In this document: one piece after another, positions 1 through 64,000 of the stretch
How the letters are laid out: every line of letters starts with the position of its first letter
Numbering within the stretch: position 1 is the stretch's first letter
Assembly (NCBI GenBank): GCA_021778415.1
Contig: JAJYCL010000005.1
Coordinates: 1 to 64,000, forward strand
DNA length: 64,000 nt
Source of the DNA: a bacterium
GTDB taxonomy: Bacteria > Vulcanimicrobiota > Vulcanimicrobiia > Vulcanimicrobiales > Vulcanimicrobiaceae
Direction of reading: 5' to 3'
The notes under the pieces: model-generated
Told to the model about the DNA's origin: nothing
The model's input: the letters and a program-made list of their open reading frames with translations, nothing else
The model's database searches: none
Program-made: the position numbers and the translations under genes

Positions 1-219
1 TCCGATCTGGGCAAACGGTTCGTTCCATTCGAGCGTTTGTGTAAACGGTTTACTCCAATGAAGTTTCTTCGCCCACGATGCCCAATATGCGAGGTAGTCT
101 TTTTCGGCCTCGGCATAAATGTGGGCGGCAACGTTTGATTGTGCCGCAAAATCGGCGGAAGGCGTAAAGCGCCGTTCCTCGTGCGAAAGTGTCTCGATTG
201 CTTGGTCGTTCGTGCTCAT
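1..219 (-). CDS. acs: acetyl-CoA synthetase, N-terminal fragment (cut by left edge)
   Basis: An ATG at 219 on the minus strand opens 73 codons that run off the window. The translation has the N-terminal signature of AMP-forming acetyl-CoA synthetases: FTPSADFAAQSNV near residues 18-30, a Tyr/Trp-rich stretch YLAYWASWA at 42-50, then KPFTQTLEWNEPF at 58-69. The family activates acetate with ATP and CoA to acetyl-CoA in the cytoplasm. Only the N-terminal domain is visible, so the catalytic AMP-binding motifs cannot be checked. No clear Shine-Dalgarno sequence precedes the start. Propionyl-CoA synthetase is a possible alternative. Confidence 0.85.
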   Translation of the reverse strand, partial: MSTNDQAIETLSHEERRFTPSADFAAQSNVAAHIYAEAEKDYLAYWASWAKKLHWSKPFTQTLEWNEPFAQIG

Positions 220-313
220 AGTGTAAAGAGAAATCGCCGGAGAGCGCATTAAGCCTGCTTGGGAAAGAAAGCGGGGAGGCGAGATTGCCTGCTACGACGT
301 AGATGCTCGCACT

Positions 314-1369
314 ATGTTTGCCGCACTTTTGCTCGCATCGTCCCTGCTCGTATCCGCATCGCCGGCCCCAACGCTCACCGATGCCGGATGGAAGGCATTT
401 GATGCAAAGCAATACGCAACGGCGTACGACGATTTTAAGCGCGCGGCAACGAGTGGCGACTCCGAAGCGATGAACGCGTTAGGCTTGATGTTTTTGCATG
501 GATACGGCCGCCCGCGTGATTACAAACAAGCGCTCACCTGGTTTAGCGCAGCCTTTGCCGGTGGAAACTCCTATGGCGGCTATAATCTTGGGCGCATGTA
601 TCTGTACGGTTGGGGAACGGCGGTCGACCCGGCCAAAGCGCTTGATTTCTTTAAGCGCGCAAGCGATCTCGGCAACGAAGGCGCGCCGGCGCTCATCGGG
701 GACATGTATTACAACGGACGAGGCGTCCCGAAGAATTACGATACTGCGCGCACCTGGTATGAACTCGGAGCTCGTCGCGGCGACGGGTATGCATACGCCT
801 CGCTCGGATTCATCTACGAGCGTGGACGCGGCGTGCCTAAGGATATGGCAAAAGCCGTTCAGTACGATCAGGTCGCTGCCCAAAAAGATGACGACACGGG
901 CCAGACGCAACTCGCGCAGTTGTATATTGAGGGCAACGGCGTGCCGCAAGATTACGGCAAAGCCTTCCAACTGCTCTCAAAAGCCGTCGAAGCGGATAAT
1001 ACCATCGCGATGGATGCGCTCGGCTTCCTCTATGAGAACGGTCATGGCGTTCCCCAGAGCTATCAGAAGGCCGCCGAACTCTATCGCAAGTCGGCGGATC
1101 TCGGCAACGCATTCGCGACGGTCGATCTCGGGAATCTCTACCTCAAAGGCAACGGAGTCATCGCCGATTATGCCAAGGCTCGCGCGCTCTTCACCTCGGC
1201 CGTCGGCAAAGACGACGGGCGGGGGGCCTATCTTTTGGGCCGGATGGCCGAGCAAGGTCTCGGGCAGCCCATCGACCTGCCTGGTGCGATTTCGTGGTAC
1301 AAGCAGGCCGCCGCCGCGGGCTACGATTCCGCCGTCGATGCCCTCAAGCGGCTCCATGCCAGCCCATGA
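314..1369 (+). CDS. secreted Sel1-repeat protein
   Basis: The 351-residue protein begins with a hydrophobic signal sequence (about residues 1-17, AllLASSLLVSASP-like) and then consists almost wholly of about eight Sel1-type repeats of 36 residues. These are recognised by recurring A-x-LG-x-MYL-x-G-x-GV-x-D-x-x-KA patterns between residues 40 and 345. Sel1 repeats form an alpha-solenoid that binds protein partners; secreted members often act in envelope or signalling complexes. It lies between divergent acs and the hrcA-dnaJ operon with no obvious functional tie. No enzyme domain is present, so the partner is unknown. Confidence 0.85.
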   Translation: MFAALLLASSLLVSASPAPTLTDAGWKAFDAKQYATAYDDFKRAATSGDSEAMNALGLMFLHGYGRPRDYKQALTWFSAAFAGGNSYGGYNLGRMYLYGWGTAVDPAKALDFFKRASDLGNEGAPALIGDMYYNGRGVPKNYDTARTWYELGARRGDGYAYASLGFIYERGRGVPKDMAKAVQYDQVAAQKDDDTGQTQLAQLYIEGNGVPQDYGKAFQLLSKAVEADNTIAMDALGFLYENGHGVPQSYQKAAELYRKSADLGNAFATVDLGNLYLKGNGVIADYAKARALFTSAVGKDDGRGAYLLGRMAEQGLGQPIDLPGAISWYKQAAAAGYDSAVDALKRLHASP

Positions 1370-1392
1370 CGGGCGCTAGCGCGACTCGAATG

Positions 1393-1419
1393 CTAGCACT
1401 CCGCGCGTAAGAGTGCTAG
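1393..1419 (+). promoter_or_regulatory. CIRCE operator for HrcA
   Basis: A perfect inverted repeat, CTAGCACTC, nine-base spacer, GAGTGCTAG, matches the CIRCE consensus (TTAGCACTC-N9-GAGTGCTAA) at all but the outermost base of each arm. It ends only 10 bases before the hrcA ATG at 1430. The operator therefore lies in the leader and would control hrcA-dnaJ by the usual HrcA autorepression. This is read directly from the sequence; binding is inferred from the family. Confidence 0.95.
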
Positions 1420-1429
1420 AATACCGCCG

Positions 1430-2482
1430 ATGAAGGGGTCGCCAGGGAACGAGATCGAGGGCCGAAAGGCCTACATTCTTGCTACCGTCGTGTACGAATA
1501 TATTGCAACGGCGGAACCCGTTGGTTCGGCGACCCTCACGCAAAAATATAATCTTGGGGTTTCCGCCGCGACCGTCCGCAACGAGCTCGCCGAGTTGGAA
1601 ACCGAAGGATACTTAGTCCAGCCGCACACCTCGGCCGGTCGGGTGCCCTCGGATTCGGGCTATAGAACCTATGTCGACCGCCTCATGCAGCCCGAAGCCA
1701 TGGGCGTCGATGAGCGCAGGCGGATCTGCGATGAACTCCGGGATGCAAGCCACGAACTCGATGAAGTCATTGAGCAGGCCACGAAATTGCTGGGCCGTCT
1801 TTCCAATAATGTGGCCTTTATTACCGCCCCGCAACGCGATTCTCAATTGTTCCGGCATATCCAACTTATTTGGATCTCGTCGCGTAGCGGCGTTGCCATC
1901 GTGGTGACATCGCTCGGGGTGGCCGCGCAGTCGCTTTTTGAAACCGCCTACGACGTGAGTGCCGATGATTTTACGCATCTTTCGAATGCGCTCAACGCTC
2001 GACTCGCAAATACACCGTTGCGGGATATTTCACCATCGCTTGTCGCGCAGACCGTTGCCGAACTGAAGCTCAACGACGACCTGTGCGCCATCGTGATGCG
2101 GGCGTTTGAGTCGGCACGATCCAGTTTGCAAAATGACGTTGCATCGGCCGGCGCCCAAAATCTGCTCGATCAGCCCGAATTTCGAGATTTACGAAAGCTG
2201 CGTTCGATCTTACGCATTGTCGATGAGCAGCGCACCCTGTACGATCTCGTTGCCGATGCGATGACCACCGAAGGTCCATCGGTAAAAATCGGTCGTGAAC
2301 TTGCTCTTGACGATCTCGATGATCTTTCTCTGGTGACTGTTCCCTATCGCTCCGGCGGCGGGGTTGGTATGCTCTCGATTTTGGGGCCGCGCCGTATGCC
2401 GTACGGTCGACTCCTCGCCCTTGCGACCGGAACCGCAGACTCCCTCACTCAGCGACTCGCTGATATCAACGCTACCGATTGA
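1430..2482 (+). CDS. hrcA: heat-inducible transcription repressor HrcA
   Basis: The 350-residue protein has the HrcA winged-helix N-terminus (residues about 10-75), including AEPVGSATLTQKYNLGVSAATVRNE-type helix-turn-helix text and LEtEGYLVQPHTSAGRVPSDSGYRTYVD. A GAF-like dimerisation region and the C-terminal IGRELALDDLDDLSLVTVPYRSG-like segment follow. HrcA represses chaperone genes at CIRCE and is inactivated on heat shock when GroEL is titrated. A CIRCE element sits immediately upstream. dnaJ follows within a few bases. Length is normal for the family. grpE and dnaK, the usual companions between hrcA and dnaJ, are absent here. Confidence 0.96.
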   Translation: MKGSPGNEIEGRKAYILATVVYEYIATAEPVGSATLTQKYNLGVSAATVRNELAELETEGYLVQPHTSAGRVPSDSGYRTYVDRLMQPEAMGVDERRRICDELRDASHELDEVIEQATKLLGRLSNNVAFITAPQRDSQLFRHIQLIWISSRSGVAIVVTSLGVAAQSLFETAYDVSADDFTHLSNALNARLANTPLRDISPSLVAQTVAELKLNDDLCAIVMRAFESARSSLQNDVASAGAQNLLDQPEFRDLRKLRSILRIVDEQRTLYDLVADAMTTEGPSVKIGRELALDDLDDLSLVTVPYRSGGGVGMLSILGPRRMPYGRLLALATGTADSLTQRLADINATD

Positions 2483-2484
2483 AA

Positions 2485-3609
2485 ATGCCGACACAAGATT
2501 ATTATGATACGCTCGGCGTCGCTCGCGACGCAAGCGCCGATGAGATTCGCGCGGCATACCGCGCATTAGCCCGCAAACATCATCCGGATGTTGCAAAAGA
2601 TAAAGCCGTTGCCGAAACGCATTTTCGAACCATTAACGAAGCGTACGAAGTGCTTTCCGATCCGAACAAGCGAGCACAGTACGATCGGTTCGGAACGGTC
2701 GGGAATGGCCAGGGAAGTCCCTTCGGCGATGCTGGATTCGCGTCTGCCGGCTTTGGCGACATCTTCGATATGTTCTTCGGCGAGATGCGAAATGGCGGTC
2801 AACAGCAGCGCCGCTCGGGTCCGCAGCGCGGGAGCGATCTTCGCTACGATTTGGAAATTACGCTGGAAGATGCGTTCTCCGGCACCACACGCGAGATTGT
2901 CTATTCGCATCTCGCGCAATGCGAGACGTGCAAGGGCAGCGGAGCCGAGCCCGGATCGTTGCTTGTCTCGTGTGAACGCTGCTCGGGCAGCGGCACGATG
3001 CGCACCGTTCGTCAAACCCCGCTCGGGCAGTTCGTCACCCAAAGTGTCTGTACGGCGTGCGGAGGTGAAGGCGAACGTGTCCCTCATCCCTGTCAGGTGT
3101 GTGCCGGGCGTGGGCGCGTTGAAGTCGAGCGAAAGCTCTCGGTAAAAGTGCCCCCCGGAGTCGATGACGGATCACGGATCCGTATTTCCGGAAGCGGGGA
3201 ATCGGGCATGCGCGGCGGCTCGGCCGGCGATCTCTACGTCTACTTGAATATCGCAGCGCACGAGCGATTCAGCCGTGATGGCAACGTCATCGGTATCGAC
3301 GTCCCCATTCCGTTCACATTGGCGGCTATGGGTGGCCCGCTCACCGTTCCGTCCCTTGAGGGCCCGCTCGAGGTCCATGTGCCTTCGGGAACCCAGAGTC
3401 AAAGCGTCCTCCGGCTGCGCGGCAAGGGCATGCCGAACATTCGTGGAGGTCAGCGAGGCGATCAATTAGTCACCCTTCACGTGGTCGTTCCCAGCAAGCT
3501 GTCGCGGCGTCAGAAAGAGCTGCTCGAGGAGTTTTCGCGGGCCGGCGGCGACGAGATTGAGGAAAAGGGCTTTTTTGAGCGCGTTCGCGAGGCTTTTCGC
3601 CCGGAATAG
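2485..3609 (+). CDS. dnaJ: chaperone DnaJ
   Basis: The protein of 374 residues (ATG 2485; an in-frame TTG at 2479 overlaps the hrcA stop) is a canonical type I DnaJ. It has a J domain at residues 3-68 with the HPD triad, a Gly/Phe-rich linker (about 70-110), and a zinc-binding region with four CxxCxGxG-type motifs (CETCKGSG, CERCSGSG, CTACGGEG, CQVCAGRG). Two C-terminal substrate-binding beta domains follow. It stimulates the DnaK ATPase and delivers unfolded clients. It is cotranscribed with hrcA under CIRCE, while its DnaK and GrpE partners must be encoded elsewhere. Confidence 0.97.
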   Translation: MPTQDYYDTLGVARDASADEIRAAYRALARKHHPDVAKDKAVAETHFRTINEAYEVLSDPNKRAQYDRFGTVGNGQGSPFGDAGFASAGFGDIFDMFFGEMRNGGQQQRRSGPQRGSDLRYDLEITLEDAFSGTTREIVYSHLAQCETCKGSGAEPGSLLVSCERCSGSGTMRTVRQTPLGQFVTQSVCTACGGEGERVPHPCQVCAGRGRVEVERKLSVKVPPGVDDGSRIRISGSGESGMRGGSAGDLYVYLNIAAHERFSRDGNVIGIDVPIPFTLAAMGGPLTVPSLEGPLEVHVPSGTQSQSVLRLRGKGMPNIRGGQRGDQLVTLHVVVPSKLSRRQKELLEEFSRAGGDEIEEKGFFERVREAFRPE

Positions 3610-3613
3610 GCCA

Positions 3614-3634
3614 CCCCGACCAAGCGGGGCTTTC
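3614..3634 (+). terminator. weak terminator-like hairpin after dnaJ
   Basis: CCCCG (3614-3618) pairs with CGGGG (3625-3629) around a six-base loop and is followed by CTTTCT, immediately after the dnaJ stop. The stem is short and the T-run poor, so termination would be partial at best. Confidence 0.4.
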
Positions 3635-3664
3635 TGAGGCCGCAGGTGAAGATGGCTGGCACGG

Positions 3665-6040
3665 ATGGCGAGCGTAATGCTTCGACGCCTTCGGGTTGTC
3701 GTGCTTCGAATGATCGCGGTCATTGGCGTGGTCTCATTGGGCGTCGCTGTTGTTGCCTATTGGTCGTACATCGGGCAGAACTCAACATTTGCTGCTGTTA
3801 ATCGGGCCGCCGATCTCAGAAACGGTCTAGCCGAGGTCCGAATCGCAGCTGCCGACTTAAAAACAAATCCAACGGATGCGACTGAAAAAACGAGTTTTGC
3901 GCACGCGATGGATTATTTCGTCGCATTGACCAATCGAGTATCCAAAGAATCGATCTATGATCCCGTTGGTCCGCATATGCCTGCGGCTCGAAGTGCCGCG
4001 CGAGATTTTATGGCGGATCCGACATCGGCATCGGCGAGCGATGAATTGCGCTCGGTTATTGCGGAGCTTGATTTGGCTGTTGCTTCGCGGACTGCGTATC
4101 AAACATCGGTTGCACTCGATGTCCAACGTCGTTCGCTCTATGCATTGGTTGAAATTTCGCTCGCACTTCTTGCCGCCTGCGGTGTCGTCGGATTCCTCGT
4201 TTATCGGCCGATGCACGATGAAATTACCGGACTCGAAAGTGATGCCGAGGCCGATCGTGAGCGATTACGTTCGCTTTTCGAACTGATGCCCGAAGGTTTG
4301 GTCATGTGCGATCGTGACGGCACGATCTCGGAAGTCAACGATGCACTCCTGAAAATTCTTGGACAACGACGTCGTACCATATCGGGAGCGCCGCTACGAT
4401 CGCTTTTTGCGGCCGAAATGTCGTCGCAACTTGACGATCCGTTTGCGCGCGCGCTCGAAGGCGCGGTGGTGTCCTTCGATGCACTCGTGGTCGATATCGA
4501 AGGCAATCGGCGCGATGTGCGCGCTATCTTATTGCCGAGTATGGCCGGCGAAGAAGTGATCGCAATTTATGCAATTTTACGTTCGGTTCGTGAAATTGTC
4601 GTCGTTGAACGTGCGTCGGCTCAGGCGGTCGCGACGGAAGTGCAATCCGTTGCGGTTTTGGAGCCGATGACACCGGCGCCGACGCAAGCCGATTACGACC
4701 TCCGCTTTCGGATGCTATTCGATGCGAATTTTGAAGGCGGCGTTGCCTTTGATTCATCGGGTCGGGTCGAATATTTTAACGATGCAATGGTGACGCTCTC
4801 AGGCTATGCCCCAGGAGAAATCGCGGCGCTGAATCTCGATCGTCTTTTTACGACGACCGGCAAAGATGATATCGGCTCCCGCTTTACTGCGATTGCGGCC
4901 GGTCAAGGGGCCGAGTTCGATGCTCGCCTGCGCTGCAAAGATGGGGCGATGCGACCGGTGCGAGTTCGCGCTCTTCCCTTTGGAAAAGATCAGCCAGGGG
5001 TCGCATTTTTTGCAAAAGATACCGCCACGGATCACGCACAACGTCGCCGTTCGAACGATCAACGCGAACGTCTGCGCGCTCTTTCGACGCTAGCAGCCGC
5101 ACACGCGCTGGATGTTGACGAACAGCTTGATCGAACGATGGAATTTTGCGTACGATCTCTCGAAGTTGATGCGGCAGTCGTGAATCAAATCGATGCCGAT
5201 AGCGGGACGGCAGAGGTGGTTCGTTCCGCCGGAGCGGCCGCGCCTCATGGGCAGAAATTTGCCTTGTCGCAAACTTTCAGTCGCCATATCTTTGGACGTC
5301 ATCGAATGTTGGTGATTGACGACACCGATGCCGGTTTATGGCGAAATGATTTTGCTCGTCGCAATGAGCCATGGAGATCGTTAATCGGCACGACGTTATT
5401 TGTCGGCGAGCGAGCGTTTGGAACGTTGGTTATCGGCTCTCGAGAGTTGCGCGGGAGTGCCTTCGATTCCGCGGATATCGATTTCGTGCAATTGGTCGCA
5501 ACCTTGATTGGTGCGGCACTTGAGCGAGCCGAGCGAGACCGAGAGCTTGGTCAAATGGCGGTGACCGATAATCTTACGTCTTTGCCGAATCGAGCGTTTT
5601 TACTCGAACATCTTCCCCGCGCCGTTACCTCGGCGCAGCGCGGACATACGCAGCTTGCCGTGCTCTATATCGATCTTGATGGGTTTAAACCGATCAACGA
5701 TCGCTTCGGCCACGCAGCTGGGGATGAAGTCTTACAGCGAATCTCCGATCGGCTCAGAGAAGTTGTTCGCGGCGGTGATGTTGTGGCTCGTGTCGGTGGC
5801 GATGAGTTTGTCATTGTTCAAACGACGAATAGCGGAGCCGACGATGCGCGCCGATTAGCCGATCGGATCACCGGTGTTTTGGCGGAGGCGATTGAAATTG
5901 AATCGACGTCGCAGTATGTCGGGGCTTCGATCGGGGTTGCGCTGTATCCCGACGATGGAGAAGATGCTGAGGAATTGTTGCGAAATGCCGACGCGAAAAT
6001 GTACCGGATGAAACGCGCCCGTAAGCGATCAGCAGTTTAA
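3665..6040 (+). CDS. membrane diguanylate cyclase with PAS, PAS and GAF-like domains
   Basis: The 791-residue protein has two transmembrane helices (about 10-33 and 160-180) enclosing a helical periplasmic sensor. Two PAS-like domains (about 195-305 and 345-455), a GAF-like region (about 475-625) and a C-terminal GGDEF domain follow. The active-site GGDEF is intact at residues 711-715, and the RxxD inhibitory site is present five residues before it (RGGD). It should therefore make cyclic di-GMP with product inhibition. No EAL or HD-GYP domain is present. It resembles the 900-residue protein after rsmE in its PAS-GAF-GGDEF order and in the linker RERLRALSTLAAAHALDV; the two are probably tandem duplicates. 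Confidence 0.92.
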   Translation: MASVMLRRLRVVVLRMIAVIGVVSLGVAVVAYWSYIGQNSTFAAVNRAADLRNGLAEVRIAAADLKTNPTDATEKTSFAHAMDYFVALTNRVSKESIYDPVGPHMPAARSAARDFMADPTSASASDELRSVIAELDLAVASRTAYQTSVALDVQRRSLYALVEISLALLAACGVVGFLVYRPMHDEITGLESDAEADRERLRSLFELMPEGLVMCDRDGTISEVNDALLKILGQRRRTISGAPLRSLFAAEMSSQLDDPFARALEGAVVSFDALVVDIEGNRRDVRAILLPSMAGEEVIAIYAILRSVREIVVVERASAQAVATEVQSVAVLEPMTPAPTQADYDLRFRMLFDANFEGGVAFDSSGRVEYFNDAMVTLSGYAPGEIAALNLDRLFTTTGKDDIGSRFTAIAAGQGAEFDARLRCKDGAMRPVRVRALPFGKDQPGVAFFAKDTATDHAQRRRSNDQRERLRALSTLAAAHALDVDEQLDRTMEFCVRSLEVDAAVVNQIDADSGTAEVVRSAGAAAPHGQKFALSQTFSRHIFGRHRMLVIDDTDAGLWRNDFARRNEPWRSLIGTTLFVGERAFGTLVIGSRELRGSAFDSADIDFVQLVATLIGAALERAERDRELGQMAVTDNLTSLPNRAFLLEHLPRAVTSAQRGHTQLAVLYIDLDGFKPINDRFGHAAGDEVLQRISDRLREVVRGGDVVARVGGDEFVIVQTTNSGADDARRLADRITGVLAEAIEIESTSQYVGASIGVALYPDDGEDAEELLRNADAKMYRMKRARKRSAV

Positions 6041-6047
6041 ACCTATC

Positions 6048-6767
6048 GTGCGTGAGACTCGGTTCTTTATCGAAGGCAAACATGCCCAAGGGGATCGAGT
6101 GACGTTGGCCCCGGGAGATGCTCGTAAACTCGTTTCGGTACTCCGGGCTAAATCCGGCGACACGATTGAACTTCTCGATTCTGCATCGCAGCGGTTTTCC
6201 GCGAGGCTCGAGGTGGACGGTGCCACGGTCGTGGGTATTTTGGATGCACTCCTTTTAAGGCCAACGACGGAGTTGCCGCGTCGTGTCGACCTTGCCCAAG
6301 CCTTGCCGAAGGGCCAGAAGATGGATGACATCGTCGAACGCACGACGGAACTTGGGGTGACGAGGATTCTCCCGTTTGTCAGCGAGCGCAGCATTGTTCG
6401 CGAAGCGCCGCCTGCGCGCATCGAGCGTTGGAATCGCATCGCTCGAAGTGCGGCAGAACAGTCCGGACGAGAACGCCTTCCACTCGTCCTCGACGGACTC
6501 ACGTTTTCCCAGTTGCTGGCACATTTTACAGAATATGATCTCGTACTATTTGCGTGGGAAATGGCAGAGGAAAATCTGCGGGCCCATTTAAGCGGAATCG
6601 GAACGGGAAATATTCTTCTTGTCGTCGGCCCGGAAGGTGGTTTTTCACACGTTGAAGCCAGTTCGGCACAGGATGCGGGCGCGCAGTTGATCGGCCTGGG
6701 ACCGCGGATTTTTCGCACCGAGACGGCTGCGTTGGTATTGCTTTCGATCGTCGGATATGAACTATAA
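6048..6767 (+). CDS. rsmE: 16S rRNA m3U1498 methyltransferase RsmE
   Basis: The 239-residue protein starts at GTG 6048, seven bases after the previous stop, and matches the RsmE/YggJ SPOUT family. It has an N-terminal PUA-like domain (residues 1-70, with RKLVSVLRAKSGD), then the SAM-binding trefoil knot with VVGPEGGFSHVE and a C-terminal LGPRIFRTETAAL segment. The enzyme N3-methylates U1498 of 16S rRNA using SAM. In many genomes rsmE follows dnaJ-hrcA and prmA; here a cyclase gene intervenes. The 3' end overlaps the next gene by 11 bases. Confidence 0.95.
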   Translation: MRETRFFIEGKHAQGDRVTLAPGDARKLVSVLRAKSGDTIELLDSASQRFSARLEVDGATVVGILDALLLRPTTELPRRVDLAQALPKGQKMDDIVERTTELGVTRILPFVSERSIVREAPPARIERWNRIARSAAEQSGRERLPLVLDGLTFSQLLAHFTEYDLVLFAWEMAEENLRAHLSGIGTGNILLVVGPEGGFSHVEASSAQDAGAQLIGLGPRIFRTETAALVLLSIVGYEL

Positions 6768-9459
6768 AAAATCTTTTCATCGATCGCGTCAGATTGCCGG
6801 ACTCGTCATCCTTGCGGTCATTATTGTCGCATTATTTCAGGCCTTGGCCCTTTCTCTGCGAGTTTCATCAGACTCGGTGCTTGAAGGGCGTCTCAATGAA
6901 AGTGGTTTGCGTCGAGCGCTCATTTATCGCATCGCCTGGCAGTCCGAGCAAGCACTCCACCATAAAAACATCGGTATCGATACCACGCTTCAAGCGACGA
7001 TACATGAATTTACTTCCGTACAAACTCGTGTCGGCGAATCGCTTTCTCTCAAAGACCGTGCCCTTCTCGCATCTTTTTTGGCGGTCTCCACGCGCATCGC
7101 TGCAGGACACCCGCAAAAAGGCGATGAGTACGTCCTGAATCACGCCGCCCCAAATTTGTTTGCGCTGTTCAACAAGAGCACAGAACGCAATGTGCAAGTG
7201 CTCCTGGAAAATAGGCTGCGGGCTCGTCAATTTATTCTTGTTGGGTCGGTTTTTATTGTCGTCGTCGCTAGCATTCTTTTCTTTGTCGTGCTGTTGCCGG
7301 CCATGGAGCGGGGCGAGTCGTTCGCTGAGGAGTTTGAAGAGAGCCGCGAACGCTATATGGCGATATTCCATGGCAGCCCTGATCCCATGGTTCTTTATAC
7401 GCTTGATATGCGTGTTACGACTTTTAATTCTGCGGCCGAAAAATTGTTTGGTTCTGATCTAGCGGTCGCAGGAACGCAATTTGATGGCTATGTTGCAGAA
7501 GATTCTAAATCAGAGATTGAGGCTGCGTTTTCGCGCGTACGCTCCGGTCAATCGGTGCAGATGGATGCAACCCTTCTTGGCAGCGAAGGACGCACGATCC
7601 CGGTTTCCGTAACACTGTTCCCGCTAAAAATTAGGGGTACGGTCTTGCAAGCCTGTGGGATCATCAAGGATCTCACGGAAATTACCGAGACGCAGCGTGC
7701 ATTGCGCGAAAATTCCGAATATTTCCGCTCGCTCTTTGAGGGAGCATCGGATGCGATGACGCTGTACGATCTCGATGGAAACATCGTGCGTGGGAATGCC
7801 GCATTTACTGCTTTATTGGAGTTTTCGGCGGAAACATTTGGGGCGCCGTACTCGGTGCATGTCGCTCCGGAAATGCAAAGTTCTGTCGCTGCATGTTTTC
7901 GAAATGCGCTTGGCGGTCGATCGGTCGAATTCGAATCAATTTTCATGACTGCCGGCATTAAACGGATTCCCGTTCTTGCCAGTTTTTCTCCGATTGTTGT
8001 TGACGGAGCCGTTGTCGGGATTTTCGGGGTAGCCAAAGACCTTACGGAGATTCGTTTTGCAGAAGAGGCGATGGTTCGTAGTGAGAATGAATTTCGGTCA
8101 ATTTTCGATTTTAATCATGACGCAAGCTTAGCAACCGATCTTCAATCGAGGATCGTTCGAGTCAATTCTGCTTTAGAACGAATGCTTGGGCGGCGGGCTG
8201 AGCAATTAATTATGACCAACGCAACGGATTTGGTTCCATTGGACGATCGGGCTGCTCTTGCGACGGTGGCCGAGAATATTCGAGACGGAGAAATTTCGAC
8301 GATCGAGACTCGCATTATGGGGCCTCACGGTAGGGAAATTGAAACGGTCATGCGTTCGGTCCCGATGTTCGCGCAAGGAGTATTAAGTGGTGCCTTCCAC
8401 TTTTTACGAGATGTGACGGAATTGCGAGCGGCTGAAAGACGAGAGACGGTGCAGCGCGAGCGCTTAGGGGCAGTTGCCCTCCTCGCTGCCGCCCATGCAA
8501 TCGATGTTGCCGAGCAAATTGAGCGGACGCTGTCATTCGGCCTTATGTCGTTTGCTATGCAGGGTGCATCGATTTCCGTTATTCAGGGGAGCGAAGTCGT
8601 TGTGCTCTATGCGATGGGCGAGTCGATTCCCGCTGGGAGCCGACTGCCGATTGAACAGACCTACATGCGTCATTTTTTTGGTTCTCCTGAACCTTTTTGC
8701 ATCGACGACATTACGAATAGCGAATTTCGCTCCGATCGAGCTCGCGACTGGCAACCGTGGCAATCATTGATTGGCGCCACTATTTTTGTGGGTGAAGTGC
8801 CGAAGGGAGTTGTCATCTTTTTTGGGCGCATGCCGAGGACGGAGCTCTTTGATGATGGAGATCGCAGTTTTCTTCAGGTCGTCGCATCATTAATTGGATC
8901 GGCAATGGAGCGTGATCGCCAGCAACAGGAACTCAGCGAGCGAGCGCTTACGGATGCCTTGACCGGATTGCCGAACCGACCTGCCTTTAATGACGCCATA
9001 CGTGCGGCCTTTGCTCGAGCGCAGCGCTCGAAGAGCACGTTAGGAGTGCTGTTCTGCGATCTGGATGGATTTAAATCCGTCAATGATACCTTCGGGCATG
9101 CAGCGGGAGATGCGTTACTGCGAGGCTGCTCCGAACGATTGCGGGCGACCCTTCGAGAGGGTGATTATGTTGCCCGTATCGGTGGAGACGAATTTGTTGT
9201 TTTTCGCTGCGATGAGTGTGGTGATGACGACAATCAGTACCTTGCCAATCGGATCGTCGCGGCACTTTCCGAACCTTTCGATTTGGATGGATGCGTGGTG
9301 CAAATCGGGGTGTCGATAGGATATGCAGTATTCCCGGACGATGCCGATACGGCAGGTGAGCTTATTCGGGTTGCGGACGAGGCAATGTATTTGGCAAAAC
9401 GGGCCGGGAAAGGCCGAGTGGCGCGTGCGCGCCGGGAACGAGAGGACCCAACGGCGTAA
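6757..9459 (+). CDS. membrane diguanylate cyclase with three PAS domains and GAF-like domain
   Basis: The 900-residue protein starts at ATG 6757 inside rsmE. Two transmembrane helices (about 13-32 and 158-181) flank a roughly 125-residue extracytoplasmic region. Three PAS-like domains follow (about 200-310, 320-430, 445-555), then a GAF-like segment (about 570-730) and a GGDEF domain. The GGDEF motif is intact at residues 809-813, with an REGD inhibitory site just upstream. It should synthesise c-di-GMP. The domain order and the linker RERLGAVALLAAAHAIDV closely echo the cyclase upstream of rsmE, which has one PAS fewer. The ligand is unknown. Confidence 0.92.
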   Translation: MNYKKSFHRSRQIAGLVILAVIIVALFQALALSLRVSSDSVLEGRLNESGLRRALIYRIAWQSEQALHHKNIGIDTTLQATIHEFTSVQTRVGESLSLKDRALLASFLAVSTRIAAGHPQKGDEYVLNHAAPNLFALFNKSTERNVQVLLENRLRARQFILVGSVFIVVVASILFFVVLLPAMERGESFAEEFEESRERYMAIFHGSPDPMVLYTLDMRVTTFNSAAEKLFGSDLAVAGTQFDGYVAEDSKSEIEAAFSRVRSGQSVQMDATLLGSEGRTIPVSVTLFPLKIRGTVLQACGIIKDLTEITETQRALRENSEYFRSLFEGASDAMTLYDLDGNIVRGNAAFTALLEFSAETFGAPYSVHVAPEMQSSVAACFRNALGGRSVEFESIFMTAGIKRIPVLASFSPIVVDGAVVGIFGVAKDLTEIRFAEEAMVRSENEFRSIFDFNHDASLATDLQSRIVRVNSALERMLGRRAEQLIMTNATDLVPLDDRAALATVAENIRDGEISTIETRIMGPHGREIETVMRSVPMFAQGVLSGAFHFLRDVTELRAAERRETVQRERLGAVALLAAAHAIDVAEQIERTLSFGLMSFAMQGASISVIQGSEVVVLYAMGESIPAGSRLPIEQTYMRHFFGSPEPFCIDDITNSEFRSDRARDWQPWQSLIGATIFVGEVPKGVVIFFGRMPRTELFDDGDRSFLQVVASLIGSAMERDRQQQELSERALTDALTGLPNRPAFNDAIRAAFARAQRSKSTLGVLFCDLDGFKSVNDTFGHAAGDALLRGCSERLRATLREGDYVARIGGDEFVVFRCDECGDDDNQYLANRIVAALSEPFDLDGCVVQIGVSIGYAVFPDDADTAGELIRVADEAMYLAKRAGKGRVARARREREDPTA

Positions 9460-9473
9460 AGAGGCTGGATTCT

Positions 9474-10196
9474 ATGGCTAGCTTTCCATTCTCATTCGTC
9501 GTTCCAACCTATAACGAAGCAGGGGGAATCGAGCGTCTTGTGCGCGCGACCTGCGAGGTGTTCGCCAAAAATGGCCTCGATGGCGAATTGATCGTTGTCG
9601 ATGATAATTCACCGGATGGAACAGGGGCGATCGTGGATCGCCTATCCGCCGAGTTGCCCGTCCGCTGCCTGCATCGACCGGGAAAGTTGGGGCTATCGAG
9701 TGGCGTCATTGACGGTTGGGCCTTCGCTCGTCCCGAATCGCTCGCGCTCGGTGCGATGGATGGCGACTTTAGCCACGATATTTCGATTATTCCCGCCATG
9801 GTGGAGGCACTTGCTTCCGGTCGCTACGGCCTTGCAATCGGGAGTCGATACGTACCCGGAGGCGGCATTTCCAATTGGCCCAAGCGACGCATCATCACGT
9901 CGCGCGTAGCGTGCATGCTCGCTCGCCCGCTGACCCCGATTAACGATATTACGAGTGGTTTTTTCTTGGTGAAGCGAGAGGCACTCGCGGGCGTAACCCT
10001 CGATCCGATCGGTTTTAAGATCGGTCTGGAGGTCGTAGCCAAGGCGCATTATGGAAAAGCCTTGGAAGTGCCCTACGTTTTTACCGACCGCATTGTCGGT
10101 GAATCGAAGCTCAATCAAAAAGAAATCCTCAACTATCTTAAACAGCTTGGGAAGCTCTATTCCGCGCGCCTCTTCCCGCGGCGAGGGACTCCCTAG
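9474..10196 (+). CDS. GT2 glycosyltransferase, polyprenol-phosphate mannosyltransferase-like
   Basis: The 240-residue protein is a DPM1-type GT-A glycosyltransferase. It has a PTYNEAGGIERLV N-terminus, VVDDNSPDGTG near residue 40 (nucleotide binding), MDGDFSHD near 95 (DxD metal site) and GSRYVPGG near 122. It should move mannose or glucose from a nucleotide sugar to polyprenyl phosphate at the inner membrane face. There is no C-terminal membrane segment, so it is the soluble single-domain form. It is the first gene of a tightly packed run with accD two bases downstream. The exact sugar cannot be told from sequence. Confidence 0.88.
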   Translation: MASFPFSFVVPTYNEAGGIERLVRATCEVFAKNGLDGELIVVDDNSPDGTGAIVDRLSAELPVRCLHRPGKLGLSSGVIDGWAFARPESLALGAMDGDFSHDISIIPAMVEALASGRYGLAIGSRYVPGGGISNWPKRRIITSRVACMLARPLTPINDITSGFFLVKREALAGVTLDPIGFKIGLEVVAKAHYGKALEVPYVFTDRIVGESKLNQKEILNYLKQLGKLYSARLFPRRGTP

Positions 10197-10198
10197 CC

Positions 10199-11040
10199 GT
10201 GGCAATACCCGATTGGTTGCGTTCACGTCGTACCGAACGTGACGATTCGAGGCATGACGCCGCGCTATGGACGAAGTGTCCATCATGCGCGGAGGTGCTC
10301 TATCGGCCCGATCTCTCGGCGAACCTTTTCGTCTGTACGCGTTGCCAGCATCATTTTCGCATGTCCGCATTCGATCGCATTGCGATGCTCATCGACGGTG
10401 ATTTCACGGAGATCGGCTCGAACGTTCTTCCAAGCGATCCGCTCACATGGGTCGATAAAAAAGCCTACCCGGTCAAGCTCGCGACCGATCGTGAAAAGAG
10501 CGGAATGACGGAGGCCGTTCTTTGCGGTCTCGGTTCGATTGGCGGTCACTCTGTTGCCCTCGGCGTTATGGATTTTTATTTTCGCGGTGGCACGATGGGC
10601 TCGGTCGTCGGTGAGCGACTGACGCTGATGCTCGAAGCTGCCTTGCAGAAACGACGCCCGGCGATCATCGTCACCGCTTCCGGTGGAGCGCGTATGGAAG
10701 AGGGAATGCTCGCGCTCATGCAGATGGCGAAAATTTCGAGCGCCGTCGCCCGTCTAAGCGAAGCGCGAATTCCTTTTCTGACCGTTCTCACCGATCCCAC
10801 AACCGGAGGCGTCTCGGCGTCGTTCGCATTTCAAGCCGACATCATCGTCGCAGAACGAAAAGCGATGATTGGCTTTGCAGGCCGCCGCGTTATCGAGCAA
10901 ACCATCCGCCAGAAACTCCCGGATCAGTTTCAAACCGCTGAATTTCTTTGGAGAAGGGGCATATCGATCGCGTTATCGATCGCCACGAACTCAAGGCGTT
11001 TCTCATTCGCATGCTGTCGTATCTAGCGGTGCCGGCATGA
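10199..11040 (+). CDS. accD: acetyl-CoA carboxylase carboxyltransferase beta subunit, with apparent one-base frameshift
   Basis: The gene starts at GTG 10199. Residues 27-49 hold the four-cysteine zinc ribbon (CPSC and CTRC), and the carboxyltransferase core is standard (GGTMGSVVGE, ASGGARMEEG, TDPTTGGVSASFA). AccD joins AccA to move the carboxyl group from biotin to acetyl-CoA for fatty acid synthesis. Near 10946-10950 the reading frame slips. As written it ends at 11026 with unrelated residues. One extra T in the CTTT run restores LLEKGHIDRVIDRHELKAF and a stop at 11038-11040 that overlaps the accA ATG. The corrected protein would have 280 residues. A homopolymer sequencing error is most likely; a true frameshift is the alternative. 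Confidence 0.9.
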
Positions 11041-12017
11041 ACATCATCGTCGAGCGTGAGAAGGGTCTGCTTGAATTAGAGCGCAGAATCGAAGAATTGC
11101 GCGTTGTTAACGCATCGCACGCCGTCGATATGTCGGGTGAAATCGCCGGACTCCAAGCCAAATACGCGCAGATTCAGCATGAGATTTTTGGATCGCTGAC
11201 GGCGTGGGAAAAAGTCCATATGGCACGGCACCCAATGCGGCCAACTGCGCTCGATTATCTGTCTGCGCTCGATGCGTACGACGAACTCCACGGAGATCGT
11301 CATTTCCGAGATGACCATGCAATCGTTGGCGGCCTGGGTCGCTTGGGCCAGCGGAATGTCGTCGTCATCGGACAGCAACGCGGTCGCGATACCAAGGAAA
11401 ATCTGTTGCGTAATTTCGGCATGGTGTCGCCGGAGGGCTATCGCAAAGTACAGCGTCTGGCCGAACTTGCCGGTCGCTTCGGCCTCCCGATTGTCACCTT
11501 CGTCGATACGAAAGGGGCAGATCCCGGTATCGGATCGGAAGAGCGAGCGCAATCCGAGGCGATCGCCCGCTGTCTCGTCACGTTTGCAATGGCGCCGGTT
11601 CCGATCGTCGCAACGATCATCGGCGAAGGTGGCTCGGGCGGAGCGTTAGCACTTGCGATTGCCAACAGCGTCGTGATGTTGGAGCACTCCGTCTATTCGG
11701 TCGCTTCGCCGGAAGGCGCGGCGGCAATTCTTTGGAGTGACGCCGGTAAAGCGGATGAAGCGGCGGAGCATCTCAAACTCACGGCCGCCGATCTCCAGCG
11801 ATTTGGAATCGTCGATCACATCGTGCCGGAACCGGTTGGCGGTGCGCATCGCGATGTGCCCGGAATCGTCGGCCGCGTCGTCGATACCGTTGGCGCAATC
11901 CTCGACTCGCTTGCATCAAAATCGGCCTCCGAGTTGACGGATGGGCGCTATTCCAAGTATCGTCAGATTGGAGCGCTCAACAGTGAGCGTGGGGAGGCCA
12001 CCGAATCGACCCCGTAG
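11037..12017 (+). CDS. accA: acetyl-CoA carboxylase carboxyltransferase alpha subunit
   Basis: The start is ATG 11037, which overlaps the frame-corrected accD stop as ATGA; 326 residues, normal for AccA. The helical N-terminus is followed by HPMRPTALDYL, the carboxyltransferase signature SPEGYRKVQRLAELAGRF, DTKGADPGIGSEERAQ, IGEGGSGGALA, and VYSVASPEGAAAILWSDA. It forms an alpha2beta2 carboxyltransferase with AccD and works with AccB/AccC, which are not in this window. The frame stays open 56 codons upstream into accD, but homology begins at MNIIVERE. Confidence 0.96.
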   Translation: MNIIVEREKGLLELERRIEELRVVNASHAVDMSGEIAGLQAKYAQIQHEIFGSLTAWEKVHMARHPMRPTALDYLSALDAYDELHGDRHFRDDHAIVGGLGRLGQRNVVVIGQQRGRDTKENLLRNFGMVSPEGYRKVQRLAELAGRFGLPIVTFVDTKGADPGIGSEERAQSEAIARCLVTFAMAPVPIVATIIGEGGSGGALALAIANSVVMLEHSVYSVASPEGAAAILWSDAGKADEAAEHLKLTAADLQRFGIVDHIVPEPVGGAHRDVPGIVGRVVDTVGAILDSLASKSASELTDGRYSKYRQIGALNSERGEATESTP

Positions 12018-12088
12018 CGCGCCGTCGGCGCACCTCTGGCGTCATCCGATTCGCGGGCCGGTCGCTCACCGCAGCGATCGCGCTCGTT

Positions 12089-12343
12089 GTGTTTTCGCTT
12101 GTGGGTTTTCAGTTTGCGCGCATCATCAACGAGAATGTCACGATGCAGCATGATCTCTCCGACGTTACTGCGCAGGTCTCGGCCTTAGAGGCCAAAGCTA
12201 CACATGATCGCGTTCAGATTCGTCGTTTAAGCGATCCTCGCGGAGCGGTTCCAGAAATTCATTCCCGACTTCGGTACGTCCGCGCGAACGAAGAGCTGGT
12301 CATCGTTACGCCTGCCTCTTCCCCGCACCCCTCGTCGCCTTGA
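12089..12343 (+). CDS. DivIC/FtsB-like septum formation protein; start uncertain
   Basis: The protein has a transmembrane helix, a short coiled coil (about residues 12-40) and a C-terminal LSDPRGAVPEIHSRLRYVRANEELVIVTP. This is the Lk-DP..ie..AR..L.yv.pgE pattern of DivIC/FtsB divisome proteins, which bridge FtsQ/DivIB and FtsL. The only canonical start, GTG 12089, cuts the membrane helix in half. Coding similarity clearly extends upstream to about 12040 (residues RFAGRSLTAAIALVV), where only ATC or GTC codons and no ATG/GTG/TTG are in frame. The true start is therefore noncanonical or the sequence has an error. The stop overlaps the next gene as TTGA. Confidence 0.75.
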   Translation: MFSLVGFQFARIINENVTMQHDLSDVTAQVSALEAKATHDRVQIRRLSDPRGAVPEIHSRLRYVRANEELVIVTPASSPHPSSP

Positions 12344-12624
12344 ACGGACGCATACTTCAGATCTCTTCGAGCGGTGGTCTCGTTCGTTTGGAATCCGGGG
12401 AGCTTGCGACACTTTCGAGCCGCGATTTTCTTGCTAATAAGGCGCGCTACGAACGACTCATGAGTACGGATCGAACTGCCGAGTTCGATGTGCGTCAGTC
12501 CGGGCGCCGTTTGGTCGCAGAATTAGCCGTGCAATTGCGCGATGAGGAATTCGAAGAGAAACTTGCCGGCTACCTGCGCGAGAGCGAGTCGGCGCTTGGT
12601 CTCGACGGCGCGATCCACGAGTAA
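12340..12624 (+). CDS. small protein, possible S1-like beta-barrel
   Basis: The 94-residue protein begins at a TTG overlapping the upstream stop. The first 65 residues (NGRILQISSSGGLVRLESGE then LSSRDFL and FDVRQSGRRLVAELAV) have the strand pattern of an S1-like RNA-binding barrel. An acidic, helical tail follows. In Firmicutes a small S1 protein (YabR) follows divIC, so the position supports this weak call. No RNA-binding residues can be confirmed. Its job may be translational or linked to the neighbouring division and stringent-response genes. Confidence 0.55.
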   Translation: MNGRILQISSSGGLVRLESGELATLSSRDFLANKARYERLMSTDRTAEFDVRQSGRRLVAELAVQLRDEEFEEKLAGYLRESESALGLDGAIHE

Positions 12625-12628
12625 TGCT

Positions 12629-13834
12629 ATGAATCGCGCTGTTCTTTCCATTGGCTCGAATTCGACGCGCGTGCTTGTCGCGACATTGGCGAATCAGAAT
12701 CCTCAGGTTCTTTACGCCGCTTCTATCGGCACGCGAATCGGCGAAGGCCTGAAAACCGACGGTCACTTGGGCGATGAGCCAATGGCCAGAACGCTCAACG
12801 CGCTTCGCGAGCACCTTGCTGCAATTGCGGCGTTTGCGCCAATGCATGTGACGGTGGTCGCAACAAACGCGGTGCGACGAGCAAAAAATGCGGATGCCTT
12901 CGCTGCGATGGTCTTTGCACTCACAAACGTGCAACTGCGTATCCTTTCCGGCGATGACGAAGCGCGAGCGGCTTACCGAGGTGCTCTCACGGCCCTCTCG
13001 AGCATCGAACGGGCCACTCGGACGCGTTTTGGCGTCATTGATACCGGTGGAGGATCAACGGAATACGCGGTTGGGCACTCGAGCCGACCGGACGTTGCGA
13101 TATCGTGTGAAATCGGCGCTGTTCGGCTGACCGAACGCTTTGCGCAACTTGCCGGAAAATCAGGTCCGATTGCCGACGATGTCCTCTCCGAGGCGCTCTT
13201 CGCAGCGCGGGAGAGGCTTGCCGCGCTGGCAGCGTTCCCGTTTGTCGAGCGCCTCCTCTGCGTCGGTGGGAGTGCAACTTCACTTGCCGCTCTCATCGCC
13301 GGGAGTGGCGAACCCGTCCCTTCTCGAGTCTTAACGCGTCAACAAATCCAGCAGGGCATTGAAATGTTGCGCGAGCGGGCCTTCGAGCAACGGATCGCCA
13401 TGCCGGGAATGCGCGCCCAACGAGCCGATATTCTGCTTGCCGGGGCGTTAATTCTGGATTCGGCATTTGCGCTACTCGGCCATGAGCGGGCGCTGACGAC
13501 AACAGCGGACCTTCCACTCGGCGTGTTGCTCCTCGATGCGGAGGAGAGCGGGGCCTCGGCCGCGCAGGAGCCTTTCCGGGAGGAACCAGCCATGCAAGAT
13601 GCCGAGATTCAGTCTCAGATCGATGTGCTTGTCGAAGAAAAAAATCGTTTGCTCGAGCATGATGATGCTCACCCGATGAGCGATCAAACGCGTTCGCGCG
13701 TGGAATGGCTTGAAGTCGAATTGGACCGACTGTGGGATCTTCTCCGTCAGCGACGAGCCCGTCGGGAGTTCGGCCAAGACCCGGAAGTCGCAACGATTCG
13801 TCCGGCCGATGTTGTGGAGAATTACGTCGAGTAA
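12629..13834 (+). CDS. Ppx/GppA phosphatase with C-terminal DUF2630 domain
   Basis: Starting at ATG 12629, residues 1-305 form a Ppx/GppA actin-like phosphatase: SIGSNSTRVLVA at the N-terminus (phosphate-1 loop) and DTGGGSTEY near 133 (phosphate-2 loop). The family hydrolyses exopolyphosphate or pppGpp. Residues 322-401 are a separate module matching DUF2630: an acidic start with IQSQIDVLVEEKNRLLEHD, then the hallmark LDRLWDLLRQRRARREFG and a RPADVVENY ending. The join is in frame. At the domain boundary a strong GGGAGG (13578-13583) precedes ATG 13592, so the last 80 residues may also be made alone. The role of DUF2630, common in Actinobacteria as a stand-alone protein, is unknown. Confidence 0.9.
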   Translation: MNRAVLSIGSNSTRVLVATLANQNPQVLYAASIGTRIGEGLKTDGHLGDEPMARTLNALREHLAAIAAFAPMHVTVVATNAVRRAKNADAFAAMVFALTNVQLRILSGDDEARAAYRGALTALSSIERATRTRFGVIDTGGGSTEYAVGHSSRPDVAISCEIGAVRLTERFAQLAGKSGPIADDVLSEALFAARERLAALAAFPFVERLLCVGGSATSLAALIAGSGEPVPSRVLTRQQIQQGIEMLRERAFEQRIAMPGMRAQRADILLAGALILDSAFALLGHERALTTTADLPLGVLLLDAEESGASAAQEPFREEPAMQDAEIQSQIDVLVEEKNRLLEHDDAHPMSDQTRSRVEWLEVELDRLWDLLRQRRARREFGQDPEVATIRPADVVENYVE

Positions 13835-13848
13835 TCCTCACTCATCTC

Positions 13849-13932
13849 GGGATGATGGTGGAATCGGTAGACACAGCAGACTTAAAATCTGCAGTTCGAA
13901 AGAGCGTCCGGGTTCAAGTCCCGGTCATCCCA
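13849..13932 (+). tRNA. tRNA-Leu (anticodon TAA)
   Basis: The 84-base gene has a perfect 7-bp acceptor stem (GGGATGA with TCATCCC) and discriminator A. The anticodon loop CTTAAAA sits in a 5-bp stem GCAGA/TCTGC, with anticodon TAA at 13883-13885. The extended variable arm and the GGTTCAAGTCC T-loop are class II Leu features. CCA is not encoded. Confidence 0.97.
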
Positions 13933-13957
13933 AGTAAAGTCCCCCGTAAAGGCAACC

Positions 13958-14397
13958 GTCACCCTGAGGAGCGCACGCAGTGCGCGTCTCGAAGGGCTCC
14001 GTCACCCTACAGGAGCACGCGAAGCGTGCGTCTCGAAGGGCCCTGTCACCCTGAGGAGCGCACGCAGTGCGCGTCTCGAAGGGCTCCGTCACCCTGAGGA
14101 GCGCACGCAGTGCGCGTCTCGAAGGGCCCTGTCACCCTGAGGAGCACGCGAAGCGTGCGTCTCGAAGGGCGCGTGCTCCGTAGGGAATGTGCTTCGAGAC
14201 GCGATGCTTCGCATCGCTCCTCAGCATGACAGTACGTTGTCACCCTGAGGAGCGCACGAAGTGCGCGTCTCGAAGGGTGGGCGCGGATGTTGCACGCTAA
14301 CGCGTGCTCCGTAGGGAATGTGCTTCGAGACGCGATGCTTCGCATCGCTCCTCAGCATGACAGGGGCGTCACACTGCAGGAGCGCGCGAGGGGTGCG
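13958..14397. repeat. array of about eight palindromic 40-bp repeats
   Basis: Units begin GTCACCCTGAGGAGC and end TCTCGAAGGGC, with a small palindrome (GCGCACGCAGTGCGC or GCACGCGAAGCGTGC) in the middle. Direct copies lie at 13958, 14001, 14045, 14088, 14131 and 14239. Inverted copies lie at 14191-14230 and 14322-14361, and a degenerate copy at 14368-14397. The inverted units sit in a longer direct repeat of about 60 bp (14171-14231 and 14301-14362). Each unit can fold into a hairpin. The array fills the gap between tRNA-Leu and the M61 peptidase; there is no gene in it. It lacks CRISPR-type unique spacers. Confidence 0.95.
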
Positions 14398-14401
14398 TTG
14401 G

Positions 14402-16297
14402 TTATTTTTTGGCGTGTGGGGCCATGATCTTTGCTAGGAGATCGGGCCGTGATTTTTCGCGAACGAGATGCGGATAGAGCAGTCCGCCGGTGTAGGTGAC
14501 GGGTATCGTATCGAACCATCCGTCGCGACTGACGAGAAGCGAGATTGGAGCTTTGCTCTTGACCGATGCCGTAATTGCATCGTCCAAAACCGGCCCTTCA
14601 AACTCTTCGCCGTTAACGGCCATAAGTTCCATGCCCGGTGCGAGTCCAGCGTTCCATGCAGCAGAACCCTTGCGCACATCGAGAATCCGCCCGTTGCCGG
14701 CAATGTTTGCACCCAGCGAAAACCACAATGGAACACTGTGGAACGCCTCTGCGCGCGCTGTGATGAACGTGTTCGGCTTGGTCGTGTACTCGAGTTTCCA
14801 GCCGGAACGCGCAATCATATTCGTCGGTGGATGGACGGCAACGGAGTAGACGTATTTCTGGAAGAAACCATGCCAATCGTAGGGCTGTACACGGTTTAAC
14901 AGCGCCTCGATTTGCGCGCGATCGTAGGTTTTTGTCACATAGTATGGCGTCACGCCGCCGGCGTAGAGATGTAAAAAGTCATCGAGTGATTTCTTGCCGC
15001 CGGATTTTTGGCGAATGATGGTGTCGGCGTCAAGCCACATCAACTCGCCTTCTGTGTAGAAATCGCCACCGGTACGTCGTAGCGATGAATAGGCTCCGCG
15101 AGCAACGTAGTAATACGGCGCGCCGGTTGTGAGATCGATGATCGGCGTATGGAGGCGCCCCGGTTCGTAATCCATCGATGCATAAATCGATGCGAGATAT
15201 TCGGGATATTCCGATGGCTTGCGAATGCCCGAACGGAACGAAAGCAGATCGCCAAGATATTGGTTCATGCCCTCGTAAACCCACAGGAGATCGGTCTTTT
15301 CCGGAATCTGGAAATTCGGCGTCGTCAGATCCGCCGGGCGTCGATATTTTCCGTTCCAGGAGTGTGAGAACTCGTGCGTGAGGAGATCGCCTCCGGTCAG
15401 TTGGCCGAGGGCCGTCATGAAATCGGCGGGAGCACGGTCATCGCTCGACGAGTGATGTTCGATGCCTTCGTAGCCAATCGGATCTGAAAGTGTGAGCAAT
15501 GAGTGATAGTGCTGCCAGTGACGCCCGCCATAGAGGGCGATGGCTTCCGGCGCGACGCGATGATACGGTGCGAGAATTTTTTTCGAAATATTGAGCGTTC
15601 GCGGCGAATCGGCAAACATATCGAGCGTCATATCATCGCCGGACGCATCTTTCCAGAGAGCAACATGTTTGACGTATCGTCCAATATCGAACGGTGAGTC
15701 GATGAGTGTCGCAAGGGGAAGTACCTGCGAGACAACGGTGTCGCCACTGCGCGTTGATGGCAGCGCCGTGCCATAATCCCAACCCGCTGGAAGGGTGATC
15801 GATGTCTTAAAATAGTCCTGATGCGAATTTGTGTTCGCTTGATACAGTAACGCACGATTAAAATTAAGAACGGCAAGGTTACGCGTTGCCATCGTATCCG
15901 GCGCGTTGAGGATCGTCATAAAATCCGCGTTGATACTGGTAACGCCGGCGGGAACATCGACATGGAAGGCATACAGATCGACCCCGTCGCGAACCCAGTC
16001 GAGTTGCTTGCCGTTGGCCGAAAAACGCAACACCGAAAGATCTTCAAGCGGACCGGTAGGGCCATGCTCGCCTGGTATCCATTCCGGGTACACAACGGTG
16101 AATTCGCCGGCCTGCGCCGGAATGGTTTCGTGAACGCGCATGAGGCCGCGGGCGGCCATGCGAGCATCAATCGTTAAAACCGTTGGCTGTGTTTGTGTCG
16201 AGAGCGAGGGGCCGAGCGACGGTGCGGGAGCTGCGGCGAGCAGCCCGAACGCCGCAATAGCGGCTACGGCAAATGAGCCGGAGAGCCGACGAATCAT
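14402..16297 (-). CDS. secreted M61-family glycyl aminopeptidase with PDZ domain
   Basis: ATG 16297 has an AGGAGGT ribosome site six bases upstream, which decides the start (631 residues). A signal peptide (about 1-24) precedes the M61 N-terminal beta domain (about 35-195). The gluzincin catalytic domain follows, with HEFSHSWN at residues 308-315; His308, Glu309 and His312 match the HExxH zinc site, and YEGMNQYLGDL follows. A C-terminal PDZ-like domain sits around residues 520-620 (SAAWNAGLAPGMELMAVNGEEF). The family removes N-terminal Gly or Ala from peptides in the periplasm. It is transcribed divergently from the oxidoreductase at 16392. Its 3' end abuts the repeat array. Confidence 0.93.
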   Translation of the reverse strand: MIRRLSGSFAVAAIAAFGLLAAAPAPSLGPSLSTQTQPTVLTIDARMAARGLMRVHETIPAQAGEFTVVYPEWIPGEHGPTGPLEDLSVLRFSANGKQLDWVRDGVDLYAFHVDVPAGVTSINADFMTILNAPDTMATRNLAVLNFNRALLYQANTNSHQDYFKTSITLPAGWDYGTALPSTRSGDTVVSQVLPLATLIDSPFDIGRYVKHVALWKDASGDDMTLDMFADSPRTLNISKKILAPYHRVAPEAIALYGGRHWQHYHSLLTLSDPIGYEGIEHHSSSDDRAPADFMTALGQLTGGDLLTHEFSHSWNGKYRRPADLTTPNFQIPEKTDLLWVYEGMNQYLGDLLSFRSGIRKPSEYPEYLASIYASMDYEPGRLHTPIIDLTTGAPYYYVARGAYSSLRRTGGDFYTEGELMWLDADTIIRQKSGGKKSLDDFLHLYAGGVTPYYVTKTYDRAQIEALLNRVQPYDWHGFFQKYVYSVAVHPPTNMIARSGWKLEYTTKPNTFITARAEAFHSVPLWFSLGANIAGNGRILDVRKGSAAWNAGLAPGMELMAVNGEEFEGPVLDDAITASVKSKAPISLLVSRDGWFDTIPVTYTGGLLYPHLVREKSRPDLLAKIMAPHAKK

Positions 16298-16391
16298 GCG
16301 AATACCTCCTAGAAATGTTCGGTTCGAGCCGGATTTCCGTTCCCCACTGGGTGCAACCTTGCAGCGAGCGAGCTGGTTAGGACCGCGCGTA

Positions 16392-17501
16392 ATGCCAAAA
16401 TTACTTTCGCCATTTGATTTGCGCTCCGTTGAATTGGAGAATCGCATCGTCGTCTCGCCGATGTGTCAATATTCCGCACACGACGGCGTTGCGAGTGATT
16501 GGCATCTCGTAAACCTCGGGCAGTTTGCGCTTGGCGGCCCCGGTTTGGTGTTTTTTGAGGCCACACACGTGAGCCCGGAGGCACGTATCACTCCCTGGTG
16601 TCTCGGCTTGTACGGCGACGAACATGAACGCGGCATGCGCCGGATCGTCGATTTTATTCACGGGAATTCGCAGAGTAAAATCGGCGTGCAACTTGCCCAT
16701 GCCGGTCGCAAAGCATCGGTCGCTGTGCCTTGGGAAGGCGGCGCGCCGATTACCGATTCGCGCGGATGGCAGCCGGTTGCGCCCTCGGCATTGCCGTTTA
16801 CGTCCGATGGTCCGAGTGTGCGCGCGCTGGATGCACCCGGTCTGGCCAAAATTCGCCGGGACTTTGTCGACGCCACGCGCCGCTGCCTGCGCATGAATGC
16901 CGATGTCATCGAACTTCATTTTGCCCATGGATATCTCGTCCATCAGTTCTTGTCGCCACTCTCCAATGTGCGTACCGATGCCTATGGTGGATCGCTGGAA
17001 AATCGCATGCGTTTCGCGCTGGAACTTTTTGACGATGTTCGCGCGGCGTGGCCGGCCGAAAAAGCGCTCGGGGTGCGGATATCGGCAACCGACTACGTCG
17101 CCGGCGGCTGGAATCTTGACGAGTCGATCATTTTCAGCAGAGAGCTTTCTGCGCGGGGATGCGATTTTATCGATGTCAGCAGCGGTGGTCTCTCTCCCTT
17201 GCAAAAAATCGACCCGACTCCCGGCTACCAGGTTCCGTTTTCACGAGCGATTCGGGACGCCGTCGATATTGCCACCATCGCCGTCGGCATGATCCTGGAT
17301 CCTCGGCATGCCGAGCGCATCGTCGCCGAGGGTGACGCCGATCTTGTGGCGCTGGCGCGGGGTATGATTCGCGATCCGCATTGGGCGTGGGGAGCAGCCG
17401 ATGAGCTCGGCGGAACGGTTTTTGCGCCGAATCAATATGCGCGAGGACGGGCGTCTCACTACCAACGGCCGGCAGGAGTCGACGCCCAAACGCCAAAATG
17501 A
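16392..17501 (+). CDS. old yellow enzyme, NADPH dehydrogenase (YqjM-like)
   Basis: The 369-residue protein from ATG 16392 is an FMN TIM barrel of the OYE family. It has LENRIVVSPMCQYSA near residues 18-32 (the Cys of the YqjM subgroup), the substrate-binding HFAHGYLVHQFLSPLSNVRTD around 175-195 and YGGSLENRMRF. The phosphate-binding end reads VGMILDPRHAERIVAEGDADLVALARGMIRDP. It reduces activated alkenes with NADPH. The gene is divergent from the M61 peptidase with a 94-base shared promoter region, and nothing downstream forms an obvious operon. The physiological substrate is not predictable. Confidence 0.93.
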   Translation: MPKLLSPFDLRSVELENRIVVSPMCQYSAHDGVASDWHLVNLGQFALGGPGLVFFEATHVSPEARITPWCLGLYGDEHERGMRRIVDFIHGNSQSKIGVQLAHAGRKASVAVPWEGGAPITDSRGWQPVAPSALPFTSDGPSVRALDAPGLAKIRRDFVDATRRCLRMNADVIELHFAHGYLVHQFLSPLSNVRTDAYGGSLENRMRFALELFDDVRAAWPAEKALGVRISATDYVAGGWNLDESIIFSRELSARGCDFIDVSSGGLSPLQKIDPTPGYQVPFSRAIRDAVDIATIAVGMILDPRHAERIVAEGDADLVALARGMIRDPHWAWGAADELGGTVFAPNQYARGRASHYQRPAGVDAQTPK

Positions 17502-17649
17502 CAAGGAATCGCAAATTACGCTTCCTCTCGCCTTGTGTGACTGTGGGGAAACCTGTTGCGTTGTTTGTTCGTTCCCGGTAGGGTTACGGGCGTTACGCTC
17601 GATTCGGTGCTCCTACCGAATCCATCGCTGATCTTGGAGGTCACCCCAC

Positions 17650-18438
17650 GTGAAGATCGTGGTCACCGTCAAACTTGTTCCCGATACGAACGCTGAAAAA
17701 CGCATCGATCCAGGAACGCAACGACTGATCCGCACCGGAGTTGAAACCGTACTCAATCCGTACGATGAATACGCTCTCGAAGCGGCACTTGCACTCAAAG
17801 AGAAACTCGCTGACGGATCGACTGTCACCGTCTTGGCGATGGCTCCGGAAGCAACGAAAGAAACGTTGCGGAAAGCGCTAGCAATGGGCGCCGATGATGC
17901 AGTGTTTCTCACGGACGCGGCTCTTGCAGGCACCGATACGCTCGGAACTGCGGATGTTCTTGCGCATGCACTCAAAAATATCGGGTTTGATCTCGTTATT
18001 TGCGGCGGCTTATCCGACGACGGAAGCACGGGCGGCGTGCCCGGTGCCCTCGCGGAATTTCTCGCCGTGCCCGGAATCACGAACGCTCGTAGCCTTGAAA
18101 TCATTGACGGCCGCGTTCATGCGCAACGTGAAACCGATAATGGCTATCAAGTCGTCAGCGCCGCTCTTCCGGTCATGCTCAGCGTGACAATGGCCGTCGG
18201 CGAACCGCGTTATGCCTCGCTTAAGGGCATTATGGGAGCCAAGAAAAAACCGATTGCGCCGATGGCGTTGGCCAATATCGGCGCTCCCGGAAGCGCTGGG
18301 GCCGCTGGCGCAAAAATCAGTTTGCTCTCGACGGCACCGCCGCCGGTCCGCGGTAAGGCCAAAGTTGTGGAAGCGACGGATGGTCTTAGCGGGGCGCAAG
18401 CGGTTCTCGATTTCCTCAAGGAGCGTAAGTTAGTCTAA
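17650..18438 (+). CDS. etfB: electron transfer flavoprotein beta subunit
   Basis: GTG 17650 lies nine bases after GGAGG. The 262 residues match EtfB: MKIVVTVKLVPDTNAEKRID at the start, LNPYDEYALEAALALKEK near 36-53 and the AMP-binding GGLSDDGSTGGVPGALAEFL near 118-137. With EtfA it carries electrons from acyl-CoA and related dehydrogenases to the quinone pool. The two genes overlap by one base. The upstream 148-base gap contains a small hairpin, TTCGGT with ACCGAA (about 17604-17621), that could affect expression. No fix/bcx-type partner genes are adjacent, so a beta-oxidation role is more likely than bifurcation. Confidence 0.95.
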   Translation: MKIVVTVKLVPDTNAEKRIDPGTQRLIRTGVETVLNPYDEYALEAALALKEKLADGSTVTVLAMAPEATKETLRKALAMGADDAVFLTDAALAGTDTLGTADVLAHALKNIGFDLVICGGLSDDGSTGGVPGALAEFLAVPGITNARSLEIIDGRVHAQRETDNGYQVVSAALPVMLSVTMAVGEPRYASLKGIMGAKKKPIAPMALANIGAPGSAGAAGAKISLLSTAPPPVRGKAKVVEATDGLSGAQAVLDFLKERKLV

Positions 18439-19412
18439 TGCAGAACGTTCTTGTTTACGTCGAACACAAAAAAGGTCAAACGCGCAAAGTGACGTTTGAA
18501 CTCGCGACGCAAGCGCGCGAGCTCGCCGATAAACTTGGCGGGAAAGCGCATGCGATCGTGCTTGGAGCGGGTGCAAAAGCGCTCGCCGAGCAACTCGCGT
18601 CCTATCCCTTGGATGCCGTTCATTATAGCGAAGATGGCGACGTTGACGCGTATCTTGCCGATCCGACCATTGCGTATGTGCAAGCGGCTGTCGCCGCTAT
18701 TGGTCCGAGCCTCGTGCTCGTTCCCAATACAATGCAAGGACGGGATATCGGGAGCCGATTAGCAGCACGGTTAGGCGCCGGCTACGCCGCCGACGTCACC
18801 GGCTTTGCCGTTGATGGCGGTGCCTTAGTCGTGACCATGCCCAAGATGGGCGGAGCCACGATTTCACAGGCGAAGTTCAATGCGGCAGATCATGGGATCG
18901 CAGCTGTGCGTCCGAACGCATTTGGCGCGGCCAAGGGTGGTTCGGGGGCAACGGTGCTTGAGCTGAGCAAAGTTTCGGGAGCGTACCGCATCACCATCGA
19001 AAACGAAGTGGAAGAAGCCTCAGGCGAACTCGGCCTGGAAGAAGCCGCAACCGTCGTTGCCGGCGGTCGTGGCCTCGGGGGCCCGGAAGCTTTTACCGGC
19101 ATCCTTAAAGACCTCGCCGATGCCTTTGGCGGTGCCGTCGGTGCCTCGCGCGCCGCAGCCGATGCCGGTTGGGTTCCTTATTCGCTTCAGATCGGCCAGA
19201 CCGGAAAAACGGTCAGTCCGAATCTTTACATCGGCGTAGCGATATCGGGCGCGATTCAACATAAAGTCGGCATGCGTTCTTCCGGTACGATCGTGGCCAT
19301 TAATAAAGATGGGCAGGCACCAATCGCAGAGTTCTGCGATCTGCTTGTTGTCGGCGATGCGTTTGCCATCGTTCCCGAACTCACTAAGCTCGTTCGCGCT
19401 GCAAAAGCGTAA
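18438..19412 (+). CDS. etfA: electron transfer flavoprotein alpha subunit
   Basis: The 324-residue protein overlaps the etfB stop by one base (TAATG). The N-terminal domain is followed by the FAD-binding C-terminal domain with VVAGGRGLGGPEAF, VGASRAAADAGWVP, IGQTGKTVSPNLYIGVAISGAIQHKVGM and VVGDAFAIVPEL. It holds FAD and pairs with EtfB. It is complete and of standard length, with no sign of an extra Fe-S domain. Confidence 0.96.
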   Translation: MQNVLVYVEHKKGQTRKVTFELATQARELADKLGGKAHAIVLGAGAKALAEQLASYPLDAVHYSEDGDVDAYLADPTIAYVQAAVAAIGPSLVLVPNTMQGRDIGSRLAARLGAGYAADVTGFAVDGGALVVTMPKMGGATISQAKFNAADHGIAAVRPNAFGAAKGGSGATVLELSKVSGAYRITIENEVEEASGELGLEEAATVVAGGRGLGGPEAFTGILKDLADAFGGAVGASRAAADAGWVPYSLQIGQTGKTVSPNLYIGVAISGAIQHKVGMRSSGTIVAINKDGQAPIAEFCDLLVVGDAFAIVPELTKLVRAAKA

Positions 19413-19432
19413 CTTCGAAGGAAATTAGGTCG

Positions 19433-20947
19433 TTGAAAAAACCGCTCGCACTCGCATTTCTCGTTCTCTCATTGATGCTCGCCGTCTTTGCAACGTCGGC
19501 GCATCCTGCGAGCGCCGGTCTCTTTGGAGGTGGCAAAAAAGCCACCCCAACCCCGTCGCCGGCACCGGCTCCAACGGCAACGCCCGAGCCCCCTTCAGTC
19601 GCGATTCCTCGACTCGAAAAGAAACTTAAGGCGAATCCGAAAGACCAGCAAGCAGCCGTTGAACTTGCCGGGCAATACCTGACGGTCAATCGCCCGGATC
19701 TTGCCGCTCCATTAACGCAGCAATTGCTCAAGGCCGGGGTGAAGAGCGCGCAAGTCTATTACTTCGACGGAGTCGTGCGCCAATCGGCCGGCGATATGGC
19801 CGGGGCGCTCACCGATTTTCAACAAGCCTCAGATCTTGATCCGACGAATACTGCCGTTCTCGGGCAGCTTGCGCAAATGTATCTTCAATTGAATCGCTCT
19901 TCCGATGCATTGCGCATTGCCAATCGCGCCGTCATATTTAACAAGACGGACCCTCAGTCATATTTGCTTCTGGGCTCCGTTTACGCCCAGCAAAAGCGCT
20001 ATGATGATGCGCGAGCCCAATATGAAAAAGCAGCTGCATTAGATCCGAAAAATTCTCAGGCAATCGTGCAAATTGCGAACACGTACGCCGCTCAGAATAA
20101 TATTCCAAAGGCTCTTGCGACGATGGATCGTGCGTTGAAAATCGATCCGATGGATGTCCAATCGCTCGTTTATAAAGCCGATCTGTACGCCAAAGAACAC
20201 GACGATGCGGATGTCGGGAATGCATACGACGATGCCGTTGTCGCCGCAAATTCCGATAATCAGAAGGTCGCCATTCTGGCACGGAAAGCGTCGTATTATA
20301 TCGACGAGAAAAAACCGCAAATTGCCGAATCGATTTTCAAGCAGATGATTGCGTCGTACCCGAAATCAGCCGATGCATTCATCACCTATGGGGATTTTCT
20401 TTCGACCGAAAAACGCCATGCCGACGCGGTCGTGCAATGGGAAGCGGCATACAAACTGGATCCCAAAAATGCCGATGCTCTAGTGCGCTTGGGGCAGGAT
20501 GCGATTGCCGGACACCGCATTGCTGCAGGGATCGCGTACCTCTCTACGCTTACGACGGTTGCACCGAGCGCACAGAATTTCGCGCTTTTGGGGCAAGCCT
20601 ACTCGTTTGCTCACGATTACAAATCGGCAAAAACGGCTTGTGTAAAATCATTCGGCCTCGATCGGACGCCCGACACCCTTGCGTGCATCGCCGGTTCGGA
20701 TTTTGAGCTTAAGCAGTATAAAGAAGCAACACAAATATTCGACACGCTTGCACAGCGGGCACCGGATTATCTCCTTGCAAATCCGCAATTACTCTATGTC
20801 GCCGCTAAGAGTTATGCGCATACCGGTGAGAAAACCAAGGCGATGATCATCTTTAAGCGTTTACTCGCTGCGACGAAGAAAAACAGCAAAGCGTATAAAC
20901 AAATTCAAGGCGATATCGCGGATCTCAATAAGCGTAAGGGACATTAG
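19433..20947 (+). CDS. exported TPR-repeat protein
   Basis: The start is TTG 19433, with AAGGAA upstream. A signal sequence (about 1-28) is followed by a Pro/Thr-rich linker (about 38-58, TPTPSPAPAPTATPEPPS). At least ten tetratricopeptide repeats then run to the C-terminus at residue 504, with typical A-x-Y-x-KA-x-x-LDP spacing. TPR solenoids bind proteins and often act in envelope assembly, secretion or polysaccharide export. It lies 20 bases after etfA and may be in the same transcript, but no functional link is evident. Confidence 0.85.
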   Translation: MKKPLALAFLVLSLMLAVFATSAHPASAGLFGGGKKATPTPSPAPAPTATPEPPSVAIPRLEKKLKANPKDQQAAVELAGQYLTVNRPDLAAPLTQQLLKAGVKSAQVYYFDGVVRQSAGDMAGALTDFQQASDLDPTNTAVLGQLAQMYLQLNRSSDALRIANRAVIFNKTDPQSYLLLGSVYAQQKRYDDARAQYEKAAALDPKNSQAIVQIANTYAAQNNIPKALATMDRALKIDPMDVQSLVYKADLYAKEHDDADVGNAYDDAVVAANSDNQKVAILARKASYYIDEKKPQIAESIFKQMIASYPKSADAFITYGDFLSTEKRHADAVVQWEAAYKLDPKNADALVRLGQDAIAGHRIAAGIAYLSTLTTVAPSAQNFALLGQAYSFAHDYKSAKTACVKSFGLDRTPDTLACIAGSDFELKQYKEATQIFDTLAQRAPDYLLANPQLLYVAAKSYAHTGEKTKAMIIFKRLLAATKKNSKAYKQIQGDIADLNKRKGH

Positions 20948-20970
20948 TTCGCTAGGGCGCTGACGCGATC

Positions 20971-21984
20971 GTGCGATTCGTCTACGATGCATTGCTCGGC
21001 AATCACTTGCGGGGTATGCGACATATCGAATCGCCGGACCGCGTCCTTGCCGTCGCCGAGGGATTACGGGATGCCGGGCTTTTTGATGATGTCGCGCCCG
21101 GGCGACTTGCGCTCGATTCGGAGATTTCGCGCGTGCATCCGCCGTCGTATATTGCGATGCTCCAGCGGGAAGCGGCAGCAACGTCGACACATGCGTATCT
21201 CTCAACGGGTGACGTGTTTATCGATGCGGAGTCGCCGCACGTCGCGCGTTATGCAGCCGGTTGTGCGCTAGTTGCGCTCGAGTATACGCTGACCGAGGGC
21301 AAACCATCGTTTGCCTTGGTGCGCCCGCCGGGCCATCATGCCGAACCGGCCCGTGGCATGGGGTTTTGCTTATACAATAATGTCGCGATAGCGGCACGTG
21401 CGGCGCGGGCCCACGGATTTGAACGAGTTCTCATTGTCGATTTTGATTACCACCACGGCAACGGGACGCAAGCGATCGCCGGTGACGGCGTGAGCTACGT
21501 TTCGAGCCATGCCTTTCCGGCGTACCCTGGAACGGGCGGCATCGACGATCAACGACACCTTCAAGACGCCGTGAGTCTCAATTTGCCGCTTCAGGCACGA
21601 GGCGTTGCGAGCGAAGGATTCGTTGCGGCCTGGGATCTCCTCGTGCGCGATGTGTGTGCTCGCGTTCGCCCCCACGTGCTTCTTGTGAGCGCGGGATTTG
21701 ATTACGTCGCCGGAGATCCGGTCGGCGATCTCGGAATCGATGCGAGTGTGGCTGCGTCGCTCGCTCGCGCACTCCACGCTGCTGCCGCGACCTACTGCGA
21801 TGGGCGTCTCGTCTACGTCCTCGAAGGCGGGTATCACGTTCCCTCGATCATCGAATCGATAGGCCTCATTGCGCGCGCGACCGATACGCCAAGTCCTCGT
21901 GAATCAGGTGCACAGCTTTCGGCGCTAGGCGATATGGAACACGCTGCTCTCGCGCGCATCGGAGCGACGTTGGACTGCTACTAA
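20971..21984 (+). CDS. histone-deacetylase-family hydrolase (AcuC/HDAC-like)
   Basis: The 337-residue protein starts at GTG 20971. It has the arginase/deacetylase fold signatures: RPPGHHAEPARGMGFCLYNN near 113-132 (tandem active-site His), VDFDYHHGNGTQ near 156-167 (Asp and His zinc ligands), a SAGFDYVAGDPVGDL segment (third ligand) and a Gly-rich EGGYH near the C-terminus. Family members remove acetyl or other acyl groups from lysines, polyamines or acetoin-related substrates. The bacterial substrate here is unknown. It converges with the rseB-like gene, overlapping by four bases. Confidence 0.92.
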   Translation: MRFVYDALLGNHLRGMRHIESPDRVLAVAEGLRDAGLFDDVAPGRLALDSEISRVHPPSYIAMLQREAAATSTHAYLSTGDVFIDAESPHVARYAAGCALVALEYTLTEGKPSFALVRPPGHHAEPARGMGFCLYNNVAIAARAARAHGFERVLIVDFDYHHGNGTQAIAGDGVSYVSSHAFPAYPGTGGIDDQRHLQDAVSLNLPLQARGVASEGFVAAWDLLVRDVCARVRPHVLLVSAGFDYVAGDPVGDLGIDASVAASLARALHAAAATYCDGRLVYVLEGGYHVPSIIESIGLIARATDTPSPRESGAQLSALGDMEHAALARIGATLDCY

Positions 21985-23006
21985 CGTGTCGAGACGGATG
22001 CGCCTATTTTGAGCAGTTCATGGCGCGCAATCGCGCCAACGAGTTCGTAGTGAATGCCATGGCGTTCCCAGGCGAGGATTGAGGTCGAATCCGAGGATCC
22101 GAGTTGCCCGGCGGAGGCGCCAACGTGCACGTCATGGGGATGGAGCCCCGTCATGACGACATGAAAATCTTGGCGAGCTTCAAAAAGCGAAATGGAACGC
22201 AAACCATCCGAATAGAGGAGATGAATCGTTCGTACGCCATGCAGCGAGCTAATGTCGCCTGCCACGGGAACGAAGCCGTCGGGGAGATAGCTCGGTTCAC
22301 TGACGGGAAAACCGGCGTGTGCAATGATACTTTTCGGGTCGTTTGACGGACGGTTATGCGATGTCCCTTTCACGCGCGGCATCCCGGTGGGCGTGTCGAA
22401 TGTTTGTGCCGGCAACGAAGTAACATACCGAATCGATTCAAATCGCGATTGCTCGTAGAGCGCGCCGCTTGAATTGTAGCGTTCACTTTCTAAGACAAGA
22501 TGCGTTTGTTTGTCGATCCAAACACGCATCGCCGTTTGCCCGGTATATTTGTTCGCGAGAACGATAACACGCGACTGTCGTCCGGCAACGGATGCATCGG
22601 GTGCAAAAAACGCGCGGTAATTCGTCAGTAGAAGATTGAGGTTTCCGGCAAGAGCAACGCCGTCTTCTCGAGCATCGTTTTTTGTGACGATGATCCGTCG
22701 CGCCTTAACATCGACGGCGTAGGTGGAGTCGCCAAGGAGATAGAGGGAGTCGCCGAAGAGATTCCGTGGGGCAAGATACCAGCGTCGCGTTTGATGTGGA
22801 CGATGTTCGACGCGATATACGGAAGCGTCGGCATGGGCCGTCCCGATATCGACAATCTGCACTTCTCCGACATAGGTTTGTTGGTTGGGAGCCCCGACTG
22901 CGGCTCGCAACAAACTCGCGGCGTCATCATCGGCGAAGACCGGGGTGGTAAAAAGGAAACTGGCGGCGACGAGAAGGGCAACGGCGGCGTGGTTACGGTT
23001 GAGCAT
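21981..23006 (-). CDS. RseB/MucB-like periplasmic regulator of ECF sigma factor
   Basis: ATG 23006 gives 341 residues with a clear signal peptide (about 1-25). A LolA-like N-terminal domain (about 30-200, QQTYVGEVQIVDIG through DKQTHLVLESERYNSSG) and a smaller C-terminal domain beginning SEPSYLPDGFVPV follow. This is the architecture of RseB, which senses mislocalised envelope components and protects the anti-sigma factor from cleavage. It is the last gene of a sigma/anti-sigma/rseB set and overlaps the anti-sigma gene by 14 bases. GTG 23021 is an alternative start. No protease genes (degS, rseP) are adjacent. Confidence 0.85.
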   Translation of the reverse strand: MLNRNHAAVALLVAASFLFTTPVFADDDAASLLRAAVGAPNQQTYVGEVQIVDIGTAHADASVYRVEHRPHQTRRWYLAPRNLFGDSLYLLGDSTYAVDVKARRIIVTKNDAREDGVALAGNLNLLLTNYRAFFAPDASVAGRQSRVIVLANKYTGQTAMRVWIDKQTHLVLESERYNSSGALYEQSRFESIRYVTSLPAQTFDTPTGMPRVKGTSHNRPSNDPKSIIAHAGFPVSEPSYLPDGFVPVAGDISSLHGVRTIHLLYSDGLRSISLFEARQDFHVVMTGLHPHDVHVGASAGQLGSSDSTSILAWERHGIHYELVGAIARHELLKIGASVSTR

Positions 23007-23451
23007 CACCACTCGTGTCACTGGCTAATTCAGCCGGGACGGCTGCATCCGATTGGAATGGCGTGGTGTGCGTCAGCGCATTGTGGTCCTGCATGAAATA
23101 TGACGCATCCAGTTGTGGGGACTTGGGATGGTGCAGATACCCGGATCCCAGGAGGAGCGCGGCAATCAGCGCGGCTGCCGTTGGAAGCGCAACGACCGGA
23201 CGTGTGAACCGATGCCACCACGGAGACGGTGCTGCGATGCGATCGAGGAGCGCGAGTGAGACGGCTCCGGGGAGATCGCGTTCTTCGGCGGCCAGGCGCG
23301 AACGAAGTGCGCCGATAAGTCGCGTTTCACGCTCATGTATGCGTATGCACGACGCACATTCGAGAAGATGTGCGTATACGAGAGCATCCTGCTGCGGGCT
23401 AAGCTCGCGGCGGTCGTAGTCGATGAGGTCGTTCAGTGTTGGGTGCTGCAT
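22993..23451 (-). CDS. membrane anti-sigma factor with zinc-finger motif
   Basis: ATG 23451 overlaps the sigma-factor stop by one base. The 152 residues contain an N-terminal HLLECASC (the Hx3Cx2C zinc-binding anti-sigma signature, near 28-35) and one transmembrane helix at about 85-103 (VVALPTAAALIAALLLGSGYL). A periplasmic tail of about 50 residues follows. Such ZAS proteins hold the ECF sigma factor at the membrane until signalled. Its position between sigma factor and RseB fits exactly. Confidence 0.9.
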   Translation of the reverse strand: MQHPTLNDLIDYDRRELSPQQDALVYAHLLECASCIRIHERETRLIGALRSRLAAEERDLPGAVSLALLDRIAAPSPWWHRFTRPVVALPTAAALIAALLLGSGYLHHPKSPQLDASYFMQDHNALTHTTPFQSDAAVPAELASDTSGDAQP

Positions 23452-24032
23452 TAGTGGATACTCGATTCGGTCTGGGTGCGGAAGCGTTCGACGTGGGCTC
23501 GGAGCTGGTGGCGTGCGCGGTGCAACCGCGAACGCACAGTACCGATCGAACAACCGACGATTTCCGCGATCTCTTGGTAGCTATAGTCTTCGATATCGGC
23601 GAGGATTAGCACATTGCGTTGGTCCGGTGAAAGCGCATCGAGCGCTCGTGCAACGGGCTCGCTGAGCTGCTCCTCGACGTAGCGTTCGATCGGCTCCTCG
23701 GCGAGTGGTCGCTCCCCACCGAACTCTTGGGGTGCATTGTCCTCGGGGATCTCTTCCTCATAACGTCCTTTTCGGCGCCGAAGTTCGTCGCGATGTAAAT
23801 TCGTGACGATCCGGTAGATCCAAGAAACGAAGGAGGTTCCGGGCACGAAGGAACGCCAGGCGCGCATAACACGAATGAAGGCCTCTTGGGTGAGGTCCCG
23901 TGCGTCTTGCTCGTTGCGAGTGAGGCGGTAAGCGAAGTTGTAGGTCGCCTTGCCGTGCTCTTCAATGGCCTGTTCGAGGAAGAGACGCTGTTCGGGCGTC
24001 GCCGGCTCGAGTGGCTTGCGTGGTGCTCCCAT
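23451..24032 (-). CDS. ECF RNA polymerase sigma factor, RpoE-like
   Basis: The 193-residue protein has sigma region 2 (about 35-100, with YRLTRNEQDARDLTQEAFIRVMRAW and SWIYRIVTNLHRDELRR). A short acidic linker and region 4 follow (about 125-180, LSPDQRNVLILADIEDYSYQEIAEIVGCSIGTVRSRLHRAR as helix-turn-helix). It would direct transcription of envelope-stress genes when released by the downstream anti-sigma factor. No convincing autoregulated ECF promoter could be read in the short gap to the sco gene. Confidence 0.95.
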   Translation of the reverse strand: MGAPRKPLEPATPEQRLFLEQAIEEHGKATYNFAYRLTRNEQDARDLTQEAFIRVMRAWRSFVPGTSFVSWIYRIVTNLHRDELRRRKGRYEEEIPEDNAPQEFGGERPLAEEPIERYVEEQLSEPVARALDALSPDQRNVLILADIEDYSYQEIAEIVGCSIGTVRSRLHRARHQLRAHVERFRTQTESSIH

Positions 24033-24085
24033 GCTCGGGCGGCAAAATACCAGGTAGCGTCGCCAATGGCCTCCCTCTTCGGGGG

Positions 24086-25039
24086 CTAACGGTTGCTCTT
24101 TAGGATGCGACCGACGACGATAAGACCCCAGACGACTGCTCCAAGAATGATAAAAAAGAGCGCGAGTTCGAGGAGCACGACACCGGTGTATTGGCTACCC
24201 CCGCAGAGCGCTACGACCGAAGCAATCAGGGAAAGCCGAAGGCGTTCGAGCGGATTTGTCGCTAGACCGTTGATGTTGGCTACTTCTGCGGCAACATCGC
24301 TCGGATTCCAACCCGCAGTTTCAATGATTTCGAGTATTTTTGCATCCTTGCCGATGATGAATAGGCGATCATCATGGGTGAATGCCGACGTTGAAATGCG
24401 AAGCGACGAAATGCCGAAGCCGTTGAGCAGATGCTGCGTTTGCGACCCCGTCGTCGTGAGCATCGTCCAGCGAGACGGGTCACCGCCGAACTGATGCAAA
24501 TACGCCCGCAAGACGGCTGGTGAATCGTAGACCGGATCGAGCGTAATTTCGGCAAGATGCGTGGTTTTTGGATCGATGAGTCGTTGGAGTTGCGAGAATT
24601 TCGCGCTAATGAGCGGACAGACATCGCGATCGGGACAGCGCGTGAAAATAAAGGAAAGAACGACGATTTTTCCGCGCCACGCATCGAGCTGGATAAAATG
24701 CCCGTTTTGATCGACCATGCGCATCGAAGGAATCGTGCTACTCACATCAAGAGGTTTCGTTTTTGCACGATCCGGCAATCCCGGCGTAAATGGCCCGGCT
24801 GCGACGACATCGAGGAGACGTTGCGGATCCTTCGCCGGAGAAGCATAGCCATCAATACCGGTGCCCGGCGGAAATGCGCGATATGGCGTGAGGGTAACGA
24901 CGCGCGTTTTGGCTGGCGCAGTCGAAGTGATAGCATCCATACGAACGATCGTTTGCGCACCGTGCGCTGAGAGGATCGTTCCGTGCATCGGCGCGACGGG
25001 TGCGCCCAGAGCGACGGCAAGGAGAAGCGATAGCAGCAT
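24086..25039 (-). CDS. SCO1/SenC-family copper protein with C-terminal membrane anchor
   Basis: ATG 25039 overlaps the stop of the NRAMP gene by one base (TAATG) and opens a signal peptide. The 317-residue protein has a thioredoxin-fold SCO domain with RCPDRDVCP (Cys135 and Cys141, the longer-spaced variant of the usual CPxxCP) and a downstream FTHDDRLFIIGKD carrying the third ligand His. About 30 residues at the C-terminus form a transmembrane helix. SCO proteins deliver copper to the CuA site of cytochrome oxidase or act as thiol reductases. Roughly 100 N-terminal residues precede the SCO domain and look like an extra small beta domain. Confidence 0.88.
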   Translation of the reverse strand: MLLSLLLAVALGAPVAPMHGTILSAHGAQTIVRMDAITSTAPAKTRVVTLTPYRAFPPGTGIDGYASPAKDPQRLLDVVAAGPFTPGLPDRAKTKPLDVSSTIPSMRMVDQNGHFIQLDAWRGKIVVLSFIFTRCPDRDVCPLISAKFSQLQRLIDPKTTHLAEITLDPVYDSPAVLRAYLHQFGGDPSRWTMLTTTGSQTQHLLNGFGISSLRISTSAFTHDDRLFIIGKDAKILEIIETAGWNPSDVAAEVANINGLATNPLERLRLSLIASVVALCGGSQYTGVVLLELALFFIILGAVVWGLIVVGRILKSNR

Positions 25040-26313
25040 TAGCTTCCCGCTGGATGAATGATCGTTACAAACGCCATCCATAAACCGAGGACGACGATCA
25101 CGCCGGAAAGTGTAAAAGCAATAATATTGCCTACGGGCCCATTGACACGGGATCCGAGAATGCGCTTGTCGTTAACGAGAACGAGCAGGAAGCCGAGCAC
25201 GATCGGTAAGACGAAGCCATTAAAGGCCTCAACATTGACCGTCACTTGAACTAATGGTAATCCCGGAATGAGAACGATGCCGGCCGCAATGACCACGCTG
25301 GCAATATACAGCCCGTAAAAGCGTTTTGCTCGCATGCACGATTCATTGAGCGAGCATTGCCATTCAAACGCCTCGCCAAAGGCCCATGCCGTTGCCAACG
25401 CGACAACGAAGGCGCCAAGCATCGATGCGCCGATAAGCGCCGCACCAAAAGCCACACCGGCAAAACGGCCGACAAGCGGAACGAGGCCGAGCGCCGCATG
25501 TGCGGCATCGCTGACTTGTTGGTGATGAACATAGAGCGTAGCCGCACAGGCCACGACGACGGCGATCATGATGAGCTGCGTCATGACGGCGCCGAATGCG
25601 GTGTCGATGCGAGCATACGGGAGATCGCGTTCCTTGAGGCCCTTATCGACGGTGGCCGATTGTTGATAAAAGATCATCCACGGCATGATGACCGCGCCGA
25701 TATTCGAAGCGATCAAGAGCAAATACGTGTAATTGCCCAGAGGTTGATGCCCGATGATGCCTTCCTTGAAAATTGTTCCCATATTCGGATGAGCGGCGAT
25801 CGCCGCGGGAATAAAGAGCAACTCCAAGAGACACAAGCCGAGCGCGAAATATTCCGCGCGTTTATAGCTTGCGGTGAGGATGACCGTGATGAGAATAGCT
25901 GCAGCCGAAATGACCAGCAACGTTGGATTCACATGGAAGATCATCGCTGCGCCGGCGATACCGGCAAACTCGGTCACGAGAGCGGCAATATTGGTGATCA
26001 GCATCGTACCGAGAGAGACCCACGCCCAGCTCAGTCCATAGTGCTCGCGAATAAGGCGCGCATGCCCCTTTCCGGTGACCGTTCCCAGGCGGACGGTCAT
26101 CTCTTGCACCACGAAAAGCGGAATGATCAGCAACAACTGGAGCAGGACGAGCTTAAAGCCGAATTGCGCCCCCGAGGTTGCTGCTGTGGTGATCGAGCCG
26201 GCTTCGGTATCTGCAAATGCAACAACGGTCCCCGGGCCCGCAACGGCGAGCAGGCGGAGGACGAAGCGCCAAATCGAGGCGGCGCGTGTGCGCGTCGTTA
26301 CGGGCAGATCCAT
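25039..26313 (-). CDS. NRAMP-family divalent metal transporter, variant motif
   Basis: The 424-residue protein has about eleven transmembrane helices and NRAMP signatures. Helix 1 reads GPGTVVAFADTEAGS, so the canonical metal-binding DPGN is replaced by DTEAG (residues 35-39). Helix 6 reads NIGAVIMPWMIFYQQS, keeping Met210 but with Trp in place of the usual His after MP. It belongs to a divergent NRAMP clade rather than classical MntH, so Mn or Fe specificity should not be assumed. A DtxR/IdeR-like operator stands nine bases before the start, and sco follows directly in the same operon. Confidence 0.88.
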   Translation of the reverse strand: MDLPVTTRTRAASIWRFVLRLLAVAGPGTVVAFADTEAGSITTAATSGAQFGFKLVLLQLLLIIPLFVVQEMTVRLGTVTGKGHARLIREHYGLSWAWVSLGTMLITNIAALVTEFAGIAGAAMIFHVNPTLLVISAAAILITVILTASYKRAEYFALGLCLLELLFIPAAIAAHPNMGTIFKEGIIGHQPLGNYTYLLLIASNIGAVIMPWMIFYQQSATVDKGLKERDLPYARIDTAFGAVMTQLIMIAVVVACAATLYVHHQQVSDAAHAALGLVPLVGRFAGVAFGAALIGASMLGAFVVALATAWAFGEAFEWQCSLNESCMRAKRFYGLYIASVVIAAGIVLIPGLPLVQVTVNVEAFNGFVLPIVLGFLLVLVNDKRILGSRVNGPVGNIIAFTLSGVIVVLGLWMAFVTIIHPAGS

Positions 26314-26321
26314 CTCTATTG

Positions 26322-26335
26322 TTAGGTTAGCCTAA
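26322..26335 (-). promoter_or_regulatory. DtxR/IdeR/MntR-type metalloregulator box
   Basis: TTAGGTTAGCCTAA is an inverted repeat (TTAGG and CCTAA arms, four-base centre). It matches the core of the DtxR/IdeR consensus TTAGGTTAGSCTAACCTAA over 14 of 19 positions. It lies just upstream of the NRAMP start at 26313, where a repressor would block transcription or initiation. The regulator gene is not in the window. Confidence 0.8.
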
Positions 26336-26402
26336 TTCGTCGAACCCCGTGCCGACAACGGTCGGAATTCCCTCCAACAACGACGGGCGTTGAGGCGACG
26401 CC

Positions 26403-27140
26403 TTAAACGCCGGCCGGGAATGTGTAGGTCTTCGGAGGCACAATTGGGAGGCCGACGTTGAGTTCGATAATTTGATGGGCCGTCAACGGAATCGCGCGAA
26501 GTTCGCCTTCGTAGCGCTGTCCGTTGACAAAGGCAACGACCGGGCCTTTAAACGTTGCGACTTGCGACCGGGTCAGCGGCTCACCCCAGATATCGAAGAG
26601 CATGCCAAGCGTGTAGCCGGACGCGCCTTCGGGAGCGAGAATCGGGGCTTCAACGTGGATGATTCCGCTTGCATCGTGCGTGTGCATCCAGTAGAGACAG
26701 CCGCCGTTCGGGCCCGGCGCGCCGCCGATAAACGCGGGAATTTGAATGTGTTTGCCGTTGACGTAGAGATCGAGATGTTGGTGAATGTGCAACGTCACGT
26801 ACTCTTGCGCTGCGCACGATATGCCGTCGACGACTTGTCCGACGCCGCCGTTGATCGTATCGCCTGTTTTAAACACCGGTTTGCCGAGATGGGTGTTCGT
26901 CGCGAGATTGATAGGTTTTGGCGACGGCGTGGCGCCGATGGGGGCGGGAGTCGGCGTTGCATAGGCGGCGGCAAGGCGTGCAGTTTCACGCCATTTATAG
27001 ATGCCAAGAGCACCGAGAATCAGGACGAGAAGGACGATGAAACCGCCGTATACGGCCTTCATAGGATCGCGTGGCGGTGGCGTGTGGTGCGCACCACGCT
27101 CCCCTTGGCGGCGGGCTGCGCGAGAAGTTGGCTGGCTCAT
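26403..27140 (-). CDS. membrane-anchored His-rich protein of unknown function
   Basis: ATG 27140 is preceded by AAAGGA. The 245 residues have a basic cytoplasmic N-terminus, one transmembrane helix (about 28-47), a Pro/Thr-rich linker and a folded extracytoplasmic domain. That domain holds LHIHQHLDLYVNG, a single Cys before it, CLYWMHTHDASGIIHVEAP and a C-terminal IELNVG segment. The clustered HxH motifs suggest metal binding but prove nothing. It follows hldD by 13 bases and precedes the metal-controlled NRAMP-sco pair, so a role in metal handling at the periplasmic face is an inference. Confidence 0.75.
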   Translation of the reverse strand: MSQPTSRAARRQGERGAHHTPPPRDPMKAVYGGFIVLLVLILGALGIYKWRETARLAAAYATPTPAPIGATPSPKPINLATNTHLGKPVFKTGDTINGGVGQVVDGISCAAQEYVTLHIHQHLDLYVNGKHIQIPAFIGGAPGPNGGCLYWMHTHDASGIIHVEAPILAPEGASGYTLGMLFDIWGEPLTRSQVATFKGPVVAFVNGQRYEGELRAIPLTAHQIIELNVGLPIVPPKTYTFPAGV

Positions 27141-27153
27141 CGGGTCCTTTCGA

Positions 27154-28179
27154 TTATGCAGTTGCGGGTATTGCCGCATCGCTGGGATCGAGGCGGCGGT
27201 CGGGGAGAAGATAGTGTGTGACGTAATCGGTGACCGCATCATGCAAGGGCGTCATTGCACGCGCGTATCCGGTTGCACGCAGCTTTCCGATGTCGGCACA
27301 CGTCGAGTATTGATATTTCCCATGCAGATGATCGGGCATTGGAATAAACGTGATATTTTCGGGAACGCCCATCGCACGAAATATGGGGCGAACCAACTCA
27401 AGCCAGGTGTGTGCTCGCCCTGATCCGACATTGTACAAACCGCAGGCACCCGATTGAGCAAGGTGCAACGTCATTTCGACGGCATCTTTGACATAGACAA
27501 AATCCCGCTCTTGTTCGCCGTCGGCAAAATCCGGACGATGCGATTTGAAGAGTGCGATCGATCCTGTTTCTCGAATTTGCGAGAATGCCTTATCGACGAG
27601 GCTGCGCATTTCGGCTTTGTGGGCTTCGTTCGGACCAAAGACGTTGAAGTACTTGATGCCGCAGATGCGATCGAGCCATCCGTTGTGGCGAGCGTGTAAA
27701 TCAAAGGCATGCTTGGAGAAGGCGTAGGCGTTAAGCGGACGCAGTGTCGTGAGATCCGCCTCGTCCGAAAGATTCGCTTCAAGCGCACCGTACGTCGCTG
27801 CCGACGATGCATAGACAAAGCGAATGGAGCGTTCAAGCGCAGCGTGCGCGATATTTCTCGTGTACCCGTAATTGTTGCTCATCAGGTATCCGGCATCGCG
27901 CTCCGTCGTCGCAGAACATGCGCCAAGATGGAGTATCGTTCCGATTTCACCGAAGGCATACGGATCGGTACAAAAGCGTTCTTCAAACGTATCGGCATCG
28001 ACGTAATCCGCGAAGCGCAGTGGAACGAGATTACGCCACTTCTCGGATGTATCGAGACGGTCGACAACGAGAATATCCTCGATGCCGCGCGTATTGAGCG
28101 CCCAAATCAGCGCGCTGCCAATGAGGCCTGCGCCGCCGGTAATGACGGTTGTTCCACGGAAATCATGCATGGTGTTCAT
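27154..28179 (-). CDS. hldD: ADP-L-glycero-D-manno-heptose 6-epimerase
   Basis: This short-chain dehydrogenase-type epimerase has an N-terminal NAD(P)-binding TGGAGLIGSALIWAL, the family-specific VVDRLDTSEKWRNLVPLRFADY near residues 35-55, and the catalytic YAFSKHAFD. It converts ADP-D-glycero-D-manno-heptose to the L-form for LPS inner core, which marks a diderm envelope. ATG 28179 was chosen after GAGGG; ATG 28170 is an alternative and the frame stays open to 28197. Length (341) is close to the usual 310-330. Other heptose genes are not in the window. Confidence 0.92.
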   Translation of the reverse strand: MNTMHDFRGTTVITGGAGLIGSALIWALNTRGIEDILVVDRLDTSEKWRNLVPLRFADYVDADTFEERFCTDPYAFGEIGTILHLGACSATTERDAGYLMSNNYGYTRNIAHAALERSIRFVYASSAATYGALEANLSDEADLTTLRPLNAYAFSKHAFDLHARHNGWLDRICGIKYFNVFGPNEAHKAEMRSLVDKAFSQIRETGSIALFKSHRPDFADGEQERDFVYVKDAVEMTLHLAQSGACGLYNVGSGRAHTWLELVRPIFRAMGVPENITFIPMPDHLHGKYQYSTCADIGKLRATGYARAMTPLHDAVTDYVTHYLLPDRRLDPSDAAIPATA

Positions 28180-28189
28180 CGCCCTCTTT

Positions 28190-28235
28190 AGCCGCAAGGC
28201 GCCCGGCCCCCTCGGATTGACGGGGCCTCGCGGCT
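28190..28235. other. GC-rich two-part hairpin between TonB receptor and hldD
   Basis: An outer stem AGCCGC/GCGGCT and an inner stem GGCCCC/GGGGCC enclose a small loop, between the TonB receptor stop and the hldD start. No T-run follows on the minus strand, so it may be an attenuating or RNA-stabilising structure rather than a simple terminator. Confidence 0.5.
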
Positions 28236-28248
28236 CGAGAACCGGCTT

Positions 28249-30540
28249 TTAGAGCGAGGTGTTCAGCGTAAAGAGGAACCGCCTTCCATTCGCGATTTGC
28301 GTGGAGTTGAACCCATTGGATATCTTGATGACGTACTGGTGATTGAGGATATTATCAACGGCGAACGTGTAGCCGAGACCGTGCTGCGGCGTATGGCCGA
28401 ATGACGCATCGAATGCGAGATGCGTGGGAAGTCGCGACGGACCATTTTGAAATTGCACGGGATAGCCCGTCCCATAATCGGTTTCGATTGTGGCGAAATT
28501 TTGATTCCCTTCACCGAATTTGCGCGTAAAGGCGCTACTGATCGAGACGGTTTGGTCGTGATCCTCCGGTTGCAAGGGATAGGTCGGTTGAGAGCCGCCG
28601 AAAAGGAACGTCGATCCCGAAATTCCGCCTGCATAGGATGCCGACCAACTTCCCGAAACAAACCAATTCGAACGATTATCGAACGTTCGTCCTTGCAGAC
28701 GCAGTTCTAAGCCCGCTGCTTGCCCGACCGTATTGTTGTAAACGGCGAAGATCGGTGTGTTGAGCAATTGCGTCGTATCGAGCACGTTTGCGACGTTACG
28801 CCGCCAAATGTTTACGTAGCCTGAGGTGAGAGGTGTGAACGTGTGTCGGATCCCCGCTTCATAGTAACTATCATGTTCCGGTTGGAGATCGTAGACCGGT
28901 GTTGTCGGGCACCCCTGCAATACTACGCACGCTTGCCGGACGTCTTCGAGTTGCGGCGCCGCGTAAAAACGACCGTAATATAAATGCAGGATGTCCTTTG
29001 CATCTATGACCGCGTTGAGTCCGATGCGAGGGCTGAATTGTTGGCCAAACGTGTACCCGGTCGATTTATCGTAACGGAGTCCATACGAAATGGAAATCGC
29101 GCGAGATGGATTCCATTGGTCTTCTCCGTAGAATCCAATTTGCGTGCCGACCTGTCCTTGGTTTGAGAGCGAACTGGGAAGACCGAGTTGAGCAAGCGTC
29201 TGATGTGCGTTGAAATATTCGCGGGCAAGGTCGAGGCCGAATTTCGCATAGTGATGCGGCGAGGAAACCGAGTTGCTTGCGCGGAGTCCAACATAGGTTG
29301 CCGCACGATCTTCATGTAGGCCGACGAGATTGATAGTTGCCGGCGGCGGGTTCGGATTCGGTTGCGTTGCTAAGACATCGTTTCCGAGGTCGCCTAAATA
29401 GGTAATGCGCGATGATCGCACCCATGGAATGAGATCAAATGCCGCGTTGCCGCCGGCCGACGAAAGCGACAGGTGGAGATTGGCAAAACGATCACGCTCG
29501 ATTTGCACGTCTTGCGTTCCAGGAACGCTTACCACCGGATCGTTCGGGTTTTGAGGATCGGAGTTGATCGGAATTTGAAATTGCGAGAGTTGGTTTGATG
29601 TATCAATGGAAATTGTCCCGCGTTTGCCGACGTTGCGAACAAATCGTGCGAACTGATCACTTTGCGAGGATGTATCGTTGATTGCAGAAAACGTCGGGGC
29701 GTCCAAGCCGCGCGCCGTTCGATTGGCGTTGAGATTGAGGAACAGCGCCCCGCCCGCAAGGCGCGACGCGGTGGAAAGGCTCGTCGAAGCTTGCCCTTGA
29801 TTGCCGATGCCAACGCTTACATTTCCCATAAAGGGTTTGCGTAAATTGGGATTGCGGTCGGTGACGATGTTGACGACGGCTCCCGCACGGCTTCCACCGA
29901 ACTCTGCGGGCATCGCACCGGTATAAACTTCGATCGCATCGACATTGCGTGGATCGATGATTTCCGCGAAGTTCGAGGATGTGGCGACGGGTGTCGGGGC
30001 ACCGTCGATTTCATAGGTGATGCCGTGAAAGCCGTGAGCCACCGGCTCGTTATAGGAGAAACGGACGATGCCAGGCAGCGTCTCGACGACGCGGTTGAGG
30101 CTGGTGTTATTCGGTAACGTTTGTAGCGTACTACGCCCAATCTCGTTTTGTGAGACTGGGGTGCCCGATGCTTGCGCCGAGGAAACCACGTGAATATGGG
30201 CAATCGATTTGAGCGAACCTTGTTTGACAAGCGTTAGCATAAAGTGCGCCATTTGGCCGCTGGCAAGATCGAATACGCGCGATTCGTCTCGATATCCCTC
30301 GAAATGCGCGGTGACGGTATAATGGCCGAATGGGACGCGCATGAACATAAACATGCCCATCGCGTTAGTGGTTGTGCGCTCGTGACGTGAACCGCCGTCG
30401 AGCGTAACGAGGACTCCGACTTGCGGTGTCGCCGCGATATCGACGCGGCCTCCGACCATCCCGGTCGTCGCTGCGGCAACGGGTAGCGCGCACAAGAATA
30501 CGAGCAAACAAGCGCAAAGCGCTCGATTCAATGATGACAT
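28249..30540 (-). CDS. TonB-dependent receptor with carboxypeptidase-regulatory-like domain
   Basis: The 763-residue protein has a signal peptide (1-24) and a CarboxypepD_reg-like beta sandwich (about 27-105, GRVDIAATPQVGVLVTLDGG). The plug domain (about 130-235) includes LNRVVETLPGIV, YEIDGAPTPV and AIEVYTGAMPAEFGGSRAGAVVNIVT. A 22-strand-type barrel runs to the C-terminus (RRFLFTLNTSL). It would import a scarce ligand across the outer membrane with TonB energy. It lies 40 bases after the small membrane protein of the multicopper-oxidase cluster, so it may take up copper, manganese, iron or a chelate. That link is inferred from position only. Confidence 0.9.
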   Translation of the reverse strand: MSSLNRALCACLLVFLCALPVAAATTGMVGGRVDIAATPQVGVLVTLDGGSRHERTTTNAMGMFMFMRVPFGHYTVTAHFEGYRDESRVFDLASGQMAHFMLTLVKQGSLKSIAHIHVVSSAQASGTPVSQNEIGRSTLQTLPNNTSLNRVVETLPGIVRFSYNEPVAHGFHGITYEIDGAPTPVATSSNFAEIIDPRNVDAIEVYTGAMPAEFGGSRAGAVVNIVTDRNPNLRKPFMGNVSVGIGNQGQASTSLSTASRLAGGALFLNLNANRTARGLDAPTFSAINDTSSQSDQFARFVRNVGKRGTISIDTSNQLSQFQIPINSDPQNPNDPVVSVPGTQDVQIERDRFANLHLSLSSAGGNAAFDLIPWVRSSRITYLGDLGNDVLATQPNPNPPPATINLVGLHEDRAATYVGLRASNSVSSPHHYAKFGLDLAREYFNAHQTLAQLGLPSSLSNQGQVGTQIGFYGEDQWNPSRAISISYGLRYDKSTGYTFGQQFSPRIGLNAVIDAKDILHLYYGRFYAAPQLEDVRQACVVLQGCPTTPVYDLQPEHDSYYEAGIRHTFTPLTSGYVNIWRRNVANVLDTTQLLNTPIFAVYNNTVGQAAGLELRLQGRTFDNRSNWFVSGSWSASYAGGISGSTFLFGGSQPTYPLQPEDHDQTVSISSAFTRKFGEGNQNFATIETDYGTGYPVQFQNGPSRLPTHLAFDASFGHTPQHGLGYTFAVDNILNHQYVIKISNGFNSTQIANGRRFLFTLNTSL

Positions 30541-30580
30541 GGAAATCCTTCGATTGTGAAAAGGGTGAAAAATGCGCGCG

Positions 30581-31096
30581 TTAAGCGCGTTGGATATTCA
30601 CGAACGAAGGTGGAGCACGAGGGCGACGCAGTGAGTGTGCGCGGCGACCCCGATAGAGCGTTGCCGCGGTGCTATAGTGACAAAGAAATTCTGGTAGGCT
30701 GGAGTGAAAAACGCCGAAATCGGCAGTCCATGCGAGATCGCGTGCAGCAACGAGAAGGGCGCGAAGACCTGCGACAACGGCTGCAACCACGAGCGGTGCC
30801 AACAGAGGAATCGAATGCTGCGGCTCAAGTGCTTCGATGCCGCCGAGGCAGAGCAGCGTGGAACTTATCGCTGGCGCAAGCTGCGGAAGAATCGAGATGC
30901 GTTTTCGTAGCGACCATGCCAGCGAGAGCGAGCCGACGGCCAAGGCAAGGGCAACACTGCCGGCAATAAGGGCATGTTCGGGGCCACCAATGACATGCGA
31001 ATCGGCAGCAAAAAGGAGCGAGTGGGCAACAACCGCGCTGGGAAGTGAAAATGACGCCAGCGCGAGGATGCGAACGGCGCGTCGCGCGAGGGTCAC
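30581..31096 (-). CDS. small polytopic membrane protein of the oxidase cluster
   Basis: The 171-residue protein has about four transmembrane helices (residues 8-28, 43-60, 70-90, 95-118) and an Arg-rich C-terminus (RGRRAHSLRRPRAPP). The pattern RIxALxxxxxPSAxxAHxL, then GGPEHA, is shared with the protein at 34396-34998; the two look like diverged paralogues on either side of the oxidase and cytochrome. Its start overlaps the oxidase stop by four bases (ATGA). No known family was recognised. It may anchor or mature the copper oxidase or carry electrons to it; that is a guess. Confidence 0.65.
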   Translation of the reverse strand: MTLARRAVRILALASFSLPSAVVAHSLLFAADSHVIGGPEHALIAGSVALALAVGSLSLAWSLRKRISILPQLAPAISSTLLCLGGIEALEPQHSIPLLAPLVVAAVVAGLRALLVAARDLAWTADFGVFHSSLPEFLCHYSTAATLYRGRRAHSLRRPRAPPSFVNIQRA

Positions 31097-32526
31097 GACT
31101 TGTAGTCGACCTCGGTCATCATGCCGGACATCATATGGACGGAATTATGACAGTGGAGCAACCAACGCCCGGCTGGTGAATCGGCGCGAAACTCCCAGGT
31201 CATCGTTCCACCGTTGGAGCGAACGAGGGACGTATCTTTCAGCAGCGGACGTGCCAAGCGTTTGCCGTCGATCTTCGTAATCTTGAAAACGTGGCCGTGG
31301 AGATGCATGGGATGATCCATGTCGGTCGTGTTGTGATACGTGATTCGAACCAAATCGCCGCGATGCACGATGATCGGGGGAATATGTGGGTACACCTTGT
31401 CATTCATCGTCCACGCGCTATGACCGTAGCGTCCGCCGCCAAGTTCAAAATGTTGCGTAACGTTTGCCCGGAGTTCCATGTACGTTTGCGGCTTTGTATT
31501 GATGCCGGCGAGCGTTTCATACGTTCCCACGACGGCATCTCCAAGCAGCATCGACGACGCTTGCGGCGGAGCGTGCTCCATGCCGGTCGTTGCGAGGACG
31601 ACGGATTGTTGATAGGCGGTCGGTTCGCTGGAAATCTCTTGTAAGAGAAAAGCGCCGGGATGGGCAATCGTGACGTACGCGTCGATCCGCTCGGCGACGC
31701 CGAGGCGAACGACATCAACATCGATCGGAACGCTCAAGCGGTTGCCATCCGTATGTGTGACGGTGAGCTTATGACCGGCTAGGCGAACATATTTCGTCTG
31801 AGTGGGATTTGCATTGAGCATGCGCAAGCGAACGCGTGAACCGGCGCGCACGGAGAGCGTCTTGGTTTGCGGATAACTGGCGCCGTTGATGCAATGTGCG
31901 AGATAGCCGACTTCGTCGCCCATTTTATCGCCGGCCTTCATCGATGTCATCTCGCGCGAATCCATCGGCTCGGTCATCGGCGCGTTGCTGACACCGCGCA
32001 TCGCGGCCTCATAACTCGGCATCGAAGGAACATCGTGGAAAACGATCGCGAACTCGGCATCGGCAGGTTCGTCGGCTGGGTCTTCAACGATAAAGACGCC
32101 GAAGAGTCCGTTGATGAGTTGGCGATCGTAATGGTCATGGTACCATCGCGTCCCCGATGGATTCGCGGCAAACGCATACTCGAAAGTCCCGTTCGGAGGG
32201 ACCGGCTTTTGCGTGACGTTCTGTACGCCATCCATCGCGTTGGGCAGAATCATGCCGTGCCAATGGATGGTCGAATCGTGACCGCTCTTATTGGTATAGG
32301 CAATGCGAACGCGTTGGCCGACGCGCGCACGAAGGATTGGCCCCGGCAAAAATCCGTTATAGGCGTACGATGGATACGATTGCCCGGTCGACGGCGAGAA
32401 GGCAAATGGCGTCGAAGTGAGCTTATACGAGAGCTCGTCTTCGGCAAAGGCTCGTGAAGCGAACGGCGGAATCGCGACGGCAAGCATTGCGCCGGCCGAG
32501 CGCTGGAGAAAATGTGCGCGTTGCAT
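31093..32526 (-). CDS. multicopper oxidase (laccase/CumA-like)
   Basis: The 477-residue exported protein (signal peptide about 1-28) has all four copper-ligand motifs: HWHG at 88-91, WYHDH at 128-132, HPMHLHGH at 405-412, and HCHNSVHMMSGMM from 458, with type-1 ligands His405, Cys459, His464 and Met469. It oxidises a phenolic, Cu(I), Mn(II) or Fe(II)-like donor and reduces O2 to water. It follows the dihaem protein by five bases and overlaps the next gene, so the set is one transcript. A Met/Asp-rich loop (about 185-205, TEPMDSREMTSMKAGDKMGD) resembles substrate-gating loops of cuprous oxidases. Confidence 0.93.
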   Translation of the reverse strand: MQRAHFLQRSAGAMLAVAIPPFASRAFAEDELSYKLTSTPFAFSPSTGQSYPSYAYNGFLPGPILRARVGQRVRIAYTNKSGHDSTIHWHGMILPNAMDGVQNVTQKPVPPNGTFEYAFAANPSGTRWYHDHYDRQLINGLFGVFIVEDPADEPADAEFAIVFHDVPSMPSYEAAMRGVSNAPMTEPMDSREMTSMKAGDKMGDEVGYLAHCINGASYPQTKTLSVRAGSRVRLRMLNANPTQTKYVRLAGHKLTVTHTDGNRLSVPIDVDVVRLGVAERIDAYVTIAHPGAFLLQEISSEPTAYQQSVVLATTGMEHAPPQASSMLLGDAVVGTYETLAGINTKPQTYMELRANVTQHFELGGGRYGHSAWTMNDKVYPHIPPIIVHRGDLVRITYHNTTDMDHPMHLHGHVFKITKIDGKRLARPLLKDTSLVRSNGGTMTWEFRADSPAGRWLLHCHNSVHMMSGMMTEVDYKS

Positions 32527-32531
32527 CGTTC

Positions 32532-34340
32532 TTAGCCTCCAATATTGACCGGAATGGTCATGGTCTTGCCGTCGTAGTGCAGAATGAGCGTCCAGGGGCC
32601 CGACATCGCGAATTCGATCGTCCCGCGAAAGACGTGGGGGTCCGTAGGACTTGGCGTAAGGACCACGTTAGCGGAGCGCATCGACATGCCCCCCATTTCC
32701 ATGAGCGGTTCGATCGTCACCGATGTTGGAGGCGTTCCGGAAAATGTCACGCGGATTTGCCCGTGTTGGCTTGGCGCGCCGCCAACCCAGGTCACGATCG
32801 GCCGGGCCGTTGCGCCGCTACCGCCGTCGAGCCCGGAAAGATACGCGACGATATCGTGAATTTGCGGTGCAGTAAATCCGAAGTTCGGCATCGGAGCGCG
32901 CGGATTGCGGATGAAATCGGCGATTTGCGCAGGTGAGAGGCGTTTTTCTATGCCGACGAGTTTGGGGCCCAAACCACCGCCGAAGGTTGCGCCGTGGCAA
33001 CCGATGCACCCATTTGCTGCGACGAGTTTCTCGCCGGCATTCGCATCCGCGGGGTTTGTCGGTGTCGAGGCGACGGCGGAGGCATGTAAGACTTGCATCG
33101 TATGGGCGCCATGGAGCACAGCGAAATCTTCTTTTGCTTGGAGATGTTCTTGCGTTGCCGATGCGGAGACGACGTGGATTCCAGCTGGAGCCGTGAGCAG
33201 GTAGCGTTTGCCATCTTGCCACGGACCGGCGATGCCAAAGCCGAAGCCGATCTGCGGACGCATGCCGGGACCCATGGAAAGTTCGCTGAGGAATTTGATA
33301 TTCGGCGCAATATTATGCGCATAGTCGACAAGATACTGGCGATTGAGCGTATCGCTCGCACCGATATCATAGCGAACGAGTACATGGTTGCGCCAACCAA
33401 AATCGCGGGTGAGTTCGAACGTTGCGCCATTGAGTGGAATATTGGCTAGGCCGACATCGGGCGAACTATCGAACCCGTGATAGAGCATCGATTGGAAATG
33501 CCATTTCGACGTTTGATACGCGTAGTAGATTCCTTCGCGTGTGAATGCGTCTCCGTGTAAATAGAGGTTGGAGATCGTATTTAAAACGGGCGAGTCTCCA
33601 CGCATCGCGACGACACCAAGCGTCCACGGAATGGACATGCCGCCATAGGAGAGATTGAGATCGACGGTTCGCGGACTATCGGCGCGATTAAAATCGAAGG
33701 CTCCTTGAATCGGCTGAGCGCCTGCGATGTAGGCGGCATTGTACATGAATTCGTTAGACATGCCGTTGAAGGCAACGCCCCAATGGGCGTCATTCGGGAC
33801 GAAGCCGTTTTGGCCGACGCCTTGCGCGGCGAGGAGATAATCTCCCATCGTCCAGGCGTGTGCGGGCATAAATGGAAACGGCGTGTGGAATTTGCCGACT
33901 TGAATCGAGTTGAGGCCGTGAAAGAGACCATTATAGGAAATCCACGATTGCTCGGTGATTCCCGCAGCGTTGGAACTGATAAGGTGTTGCTCGGCAAACC
34001 ACGTCATGCGCGGCCCGAGATATCCGCCGCCTAAGATCGACGTGTCGGCAAGTTGCGTTTGCGCCGGTTGGCTCTTATTGGCAAGATACGAGTAGATTTT
34101 TACCCGCATCGCGAGGGGAAGCGCTTGATGTTGCAGATGCCAATCGAGGACTTGAAAGTTCGACATCATAACCATCATGCCGTAGCGCGTCATCGCCGGA
34201 TACGTGGTATGGCAAACTTCGCACGAGATGCCTTGTCCATTGGCAAAGACGGGGATGGCATCTGCGCGTCCGGCAAACACGAACGTGCTCAAAACTAGTG
34301 CTGCCCCTGCGAGCACGCGAACCAACGAAAATTTCGTCAC
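32532..34340 (-). CDS. exported dihaem protein: cytochrome c, probable beta-barrel, cytochrome c, FixH/YtkA-like tail
   Basis: GTG 34340 (GGAGA nine bases upstream) gives a signal peptide and 602 residues. A first haem site CEVCH lies at 40-44. A long region (about 60-400) has alternating aromatic/polar strands such as GLNSIQVGKFHTPFPF, WGVAFNGMSNEFMYNAAY and LVRYDIGASDT, like an outer-membrane porin. A second haem site CIGCH at 445-449 sits in a class I cytochrome c domain with LVGIEKRLSPAQIADFIRNP and Met ligands. The last 85 residues (EMGGMSMRSANVVLTPSP, FRGTIEFAMSGPWTLILHYDG) resemble FixH/YtkA. It lies five bases before the copper oxidase and would pass electrons to or from it. The barrel is predicted by eye only. 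Confidence 0.8.
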   Translation of the reverse strand: MTKFSLVRVLAGAALVLSTFVFAGRADAIPVFANGQGISCEVCHTTYPAMTRYGMMVMMSNFQVLDWHLQHQALPLAMRVKIYSYLANKSQPAQTQLADTSILGGGYLGPRMTWFAEQHLISSNAAGITEQSWISYNGLFHGLNSIQVGKFHTPFPFMPAHAWTMGDYLLAAQGVGQNGFVPNDAHWGVAFNGMSNEFMYNAAYIAGAQPIQGAFDFNRADSPRTVDLNLSYGGMSIPWTLGVVAMRGDSPVLNTISNLYLHGDAFTREGIYYAYQTSKWHFQSMLYHGFDSSPDVGLANIPLNGATFELTRDFGWRNHVLVRYDIGASDTLNRQYLVDYAHNIAPNIKFLSELSMGPGMRPQIGFGFGIAGPWQDGKRYLLTAPAGIHVVSASATQEHLQAKEDFAVLHGAHTMQVLHASAVASTPTNPADANAGEKLVAANGCIGCHGATFGGGLGPKLVGIEKRLSPAQIADFIRNPRAPMPNFGFTAPQIHDIVAYLSGLDGGSGATARPIVTWVGGAPSQHGQIRVTFSGTPPTSVTIEPLMEMGGMSMRSANVVLTPSPTDPHVFRGTIEFAMSGPWTLILHYDGKTMTIPVNIGG

Positions 34341-34395
34341 AAAAGAGTCTCCGCCGCAACGCGGCTTATCGCGCAAGTAGAATAATCGAACTTGG

Positions 34396-34998
34396 CTAAA
34401 GGCGCGGAGGTGGCCGAGAAAAGGCGTGCGGGAATGCGTGAACGCCGACGGAGACGATCGGTGCAAAAGCGTAGGCGGGCATCGCCGGGCCGGTTCCGGA
34501 GCGGGGGCGATGCGAACTCATCCGCGCAGCAGCCAGCGTCGCGACGTGATGTATCCATTGCGATAAGAAGCGAATGGCGAGAATGGCAATCAGCGAACAG
34601 AGAACCTGGCTTGCAAATCCGAGCCATCCAGTCGGATGACGTTCAATGGTTTCGAGTGCCGTGTAGAACAGAATCTGCATGCCGAGGATCGAGGCAAAGA
34701 GTGCCGAGAGGCTTGGCATGCGGTCGATCGTTCGGGCGCTAAAGAGTGCCAGCGACGAAAGGACGGCGAAAACGACGAGCCCGGGAACGAGCGACAGCTC
34801 GAGGGCATGAAGATATGCCTCGTGCTCGGGAAGGCCCAAGAGCACGGTGCCCAATCGGCTCGCCAGAGCGTGCCCGGCCAGCATCGCTGGGACGGCCACG
34901 AGGGCGGCAATACGAAAGACGCGACTCACCAAGACGTACAACGCCCGGTGGCCGATGTTCGTTGCTAAAATCTCAAAAAAAGGTATATCCTTTCGCAA
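34396..34998 (-). CDS. small polytopic membrane protein, paralogue of the one at 30581-31096
   Basis: The 200-residue reading frame has about four transmembrane helices and a C-terminal Pro/Arg-rich tail (HAFSRPPPRL). The stretch VSRVFRIAALVAVPAMLAGHAL then LPEHEAYLHALEL aligns by eye with the start of the protein at 30581-31096. The longest start is TTG 34998; the alignment favours a later one (TTG 34941 or GTG 34929), and no ribosome site decides it. It heads the oxidase-cytochrome cluster and is divergent from the ymdB operon. Function is unknown. Confidence 0.6.
   Translation of the reverse strand: MRKDIPFFEILATNIGHRALYVLVSRVFRIAALVAVPAMLAGHALASRLGTVLLGLPEHEAYLHALELSLVPGLVVFAVLSSLALFSARTIDRMPSLSALFASILGMQILFYTALETIERHPTGWLGFASQVLCSLIAILAIRFLSQWIHHVATLAAARMSSHRPRSGTGPAMPAYAFAPIVSVGVHAFPHAFSRPPPRL
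34979..34993. promoter_or_regulatory. inverted repeat AAAGG-TATAT-CCTTT
   Basis: A perfect 5-bp inverted repeat with TATAT centre lies in the divergent region between the oxidase cluster and the operon starting at 35069. It could be an operator or part of a -10 element on either strand. No regulator family was matched. Confidence 0.4.
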
Positions 34999-35001
34999 GG
35001 T

Positions 35002-35068
35002 GCCCCAAGGGAGCCCCAGCCAAAGTTGGGGGCCGCCCTACACTGACCCAACCTTAGGATGTACGCCC
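35002..35068 (+). promoter_or_regulatory. structured leader with mutually exclusive stems before the ymdB operon
   Basis: The same GTTGGGG segment (35025-35031) can pair with upstream CCCCAA (35003-35008), with GCCCC (35013-35017), or with downstream CCCAAC (35047-35052), which lies next to the ribosome site AGGA (35056-35059). Such competing helices are typical of switching leaders. No known riboswitch consensus was recognised. Confidence 0.4.
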
Positions 35069-35620
35069 ATGACCGCTCAACCCGCCGTCGATCACGTCGA
35101 CACGATCAGTCTCGTCAGCGCGCTGCTCACTCGTTATCCGGAACTCTCGTCGATCCGTTCGATGCCGGCGCAGCGAACGTTAGCACTGACCTTTGCCGTG
35201 CGTAAGCGCTTCGATCGCGATGCCCAAGCGCGCATCGTTGAATCCCTCGAAGATCACGTCGGGGCATTTTTGGCGATGCGTCGCGACGAAGCCGATGTTG
35301 TGACCGTGGCTATCGAAGTCGATCGAGCGATGTCGTTTATTCACGTCACACGGGATCTCGCGTCGTTCTCGAATGACGAACTTGATCTCGTGGTCAAGCT
35401 TTTTGTCGCACAGTTTGGCGACGCATTAGTCCGCGTTGCCGCCGACAGTACCGGAGATGCCGAAGAAATAGCCGCGCAACATGAGATTGCCGAGTATGCT
35501 ATCGAGACCTTGCGCGAATCGCGTCAGTCGAAAAGCCTTGTCGGCTTCCGTGAAGAAGAGCGGGTCCTCGTGTATTTCACCACGTCGCGTAAAGCTAGGA
35601 AGGCGTCGGGACGCCGATAA
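35069..35620 (+). CDS. conserved-context protein of unknown function upstream of ymdB
   Basis: ATG 35069 follows AGGA by nine bases. The 183 residues have no signal peptide or membrane helix. They alternate strands and helices, with SxPAQRTLALTFAVRKRFD near 32-52 and VESLEDHVGAFLAMRRDEADVVTVAIEVD near 60-88, and end in a basic RKARKASGRR tail. No family was recognised. The stop overlaps the ymdB coding start, so translation is probably coupled. In other bacteria the gene before ymdB is often RNase Y (rny), but this protein has no KH or HD domain. Confidence 0.7.
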   Translation: MTAQPAVDHVDTISLVSALLTRYPELSSIRSMPAQRTLALTFAVRKRFDRDAQARIVESLEDHVGAFLAMRRDEADVVTVAIEVDRAMSFIHVTRDLASFSNDELDLVVKLFVAQFGDALVRVAADSTGDAEEIAAQHEIAEYAIETLRESRQSKSLVGFREEERVLVYFTTSRKARKASGRR

Positions 35621-36411
35621 AACCGATTCACATCCTTGTCCTCGGAGACGTCGTCGGCTCCCCTGGACGAGATACGCTTGCCCGGTGTCTCGCGCTCGTG
35701 CGAGACCAACACGCGATCGATTGCTGCATTGTCAACGGCGAAAATGTCGCCGGCGGCTTCGGCTTGACGGCCCAAACCAGCAAAGAACTCTTCGATCTCG
35801 GCGTGGATTTCATCACCTCCGGCAATCACATTTACGATAAGCGCGATTTCGCGCCGTATTTGGAGGCCAGCGATCGGGTTATTCGCCCGGCGAATTATCC
35901 GCCTGGCGTGCCCGGCAAAGGCTTCGGCTTCGTGCAAGCCGGCGATGTGACGGTCGGCGTGATCAACGTCATGGGCCGCACGTTCATGCCGACCTGCGAC
36001 GATCCGTTTCGCGTGATCGAACCCGTCCTCGAAGAAGTGCTGCAACGCACGAACGTGGTACTCGTGGATGTTCATGCCGAAGCGACATCCGAAAAAGTTG
36101 CTCTCGGGCGTGTGCTCGACGGCCGTGTAACGTTTGTGTATGGAACGCATACGCACGTACAGACCGCCGACGAGCACCTCATGCCCGCTGGGACGGCCTA
36201 TATTACCGATGTTGGGATGACCGGCCCGAGTGAAGGCGTCATCGGAATGGAAGCCGAGGCCGTGCTCGCTCGTTTCCGCTATGGTCTCTCCGATCGATTT
36301 TCCGTACAGAAGAGCGGAACCAAACAGTTCTGTGGTGTGGTCATAGCGGTCGACCCCGAGACGGGTCGTGCTACCGAAATCAAACGCATCTTTCTCCGAG
36401 GCATCGCATGA
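35617..36411 (+). CDS. ymdB: YmdB-type metallophosphoesterase; no canonical start codon
   Basis: The reading frame from about 35617 encodes a 264-residue YmdB/TIGR00282 protein: LVLGDVVGSPGRDTLA, NGENVAGGFGLTAQ, TSGNHIYDKRD, VDVHAEATSEK and YGTHTHVQTADE supply the di-metal ligands. YmdB hydrolyses 2',3'-cyclic nucleotides and is required for multicellular development in Bacillus. Between the in-frame TAG at 35596 and the essential GDVVG motif there is no ATG, GTG or TTG; the first (GTG 35698) would delete the first metal site. ATA 35617, overlapping the previous TAA, gives exactly the family length, so a rare start or a sequence error is implied. It overlaps spoVS by four bases. Confidence 0.85.
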   Translation: MKPIHILVLGDVVGSPGRDTLARCLALVRDQHAIDCCIVNGENVAGGFGLTAQTSKELFDLGVDFITSGNHIYDKRDFAPYLEASDRVIRPANYPPGVPGKGFGFVQAGDVTVGVINVMGRTFMPTCDDPFRVIEPVLEEVLQRTNVVLVDVHAEATSEKVALGRVLDGRVTFVYGTHTHVQTADEHLMPAGTAYITDVGMTGPSEGVIGMEAEAVLARFRYGLSDRFSVQKSGTKQFCGVVIAVDPETGRATEIKRIFLRGIA

Positions 36412-36707
36412 CCGACCAGGCTATTGTTGTCCGCGTAACTCCGCAGACGCTTAAAGTTTCCGCAAAATCCAACCCCAACGCCGTGGCCGGGGCACTAGCC
36501 GCCGTGCTGCGCGAACGCGATCACGCCGAGGTGCAAGCGGTCGGAGCGGCTGCCCTGAATCAGGCGGTCAAAGCGATTGCCATTGCTCGCAGTTATCTTC
36601 GTGACGAAAACATCGATCTCGCAATCGTTCCGGCATTCATGACGATTTCCGTTGGCGACGAAGAACGCACGGGCATGTCGCTTGCGGTTGAACGTCGCAC
36701 GACGTGA
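36408..36707 (+). CDS. spoVS: stage V sporulation protein S (SpoVS)
   Basis: The 99-residue protein matches SpoVS, a small Alba-like dimer: LKVSAKSNPNAVAGALAAVL near 15-35, the conserved AVGAAALNQAVKAIAIARSYL near 45-65 and AFMTISVGDEERTGMSLAVE at the end. In Bacillus it affects sporulation and septation; outside spore formers it is found in several phyla beside ymdB. ATGA overlaps on both sides place it in one translation-coupled run with ymdB and the PHP gene. Nucleic-acid binding is inferred from the Alba-like fold. Confidence 0.95.
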   Translation: MTDQAIVVRVTPQTLKVSAKSNPNAVAGALAAVLRERDHAEVQAVGAAALNQAVKAIAIARSYLRDENIDLAIVPAFMTISVGDEERTGMSLAVERRTT

Positions 36708-37513
36708 TCGTCGATTTTCATAGTCATACTCGTGAAAGCGACGGTGCTTTAGAACCTCCCGAACTCGTCGCGATGATGCGCGAGCGAGGAGTGGAAGTCT
36801 TTGCGATTAGCGATCATGATTCGCTCGGGGCCTACGGAACGTTCGATGTCCCAGCCGGCATGCGCGTCATCGCCGGGGTGGAAATCAACACCACCTATCG
36901 GGATAACGACGTGCATATTCTCGGCTATGGAATGCGTCTTGACGATCAACCTTTTCGAGCGATGCTCGCAACGAATCGCCACCAACGGGCGGCGCGAATG
37001 GAGCGGATGGTCATGCAGCTTGCTGCCGCCGGGATCACGATCTCGGCAGACCGCGTGCGTGCATTTTCGAGCACGGGTGGCGCTCTGGGGCGGCCTCATG
37101 TTGCCATGGCGTTGATCGAAGCCGGCTATGCGACCGACGTCAACGATGCATTCGCGCGTTACTTACATCATGGCGGCATAGGTTACGTTCCATCGACGTA
37201 TGTCACGCCGCTTCAAGCGATGGATGCGATTCGACGAGCGGGCGGTATTGCCGTCCTAGCACATCCGGGTCGATTAAAAGATCGAACGATTATGGATGAA
37301 TTAGCGCAATCCGGATTGGACGGCGTCGAAGTGTTTTATCCGAAACACGATGCCGCCGATGTTGCGGAGTTTCGCGCATTTGCCGCGAGATTCGGGCTGG
37401 CGATGTCGGCCGGTTCGGATTTTCACGATCTTCGCTATCATCCGCTCGGTGTCGGTCGCGAGGTCGACCCGAATGATATTGCGGCGTTTCTTCGCCTTTT
37501 AGGTGATCGCTAG
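36704..37513 (+). CDS. PHP-domain phosphoesterase (TrpH/RNase AM-like)
   Basis: The start is GTG 36704, overlapping spoVS. The 269-residue protein has DFHSHTRESDG (metal ligands) at the N-terminus, AISDHDSLGAY near 36-46, GVEINT near 62, DVHILGYG, GRPHVAMAL, VLAHPGRLKD near 182-192 and SAGSDFHDLRYHP near 237-249. This matches the YciV/TrpH subfamily of 3',5'-nucleoside bisphosphatases and 5'-3' exoribonucleases that use three metal ions. With ymdB upstream it suggests an RNA or cyclic-nucleotide turnover operon. It converges with the cyclodeaminase gene, four bases away. Confidence 0.92.
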   Translation: MIVDFHSHTRESDGALEPPELVAMMRERGVEVFAISDHDSLGAYGTFDVPAGMRVIAGVEINTTYRDNDVHILGYGMRLDDQPFRAMLATNRHQRAARMERMVMQLAAAGITISADRVRAFSSTGGALGRPHVAMALIEAGYATDVNDAFARYLHHGGIGYVPSTYVTPLQAMDAIRRAGGIAVLAHPGRLKDRTIMDELAQSGLDGVEVFYPKHDAADVAEFRAFAARFGLAMSAGSDFHDLRYHPLGVGREVDPNDIAAFLRLLGDR

Positions 37514-37517
37514 GGAA

Positions 37518-39492
<1,975 letters not shown>

Positions 39493-39495
39493 AAA

Positions 39496-40725
39496 ATGGC
39501 ATATCGTAGACTCTTTACCTCGGAATCGGTCACTGAAGGGCACCCGGATAAGGTTGCCGATCAGATTTCCGATGCCGTGCTCGACGCAATTCTTAAAGAT
39601 GATCCGATGGGTCGCGTCGCGGTTGAGACGTTTGCAATCACCGGTCAAATTCATATCGCCGGTGAAGTCACGACCAGCACCTACATCGACATTCCGAAAA
39701 TCGTGCGCGAAACGATCGCCGATATCGGGTATACGAAATCGGCCGTCGGATTCGATGCGGAAACCTGCGGCGTCAGCGTTTCCATCGATGAACAATCGCC
39801 GGATATCGCTATGGGTGTGGATCGCGCGCTGGAAGTCAAATCGGGCCAGAGCCCGGATGAAGCCTACGCGCTCATCGGCGCCGGGGATCAAGGGATGATG
39901 TTCGGCTACGCATGCCGCGATACGGATGATCTGATGCCGCTACCGATTACGCTGGCGCATAATCTCACCAAGCATTTGGCGGCGATGCGCAAGAATGGCA
40001 ACATTCCGTATCTTCGCCCGGATGGAAAATCGCAAGTCACCGTTGAGTACGATGGCGATAAGCCGGTGCGCGTGGATGCCGTTGTGATCTCTACGCAGCA
40101 CGACCCCGATATTGCGCTCGAGGTCATTCGCAACGAAGTCACGCAGAATATCATCAACCATGTGATTCCGTCATCGTTACGCGATGAGAACACGCGCATT
40201 TTCGTCAACCCAACCGGGCGTTTCGTCATCGGCGGCCCCAAGGGCGACGCCGGTTTAACGGGCCGCAAGATCATCGCCGATACCTACGGCGGCATGGCGC
40301 GCCACGGCGGCGGCGCCTTCTCGGGCAAGGATCCCACGAAAGTGGATCGTTCGGCGGCCTACGCGGCTCGCTGGGTGGCAAAGAACGTCGTTGCGGCGGG
40401 CCTGGCCCATCGCTGCGAAGTCCAACTCGCCTACGCTATCGGCGTGGCCGAGCCGGTCTCGGTGTTAGTGGAGACCTTCGGGACGGGGCAGATCGCTGAG
40501 GAAATTATCGCCAAGGCCGTCGGCAAGGTCTTCGATTTGCGTCCGGCCGCCATCATCGATCAGCTCAACCTGCGTCGCCCGATCTATCGGCAGACGGCAG
40601 CCTACGGTCACTTCGGTCGCCCGGAACTCGATTTGCCGTGGGAGCGCATCGATCGCATCGACGCGTTACGCTCGGCATCGGGATTCACCGGTGAGCCGCT
40701 TCGCGTGCCTAACTTCTCGCGTTAA
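39496..40725 (+). CDS. metK: S-adenosylmethionine synthetase
   Basis: The 409-residue protein is a full [25 protein letters not shown] near 10-31 (ATP and Mg), the signature [12 protein letters not shown] near 128-139, and [36 protein letters not shown] lies near 270-296. It makes SAM from methionine and ATP as a homotetramer. Its start lies three bases after the ahcY stop, and a strong terminator closes the operon 22 bases after its stop. Confidence 0.97.
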
Positions 40726-40747
40726 CGACTCACTTGCGCAGTGCAAG

Positions 40748-40786
40748 CAAACGTCCGGTGCAACGATGCGCCGGGCGTTTGCGTTT
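40748..40786 (+). terminator. Rho-independent terminator of ahcY-metK
   Basis: A 15-bp stem (40748-40762 with 40767-40781, two G-T pairs, loop ACGA) is followed by CGTTTA. It lies 22 bases after the metK stop. The T-run is short, but the stem is long and GC-rich. Confidence 0.8.
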
Positions 40787-40826
40787 ACGAGGGTAGTCCG
40801 CTTCAACGGAGGATAAGGTCTACACT

Positions 40827-41420
40827 ATGAAATTTTCACGAATCATTGCGAGTGCGCTGGCGGCCATGCTGCTTGTCGGCGGCATCGCATCCGCCCAATC
40901 GACGCTGACGCTCTATCAGGGAGCGCAGATCAATGCGAAGATGCGCTCAACGCTCGATACGGCAACGGCGCAAATCGGTGATCGCTTTGTCATGGATGTC
41001 GTCGCCCCGTACCCGAGCGGTGATCCGTCGTTTCAAGGATCGACCGTTGTCGGCGAAGTGAAGGCCGTGACGCGCGCCGGCCAAGGCCGCAAGGCGGCGA
41101 TCAAGCTGCAATTCGATACGCTTCGCTTATCCGATGGCACGGTCGTCGATATCTCGGCAACGGCCACGAATAACCAGCAGACGAAAGATCTCCGCAACGG
41201 CGGCAAGGTCGCGCTTTCAACCATCGGCGGAATGCTACTCGGAAACATCATCGGCAAGACGATCTTCCACACCGGTGGAGGCGGCCTGGTGGGTGCCGCG
41301 GGCGGCTTCTTGTACGGCTACAATTCGAAGTCGAATTTTAAGATTCCACAGGGCTCGACCGTGCAGATTCAGCTCAACCAAAATGTGACGATCCGCCGTC
41401 AGGCATCGCCACCTCGCTAA
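40827..41420 (+). CDS. exported glycine-rich envelope protein of unknown function
   Basis: The 197-residue protein has a signal peptide (MKFSRIIASALAAMLLVGGIASAQ). A beta-rich domain follows (about 25-125, GAQINAKMRSTLDTATAQIGDRFVMDVVAPYP and GEVKAVTRAGQGRKAAIKLQFD), then a Gly-rich hydrophobic stretch (about 133-168, STIGGMLLGNIIGKTI then GGLVGAAGGFLYGYNSK), and a final strand IPQGSTVQIQLNQNVTIR. The Gly-zipper stretch suggests membrane association. Proteins of this layout occur in several phyla without a defined role. It stands alone between a terminator and a structured intergenic region. Confidence 0.75.
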   Translation: MKFSRIIASALAAMLLVGGIASAQSTLTLYQGAQINAKMRSTLDTATAQIGDRFVMDVVAPYPSGDPSFQGSTVVGEVKAVTRAGQGRKAAIKLQFDTLRLSDGTVVDISATATNNQQTKDLRNGGKVALSTIGGMLLGNIIGKTIFHTGGGGLVGAAGGFLYGYNSKSNFKIPQGSTVQIQLNQNVTIRRQASPPR

Positions 41421-41446
41421 GTCCTAAGCGTACTTCGGCGAGTCAC

Positions 41447-41483
41447 ATGGCCACAGCATCAGGGAGACCCGATGCTGTGCCAT
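41447..41483 (+). other. strong hairpin in the 160-base gap before tRNA-Asn
   Basis: CACAGCATC pairs perfectly with GATGCTGTG around AGGGAGACCC. After one bulged C on each side the stem is extended by ATGG/CCAT. Further short stems (CGACT with AGTCG near 41500-41525) follow. There is no T-run. The 41421-41580 gap could hold a terminator or a small structured RNA; no known RNA family was recognised. Confidence 0.5.
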
Positions 41484-41580
41484 TTCCGGGGCGGCCGAGC
41501 GACTTGAGGCCTTGACGACGAGTCGTGCCAGGTTGTACAAGGGTGTCTGCCCATGAAAGACTAATCTTCCGGGGCCGCGT

Positions 41581-41656
41581 TCCGAGTTAGCTCAGTTGGT
41601 AGAGCAGCTGACTGTTAATCAGCGGGTCGCTGGTTCGAGTCCAGCACTCGGAGCCA
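41581..41656 (+). tRNA. tRNA-Asn (anticodon GTT)
   Basis: The acceptor stem TCCGAGT/ACTCGGA is perfect. The D-arm reads TAGCTCAGTTGGTAGAGCA, the anticodon stem GCTGA/TCAGC carries loop CTGTTAA with GTT at 41614-41616, and the T-loop GGTTCGAGTCC is standard. Discriminator G and an encoded CCA (41654-41656) complete it. Confidence 0.98.
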
Positions 41657-41735
41657 TTCCGCAGAAACGACGTCCCGCAAGGGCGTCGTTTCTTGCAAGT
41701 TGTCCGGAGTTTTTGTCAACATCAAGGAGTTCAAC

Positions 41736-42272
41736 ATGATCATCGAGACACCGCGTTTGCGTCTGCGGCCAATGACCGACGCCGATAACGAACCGTTTCT
41801 CGCTATGGTCGGCGATCCCGAAGTGATGCGCTACGTTTCGCCCGTTCCCATACCTCGCGCTAGCGCGGAGGCCGTGGCCGCTCATTATCGCGGGATGCTC
41901 CAGACCAAAGGCTATGGCTATTGGGCAATCGAGGTCATCGGAGGTGCGTCGTTCGCCGGAATCATCATGTTGCATGAAGTGAATTTTACGGCCGCTTTTA
42001 CTCCTGCGTTTGAAGTCGGTTGGCTCTTACTGCCCGAGCACTGGGGAAATGGCTACGCGACCGAAGGCGCTCGCGCAGCACTCGATTACGCGTTCACCAC
42101 GTTAAAGCTCGACGAAGTCGTCGCGATTACAACTGCCGGCAACCTAGCATCGCGGCGAGTGATGCAGCGTCTCGGCATGACTCACGATCCGCAGGATGAT
42201 TTCGATCATCCACACGCTCTCGGCACGCCACTCGCGCGCGCCGTGCTCTACCGATCCCTCTCCGCATTGTAA
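41736..42272 (+). CDS. GNAT-family N-acetyltransferase (RimJ/RimL-like)
   Basis: ATG 41736 has AAGGAG six bases upstream, so an in-frame GTG at 41700 is rejected. The 178 residues show the RimJ/RimL pattern: IETPRLRLRPMTDADNEPFLAM at the start, GWLLLPEHWGNGYATEGARAALDYAF near 103-128 (acetyl-CoA loop around GNGYATEG) and NLASRRVMQRLGM near 138-150. It transfers acetyl groups to an N-terminal or small-molecule amine; the target is unknown. It is a single gene beside tRNA-Asn. Confidence 0.92.
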   Translation: MIIETPRLRLRPMTDADNEPFLAMVGDPEVMRYVSPVPIPRASAEAVAAHYRGMLQTKGYGYWAIEVIGGASFAGIIMLHEVNFTAAFTPAFEVGWLLLPEHWGNGYATEGARAALDYAFTTLKLDEVVAITTAGNLASRRVMQRLGMTHDPQDDFDHPHALGTPLARAVLYRSLSAL

Positions 42273-42293
42273 GACTGGTGCTATACTGACACT

Positions 42294-44366
42294 ATGAGAT
42301 CATCGGTGCGGTTCGGCTTTTTGCTCTTGCTTCTGGCAGCCTTCGTAACGGCATGCGGCGGCGGCGGAAGCGGATCCCCTGCGCCGCCGGTTCCCAGTGT
42401 CTCGCCTAGTCCGACGGGAGTGCCGACTCCCGTTAGCACTCCCTCCGCCACGCAAGCACCTTTTGCCGTTTCGCCCGAAGCCGTTCCATTGCCGTCTCTT
42501 TCGACAGGCTTGTCGGCCAGCGTCGTATTGCCCGCGACGAACAGTATTGGAACTGCAGCGATCACTCTTTCTGCGTCGCAGGCATCGGGAACACCCACGG
42601 TGATGGTGCCGAGGCGATCCATTCTAGGGAATACTCCCGTTCCAATTGCATTCGTTACGATCACCGTGTCAAGCACGGTGACGTTCGGATCGACACCGGG
42701 ATTCTCGTTTACGTTGCCGTCGGCACCTCCGGCCGGTGCGCAATTGGGCATCGGCGTTTACGATCCGACCAATCCTAGTGCCGGATGGCAGTTGCTTCTC
42801 GGGCCGGTGTACGCGTCGCAAAACGTGCAATTTGCTTCGTTGCCGAATGCATTCACGATGCACGCCGGAATCAGTTATGTGTTCGCACTCTTTTCATCCG
42901 TTGCATTTGGCCCGCCGCCTCCGTCGCCAAGCCCGACACCGGTTGCATCGTCCGGAAATCTCGGAGCCGTCATCATTGATTTCGATCCAACGAGTTATGT
43001 CAGCCCTACGCTTGCTTGCATGCAAATTACGCTCAACGGCACGCCGTATATGAATATCAGCGGGCAAAACGGTTGGAATTTCACCGCGCCGGCGGGTGCA
43101 AACCAAACGCTTGGTATGCAAGTCTACGCCTCTGCGTCATGCACCGGGACACCCGTTGATGTAGGAAATTCGTCGGTCTCGATCGTGGCCGGTATTACGA
43201 CGACGGTCACCGTAAAATTCTACGGAATCATGACATCGTTCACTGCTGCACTGAATCCACAAACGGTAACAGTTGGAACGGCTTCGGATATGCAAATCAC
43301 GATAACCCCACGTGATGCTTCAAATTTTGTCATCAACTCACCGAACTATTACGATACCACTCTCCACGTGCCGACATTTGCTGCGGTTGCGAACGATACA
43401 ACCGGGCATACGCTCGTTACCGCCAATCCCACGACGGCGTTAGCGGGAACACTGCATTACGATGGTAGTGGAACCGGCCCATCTACGGTAACCGTTACGA
43501 CGGGTGCGCTTCAAGCTAGCACGGCTCCGCTTCAATATGCCGCCGTGCACAACGTCTGGGCTTATGTTGATTCCGATCCATCGTACGTTGTTTCTCTTCC
43601 GGGAACGCTTGAGTATCTGCCGGCTGGTGCGACGCAGCCTCTATGGACCCAAACGCTCCAAGGCGGCAACATCCTTGTGGGTTCTCAAGCGGCCTTTGAT
43701 GCCTCGGGGAACATTTGGGTCAACAGCGGTACGACGATGGTCAATGGAACGTTAATCGCACCGCTCTATGGATACCGACAGGACGGAAGCCTCGTTGGAA
43801 CGATAACCCTGCCAGGTTCAGGGGGAAATCTCGTAGCCTTTGATGTCAACGGTCATCTGTATGTCAACAATGGAACGTCCATCCTCATGTACAGCGTCAA
43901 TGCGAGCGATGTCGCGACTCTGATCTCGACGATCACGCCCCCGGCGCAACCGTGTTCGGCGGCGGTCGATGCTCGCGGCGATCTCTACATTTCGACGTGT
44001 TTATCGACATCGAATGTAGCGGCCATCTATGAATATCCGGCTGGAAGTACGTCGTTTTCGACGTATCTGTTCGGGAATTATCCTCAGGTTTCAACGGATC
44101 AAGCCGGGAATCTCTACGCAGTTTCGATTGCCGGGACCATCAGTAAATGGCCTGCCGGTGGATTCCCGACGGCGACACCGGTGACGATTCCTTTCGTACA
44201 AATCATATCAACCTTTGCCGTCCAACCCTGGGGCGATATTTGTGCCTTCTATGGACAAGGTAAATCGAATGAAGCTGCCGTCGGGTACAGTGCATCCGGT
44301 TCAACGGTTCCCGTTTGCCCAGCTGCCTCATACTATTTTGGATCGATCGCCGCGCCCATTCGTTAA
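42294..44366 (+). CDS. large lipoprotein with NHL/Vgb-like repeats
   Basis: A lipoprotein signal ends in VTAC followed by a Gly/Ser/Pro spacer, so the 690-residue protein is lipid-anchored. Residues about 60-210 form a module with FTLPSAPPAGAQLGIGVYDPTN, GWQLLLGP and HAGISYVFALF that is shared with the lipoprotein at 47124-49349. Ig-like strands follow (about 220-410). A C-terminal part (about 420-690) has repeating FDVNGHLYVNN, DARGDLYIST and DQAGNLYAVS units typical of NHL/Vgb beta-propellers. It probably faces outward and binds a polymer or protein. No catalytic motif is seen. Confidence 0.8.
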   Translation: MRSSVRFGFLLLLLAAFVTACGGGGSGSPAPPVPSVSPSPTGVPTPVSTPSATQAPFAVSPEAVPLPSLSTGLSASVVLPATNSIGTAAITLSASQASGTPTVMVPRRSILGNTPVPIAFVTITVSSTVTFGSTPGFSFTLPSAPPAGAQLGIGVYDPTNPSAGWQLLLGPVYASQNVQFASLPNAFTMHAGISYVFALFSSVAFGPPPPSPSPTPVASSGNLGAVIIDFDPTSYVSPTLACMQITLNGTPYMNISGQNGWNFTAPAGANQTLGMQVYASASCTGTPVDVGNSSVSIVAGITTTVTVKFYGIMTSFTAALNPQTVTVGTASDMQITITPRDASNFVINSPNYYDTTLHVPTFAAVANDTTGHTLVTANPTTALAGTLHYDGSGTGPSTVTVTTGALQASTAPLQYAAVHNVWAYVDSDPSYVVSLPGTLEYLPAGATQPLWTQTLQGGNILVGSQAAFDASGNIWVNSGTTMVNGTLIAPLYGYRQDGSLVGTITLPGSGGNLVAFDVNGHLYVNNGTSILMYSVNASDVATLISTITPPAQPCSAAVDARGDLYISTCLSTSNVAAIYEYPAGSTSFSTYLFGNYPQVSTDQAGNLYAVSIAGTISKWPAGGFPTATPVTIPFVQIISTFAVQPWGDICAFYGQGKSNEAAVGYSASGSTVPVCPAASYYFGSIAAPIR

Positions 44367-44720
44367 ACTGTTTGCGATCATAGGACAGCTTGGCTTGCGG
44401 GAGTTTCGGATTGCGTGGGCACGCGACAGGACGGAATTTGGAAAGCAGGGCGTCGTTGACGTGCAGTTGCTTCCATAGGCGATTTGCTGCGGCAATCCGC
44501 GCATCAGTTGCACCCTGCTGTTTTTCGCCGTTTTCTGCCGAACCAGCACTAAGAATCATGAATGGAAGTTTGCCATACGCTCGCTGTTCGCTCGTCACTT
44601 CGCAAAGGTCGGTTGGCAGGCTCGTAAAGAGGCGTTATCGGACGCTTGCGAGGCATCGAGTTTTTTTCCGTAGATGCGGCTAAACTGTGGTTCTCCGACT
44701 TCGAATGGATCGATAAGCGG
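44367..44720 (-). pseudogene. decayed alpha/beta-hydrolase fragment
   Basis: On the minus strand, pieces of an alpha/beta-hydrolase C-terminal half can be read in different frames. These are VPLIDPFEVGEPQFSRI up to a stop near 44620, then SEQRAYGKLPFMILSAGSAE and AANRLWKQLH (about 44455-44600), then AHAIRNSRKPSCPM (about 44370-44420), which resembles the catalytic-His strand GHxIQxxxPxxVxxAI. At least two frame changes separate them and no start is present. The identification is by eye and tentative. Confidence 0.45.
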
Positions 44721-45003
44721 CACGGCGGCGACATGCCCATGACACTAATCGGTTAAGACGCGTTCGTCGTATGCGGCAGACCACCGGGATCACTGAAACC
44801 ATTCATCGGAACGGGTGCGCAGATGCTGCGCTAGGAACGGCCGTATACGATGCCAGATGAACATGGATGAACCAATTGCCGAATTGAGTATGACCGTTGG
44901 CGAATCAGTGCCGCGACAGGAGATATTCAAGTGGCGCCCGTACCCAATATCGACCATTCGCTACTCAGCGTGAGCTGGCATCGTCTCGGCGGCCTATTCG
45001 CAC
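44721..45003. other. noncoding stretch, no feature seen
   Basis: After the decayed hydrolase there is no plausible gene up to 45004. A 38-codon frame from ATG 44862 has no recognisable content. Base composition is lower in GC than the neighbouring genes, as expected for eroded sequence. No promoter, repeat or RNA structure stands out. Confidence 0.4.
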
Positions 45004-45315
45004 ATGGTAGAAATTCGTGTCCGTCGAGACGGGAAAATACGCGTTTGCGCGGAGAACCGTCCTACTTTGATGGCGATAGAAAAGCTTGGCCAAGTTCATA
45101 GCCTTCCGGTGGACTTCCGAAAGGCTATTGACGCTGATGCGATTGCCAAGAGCGTCTGGGAAGACATTACACCGCTAGCCCGCAACGAGTGGATCTGTTG
45201 GGTGACCTCTGCGAAAAAAGAGGAAACTCGCGCACGCCGCATTACCGTTGGCCTGGATAAAATGCGAAAAGGCATGCGCAGACCGTGTTGCTGGCCCGGC
45301 TGCCCCCATCGTTAA
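45004..45315 (+). CDS. YdeI/OmpD-associated-family small protein
   Basis: The 103-residue protein ends in the family hallmark: WEDITPLARNEWICWVTSAKKEETRARRI near 55-83, then RKGMRRPCCWPGCPHR with its three cysteines. Family members are small soluble proteins sometimes linked to bacteriocin tolerance or membrane stress, with no proven biochemistry. The N-terminal 30 residues (EIRVRRDGKIRVCAENRP) are atypical, and the true start may be an internal ATG at 45070. It follows a decayed region and precedes the monooxygenase/ACP trio by 75 bases. Confidence 0.8.
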   Translation: MVEIRVRRDGKIRVCAENRPTLMAIEKLGQVHSLPVDFRKAIDADAIAKSVWEDITPLARNEWICWVTSAKKEETRARRITVGLDKMRKGMRRPCCWPGCPHR

Positions 45316-45390
45316 GCGTTCTTTGTATGATCATTAGTCGCTTGCGTTCATCGAGTAGGCGGGGCATTTGGCAAAGAAGAAGATGAACGC

Positions 45391-45939
45391 GTGAGCGATG
45401 CCGTGACGATGATGAACACCCGGCGTGTGAAACCGGGTTGTGAGCGCGACTTTGAAGTGTGGTTCCATGGCTATGCAAGCGTTGCGGAGCGGCAACCCGG
45501 GCATCTTGGTATGAATATCGTGCGTCCCGCGAATGCCACCTCTCGCGAATACACCGTCATTTCAAATTATGATTCTCAGGAGCATTTGGCGCAGTGGCTT
45601 CATTCCGACGAGCACACGAAGTGGAATGCCGATGGCCGTCAGTGGCTTTCCGAAGATCAGAAGACGCAAGTGCTCACTGGTCTTGAGACATGGTTCACGC
45701 CGGCTTCGGGCGACGAAATCATGCCCCCATCGCGTTGGAAAATGTTCTTCGTCGCCTGGATGGCCGCGTGGGCCATCGTTTGGATCTTGGACCTTGTCTA
45801 CGCTCCCTTGATCGCACCGCTGTATGTTGGCGTACGAGCAATGCTTTTTACCGTCGTCATCATTGCTTTGATGACGTTCGTGGTGATGCCGCTGCTCACG
45901 AAGGTTTTCGCACGGTTCCTGTATCCGAGGAAGAGATGA
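45391..45939 (+). CDS. membrane-anchored antibiotic-biosynthesis-monooxygenase (ABM) domain protein
   Basis: The 182-residue protein (GTG 45391) has an N-terminal ABM ferredoxin-like domain (about 5-95, NTRRVKPGCERDFEVWFHG, ERQPGHLGMNIVRP, ISNYDSQEHLAQWLHSDEH). Two transmembrane helices follow (about 115-138 and 143-167) with an RFLYPRKR basic tail. ABM domains act as cofactor-free monooxygenases or small-molecule binders; the two-helix form is a common but uncharacterised variant. Its stop overlaps the acyl carrier gene as ATGA, tying it to lipid or acyl chemistry. Confidence 0.85.
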   Translation: MSDAVTMMNTRRVKPGCERDFEVWFHGYASVAERQPGHLGMNIVRPANATSREYTVISNYDSQEHLAQWLHSDEHTKWNADGRQWLSEDQKTQVLTGLETWFTPASGDEIMPPSRWKMFFVAWMAAWAIVWILDLVYAPLIAPLYVGVRAMLFTVVIIALMTFVVMPLLTKVFARFLYPRKR

Positions 45940-46172
45940 GGGCGGAGTTCTTTGCGTTGATCGCCGACGTATTGCTCGTCGATGCGTCGGAAATCACGGC
46001 CGATTCCACATTCGAAACAGTGGAGCATTGGGATTCCGAGCGCGAGATCGAGTTGGCATTAATGCTTGAGGTGGAGTTCGGCGTGTCTCTCGATGCCGTT
46101 GATATGTCGCGCCTACGATCGGTGCGGGCACTCTATGAGGTTCTTGAAAAGCACGGGGTTCGGATTCCATGA
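45936..46172 (+). CDS. acyl carrier protein-like
   Basis: The 78-residue acidic helical protein has the ACP layout: helix I (RAEFFALIADVLLVD), then WDSEREIELALMLEVEFGVSL, where Asp33-Ser34 is the expected phosphopantetheine site at the start of helix II, and helix III/IV (LRSVRALYEVLEKHG). The DSE rather than DSL context is unusual, but the fold pattern is clear. It is coupled by ATGA overlaps to the ABM gene before and the WcbI gene after, so it probably carries an acyl group used by the latter. Confidence 0.82.
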   Translation: MRAEFFALIADVLLVDASEITADSTFETVEHWDSEREIELALMLEVEFGVSLDAVDMSRLRSVRALYEVLEKHGVRIP

Positions 46173-47044
46173 GCATGGATGCGCGCGCCGATATTATCAT
46201 CTATGGAAGTTGTCACGCCCAGTTTTTGTGCCACTTGTTGCGCGAGACACCATCGCTGAACCGTCATTTTTCTTTCCATTTGGTTACGAACAATGTTGAG
46301 CCTGGGACACCGCTCTCCACGGTTCCCGATGCTGCCCGCCGAGCGGTTCTCGTTTGGGAGCAATACGATCAACGTCCTAGGGTGGCATTACGAGAAGAAT
46401 TATTGCGGGTCATTCCGCACCATTGCCTCGTGGTGAAATTTCCGGCGGTTGGAATGAACGCCTTTTGGCCGTTGCGCGTCAAAGACCCGCGCAATGCTCC
46501 CGAGCCGGGGTTTGCCTGGGGGCGATTCCCGCTTGGGGATCGTATTGCGCTGCGCGTTGCAAAACTCGGCTTATCACCTGCGGATTCGTATGAGCGGTAT
46601 CTCGAAGAGTCCAACGCGGCCATGCCCGATGTGCGTCACTTGCTTGATTTGGAACGCAGTGTGTTTGCAACACGCGATGCAGCTTGCGATATCGCAATGA
46701 GCGATGTCGTTTTTTCGCGTTTGCGCGATACCCATCAATTTTGGACCCACGGACATCTCGCCATCTCGTTGATGTCAACGCTGCTTCTTCGGCTGTTAGA
46801 GAGAAGTGCAGCGATTTTCGGGAAGATTGATGATGTGACACGGGCCGAACTTGCCATGCTTTTTGCGCGCTATCCGGGACAGGGAGAGATGCAATTACCC
46901 ATACACCCTGCGGTCATCGATCAACTCGGATTAACGTTTGTGGATAAACATTCCCGTTATCGCTGGTTTGGAAATGAGTGGACGTTCGAAACGTATATGA
47001 CACGTTACATTCACTTCGATCGAAGTTGGTCGGCCCTCGCGTAA
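46169..47044 (+). CDS. WcbI-like putative polysaccharide acyl/acetyltransferase
   Basis: The 291-residue protein starts with IIIYGSCHAQFLCHLLRE (about 9-26), which corresponds to the GNCQ-type loop of WcbI, a CoA-binding enzyme of capsule biosynthesis. It also has an LVVKFPAVGMNAFWPL segment and a C-terminal YPGQGEMQLPIHPAVIDQLGL. The family is suspected to acylate or acetylate surface polysaccharide. It is the last gene of the ABM-ACP-WcbI chain. Pairing with a dedicated ACP suggests the donor is acyl-ACP rather than acetyl-CoA; that is inference. No polysaccharide gene cluster is adjacent. Confidence 0.75.
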   Translation: MSMDARADIIIYGSCHAQFLCHLLRETPSLNRHFSFHLVTNNVEPGTPLSTVPDAARRAVLVWEQYDQRPRVALREELLRVIPHHCLVVKFPAVGMNAFWPLRVKDPRNAPEPGFAWGRFPLGDRIALRVAKLGLSPADSYERYLEESNAAMPDVRHLLDLERSVFATRDAACDIAMSDVVFSRLRDTHQFWTHGHLAISLMSTLLLRLLERSAAIFGKIDDVTRAELAMLFARYPGQGEMQLPIHPAVIDQLGLTFVDKHSRYRWFGNEWTFETYMTRYIHFDRSWSALA

Positions 47045-47123
47045 TCTCGCGATGGGACGAAGCGCTATGAACGGGGATCCAGCAGGACGAGCGTCATGCT
47101 GAATCCCCGCGCGAGCGGCGACG

Positions 47124-49349
47124 CTAGTAGGAGCCGATGTCTTGCGTGAACGTCCCGCAAGTAGGCGTTGCCGGTGCACTTCCCGACGGAGTATACGGTG
47201 CAGCCGTTGGAACCGGATTGATACGAACGTTGATCGTGCCAGGGGGAATCATAACGTAGCCACTTTGCCAACTGAATCCGTCATCGTAGCTTAGGGCGTA
47301 GGAGTAGGTGCCGTCCGCAAACGAGTGTAGCGCGCGCGCGTAGTAATTCGAGATCGGCGAACCAAAGACACCGTTTTGCAGTAATGGTGGAGTGGATTCA
47401 AGCGGATGGGTGCCAGATGAAAAGGCCGATCCGTAGTTTAATTCCAAGACCATCGCTTTCCAAAGAGCAAAAGCATCTTGGGTTCCAAAGGCTAAACCCG
47501 TTCGGGCGGAATTCGTTCCCTCAACATAGGCAAGCCCAAATGGCGCTTGAAACACGATATCGTATTCGCACGCCCCATTCGCCGGATTTGGAGCTGGGAC
47601 TGTCGCATTGGTGAATACTACTGCTGGGATCTTGAACGGATTGACCGGAAGATTCGTGCTCGTAGGTTTCGCCGGGGAGCCACAGGCGGTAGCTGTACCA
47701 ATATCGGTGGCAATGAAGTTTGCGGCATTATCAGAAGTGATACAGAAATAATCGCCGTCTCCATTCGTTCCAGGAATTTGCGAAGTATAGACTTCGCCGT
47801 TCGTTGCGTAGGCATTAAGTAAGCAACCGATAATGCCGAATTGAGTCCAGGCCGGCGTTGAACTATTGCACCCGGATGGCGCCTTCACCGAGGGATCGGC
47901 GAAATAGTTTTGGTCAAACGAACTAGTTGCTTGGCTCGCGCCGAGTGGGCTCAGTGCCCGGAAATTGACGGACGCCTGGCCCGGTGCCCACGCCGCATTT
48001 GTTACTAGTGATCCGTAGGTGCCGGTCGGATCGTTGATGATCGTTTGGAACGCGGCGGCAAAGCCGCATTGAGTAAATCCTACGATGCTTCCAGCTGTTG
48101 GAATGGGACTTGGGGGCGAGGTGGGCATTGGGGAGGAGCATGCGGCGACCGTAGACGCCGGAAGCGGCGTCGCCGTCGTACTGGCAACTAATTGCAGTTC
48201 GATAGGCAAGCCGAGAAAATCAACCTGCGTGGTATCAATGACGGGTCTGGCACTGGGCCCGGTCTGCGTGCCGAACTCTACTTTATCATACAAGTAGGGC
48301 TCGATATCCGATGGGGGTTGGCTACCACCGATTGGATTTGGAATCGTTGACGACTTCGGTTTGTTGACGTACACAAGATAGATGCGGCCAAAATAGCCCG
48401 TCGGGATGACGAGCGGATTGTTCGCAACTCCCGAGTTTAACGTCGATGAATAGCATGAGGCCGGAAGCGGAATTGCCGAATTGCCATTGGTAAAGTTTCC
48501 GTGGGCATCCATCCACGCTCCGTTGGGATAGAGGCCTGGGGGGCCACCAAGTGCTTGCGTGGATCCTTGATAGACGTAGACCAAAAGCATGGAACCGCCG
48601 GGGAGATTCGAGCTGTCCGTGATGTTGACCGTGTCGCCGTTACTCGGTGAAATGCCCTCCGTCGTACAGGCCACACCTGGGCCGCTTGGCGTGGGTGATG
48701 CATTCGGGGTTGCGGTCGGAACCACTTGGCTTGCAACGACGAGCGCATAAATATATTGTTGCCCGGCTGTAAATGAATCGCTGGTGTTGATGCCGGGAAA
48801 TGATATCGTTTGCCCGCTGACGACACCCGGCCCAAGGACCGGGATCCAGCCGGAAGCGCTCTGCGTCGGATCATAAAATAAAACATAGGTCGATGAGCCC
48901 GGTGGCAGCGTGATGCCGCTCGGAAGCGTGTACGTGAAGCTCGGGGTCGATCCGGTTGTGAAATTTGCCGCGGGCGTCAGCATGAGGTAGACGAGATCGG
49001 TGATCGATGTCCCCAGCGTACTTGGGATGCGAGGCAGACCTACCTTGCCATGCGAGATCGCTGAACCAACCGGCCGCGCGAACGACGGGGCGGGCACTCC
49101 GCTCGGAAGCCCCAATTGAAGCACCGCATTTCCGGTCGTTGCATTCCCCGAGGTAATCGCCGGCTCAAGAAATGATAGCGTGTACCCGCCGCCGTGAAGG
49201 ACGATCATTGTTGGCGACGGCCCAATGGGAATCGATGTTGGCGAAGAGGTCGGCGAGACCGACGGCGTCGTCAGACCGCCGCCGCCCGCGGAACATCCGG
49301 CGATAATGAAGGCGATGACCGCAAAAAACGGGACGACGGCGCGATTCAT
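47124..49349 (-). CDS. lipoprotein with GH64/thaumatin-like (beta-1,3-glucanase-type) domain
   Basis: ATG 49349 opens a lipoprotein signal ending IAGC, then a Ser/Thr/Pro spacer. Residues about 60-225 are the module also seen in the lipoprotein at 42294 (FTYTLPSGITLPPGSSTYVL, YDPTQSASGWIPVLGP, AGQQYIYALV). The rest resembles GH64-TLP proteins: GRIYLVYVNKP, then IDTTQVDFLGLPIELQL, ALWKAMVLELNYG and NYYARALHSFADGTYSYALSYDD near the end. GH64 enzymes cleave beta-1,3-glucan. The catalytic Glu/Asp pair could not be placed with confidence, so binding without cleavage remains possible. Confidence 0.75.
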   Translation of the reverse strand: MNRAVVPFFAVIAFIIAGCSAGGGGLTTPSVSPTSSPTSIPIGPSPTMIVLHGGGYTLSFLEPAITSGNATTGNAVLQLGLPSGVPAPSFARPVGSAISHGKVGLPRIPSTLGTSITDLVYLMLTPAANFTTGSTPSFTYTLPSGITLPPGSSTYVLFYDPTQSASGWIPVLGPGVVSGQTISFPGINTSDSFTAGQQYIYALVVASQVVPTATPNASPTPSGPGVACTTEGISPSNGDTVNITDSSNLPGGSMLLVYVYQGSTQALGGPPGLYPNGAWMDAHGNFTNGNSAIPLPASCYSSTLNSGVANNPLVIPTGYFGRIYLVYVNKPKSSTIPNPIGGSQPPSDIEPYLYDKVEFGTQTGPSARPVIDTTQVDFLGLPIELQLVASTTATPLPASTVAACSSPMPTSPPSPIPTAGSIVGFTQCGFAAAFQTIINDPTGTYGSLVTNAAWAPGQASVNFRALSPLGASQATSSFDQNYFADPSVKAPSGCNSSTPAWTQFGIIGCLLNAYATNGEVYTSQIPGTNGDGDYFCITSDNAANFIATDIGTATACGSPAKPTSTNLPVNPFKIPAVVFTNATVPAPNPANGACEYDIVFQAPFGLAYVEGTNSARTGLAFGTQDAFALWKAMVLELNYGSAFSSGTHPLESTPPLLQNGVFGSPISNYYARALHSFADGTYSYALSYDDGFSWQSGYVMIPPGTINVRINPVPTAAPYTPSGSAPATPTCGTFTQDIGSY

Positions 49350-49483
49350 GCTATTTCGACCTCTCATGCGTTATGCGACGCTCTGTGTTGTGCAAAATCA
49401 GTAGTGCCGGGTTTTATGTTTCTCGCCATTTGGCCCCTGGTTCTAAGGTTCAACGACCGACCTGTTATCGCGAGGGTCGTTCC

Positions 49484-51265
49484 CTACCTGAATAAGCCGA
49501 GTATCGACTGCTCGTTGAGATTGGATTGCGAAAGCACCGATGTCCCGACTTGGATGAGGACTTGCAAGCGTGTGAATTGCGTTGTTGCTTGTCCGACGTT
49601 CAGGTCGCGAATTTGCGATTCGGCGGCTTGCAGATTCACTGCCGCGATCTGATCGTTTTGCGCATCCTCATTTAGGCGAACGATGACAGCGCCAAGCTGC
49701 GCGCGTTGCGTGAGCAAATTCTGTAGCGCAATATCGATCTGACCGATGGCATCCTCAGCACCAAGAGAAGCGTTACCGGCCGATGAAATCGCCAGATTGA
49801 TATTTGAAACTCGGAGCGTTTGCGTATTGGTCGCCGCAAGTCCCACTTGAATGACGTCCCCTTCGTTTGCCCCGGATTGCAAATTCAACGCTGCGTTACT
49901 GGAGTTTGTTAGAGCGGCTACGTTTTGGCTGACCTTGATATAGGCAGTCGTCCCAACGTCGAGCGCCCCAAAATTGCCCGTTGTAATGCTCAGATTTTCG
50001 AAATCGTTATTTGTAGAACTCGACCCGAACAACGTCGAATCGACGGATATCGCGCCGGTCGCACTGTTGATGAACGTCTCTTGAACCGCAATCGACGCTC
50101 CGGTGTTGATGACGTGCAATTGGACCGAACCGTCGAGGGTGGAATAGGTGCCTCCCGCAGTTGCCGCATACGTACTCACCGAACCGATGGTGGTGTTGAA
50201 GTTTGCATTCGCAGCTGAAACGCCGGCGACGAGGAAGTTAGGATTGATCGCCGCGCCCCCGCCCGAACCTGGCGGTGTCGACACCAAATTGAGGCCGACA
50301 TTCGTGAACTGACTATTCCCACCGGTCTGAATGTTGTTGAATGCGAGCGTCACCGTACCGGCCGCGTTGGCCACAAAGGTGTTGGTCGTGATCGCCGTAT
50401 ACGAGTTAGTGAGAAACAATCCGGCACCCGATGTGATATCGGTTCCGTTAGCAACCACCTGAACATGCGCGGATCCCGGCGCGGTAGACGCGGCCGCGTA
50501 GCTGACCGAATAGGTCGCTCCGGCAATAAGGCCGGTAACGGTCGTCTGGGCGCTGGCCCCTGCGGTAAATCCCCCGAGCGCCTGCGAGCCTGCTGGGACG
50601 ATCGGGTCGACTCCGTCGTTCCCGTTGATCAAAACGAAACCGCCCGCGAGGGTCCAGCTGGGGATGGCAGGTGCCAGGATCGCGCTATTCAGGGCAATCG
50701 GTGGGTTCGTGAAACTGCCGTTTGACACGACTGCCGAGCCGGGCGACGACCCGGCACCGGCTATGGCACCGCCGCCACCCGAAAGGGCGGTATTTGCCGT
50801 GACCGTAGCAGCCGCGTTCTGCTCGGCTTGAAAGCCCGCGTGGCTTCCATCGAGCAACGACTGCCCGTTAAAATTCGTGTTCTGCGAAATGCGATTGATC
50901 TCAAGGAGAAGCTGAGAGACTTCGGCTTGTAGGTTCTTTCGGTCGCCCAGCGACACGAGATCCGATGACGCTTCGATCGCGAGGGTGCGAATGCGCTGTA
51001 AAATATCGGTTGCTGTTTGCAACGCACCATCGGCTACTTGAGTCGCGTTATTTGCTGCTTGGACATTTTGTACGGCTTGCGAGAATCCGGAAACCTGGGT
51101 TTGCAGGTTGGTCGCAATCGCCAATCCCGAAGGATCGTCGGCGGCATTATTGATGCGCAACCCGGAAGAAAGCTGCGCCGTAATGTGTTGCAACGATGAT
51201 TGGTTCTGGTTGAGGTTATAGAGAACCCCATTGGCCAGTAAATTGTTCGCAAGGCTGATGGCCAT
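49484..51265 (-). CDS. fliC: flagellin
   Basis: The 593-residue protein has the conserved flagellin N-terminal D0/D1 region (residues 1-140: LSSGLRINNAADDPSGLAIA, ATDILQRIRTLAIEASSD, LLLEINRISQNTNFNG) and C-terminal D1/D0 (about 505-593: IGQIDIALQNLLTQRAQLGAV, AAESQIRDLNVGQATTQFTRLQVLIQVGTSVLSQSN). The long middle (about 145-500) is Ala/Gly/Thr/Asn-rich, surface exposed and variable. GGAGGAG lies five bases before ATG. A sigma-28-type promoter is upstream. No other flagellar gene is in the window. Confidence 0.95.
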   Translation of the reverse strand: MAISLANNLLANGVLYNLNQNQSSLQHITAQLSSGLRINNAADDPSGLAIATNLQTQVSGFSQAVQNVQAANNATQVADGALQTATDILQRIRTLAIEASSDLVSLGDRKNLQAEVSQLLLEINRISQNTNFNGQSLLDGSHAGFQAEQNAAATVTANTALSGGGGAIAGAGSSPGSAVVSNGSFTNPPIALNSAILAPAIPSWTLAGGFVLINGNDGVDPIVPAGSQALGGFTAGASAQTTVTGLIAGATYSVSYAAASTAPGSAHVQVVANGTDITSGAGLFLTNSYTAITTNTFVANAAGTVTLAFNNIQTGGNSQFTNVGLNLVSTPPGSGGGAAINPNFLVAGVSAANANFNTTIGSVSTYAATAGGTYSTLDGSVQLHVINTGASIAVQETFINSATGAISVDSTLFGSSSTNNDFENLSITTGNFGALDVGTTAYIKVSQNVAALTNSSNAALNLQSGANEGDVIQVGLAATNTQTLRVSNINLAISSAGNASLGAEDAIGQIDIALQNLLTQRAQLGAVIVRLNEDAQNDQIAAVNLQAAESQIRDLNVGQATTQFTRLQVLIQVGTSVLSQSNLNEQSILGLFR

Positions 51266-51337
51266 GTGCGCTCCTCCGTGATTGCGAACTGATCAGGCCC
51301 GCGACAAATCCAGGTACCATCCATGTACCTGTACCTG

Positions 51338-51364
51338 ATATCGGAGAATGGTCTCGAAATTTTA
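51338..51364 (-). promoter_or_regulatory. sigma-28 (FliA) promoter of flagellin
   Basis: On the minus strand TAAA (51364-51361), a 15-base spacer and TCCGATAT (51345-51338) match the FliA consensus TAAA-N15-GCCGATAA at all four -35 bases and six of eight -10 bases with exact spacing. It gives a leader of about 65 bases to the flagellin start. Confidence 0.8.
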
Positions 51365-51424
51365 GCGCGAAGGAATATCCTTCAAGATAGAATTGCTGTT
51401 TTTGCTGCTTATGCGAGGTTAACC

Positions 51425-52897
51425 ATGCAAGCGATCGTGTGCGTCAAGCGTTTCGTCGTATTTCCCCTCCTGGCAGTGGCATTTGCGGCGCTACTGATCC
51501 CGCACGTTGCAATGGCACAGGGGCATGCTAACGATGCGTGCACAAGCGATACCGCCACGCCGAAAGCCGTGATCGCCTCATGCACTGCCGATATTCAAAG
51601 TGGAAGTCTGTCCGGCGTAAGCCTTGCCGTGGCCTATAATAACCGCGGCATCGCGTACCGCGACACCGGCAAACCGGCCCTCGCCGTCGCCGATTACAAC
51701 GAAGCCATCCGCCTTAATCCAAGCGACGTCGACGCCTACGTGAATCGCGGTGTCGCGCGGTTCGATCTCCGGCAATACGCTCAATCGCTTAGCGACATGA
51801 ATTATGCGCTTGTGCTCCAACCCAATAAAAAAGAGGCCTACTACAATCGAGGCCTCGTCTACCTGGGCACCGATAAAATTCCCCAAGCACTTGCGGATTT
51901 TACGAAAGCCATCGAACTTGATAGCGCCTACGAGCAGGCATTTGCTAATCGGGGATTTGCATATTATCTGGATGACCGCTATCCCGAGGCGCTTGCCGAT
52001 TTGAATCACGCGCTCGCACTCAATGATCGCGACGCCTATTCCTATGAAAATCGGGCCGAAGTGTATTATGAGCAAGGAAAATTTGCGCAGTCCCTGAGTG
52101 ATTTCAACCGTTCAATTTCGCTTAATCCCCACAGCCCATTCGCCTATCTGGGGCGCGGGCGTTTGCACAACACAACCGAGAAATATATTTTAGCGTTAAG
52201 TGATTTGACCCATGCGTTGGAGCTGGAGCCCCAAATGCGTTCAGCGCTCGTATGGCGAGCTGGAAGTTACGAGGGCTTGGGGCGTTCAAAGTTGGCGATT
52301 ATCGATTTCAACTCTGCAATCAAACTTGACGCAAAAGTGGCGAGCACCTACACTTCTCGCGGAGTTGCCTTTGCAATGGTAGGGAACCGCTCTGCTGCTT
52401 TGACGGATTTTTCTCGCGCGATCCACCTTGATTCGAAGAAGTCGTATTTCTTCATGAATCGTGGGGCTTTCTATTTTGAAACCGCGCAGTATGCACTCGC
52501 GGCCGCCGATCTCGCGCATGCAATCGCGCTGAAAACGTCATCGCTGTATCCTGTCTTATGGCTTCATTTAGCTCGAGCCCATGCGCACACGGGTGATGCG
52601 GCTGAATTTTCTGCTAATAGCGCGAAGAATGATGTCAAACGTTGGCCAGGTCCGGTTATCGCGATGTTTAGCGGAAAATTAACGCCGGCGCAGGTGCTCA
52701 CCGCTTCAAAGACGCTGCCCGGGACGCCGGGTTTGCCCAACCACAACACCTGCGAAGCTCATTTCTACATCGGCGAATGGTATGCACTGCATAAAAATAG
52801 CGTGCTTGCAAAATCTCATCTACGACAGGCCATGACGACCTGCCCCTACACCTATATTGAATATTCCGGTGCAAAAGCTGAGTTGGGTCGCATGTAG
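51425..52897 (+). CDS. exported TPR-repeat protein
   Basis: ATG 51425 opens a signal peptide (about 1-33). The longer frame from 51323 runs over the sigma-28 promoter and is rejected. The 490 residues contain about nine TPR units of the form AYNNRGIAYRDTGKPALAVADYNEAIRLNP, TYTSRGVAFAMVGN and similar, plus a C-terminal domain with CEAHFYIGEWYALHKNSVLAKSHLRQA. Two Cys near residue 40 and 54 and two near the end may form disulphides. It is a periplasmic scaffold of unknown partner. Its last 46 bases overlap the convergent questin-oxidase-like gene. Confidence 0.85.
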   Translation: MQAIVCVKRFVVFPLLAVAFAALLIPHVAMAQGHANDACTSDTATPKAVIASCTADIQSGSLSGVSLAVAYNNRGIAYRDTGKPALAVADYNEAIRLNPSDVDAYVNRGVARFDLRQYAQSLSDMNYALVLQPNKKEAYYNRGLVYLGTDKIPQALADFTKAIELDSAYEQAFANRGFAYYLDDRYPEALADLNHALALNDRDAYSYENRAEVYYEQGKFAQSLSDFNRSISLNPHSPFAYLGRGRLHNTTEKYILALSDLTHALELEPQMRSALVWRAGSYEGLGRSKLAIIDFNSAIKLDAKVASTYTSRGVAFAMVGNRSAALTDFSRAIHLDSKKSYFFMNRGAFYFETAQYALAAADLAHAIALKTSSLYPVLWLHLARAHAHTGDAAEFSANSAKNDVKRWPGPVIAMFSGKLTPAQVLTASKTLPGTPGLPNHNTCEAHFYIGEWYALHKNSVLAKSHLRQAMTTCPYTYIEYSGAKAELGRM

Positions 52898-53838
52898 CGA
52901 TAGGCAGCTACGCGAAAAATTGAATCTTTGTATCGAGCATCGAGTCTCCATGCCGTATAGGTGGCTTTGATGATGTGTTCGTCATCAGCGGATGTGGCCG
53001 CGGCAAGCATCGCACCCCAGTCGGGAGTGGGCTCTCGCCGAATCGAATCGAGTAGAGCGGTGCTGAGTCTGCGTGTTGTTCCCGCGACGAGGATCGCCGC
53101 GGCAAATGCGCACCAAAATGATTTCATCGCGGCATCGAAATCATCAATATACGGTGCGAGGATTCCGACTGCATGCGTTCCGGTCATGACGTGGAGCGCT
53201 GTAAACGAACCAGAGTGTGCAAACGCAGCCGCTGACGCGACGTTGAGCTCGGCAAAATCGTTCGCGCTAGGGATATGCTTGGCTATTTTTGAGAAATCGG
53301 GATGCTCACGTACTAATTGCATACGTGTGCTGATCAAGCCGCGATGTTGAACCGTGATAGTGCTGTTTTCAATATGGGCGAGCGCGTCATCAAGGCTGAC
53401 AATTTTGGCGTCTCGGTCTGGTAAAATCTCGAGATACTCATGGTCCCACGATGCGAGGGCTGCGATGAGGTCCTCGTCGTCATCTCGCTCCAACGCATAC
53501 GCCGTGCGAATTGCGGGATGAAATGCCGCCGCGCCGACGCCGTTCATAAGGCGGCCAAGATGCGATCGTAAGACGTTCTCTCGCCCATCATTCGCAAATC
53601 TTGTCGACCACTGACGTCGAAGCTCGCGCTCAGTTGTATCGGCTGCGCCGAGCGCATGTTTTTCGGCGTATGCCTTTGCCCATGCGTCTACGCGCTCCGC
53701 ACTTGCCCCCATCGCGGCAAGAGCAGAGACGCCCATTGGGAGGTGATCGTAAAGCGTAAGTCCCGACGCCGAGTATGATGCGGAACAAGCGCGATATTGC
53801 CCAAGAATATTTTTAACGGAGTCTGTGCTAAGGTGCAT
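52852..53838 (-). CDS. questin-oxidase-like protein
   Basis: The 328-residue cytoplasmic helical protein fits the questin oxidase-like family: YDHLPMGVSALAAMGASAERVDAWAKAYAEK near 29-59, a HLGRLMNGVGAAAFHPAIRTAYAL segment near 93-116, WDHEYLEI, an LHVMTGTHAV loop and a C-terminal DDEHIIKATYTAW. Fungal members open anthraquinone rings in a Baeyer-Villiger-like reaction; bacterial ones are uncharacterised. It lies between a TPR gene and amt without an evident pathway. Confidence 0.8.
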   Translation of the reverse strand: MHLSTDSVKNILGQYRACSASYSASGLTLYDHLPMGVSALAAMGASAERVDAWAKAYAEKHALGAADTTERELRRQWSTRFANDGRENVLRSHLGRLMNGVGAAAFHPAIRTAYALERDDDEDLIAALASWDHEYLEILPDRDAKIVSLDDALAHIENSTITVQHRGLISTRMQLVREHPDFSKIAKHIPSANDFAELNVASAAAFAHSGSFTALHVMTGTHAVGILAPYIDDFDAAMKSFWCAFAAAILVAGTTRRLSTALLDSIRREPTPDWGAMLAAATSADDEHIIKATYTAWRLDARYKDSIFRVAAYRYMRPNSAFAPEYSI

Positions 53839-53990
53839 ATGCCCTCATTGGTCTTTCTATCATGCCGGCTTGCGCATAGCATAAACCAAGCGGTGCGATG
53901 ATCGTTTCGACGATTCGAGACCTGGAAGCAGGAGCAGGTAGCATTCCGAGAAAACGGCGCGAGAAAGATTGCTTGAGGAGCCTTGTAAAC

Positions 53991-55220
53991 GTGCCTATAA
54001 ACGTTGGAAATACCGCATTTATGTTGATCTGCGCGAGTTTGGTCATGCTGATGACTCCAGGGCTCGCGTTTTTTTACGGCGGCTTGGTCGCTCGCAAAAA
54101 TGTGTTGGCGATTATGATCCAGAGCTTTATGTCGCTTGGTTGGACGACGGTGTTGTGGATCGCATTCGGATATTCCATGTGCTTTGGTCCAACGTGGCAC
54201 GGGATTATCGGTAACCCACTGACGTATGCGTTTTTGCATGGCGTCAATTTGCATACGATGTTTACCGGAAATAATGCCGGCATTCCGCTCATCGTGCATA
54301 TCGCCTATCAAATGATGTTTGCCATTATTACTCCGGCGCTTATTACCGGAGCATTTGCGAATCGCGTGACATTTAAAGCGTATTTCATGTTTCTGACGGC
54401 CTGGTTGATTTTCGTGTATTTCCCGTTCGTGCACATGATTTGGAGTCCAAATGGCATCATGGCGCAATGGGGTGTTTTGGATTTCGCAGGCGGTCTCGTG
54501 GTCCACGCATCAGCGGGCTTCGCCGCGCTCGCATCGGTGCTCTATGTTGGGCGTCGTGCCGTTGTGGAGAATAAACCGCACAACATTCCGTGGATCGCTT
54601 TGGGTACAGGGTTGCTTTGGTTCGGATGGTACGGCTTTAATGCCGGATCCGAATTGCGCGTCGATGCGGTGACGGCATCCGCTTTTTTAAATACCGATAT
54701 CGCTGCATCATTTGCTGCCGTCGCCTGGTTGCTCATCGAGTGGGGGTATGGGCGGCAACCGAAATTCGTCGGGCTCTTAACCGGCGCCGTCGCGGGACTG
54801 GCAACGATTACTCCGGCCGCGGGCTACGTCTCACCGGTCACGGCCGTGATCATCGGCATCGCTGCCGGAATCGTCTGTTATTACGCCGTCGCAATGAAAA
54901 ATCGACTTGGCTGGGATGATGCGTTGGATGTGTGGGGTGTCCACGGGGTTGGCGGATGTTTGGGCGTCGTTTTACTTGGTGTTTTTGCCTCGAAAGCATG
55001 GAACCCGAACGGGGCAAATGGCTTGCTGCACGGCGATCCGTCATTTTTTGTCAAGCAAGTCGTCGCCGTCGTCATTTGTAGCGCCTGGGCGTTTGCGTTC
55101 ACCTACGGCATGTTATGGCTGATCAATCTAGTAACGCCGACGAAAGTGGATCGCGACGCCGAAGAGCGCGGCCTTGATCTTACGCTGCACGGTGAAGAAG
55201 CGTATCCGGTCGGTCTGTAG
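53991..55220 (+). CDS. amt: ammonium transporter Amt
   Basis: GTG 53991 is chosen because the Amt N-terminal helix begins at once (NVGNTAFMLICASLVMLMTPGLAFFYGGLVARKN) and GAGGAG lies 11 bases upstream. An ATG at 53898 would add 31 unrelated residues. The 409-residue protein has about eleven helices with DFAGGLVVHASAGFAAL (pore His168-type region), LLTGAVAGLATITPAAGYV and WGVHGVGGCLGVVLLGVFA (second pore His). It conducts NH3/NH4+ inward. No glnK (PII) gene follows, which is unusual since amtB-glnK pairing is common. Confidence 0.96.
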   Translation: MPINVGNTAFMLICASLVMLMTPGLAFFYGGLVARKNVLAIMIQSFMSLGWTTVLWIAFGYSMCFGPTWHGIIGNPLTYAFLHGVNLHTMFTGNNAGIPLIVHIAYQMMFAIITPALITGAFANRVTFKAYFMFLTAWLIFVYFPFVHMIWSPNGIMAQWGVLDFAGGLVVHASAGFAALASVLYVGRRAVVENKPHNIPWIALGTGLLWFGWYGFNAGSELRVDAVTASAFLNTDIAASFAAVAWLLIEWGYGRQPKFVGLLTGAVAGLATITPAAGYVSPVTAVIIGIAAGIVCYYAVAMKNRLGWDDALDVWGVHGVGGCLGVVLLGVFASKAWNPNGANGLLHGDPSFFVKQVVAVVICSAWAFAFTYGMLWLINLVTPTKVDRDAEERGLDLTLHGEEAYPVGL

Positions 55221-55310
55221 AGTCGGCTCGAACGTAACGGAAGCGTAAGCTTCATCTCGTCTTCCTCACATCGGGATAGTCCTGGAGCAGAATTACCAGG
55301 TGAGGAAATT

Positions 55311-55808
55311 ATGAGTATACATCTCGACGATTCCGAGGCGCACACCCTGTTGGAGCGTTTTGGGCTTCACGTGCCGATTACTGATGAGCGATTTCTCGCC
55401 CATGCCCAGGTCGATCGGGGACTCTGCGTGACGATCGATGGCCATTATGATGAAGACCTTGGGGCCAAGGTTATCGAACTCTTGGTCGATTCCGTGTCGG
55501 CGCAGCGCATGTGCCCCGTCAGCGAACTCCAGGCGGGCGCACTGCTGGATGAAATTCACGGCAAACGCGATGTTTTTCCGCATGATTCTGCCTTCTCGCA
55601 CGTGGTTTCCCATCTGCTGATCAAGTGTTCAAAACTCTACGTGGAGAGCGGAATCGACGGATTTGTTCTCTATCCCGTCTACTTGCAAGAGCGCGACTAT
55701 CGCATAGGCGTCGCGCGAATGTTTCGGAGCAAAGCCTTACACGTAAAAGAGCGACTCGATCCGCATGCGCACGATCGTAAGGCGGTTTTTTATCATCGTC
55801 CGGATTAG
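55311..55808 (+). CDS. hypothetical protein, 165 residues
   Basis: ATG 55311 follows GAGGAAATT closely. The soluble protein opens with SEAHTLLERFGLHVPITDERFLAHAQ, reminiscent of the first helix-strand of ATP-grasp acyl-CoA synthetase subunits, then GLCVTIDGHYDEDLGAKVIELLVDS. The C-terminal half (SHLLIKCSKLYVESGIDGFVLYPVYL) also resembles an ATP-grasp lid, but a full nucleotide site is not visible in this length. A truncated ATP-grasp module is a weak suggestion. The flavodoxin-fold gene follows after nine bases. Confidence 0.6.
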   Translation: MSIHLDDSEAHTLLERFGLHVPITDERFLAHAQVDRGLCVTIDGHYDEDLGAKVIELLVDSVSAQRMCPVSELQAGALLDEIHGKRDVFPHDSAFSHVVSHLLIKCSKLYVESGIDGFVLYPVYLQERDYRIGVARMFRSKALHVKERLDPHAHDRKAVFYHRPD

Positions 55809-55817
55809 TACGTCGGA

Positions 55818-56405
55818 GTGTTGAAGCGACAGATTCTTATCATTGATGGTCACCCGGATCCACAAGGAGGCCATCTTGGAAATGCGTTAGCCGGGGCCTA
55901 CGCCGACGGTGCTAGGGACGGCGGTCACGGTGTTCGAACGCTTGCAGTCGGACAGCTGGAGTTTCCCTTATTGCGAAGTCAAGCGGAGTTTGAACGCGAG
56001 CCTCCGCCGCCGAGCATTCGATATGCGCAAGAATTGATTCGTTGGAGCACGCACATCGCCGTTTTTTATCCCTTGTGGGTTGGCGATATGCCGGCGATAC
56101 TCAAAGGCTTTTTTGAACAAACGCTTCGACAAGGCTTTGCCGCGACACCGCCGGGCCCGGGTGGATCTAAACAACTGCTCACGGGCAAATCCGCGCGTAT
56201 CGTGGTCACCATGGGAATGCCGGCACTTGCATATCGTTGGTATTTCGGTGCCCATAGTGTGCGCAGTTTGAAACGCAATACGTTAGGCATCTGCGGCATC
56301 GGGCCGATCCGCGACACCATTTTTGGTGGAGTTGGATCGGCCGATGCCGCAACGTGTCTGCTTTGGCTTGCCAAAATGCGCGAGCTTGGAGCCCGCGCAG
56401 TCTAG
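55818..56405 (+). CDS. NAD(P)H:quinone oxidoreductase / flavodoxin-fold reductase (KefF/YwrO-like)
   Basis: The 195-residue protein (GTG 55818) has the flavodoxin-like start ILIIDGHPDPQGGHLGNALAGAY (FMN/FAD loop). It then has HIAVFYPLWVGDMPAILKGFFEQTLRQGFA near 75-104, the motif typical of NQO1/KefF enzymes, and MGMPALAYRWYFGAH. It would reduce quinones or nitro-compounds with two electrons. It is probably cotranscribed with the preceding 165-residue gene and converges with the nuclease-helicase gene. Confidence 0.9.
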   Translation: MLKRQILIIDGHPDPQGGHLGNALAGAYADGARDGGHGVRTLAVGQLEFPLLRSQAEFEREPPPPSIRYAQELIRWSTHIAVFYPLWVGDMPAILKGFFEQTLRQGFAATPPGPGGSKQLLTGKSARIVVTMGMPALAYRWYFGAHSVRSLKRNTLGICGIGPIRDTIFGGVGSADAATCLLWLAKMRELGARAV

Positions 56406-56412
56406 ATCAGGC

Positions 56413-59400
56413 TCAAAGGTTCAGACATCCCCCACGCATAGCGCTTAACTCCATATAGCGGCAGAGCAGATTGACGAGTCGGATCTGCTCGACGTGACTG
56501 CAGCGTACGTCGAGTAGATCCGGCGAATAGACGACGATGTTCAGGCATTGAGCCCGAGAAATTGCCACGTTGAAGCGATTTTTCTCGAACAGAAACTCCA
56601 TATTCCGGGCAAGATTCTCGCCGCTCGATGCGGCCATCGAATAGAACACGATGGGGGCTTCCTGCCCCTGGAAGATGTCGACCGTTCCGACGCGGATCTG
56701 CCGATAGCCAGCTGTTTCCAGCGCCGATTGGATGAGTTTTCGTTGCGCATTAAAGGGCGTGACGATCATGATATCGCTTGGAAGAAGCGCGCGCGGAGCG
56801 GCATTATACAAAGAGGCGCTACCTTCGAGAAGCCGACCGACCATCGTGACGATCGCTGCGGCCTCCGGTAGTGAAGAGCGCGCATTGTCGGTGTGCGCAA
56901 CTGCGCACGATGCAAGCCCCGCGCTTGGAAATCCCGGTGCGATGATGGCATTGTTGTGCGTTCGGAGATCGGCATGTAACCGACCGTCATAGACCATTTC
57001 GGAGATAAAGTTGCAGATCTCGGGATGCATCCGGTACGAGACATCGAGAAGTATGCCGCGGTCCGGTGCAACGGTCGATGAGTCGCCCAATAGATGCTCC
57101 AAAACGGACGTTCCCGCGCCACTTGCGTGCACACCTTGACTGACCTGCGCGAGTTGCATTGGGTCGCCTAAGAGCACGAGATTGCGCGCGCACGGTGAAA
57201 CGGCGATGGCATCGGCTAGTGAGGTTTGGCCCGCTTCGTCGATGAAGAGGTAATCAAGGTGCTCGACCATCCCTTCGCGAGCAAAGAGCCAGCTATTCCC
57301 GGAGATGAGCGTGTGATCGCCTTGTTCGATTGCTGTATTGTCGTCGAGATTCACGATCAACGGGTGTTCTTCGCGTGAGAGGTATCGTGAGTGTTCGTTC
57401 GATTTGCTGAATTTGTGGGCGCCTCGAAGCGACAATGCCGGATTTTTCGCTGCTAGTGCTTCAATCTCGTGGAGCATATTGTGAATGGCTTTATGCGTAC
57501 TTGCCATGACGCCAACGCGCTTTCCAGCCGTAAGAAGCGAATGGATCAGGCGAGCTCCGGTATAGGTTTTTCCCGTTCCCGGCGGGCCTTGCAGAAGAAG
57601 ATAGCTTCCAGCCAAGGCGTGGACTAGAGGCGTAAGGTGCGATGCCTGTACGGTTTCAGGTTGAAGATTCGCGCCTTGCGGGCGATCATTGAGGCGCGGA
57701 TACTCGCGTCGCAATAAATCCAGCGTAACCGGCGATCGGGTTGCCAGGCTTCCGTCGCAATATGCATCGGCGATACGAGCAAGAGCATCGCGTTGGAGGT
57801 ATGTCGCAATCGGTTGACCGGGAATGAGTTCGTGAACGTTCCGCGCCTCATCAAGCCCGGCTGATGCTTTTAAGCGGAGGAGGTGTGTTTCATCATCGAC
57901 ACCGAGTAGCGTTCCCGCAGCCCCGCGAAGTCGCGGATTCCAGACTTGATCGGGAAGATGATGGTTTTGCTCGGGAAACGCGTAGGTGTACACAAGATTT
58001 CGATCCCTGGGCGATTCCTTCACCGGAGGAATATCTTCGCGCAGCACAAGGCCGCCAATCGCCTCATTGTCTTCTTCGATCAACGTATCGATCGTATCGC
58101 ACCGATCGAACAACGCCCACCAGACCGGTTTTTCTTCATTGCGGTGATAGGAGAGAAGGTTGCCGAGAAGGACGTCATGCGGATCATCCGATTCAAGCAA
58201 CTGGGTTTGCGTATTCGAGCGTCGCGCCGATTCTTTTTTGTCACGTTCGCGTTGTATGCATCGCGAGCACGACGAATCATAGGGATCATGGCAGAGAACA
58301 TTTGCACGCGCCAGCGGCTTAAAGGCAATGTGTGCGCCTCGAGCGGTTTGGTATTCAGAGCGGCGTTGCAGGAGCCATTCGCGGAGGAGAAACGTCGAGC
58401 GGCAATCTTCCTCGTTGTACAAGGCGATATCATCGAGTATGGACTGCTGCCCTGGATCCGCAAGCCATTGTTCGAACATGAGTACGGAATCATCGCCGCG
58501 CCGAACGTCGGCCGTCCGCTGCATACCGTAAAACGGTTCAAATTTTTTGATCGAATAGCTCGGCTGGGAAATCATCACCGATTGGCGCACGACCGTATAG
58601 AGATCGACGAGCATCTCGCTTCGAAGAATATGATCGACGTCGTCTTGGCGCGTCTGGTGCCGCTGCGAAAGCGCGCGAAGGCGAGTTTTCTCGTAGGGCG
58701 CGTAGTGGTAGATATGCATGGTCGGATACGCCGTACGGCGCGCCATAAAAAAATCAATGCACGCCTCGAAGGCTCGCTTTTCAGCGTTTCGGTCGGTGCC
58801 CCAAAAGGCGTGAAACGGCTGCGCATCATCGGGCGCAAAGATGCCGAAGAGATATTCTAGGCCGGTGCCGATATCAAAGAGCGGATCGCCTTCCATATCG
58901 AAGAAAAGATCTCCGGGAGCAGGTTCTGGAAGCAACGAAAATCCGCGGTTCGGTGCTTGATCGAGAAGATGATAGAGGATCTTGTGCGACTCTCGCCCGC
59001 GCGCTTGTAAGGCTGCTTGACGGGCAAGCCGCTCGAATGATGTTTCCGAGAGGCCGGGTGGTGGCGCGAGGTTTGGTGCGGCCAGTGCGGTGAGCGTTGA
59101 GATGCCGCCGGCTTCGAGCGCGACAATTTGGTCGCGGCGGATCGATGCGACGAGGCTGAGGTGATCGTCATCACGACGTCGCTGCTCGCATTGCGAAGCC
59201 CAGTTGCATGAGTCGCAATGCGCACACGGGACTGGATAGGCGTCAATGGCAGGTACGCTGGTCAGAAATGTTGCTTTGACATGCCGATAGTACGCGGAAT
59301 AATCATCAACGCGCAATCGGCGCTCCGTTCCATCGCCCAAAACCGCATGCATCCATCGTGGATCCGTACCGCAAATGCGCCCAAGATGCTCGCTATACTG

Positions 59401-59856
59401 GCACAGTTGCATGACAAGAGTCGACTTTTCGGTGAGGGCGAGTTTTGTATCGACGGCTTCATAGCTCCACGGCCATGCTCGACTTGGTTGATCGATTCGC
59501 AGAAGAAAATCGGCCTTCCCTAAAAATTGCCCGTCGAAAAACGTCGCCTGGTAGATCACTTCAGCGCCGCGTTGCATGGCTTCAATTGTTTGCTCTGCGG
59601 CGTCGGTTAGGGCGCCGATCGAATGGCCGGTTTGGCTGATTTCAACAATATCGCGATAGACACTTCGCAAGCGAGCAAGATAAGAAAGCTCGTGCTGCAT
59701 ACCTTTTGCGACGATGAGATCAGTTGCCGGCAGTGCCTCCGGGCGAAGCGCTTTGCCATGTGCCACCTCGCGTTCCAGCGATACGAGGTGCCCGCATTCA
59801 AGGTAGTCGTTGAGATCGCTTGCGGAAAAAATCAGTTGCCCATCGAGAAGCTGCAT
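56413..59856 (-). CDS. TM0106-family RecB-like nuclease fused to DNA2/UPF1-type helicase
   Basis: ATG 59856 (MQLLDGQLIFSASDL) gives 1147 residues; ATG 59880 lies inside a hairpin and is rejected. Residues 1-320 form a RecB-like nuclease with a CAHCDSCNWASQC four-Cys cluster. Residues 320-500 hold an RNase-H-like domain (FFDMEGDPLFD, YHYAPYEKTRLRAL). From about 740 there is a superfamily 1 helicase with LLQGPPGTGKTYTGARL (Walker A), DYLFIDEAGQTSLADA (Walker B), LLGDPMQLAQVSQG and a C-terminal VGTVDIFQGQEAPIVFYSM. Such proteins process DNA ends or nucleic-acid hybrids; the family's biological role is unknown. It stands as a single gene. Confidence 0.92.
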   Translation of the reverse strand: MQLLDGQLIFSASDLNDYLECGHLVSLEREVAHGKALRPEALPATDLIVAKGMQHELSYLARLRSVYRDIVEISQTGHSIGALTDAAEQTIEAMQRGAEVIYQATFFDGQFLGKADFLLRIDQPSRAWPWSYEAVDTKLALTEKSTLVMQLCQYSEHLGRICGTDPRWMHAVLGDGTERRLRVDDYSAYYRHVKATFLTSVPAIDAYPVPCAHCDSCNWASQCEQRRRDDDHLSLVASIRRDQIVALEAGGISTLTALAAPNLAPPPGLSETSFERLARQAALQARGRESHKILYHLLDQAPNRGFSLLPEPAPGDLFFDMEGDPLFDIGTGLEYLFGIFAPDDAQPFHAFWGTDRNAEKRAFEACIDFFMARRTAYPTMHIYHYAPYEKTRLRALSQRHQTRQDDVDHILRSEMLVDLYTVVRQSVMISQPSYSIKKFEPFYGMQRTADVRRGDDSVLMFEQWLADPGQQSILDDIALYNEEDCRSTFLLREWLLQRRSEYQTARGAHIAFKPLARANVLCHDPYDSSCSRCIQRERDKKESARRSNTQTQLLESDDPHDVLLGNLLSYHRNEEKPVWWALFDRCDTIDTLIEEDNEAIGGLVLREDIPPVKESPRDRNLVYTYAFPEQNHHLPDQVWNPRLRGAAGTLLGVDDETHLLRLKASAGLDEARNVHELIPGQPIATYLQRDALARIADAYCDGSLATRSPVTLDLLRREYPRLNDRPQGANLQPETVQASHLTPLVHALAGSYLLLQGPPGTGKTYTGARLIHSLLTAGKRVGVMASTHKAIHNMLHEIEALAAKNPALSLRGAHKFSKSNEHSRYLSREEHPLIVNLDDNTAIEQGDHTLISGNSWLFAREGMVEHLDYLFIDEAGQTSLADAIAVSPCARNLVLLGDPMQLAQVSQGVHASGAGTSVLEHLLGDSSTVAPDRGILLDVSYRMHPEICNFISEMVYDGRLHADLRTHNNAIIAPGFPSAGLASCAVAHTDNARSSLPEAAAIVTMVGRLLEGSASLYNAAPRALLPSDIMIVTPFNAQRKLIQSALETAGYRQIRVGTVDIFQGQEAPIVFYSMAASSGENLARNMEFLFEKNRFNVAISRAQCLNIVVYSPDLLDVRCSHVEQIRLVNLLCRYMELSAMRGGCLNL

Positions 59857-59871
59857 GATGAACAGATACTC

Positions 59872-59909
59872 CCGCAACACCGTGCCACCTGTCGGGCACG
59901 GTGTTGCGG
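59872..59909. terminator. 15-bp perfect hairpin between TonB receptor and nuclease-helicase genes
   Basis: A stem of 15 perfect base pairs (59872-59886 with 59895-59909, loop eight bases) lies after the TonB receptor stop. The plus strand has a T-run (CTTTT) just beyond, and the minus strand does not. It is probably a transcription barrier, although the codirectional gene starts 16 bases later, so it may work as an attenuator. Confidence 0.7.
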
Positions 59910-59916
59910 GGCGCTT

Positions 59917-62900
59917 TTACAATTTTACCTGGACGTTAAACGTTGCTTGGAACGGAATATTCGTTCCGACAAATCCGGTGTTGTTGTTGTTGAGCAGGAA
60001 AGCGTATGGGTATTTCATTTGCGGAGGAGCCGCGCCGTTGGAATTCGGGTAGAAATTTCCTTGCGGGGCAAAAATACCCGATGGTAAGGCTCCGTAGACG
60101 CAAACATTGGTCTGATCCCATGCGTACCCGCGTTGGCCGCAACGATCAACGAGATTAGTGAGGCTCAAGCTTGCCGTGACCTTTTGAGAAACCTCATAGC
60201 TCATTGCAAGGCTCGCTTGAAAGCGCCACGGTTGCTTGAATGCACCGATGTTGTCGAATTGACCGGTGTATACGTCGGGAATAAAGAGCGGTAAGCCCGT
60301 TGGCGATGAGCACTTCGCCGCATCTGCTTGATTGGGAGTTCCTCCGGGTAAGGTTGCCGTACATCCTTGCGGCATGTATCCCGGCCAGACCAGGGGTGAA
60401 CCGTATTTTGCGCCCGAGCTAAACGTGAAGCTCGGCGTAAACGTCAATCGTTTATGTTTGTAGTTGAGAATGAGACTTGCCACTATCGGTGTCTCATAGC
60501 CGTTGGCTGCTGAAACGGGGCCCGGTATGACATCGTACGTCGAATAGTAGGCATTGCGATCCATAAGTGGTTGTGCTGTGTACGAACACGTTGCAGATGT
60601 TGTTGGGCAATAGTACGGATTTGCGATCGTAATGCCGCCATTGTTGAACGTTGCATTTCCGTTTGCAGCGTATGCCCCGTTACCGCATTGTGGCGTGTTT
60701 TCATTTGCGGCGCATTGGAACGTATAAGAATTGTATTGTTGAATGAACGTGTTGAGATTGTCGATGACATTGGATTGTGTGTTATCGAAATTGTTATATT
60801 TGATGCGGCTTCGCGTATACGTGAAGGAGAGTTGGGCGCTCAACCCGTCGTGGCTGAAATTGCCCTTTTGAAGCGCGAATTCGATGCCGGTTGAGATTTG
60901 ATGGCCGACGTTAAGGCCGCCTTCAAGCCCGGTAAGCGGATCGATGAAGAAATTCTGCAACTGATCTTTGGTCGAGCGATAGAACGGCGTCAGTTTAAAC
61001 GATAGATCCGTTCCTTTGAATCGCTTTTCGAGCGAAAGATCATAGTTATACGAGGTATCGGGTCGAATAGCATGGGTCGGAGTGCGGAAGCCGTACGAGT
61101 AGAAATGCGAACCCAAAAACGATGGGAGATCTTCTTGGGTGGTATTGTACTGGACCCATGAGGTATTTTGCGGCCGTGCATAGACGCCGAATGATCCGCG
61201 AATGACCGTGAGCGGATTGAGCGTCACCGAGAAGCTGGTTCGGGGTTCGAAACGGGTCGTTGAAAGCGATCCGCCGGAGGCGTTGACGAGCATTGCAGCG
61301 GGCCCAAGAGCGGCCAGCGTTTGCTCGCCGGCATTGGGGCAGATGGTCGATCCGCCCGGGCCGATGCTCCCTTGTTGCGGCGACGTGTCTCCTGGGCCGT
61401 AACAGAAGTCTTTGTTGTACTGCGCAAACCAAAATGCGCGCGAAGGATCATTTGGGCTCGTATTTCCAAGTAAATATTTAAAATTTTCCGCGCGTAAACC
61501 AAGATTTACGACGACGCGTTCATTCGGTCTCCATTCATCGGTTACGGAAACGGCCGAAAATCGTGACGAAACATTATTAAGGTTGGCTATGAGCCCACTT
61601 GATGTGCCGATCCATTGTGCTCCGGCGGCCGCCGCGGCACCGGGAATGGCCGGTGGACCCGACGTGTAGATCGTGTTCGCACCCAATTGTGCGTTGGCAT
61701 TGTAGCAAAGCGTCTGTAAGCCGGTCGTTTGATCGTAACAGTTTTGCGTCGTTGGATTCACCAATGTGGCGACGTTCGGATTGCTCCGGAAGAACGAATT
61801 CGAGTAACGTTGGAGATTTGCTCCCGTATAGGAGACGCTCGCCGAGAAGAGATGGCGGTCGGAAAGTTGATCGGCAAAGCTGATGTTTCCACCGAATGTG
61901 TGATCGGGGATTTCATAATCTGCAAGTTCGGCGCCAAACGTTTGCTGCGCACTATTGGGACCGTAAATAAACCAGTTGGAATACATCATGTAGCCGTATG
62001 CACGAACGTACGCGTTATCGCTAATAGCGTGTTGGTACTGTAATTTCGTTATTGCAACACCATTATCGTTGGCATCGCGCTGGCTTGTGGGGAGAATTCC
62101 GGTTTGATACGGATGCGGAGCACTACTTGGGAAAAAGTATTGTGAAATTTGCGACGAGCTGGTGATCGGCGCGAATTGCGGGCCGTTGTAGACCGGGCCA
62201 TCGTTCCAGGTCAAGTACGGCGTGCCGAGGATTCCCGTAGCCGGACCTATTCCAATATCGTTGACCGAACTGTAATAGTCGGCGACGACTTCGCTCGTGA
62301 GATACAGTAGTTGAATGTCGTCGCGTAATCCGGAATGTTTGTGTGGAATCGCAAAATGAAAATTGATGACCGAATCGCGCTGACTCGTATTTGAAATTCC
62401 GAAGGTGTTTCCCGGAGCAAAGAGATTCGGGGCGATGCCGCCGACATACACTCCGCTGCCACCGACATAGGTATTTATGGGGTAAAAAAAGCTATTTGGG
62501 ATCGCGGCGCCGTTGGAATTGTCGACATAACGATATCCCTGGTTGGCGCCGGATAGACCGACGTAGTAGCTAAACAATCGTGTGGGCGTCGAGCCGCCTG
62601 CTTCGATTGAAAAGCGATGAAAGAATGCCGGCGCACCGACGGACGTATTGGCAACGGCAAAACCCGGATAGGTACCGGTTTTGATGACTTGATTGACGTA
62701 GCCGGCGATGCCTTGAGCATCGGCGCTAGCTGGGGTTCCGCCGGTATACACTTGCAATTCTTGCTGCCCGAGACTGGAAAGCATCGTTTGCGGAGCGTTG
62801 TCGTAGACGCGATTGACGGGAATCCCGTCGAGTTCGTAGCCGACTTGGTCGATGTCTCCGCCGCGGATGTGCACTTGCTGGAACCAGCCTTGCTCGCCGG

Positions 62901-63420
62901 AGTCGACCGAGACGCCGGGAATCGAGGCGATTGCTCCATAGGCATTGCTCAATCCACCTGGGCCCACGAGCGAAGCCGCAGCTTGTGCGCCGGTTGGGTT
63001 GACGGAATAGACGTCGCTTGTCGTTCCGGATTTAATCAGCGACGATGTGGTGCTGGAAATTTTTGCAATCGTTTTGAGCGCCGGATTGAGAGCGACATTG
63101 AGTGTCTGCACTTGATCGGCGAAAACGGTCATACCCGGTTCGCTTAGCGCGGCGTAATCGGATTTGGAAAATGTGATTGTATACGTGTCCGGTGCGAGGC
63201 TTAAGAAGCGAAAATCTCCCGCTGCATCGGTTCGCGTCTGCGCAACTTGCGAAGGCGAGGTCGCCGTCACGGCGACGCCCGCGATCGGGGCGCGGGTTCC
63301 CGCGTCGGTCACACGACCGGTGACACCACCCGTCGTTCCGGCAAGGGCGACCGTAGGCGATACGACATTGGCGAGAAATGCTGAAGCGACAATGAGTGCG
63401 ATACGCGTGAACCGATTCAT
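59917..63420 (-). CDS. large TonB-dependent receptor with carboxypeptidase-regulatory-like domain
   Basis: ATG 63420 is preceded by GGAGG. The 1167-residue protein has a signal peptide (1-28), a CarboxypepD_reg-like domain (about 30-110, GGVTGRVTDAGTRAPIAGVAVTA) and a linker. The plug (about 140-245) includes IASIPGVSVDSGEQGWFQQVHIRGGDIDQVGYELDGIPVN, and a long barrel ends ATFNVQVKL. It is of the Acidobacteria/Bacteroidetes-like Oar type, which often handles large oligosaccharides or proteins. No SusD or substrate-linked gene is nearby, so the ligand is unknown. Confidence 0.92.
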   Translation of the reverse strand: MNRFTRIALIVASAFLANVVSPTVALAGTTGGVTGRVTDAGTRAPIAGVAVTATSPSQVAQTRTDAAGDFRFLSLAPDTYTITFSKSDYAALSEPGMTVFADQVQTLNVALNPALKTIAKISSTTSSLIKSGTTSDVYSVNPTGAQAAASLVGPGGLSNAYGAIASIPGVSVDSGEQGWFQQVHIRGGDIDQVGYELDGIPVNRVYDNAPQTMLSSLGQQELQVYTGGTPASADAQGIAGYVNQVIKTGTYPGFAVANTSVGAPAFFHRFSIEAGGSTPTRLFSYYVGLSGANQGYRYVDNSNGAAIPNSFFYPINTYVGGSGVYVGGIAPNLFAPGNTFGISNTSQRDSVINFHFAIPHKHSGLRDDIQLLYLTSEVVADYYSSVNDIGIGPATGILGTPYLTWNDGPVYNGPQFAPITSSSQISQYFFPSSAPHPYQTGILPTSQRDANDNGVAITKLQYQHAISDNAYVRAYGYMMYSNWFIYGPNSAQQTFGAELADYEIPDHTFGGNISFADQLSDRHLFSASVSYTGANLQRYSNSFFRSNPNVATLVNPTTQNCYDQTTGLQTLCYNANAQLGANTIYTSGPPAIPGAAAAAGAQWIGTSSGLIANLNNVSSRFSAVSVTDEWRPNERVVVNLGLRAENFKYLLGNTSPNDPSRAFWFAQYNKDFCYGPGDTSPQQGSIGPGGSTICPNAGEQTLAALGPAAMLVNASGGSLSTTRFEPRTSFSVTLNPLTVIRGSFGVYARPQNTSWVQYNTTQEDLPSFLGSHFYSYGFRTPTHAIRPDTSYNYDLSLEKRFKGTDLSFKLTPFYRSTKDQLQNFFIDPLTGLEGGLNVGHQISTGIEFALQKGNFSHDGLSAQLSFTYTRSRIKYNNFDNTQSNVIDNLNTFIQQYNSYTFQCAANENTPQCGNGAYAANGNATFNNGGITIANPYYCPTTSATCSYTAQPLMDRNAYYSTYDVIPGPVSAANGYETPIVASLILNYKHKRLTFTPSFTFSSGAKYGSPLVWPGYMPQGCTATLPGGTPNQADAAKCSSPTGLPLFIPDVYTGQFDNIGAFKQPWRFQASLAMSYEVSQKVTASLSLTNLVDRCGQRGYAWDQTNVCVYGALPSGIFAPQGNFYPNSNGAAPPQMKYPYAFLLNNNNTGFVGTNIPFQATFNVQVKL

Positions 63421-63493
63421 AGTGCAAACCTCCATGGAGTAGCATCCCGACTGGTTCCTTGCGCGCTTCGAACGGGTGCGACAAAAGCCTGCT

Positions 63494-63523
63494 AAAAAGG
63501 GGCTCTCCAATCAGGAGAGCCCC
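63494..63523 (-). terminator. Rho-independent terminator
   Basis: GGGGCTCTCC and GGAGAGCCCC form a perfect 10-bp stem with loop TGATT (minus strand), followed directly by TTTTT. It ends the transcript of the gene entering from the right edge, just before the TonB receptor promoter. Confidence 0.93.
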
Positions 63524-63556
63524 TACGGTTTTCCTTTTCAGGGTCCAACCGTGGTG

Positions 63557-64000
63557 TTACAGCACCGGCTGTTGTTGCTGCTGCAGTTGCTGTGGGAGCA
63601 ACTGTTGTAAGGCCGCGAACTGCGCCGCTATCGAGGAGAAGGGGTTTTGCGTTTGTAGCGGTGCCGCCGTGGCGGTGGGAACGCCGAATGCGTCGGTATC
63701 CGAATCCAGGCTCGATGAAGAGCTTGCCGAGGTTTTTGCGCCATGCCCAAAATGGGCTTTCAGGCCTTTAAGATCGCTTTGCAACGTCGTTTGTTGCGTT
63801 GATGTGAGGACCGATTCGATTTGGGCGTGGATTTGTGCCGGAGAGACGGTGCCTGATGCGGCGCTTTGGAAGATACTTTTGATCTGGCTTTGCTGCTGCG
63901 GAGTCAGATTCACGTTTGAAAACGGCGATGTGCTGCCTTGAGAACCGTTCGGTCCAAAAAGTTGCGCAATCGCATTCTGACGCTGCAGTGCGTCGGGGGA
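63557..64000 (-). CDS. small helical exported-like protein, cut by right edge
   Basis: The frame is open from the window edge to a stop at 63557, with no in-frame stop in the last 87 bases; an internal GTG at 63913 is therefore probably not the start. The visible 147 residues contain LTPQQQSQIKSIFQSAASG and a Gln/Thr-rich ESVLTSTQQTTLQSDLKGLK. This is like the helical LTxxQ repeats of Spy/CpxP-type or EF-hand-like export proteins. A Ser-rich linker and a Gln-rich C-terminus (LLPQQLQQQQQP) follow. The function is not known. Confidence 0.65.
   Translation of the reverse strand, partial: SPDALQRQNAIAQLFGPNGSQGSTSPFSNVNLTPQQQSQIKSIFQSAASGTVSPAQIHAQIESVLTSTQQTTLQSDLKGLKAHFGHGAKTSASSSSSLDSDTDAFGVPTATAAPLQTQNPFSSIAAQFAALQQLLPQQLQQQQQPVL

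Follow-up and report, generated by a model that had tools for sequence, protein, structure and literature searches.

The window, a stretch of 64,000 nucleotides (GCA_021778415.1, JAJYCL010000005.1:1-64000), belongs to a 2.59 Mb MAG of the Eremiobacterota (Vulcanimicrobiota), here termed G000, and carries on its minus strand a small membrane protein gene (memA), a dihaem protein gene (CYT), a multicopper oxidase gene (MCO), a second membrane protein gene (memB) and a gene for a TonB-dependent receptor (Table 1). Our ORF calls gave the same strand and order of the five genes as described in a first-pass annotation of this DNA, with gaps of 55 nt between memA and CYT and 5 nt between CYT and MCO, a 4 nt overlap of the memB GTG start with the MCO stop, and 40 nt between memB and the TonB receptor. 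The start codon of memA is uncertain, its conserved portion beginning near 34932. Both the plug (PF07715) and the beta-barrel (PF00593) of the TonB receptor score above the Pfam cut-off.

Table 1. Features of the CYT-MCO locus, in positions of the window.
Feature	Position	Strand	Basis
memA, predicted 4-TM leader peptide heading CYT-MCO	34396..34998	(-)	ORF, family alignment, 4-helix model, homologues
CYT, dihaem protein (GTG start at 34340)	32532..34340	(-)	Pfam, alignment, AlphaFold2, Foldseek vs PDB
MCO, three-domain, CopA-like	31093..32526	(-)	Pfam/NCBIfam, copper ligands, genome search
memB, second predicted leader peptide of the memA family, heading the TonB receptor	30581..31096	(-)	ORF, alignment, profile comparison
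TonB-dependent receptor with N-terminal carboxypeptidase-regulatory domain	28249..30540	(-)	Pfam, homology to other leader-preceded receptors
RPPP codons CGG CCA CCT CCG of memA, predicted arrest motif and anti-Shine-Dalgarno	34405..34416	(-)	homologues, SD pairing
Shine-Dalgarno GGAGA of CYT, predicted pairing with the RPPP codons	34348..34352	(-)	RNA folding
RAPP codons CGT GCT CCA CCT of memB	30608..30619	(-)	
Shine-Dalgarno AAGGA of the TonB receptor, predicted pairing with the leader tail	30546..30550	(-)	SD core 4/4 bases paired with the motif region
CYT haem site CEVCH	34209-34223	(-)	
CYT 16-strand porin barrel	about 33225-34115	(-)	
CYT cytochrome c CIGCH	32994-33008	(-)	

The cytochrome-porin and its multicopper oxidase

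CYT consists of a signal peptide, an N-terminal haem site, a 16-strand porin, a cytochrome c and a YtkA-like C-terminal domain, of which Pfam recognizes only the C-terminal cytochrome c and, below threshold, the YtkA-like domain. The two CxxCH sites named in the first-pass annotation are present as CEVCH and CIGCH. Its proposal of a porin-like middle part agrees with the AlphaFold2 model calculated with 28 orthologues, which shows 16 antiparallel strands in residues 76-372 (mean pLDDT 70, mostly 75-90 in the barrel and low in the haem plug), and with a Foldseek search against the PDB, in which CYT matched solved 16-strand porins (E 4e-11, target TM 0.66); strands and matches together therefore support the barrel reading.

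The N-terminus of CYT (AIPVFANGQGISCEVCHTTYP) resembles the published Cyc2 consensus AXPXFAR[Q/K][T/Y]..CXXCH..PXL (PMC8406198), the comparison being one with the published motif and fold and not with a Cyc2 sequence. In the CYT pattern AIPVFA..CEVCH..YP the AXPXFA and CXXCH parts are present whereas R[Q/K][T/Y] and PXL are missing. Nearer to the consensus are the orthologues of family f3 (AIPMFAKRT..CELCH..FPGM), which contain three CxxCH sites and whose MCO-like protein is shorter, and L148, a paralogue encoded in the same genome (AMPPFAQAY..CSLCH..PAL). Like the fused cytochrome-porin Cyc2, CYT has an N-terminal haem site with a 16-strand porin behind it, but it differs in having two CxxCH sites instead of a single haem site, a fused C-terminal cytochrome c and YtkA-like domain, and an MCO as partner. 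As modelled, CYT is thus a Cyc2-like haem-bearing porin extended by a C-terminal cytochrome c and a YtkA-like domain. Cyc2-like proteins have already been reported in one Eremiobacterota MAG (PMC8357290), and we found no description of the added cytochrome/YtkA domain and the MCO partner in the literature consulted. When one genome collection was scanned with two motif patterns, a search of limited sensitivity for relatives outside the phylum, all matches were Eremiobacterota or MAGs labelled only as 'bacterium'.

MCO is the sole multicopper oxidase found by a search of G000, and the claim that it has all copper ligands could be confirmed, as the T1, T2 and T3 ligands are complete and invariant in alignment A2 (H88, H90, H130, H132, H405, H408, H410, H458, C459, H460 and H464). 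Its best-scoring subfamily is CopA/PcoA (TIGR01480), at 203 bits, far below the cut-off of 479; it carries a Met-rich insert, and a Tat-like RRxxFL start occurs in related loci. CopA/PcoA oxidases and the PcoAB-like porin-MCO clusters of FeOB (PMC5566968) likewise combine a periplasmic CopA-like MCO with an outer-membrane barrel, but the barrel at the CYT locus bears haem.

A search of 149 genomes of the phylum yielded about 28 close CYT orthologues with 50-60% identity, and MCO directly follows CYT in 26 of the 27 Eremiobacterota genomes whose contigs permitted the test, the exception being locus L033. The genes are found together in many genomes besides G000, memA adjoining CYT-MCO in most genomes. 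Neither of the conditions named in the first-pass annotation as refuting it, a lack of co-occurrence elsewhere or a middle domain other than a barrel, applies. The cytochrome c/YtkA half alone adjoins MCO in eight loci (L064-L070 and L072), and the two halves of CYT are separate genes in L051 and L057, so the cytochrome-MCO pair forms the core, to which the haem barrel is added by fusion or as a neighbouring gene. CYT-MCO lacks an adjoining leader in genus g12 and also occurs without memA in the gene order memB-TBDR-CYT-MCO.

The memA/memB family and its downstream genes

memA and memB, which had been called paralogous, are members of one family (profile-profile probability 96, E 1.5e-9) that is present in 69 of the 149 genomes and whose members we refer to as leaders; G000 holds only these two. 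The first-pass annotation mentions neither the R-[P/A]-P-P that both proteins carry at the C-terminus nor the pairing in the RNA downstream of them. Picking upstream neighbours by position only, we saw that every true one ended in R-P-P-P or R-A-P-P, and a six-frame scan of 41 loci picked out 31 ORFs that contain TM segments and have a terminal [RHQ][AGP]PP, all of them directly upstream of CYT or a TonB receptor. To avoid circularity the leader HMM was rebuilt without the C-terminal motif. Among the 71 homologues it yields, 70 have R[AP]PP within 1-17 residues of the stop (65 RPPP, 5 RAPP) and the single one without it carries an ambiguous base; in 4602 complete frames such an ending occurs 86 times, most of these being the 70 leader homologues.

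The sequences of the 71 homologues are otherwise very divergent, the only near-invariant positions being H21 (100%), H37 (93%), E94 and E97 (both 100%), and R173, P175 and P176 (99%). Conserved Cys columns, and hence a CXXC or CxxxC metal motif, are absent from these homologues. No Pfam family was found for the leaders, and with 28 members searched at E up to 1, DUF2946 was not among the best 25 of 32 families. The structure model (pLDDT 81.5) has four helices (2-32, 38-64, 75-96 and 103-140) and a loose tail; assigning the memA fold by solved structures was given up, there being no match at E 0.001 or better. With TM4 ending near residue 140 and the Arg at 173, the cytoplasmic tail comprises roughly 35 residues (>30 between TM signal and motif), and the spacing from E97 to this Arg is 73-78 residues in 68 of 70 leaders. 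As the positive-inside rule puts both termini in the cytoplasm, the periplasmic ends of TM2 and TM3 would carry H37, E94 and E97, and the 2His-2Glu site is on the predicted periplasmic face.

At 70 loci the next gene lies on the same strand 27-101 nt behind the leader. Of 40 further loci, 30 have a TonB receptor gene in this place and nine a gene for an outer-membrane-like protein (AHVVCGDRVFPTT...); at L124 the latter is followed by CopC and by a CopD fused to cytochrome c, a fusion also seen in L130 and L132. One leader is located upstream of SCO1/SenC and one upstream of a thioredoxin-like protein. Fur-family genes were observed beside some of the leader-TonB receptor loci. A search of plasmids, likewise of limited sensitivity, returned neither CYT nor memA.

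Pairing of the motif codons with the next Shine-Dalgarno sequence

The 60 nt that surround the stop codon of a leader have a more stable fold than dinucleotide shuffles, with a mean z of -2.18 (n=70) compared with 0.00 at 253 control gene ends. In memA the RPPP codons (CGGCCACCUCCG) pair with GGAG of CYT (z -2.0), and the memB region folds with a z of -2.5 to -2.9. Across the family, 56 of 69 leaders have an MFE structure in which the motif codons are base-paired with the SD core, and the mean probability of this pairing is 0.79 as against 0.19 in 205 control starts; in about a fifth of the leaders the SD is not paired with the motif. Pairing of each leader with its own SD is stronger than with swapped ones (-14.0 versus -11.3 +/- 0.27 kcal/mol), a difference reached in 0 of 5000 permutations and still in 0 of 5000 after dereplication. 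This swap test also controls for the fact that start codons were picked partly by SD strength. The covariation score of 0.186 exceeds that of shuffles (0.081; 0/500) and drops in slid registers, and pairs adjoining the SD core covary, with AU, GC, UA and CG all found at one position. Since the homologues are related, the p-values overstate independence, and since shuffles ignore relatedness, the slid-register and swapped-partner controls weigh most. A hairpin holding the leader stop codon in its loop was also considered as a common feature and dismissed, as it is not clearly more frequent than at control stops (44% versus 36%, at least 5 bp).

The codon usage of the motif fits this pairing, as CCT accounts for 41% of the Pro codons within the motif compared with 8% of those elsewhere in these ORFs (p 1e-22), and the preference creates CCTCC, the complement of GGAGG. 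Twelve leaders without CCTCC still encode RPPP or RAPP, which argues that the peptide is selected too and that peptide and RNA are both under selection. For the conserved motif Arg the leaders draw on all four CGN codons.

Proposed function of the leaders and of their target genes

Several regulatory upstream ORFs resemble memA and memB. In the cutFOG operon of Rhodobacter capsulatus the DUF2946 protein CutF controls the multicopper oxidase CutO in a copper-dependent manner (PMC9973294), and it shares with our leaders an export signal, a putative metal site, a proline-rich C-terminus and an MCO gene with a sequestered SD. CutF is, however, a secreted protein with CxxxC, whereas memA and memB have four TM helices, 2His-2Glu and no DUF2946 match, and in their family the RPPP codons themselves form the anti-SD. 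CruR of Bordetella pertussis, likewise DUF2946, controls the TonB-dependent transporter gene bfrG in response to copper (PMC9426467), and its arrest has been confirmed in vitro (PMC12992588). Common to CruR and the leaders are the C-terminal RAPP, a fixed spacing from metal site to RAPP and the kind of target, but CruR has a CXXC site, a long intergenic region and Rho-dependent termination where the memA/memB family has short gaps and SD pairing. In Streptomyces several 4-TM arrest peptides near metal genes have been shown (PMC12992588). Likened by description, the RAPP/RGPP peptides of Streptomyces lividans such as SLIV_18480 match the leaders in the four TM helices, the C-terminal arrest motif, the metal-related target and a predicted His-containing site; they differ in three predicted His plus Met, in RAPP/RGPP as opposed to mostly RPPP, and in their Gram-positive targets. 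Arrest peptides of the SecM/MifM type and the RQH family (PMC10987492) also arrest near the C-terminus and have an SD-sequestering hairpin opened by the stalled ribosome, but they monitor protein localisation and their targets are sec/yidC genes. Since the target kinds of CutF and CruR, an MCO and a TonB-dependent transporter, stand side by side under one unrelated 4-TM 2His-2Glu family, we class memA and memB as RAPP-type regulatory leaders.

We consider it highly probable that both are nascent-chain regulatory leaders acting by predicted stalling, memA for CYT-MCO and memB for the TonB receptor, and they are probably copper-responsive. The ribosome would pause at R-P-P-P when its exit tunnel is filled by about 35 tail residues, just after insertion of TM4, and metal, most likely copper, bound at 2His-2Glu would alter the pull on the chain and hence how long the pause lasts. 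While paused, the ribosome would cover the anti-SD codons, freeing the SD of the next gene and switching this gene on, and without the pause the SD would be hidden again. Copper is favoured as the signal because it is common to the downstream genes; judged from these genes only it is the most likely metal sensed, and a 2His-2Glu site could also bind Fe, Mn or Zn. Iron is a possible signal as well, as Fur-family genes flank some of the TonB loci. At the outer membrane, the proteins under leader control would deal with copper or with Fe/Cu redox.

RAPP-type motifs are known to stall ribosomes (PMC10951233), and for a relative, uA_LPPP, arrest of B. subtilis ribosomes has been seen in vivo (PMC10987492). 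When EF-P is missing, RPPP ranks with the strongest XPPP stalls in E. coli, but in the context studied EF-P relieved the stall (PMC4176338); of the motifs that resist EF-P, RAPP and RGPP are the best tested (PMC12992588). G000 encodes efp, and this rescue of RPPP by EF-P is the main weakness of the leader model.

We lean, by a small measure, towards a still wider picture in which membrane-embedded, copper-sensing arrest peptides with a new intramembrane/periplasmic 2His-2Glu sensor would operate throughout the phylum, a dual-coded stretch of 9-12 nt would specify both the R-P-P-P stall and the anti-SD so that stalling by itself lifts the repression of the next gene, and outer-membrane metal receptors as well as the Cyc2-like cytochrome-porin/MCO pair would be controlled. 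Neither a 2His-2Glu membrane sensor nor an arrest motif doubling as anti-SD was found in the literature consulted. If this is true, about half of the examined Eremiobacterota genomes would read periplasmic metal by a nascent membrane protein that sets the translation of outer-membrane metal genes, and arrest-peptide sensing would extend from DUF2946 proteins and export monitors to an unrelated membrane fold. It would also give a function to a protein family that has no Pfam entry and a first handle on cytochrome-porin/MCO control. RPPP is a motif outside the targets of the RAPP/RGPP survey consulted, and the dual-coded motif offers a sharp and cheap test case for stalling that opens a start site.

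The first-pass annotation had interpreted the membrane proteins as structural partners bracketing an oxidase complex, and while its conserved gene set and haem-bearing porin beside an MCO stand, this part is not supported. Each membrane protein heads the gene that follows it, the family elsewhere precedes TonB receptors, copC-copD operons and SCO1, and the near-invariant residues are only 2His-2Glu and the arrest-type motif whose codons sequester the next SD; genome contexts and motif thus argue against oxidase subunits. That memA and memB are nevertheless membrane subunits with a function of their own, such as conducting metal or electrons for MCO and the TonB receptor, and have an incidental proline tail, would fit full-length four-helix proteins with conserved 2His-2Glu and the frequent adjacency of memA to CYT-MCO, but we regard it as unlikely given the unrelated proteins preceded by so divergent a family, a tail that is its most conserved feature and whose codons pair with the next SD, and the CYT-MCO loci without memA described above. 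Very unlikely, in our opinion, is an RNA switch only, with CCTCC as anti-SD and the proline motif as its by-product: the otherwise rare CCT codons and the covariation with the SD speak for it, but RPPP/RAPP persists without CCTCC, the motif Arg is kept through all four CGN codons, and at the protein level there is conservation of reading frame, TM topology, 2His-2Glu and the distance from E97 to Arg. Instead of a metal, the leaders might also sense membrane insertion or export in the way of SecM, MifM and ApdP, as most RAPP-like arrest peptides of known function precede secA, secDF or yidC (PMC10987492) and many leader targets are exported outer-membrane proteins. We think this rather unlikely, since no sec or yidC gene was seen downstream in the examined loci and the invariant 2His-2Glu and the CopC/CopD, SCO1, TonB and MCO targets point to metal.

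The role of the genes under memA, compatible with regulation by a leader, is a matter of its own. With the gene set a conserved unit in the phylum and CYT a haem-bearing porin beside an MCO, an outer-membrane electron-transfer or metal-oxidation role is plausible, and the two haems of CYT probably relay electrons between outer membrane and periplasmic MCO. We hold it possible, if only tentatively, that the pair forms an outer-membrane conduit to a copper-dependent O2 reductase, that is a Cyc2-like oxidase of Fe(II) or another metal short-circuited to MCO. The Cyc2-like N-terminus, the 16-strand porin, the strict CYT-MCO adjacency and the cytochrome c/YtkA half kept beside MCO in the barrel-less loci are in line with such a conduit, but the retained cytochrome c/YtkA-MCO pair, the Met-rich insert of MCO and its CopA-like scores fit Cu(I) oxidation equally well, and copper may be presented by the YtkA-like tail of CYT.

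Variants and paralogues of the cytochrome-porin

The genome carrying the window (G000) encodes three more haem-porin-like paralogues of the window cytochrome-porin, CYT (L146–L148, on contigs 32, 61 and 14), and the N-terminus of L148 fits the Cyc2 motif better than that of CYT itself. A sister family of cytochrome-porins with three CxxCH sites is found in the loci L061, L062 and L063, where it is followed by a shorter protein resembling the multicopper oxidase (MCO) with full copper motifs. Upstream of it, L061 and L063 have a diverged protein that likewise ends in RPPP, and by-eye inspection of the one from L061 revealed H, H and E..E. In L064–L070 and L072 the haem-porin is absent and the cytochrome c/YtkA half of CYT forms its own gene immediately 5' of MCO.

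L033 holds a CYT orthologue with its own RPPP leader and without an adjacent MCO, the next gene encoding an AAA/RNase H helicase-like protein. Genus g12 (L039, L041, L044, L046, L052) has CYT-MCO without leader and TonB receptor. The pair sits at the same site in the genome, flanked by ymdB and the gene for the heptose epimerase, and the genus retains leader-TonB units at other sites (L138–L140).

Genes adjoining the leaders

In L105, L130 and seven further loci (L104, L106, L116, L118, L122, L124, L132) the leader is followed by an unnamed exported protein of 300 aa (sequence AHVVCGDRVFPTTLTMDDPGVSDE...) without any Pfam match. It stands ahead of copC and copD-cytochrome c genes and is probably an outer-membrane copper protein.

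Positions of the features
Feature	Locus	Position	Remark
Unnamed exported protein	L105	1682-2593	leader-strand coordinates; 3' of leader
Unnamed exported protein	L130	1665-2570	leader-strand coordinates; 3' of leader
ADP-glyceromanno-heptose 6-epimerase gene	window	27154-28197	next after TonB receptor
Sister-family cytochrome-porin	L061	7954-9834	also in L062, L063

The epimerase gene also lies 3' of leader-TonB units elsewhere, e.g. in L112 and L137. Because Fur-family regulator genes adjoin the leader-headed TonB receptors of L113, L119, L121 and L127, iron may also be involved. A second, weak leader-like match (E 1.5e-5) with the tail GNRPPPALLPA is located on the minus strand of L131, close to its far end.

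Follow-up and report, generated by a model that had tools for sequence, protein, structure and literature searches.

The question raised by this locus is what kind of outer-membrane protein is encoded by one open reading frame that places a c-type heme-binding motif on either side of a long strand-rich region, and with which partner such a protein would work. The gene lies in the window, the 64,000-nucleotide stretch of DNA that was analyzed, and belongs to a soil and mine-water bacterium whose genome also encodes cytochrome c maturation and Omp85 genes. The gene, referred to below as the fusion, has the following parts.

32532-34340, minus strand: whole fusion gene, 602 amino acids, with a GTG start at 34340; the gene is supported by orthologues
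34260-34340, minus strand: putative signal peptide, residues 1 to 27, a hydrophobic stretch with a GRAD end before AIPVFA
34116-34259, minus strand: N-terminal Cyc2-like monoheme cytochrome, residues 28 to 75, with the motif AIPVFANGQGISCEVCHTTYPAM, from a Cyc2 profile match
34209-34223, minus strand: heme-binding motif CEVCH, residues 40 to 44, from the sequence
33225-34115, minus strand: predicted 16-strand outer-membrane porin, residues ~76 to 372, from the model and its porin matches
33051-33224, minus strand: variable linker, residues 373 to 430, from the alignment, methionine rich in some relatives
32829-33050, minus strand: C-terminal class I cytochrome c, residues 431 to 504, from Pfam and the alignment
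32994-33008, minus strand: heme-binding motif CIGCH, residues 445 to 449, from the sequence
32541-32807, minus strand: YtkA-like beta domain, residues 512 to 600, from a profile and the alignment

The chain therefore runs in the order signal peptide, cytochrome c, predicted 16-strand porin, cytochrome c, and YtkA-like domain. The original prediction had described a single chain of cytochrome c, barrel, cytochrome c, and FixH/YtkA-like domain, and its motifs, strand, and reading frame agree exactly with those listed. The C-terminal cytochrome matches the Pfam family Cytochrome_CBB3 (cbb3-type cytochrome c) over residues 431 to 501 with an E value of 6.5e-12, and its conserved APMPNF segment likely provides a methionine ligand. 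The last domain matches YtkA (PF13115) with an E value of 6e-4 in the whole protein; the final 95 residues alone reach 2.9e-5 with 25.1 bits, just short of the gathering score (25.9). The same profile is matched by 20 of 21 homologous C-terminal domains, with a best E value of 6.6e-6, and Met547, Met549, and Met579 are invariant across the 21 homologues. Methionine-rich segments are often tied to copper binding. Repeats of the MPGMAGMPGM type are present between the barrel and the second heme at four related loci (L062, L064, L036, and L038).

The region between the two cytochromes has no family match in Pfam or NCBIfam, and its fold was assessed by structure prediction. An AlphaFold2 model of residues 28 to 389, built with 14 homologues, presents 16 beta strands over residues ~76 to 372, with a pTM of 0.64 and a mean pLDDT of 60; the last strand comprises residues ~363 to 372, and the N-terminal heme domain has a pLDDT below 50. 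In a Foldseek search with this model, the matches listed are porins throughout (OmpU, Omp32, OmpF, OmpC, and PorB), with a best E value of 2.5e-10. VIA-align superimposes the model on Omp32 with a Z score of 21.6 and a root mean square deviation of 3.0 over 275 residues, followed by OprP (21.3) and OprO (21.2). The barrel profile finds no sequence match among solved structures, nor does the barrel alone show similarity to Cyc2 in hhalign (2.7%), as is expected for porins. A count of amphipathic segments is mildly above that of shuffled sequences (12 candidate strands; the shuffles average 7, and 10 of 500 are equally high) and was not relied on for the barrel call. A soluble sandwich or propeller over residues 60 to 400, the outcome that the original prediction had named as speaking against its barrel, is contradicted by the 16-strand model and by Z scores of 21 to Omp32, OprP, and OprO. 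The barrel claim holds, and the region is predicted to form a membrane barrel, with modest local confidence. A full-length AlphaFold2 model, for which 14 homologous loci supplied 16 additional rows, was unusable (pTM of 0.37); it places a helix at residues 2 to 21, inside the putative signal peptide.

A heme domain followed by a porin in one polypeptide has precedents. The iron oxidase Cyc2 is a single-chain fused cytochrome-porin (Keffer 2021, PMC8406198), as is Cyt572 of Leptospirillum (PMC10654088), so the statement in the original prediction that known porin-cytochrome conduits use separate proteins is incorrect. Its suggestion of a new type of conduit falls with it, the more so as an Eremiobacterota genome of acid-mine-drainage origin was already known to carry a Cyc2-like gene, read as iron oxidation (PMC8357290). 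For the comparison with Cyc2, six Cyc2-like genes were drawn from plasmids of Caballeronia, Paraburkholderia, Methylocystis, Ideonella, Acidiphilium, and Polymorphobacter, five of which entered it. Cytochrome and barrel together score 97% against this set in the hhalign profile comparison (E value of 3.5e-11), and a profile of the window family matches the Caballeronia gene with an E value of 1.3e-9. Across 398 Pseudomonadota genomes this profile has many matches at the N terminus, most of them in reading frames ~390 to 540 residues long; none extends over the full architecture. The 26 Pseudomonadota relatives inspected in full all have a single heme motif and lack the C-terminal heme and YtkA domain. 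A plasmid search with the window protein retrieved generic cytochromes and short N-terminal matches, and nothing more.

The fusion shares with Cyc2 a signal peptide, an N-terminal CxxCH cytochrome related by profile, and, in the same chain, a 16-strand porin resembling OprO and OprP, the two porins to which the authors of Cyc2 matched its barrel (PMC8406198). It differs in two motifs. In place of the AXPXFAR[Q/K][T/Y] that precedes CXXCH, the window protein has AIPVFANGQ, and FANGQ is found throughout its aligned orthologues, whereas FAR[QK][TY] is present in the Pseudomonadota relatives inspected. The PXL that stands four residues after CXXCH is likewise absent from the window protein, where the proline is in place but is followed by AM (PAM). 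From its sequence, the fusion is placed in the Cyc2-like superfamily; it is not filed as Cyc2 because FAR[QK][TY] and PxL are missing. Cyc2 also has one heme motif, while the fusion has two (residues 40 to 44 and 445 to 449), a YtkA-like domain, and a link to a multicopper oxidase. Cyt572 is similar in being a one-chain cytochrome-porin with an N-terminal heme, but its description has one N-terminal heme motif and neither a C-terminal cytochrome nor a YtkA domain. The resemblance to MtrAB, MtoAB, and PioAB is limited to a barrel and c-type hemes in the outer membrane, as these systems hold a separate decaheme protein inside a 26-strand barrel (PMC8406198), compared with the 16 strands, two hemes, and single chain of the fusion. 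Two things are new: the C-terminal heme with its YtkA domain, and a laccase-like multicopper oxidase as the regular partner. The open-access literature yielded no account of a C-terminal extension made of cytochrome and YtkA, which does not prove that none exists.

Homologues with the same domain order were sought across the phylum. Matches to the fusion occur in 102 of the 149 genomes searched, and the full-length single chain is present in 26 Eremiobacterota genomes, the window's included, the others being 50 to 60% identical. The window genome holds three paralogues, one with N-terminal cytochrome, barrel, and C-terminal cytochrome and two with N-terminal cytochrome and barrel only. Most barrel-only members stop at or just past the strand equivalent to residues 362 to 372, and one such paralogue ends in the classic terminal strand FATGLEFAY; the end of the barrel in the fusion was placed from the stop position of these paralogues. 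Side-by-side pairs of barrel-only paralogues are seen in two genomes (L104 and L105). One genus of a second family encodes the chain in two adjoining genes, one for the barrel and one for the cytochrome-YtkA part, the latter with a signal peptide of its own. Three loci from another family of the class (L036, L037, and L038) have three heme motifs in a chain of N-terminal cytochrome, barrel, and two C-terminal cytochromes; they have no YtkA domain and are followed by a multicopper oxidase, Tat-like in L036. A quickly built tree, with some long branches, unites the Pseudomonadota sequences (SH-aLRT of 97), places the window protein inside a supported group of two-heme proteins, and requires about four state changes overall for the two-heme state. 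The split forms (L083, L088, and L039 to L041) nest inside the fused clade at two separate places on this tree.

The even number of strands implies that both ends of the barrel are periplasmic, and the occurrence of the C-terminal part as a separately exported protein in the split genus implies that this part works in the periplasm. On both grounds, a periplasmic position is the most plausible one for each heme: the pore or its mouth would hold the first, and the linker would carry the second. The picture of two hemes flanking the barrel on opposite sides of the membrane is disfavored by the same two observations.

The genes that surround the fusion form a likely operon with it, on the same strand, with the following features.

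34396-34998, minus strand: small protein with several transmembrane segments ending in SRPPPRL, a putative CutF-like leader with an unsure start codon, 55 nucleotides upstream of the fusion
34341-34419, minus strand: RPPP codons and intergenic region, with predicted pairing to the fusion's ribosome-binding site, strong in relatives and weak here
31093-32526, minus strand: laccase-like three-domain multicopper oxidase, directly downstream of the fusion after a 5-nucleotide gap
30581-31096, minus strand: second small transmembrane protein of the same kind, ending in RRPRAPPSFVNIQRA (RAPP), between the oxidase and the TonB receptor
30541-30622, minus strand: stem-loop between the RAPP-end codons (CCUUCG) and the ribosome-binding site of the TonB receptor (CGAAGG), z of -3.58
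28249-30540, minus strand: TonB-dependent receptor with a carboxypeptidase-regulatory-like N terminus, last gene of the likely operon

The multicopper oxidase carries the Pfam domains Cu-oxidase_3, Cu-oxidase, and Cu-oxidase_2 and all four copper-ligand motifs (HWHG, WYHDH, HPMHLHGH, and HCHNSVHMMSGM), and main-clade oxidases retain all four. It scores 203 bits with the CopA model TIGR01480, far below the cutoff of 479. No second homologue of it was found in the window genome. An adjacent, codirectional oxidase gene accompanies 19 of 20 fused loci, 3 of 3 split loci, and 3 of 3 distant three-heme loci; it is also adjacent in 7 of the 8 stand-alone cytochrome-YtkA genes examined and in none of the 4 paralogue loci checked. 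Because the oxidase is adjacent across fused, split, three-heme, and stand-alone loci but at no paralogue locus, the cytochrome-YtkA unit and the oxidase look like a module to which a Cyc2-like barrel was joined. At one fused orthologue that has no adjacent oxidase (L056, G057:C48, near position 8165), a long unrelated reading frame follows. In Bacillus, YtkA (CtaK) supports the assembly of the copper site in cytochrome oxidase (PMC13344008).

Known systems resemble parts of this pairing. In PcoAB and CopAB, an outer-membrane porin gene is likewise paired with the gene of a periplasmic multicopper oxidase, although PcoB, unlike the fusion, is cited with 10 to 12 strands and no heme (PMC5566968). 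The Pfam and NCBIfam hits of the fusion chain, which carries heme motifs, include no match to PcoB or CopB. The MofA/MofC locus resembles that of the fusion in having genes for a cytochrome c and a multicopper oxidase side by side (PMC5566968), but it has neither a porin nor a fusion.

The small transmembrane proteins upstream of the fusion and of the TonB receptor may add a layer of regulation. A proline-rich, arrest-like C terminus, R[PA]PP near the stop codon, is found in the window and at 19 other loci, in a transmembrane family that has otherwise diverged. Among 17 relative loci tested, the predicted folds of 14 pair the proline codons with the fused gene's ribosome-binding site at a probability of at least 0.75. 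Shuffling of only the middle part weakens the leader folds, with a combined Stouffer z of -12 over 19 sequences that include the two window sites and related sequences and are not independent. Within the window, the hairpin before the TonB gene has a z of -3.58, equaled by 0 of 200 shuffles, and that before the fusion is weak (z of -1.89, and about 0 with middle-only shuffling). The folds were judged by single-sequence folding and shuffles; RNAalifold gave no consensus on the leader hairpins because the loops do not align. In the systems described so far, the multicopper oxidase CutO is under the control of CutF, an exported protein that senses copper while nascent (PMC9973294), and CruR, of the copper-sensing CruR-BfrG leader system, lies upstream of a TonB transporter (PMC9426467). 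The proteins described here share with CutF-CutO and CruR-BfrG an upstream exported or membrane protein with a C-terminal PP motif, placed before an oxidase or TonB gene. The hairpin that in CutF covers the following ribosome-binding site has a predicted counterpart that is strong in most relatives and at the TonB gene of the window but weak at the fusion. They differ from CutF and CruR in belonging to a family with several transmembrane segments, for which the upstream protein has no DUF2946 match in Pfam and the alignment no conserved CxxxC. By analogy, the protein upstream of the fusion is regarded as a putative CutF-like leader.

Elsewhere in the window, a flagellin (49484-51265, minus strand) has N- and C-terminal flagellin domains and a DUF642-like domain in its center.

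From the domain order, the barrel fold, the Cyc2 homology of the N terminus, the pairing with the oxidase, and the separate export of the split C-terminal part, all seen at the level of sequences and models, we infer an electron flow, its direction, and a metal substrate. As a member of the Cyc2-like superfamily of fused cytochrome-porins, the fusion may let electrons in through the outer membrane and feed them to the oxidase by its tethered heme, a reading that in our judgment is evenly balanced between right and wrong. The protein would be exported and receive heme at two sites, its porin would insert into the outer membrane, and the N-terminal cytochrome would occupy the periplasmic opening of the pore or lie next to it. 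The N-terminal heme would be reduced by an external reductant that comes in through the pore, for which metal ions such as Cu(I) or Fe(II) are the likeliest candidates. The electron would then pass to the C-terminal cytochrome c, with histidine and methionine as probable ligands, held in the periplasm by the flexible linker, and from there to the neighboring multicopper oxidase, which would reduce O2 to water. The YtkA-like domain would bind copper and help to load or guard the oxidase. A broader form of the proposal is held tentatively, with more doubt than belief: a self-contained outer-membrane oxidase that takes electrons from outside through a heme-plugged porin and a tethered cytochrome to a dedicated oxidase, bypasses the respiratory chain of the inner membrane, and is possibly under translational control by a nascent-chain sensor.

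Against this proposal stand the modest confidence of the barrel model, the poor full-length model, the fused orthologue with no adjacent oxidase (L056), and the missing sequence similarity between the barrel and Cyc2. The window genome also encodes three heme-copper oxidases (COX1 genes), so electrons could go elsewhere than to the multicopper oxidase. A barrel-only paralogue (L151, G000:C14, 177-4505) lies ~1 kb from a divergent COX1-COX2 pair, and another Cyc2-like protein of the window genome may for that reason be tied to a heme-copper oxidase. In a respiratory path of the Cyc2 type, extracellular Fe(II) would be oxidized at the porin, the C-terminal cytochrome would act only as a built-in Cyc1-like relay that supplies soluble carriers and a heme-copper oxidase, for energy conservation, and the multicopper oxidase would give metal protection in parallel. 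Such a path is unlikely, though a serious contender: it accords with the Cyc2 homology of the N-terminal domain, with the reading of the acid-mine-drainage Eremiobacterota gene as iron oxidation (PMC8357290), and with the three COX1 genes, one of them near a barrel-only paralogue. The constant partner of the fusion is nevertheless a multicopper oxidase and not a heme-copper oxidase, the YtkA domain and methionine-rich linkers point to copper, and the FAR[QK][TY] that defines Cyc2 is missing.

The same copper features could be taken further, to a function in copper protection like that of PcoAB and CopAB, in which barrel and periplasmic oxidase would turn Cu(I) into Cu(II) and the hemes would aid chemistry or sensing in the periplasm, with no electrons crossing the outer membrane. 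The pair of porin and multicopper oxidase is a known arrangement (PMC5566968), and the class of the oxidase (CueO/CopA/laccase), the invariant methionines of the YtkA domain, the methionine-rich linkers, and the CutF-like leader upstream all fit this account. Two c-type hemes are however unneeded for such chemistry, and the Cyc2 superfamily membership of the N-terminal domain also speaks against it. PcoB, unlike the fusion, is not known to carry heme. The 16 strands of the barrel also exceed the 10 to 12 cited for PcoB. Purely periplasmic copper protection is considered unlikely, to much the same degree as the respiratory path.

The direction of flow is a further point. Porin-cytochrome conduits such as the Mtr and Mto systems can run in either direction, and a periplasmic donor might reduce the hemes for the reduction of extracellular Cu(II), Fe(III), or quinones. 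Although a TonB receptor follows in the operon, outward flow is very unlikely, as the partner oxidase consumes electrons and the operon shows no CymA-like quinol oxidase of the inner membrane. Finally, the chance that the fusion is an artefact of gene calling, a frameshift, or assembly joining separate genes is negligible, for despite the split version in one genus, the single chain is present in 26 independent assemblies and the split forms are nested within the fused ones on the tree. The reading of the fusion as an electron inlet to its neighboring oxidase is the one preferred here.

Cyc2-like proteins serve as marker genes for iron oxidation, and the fusion represents a widespread branch, in a poorly cultivated phylum, that the published motif filter would miss. 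This branch has a second heme of its own and is tied to a copper oxidase, not to a respiratory one. The likely leader suggests that nascent-chain metal sensing extends beyond the DUF2946 family. If the electron route is true, a porin-bound heme would be wired to a periplasmic oxidase within one chain, offering a compact system for testing how electrons pass onward from Cyc2-type proteins, and the split, fused, and barrel-only relatives would form a natural series for such tests.
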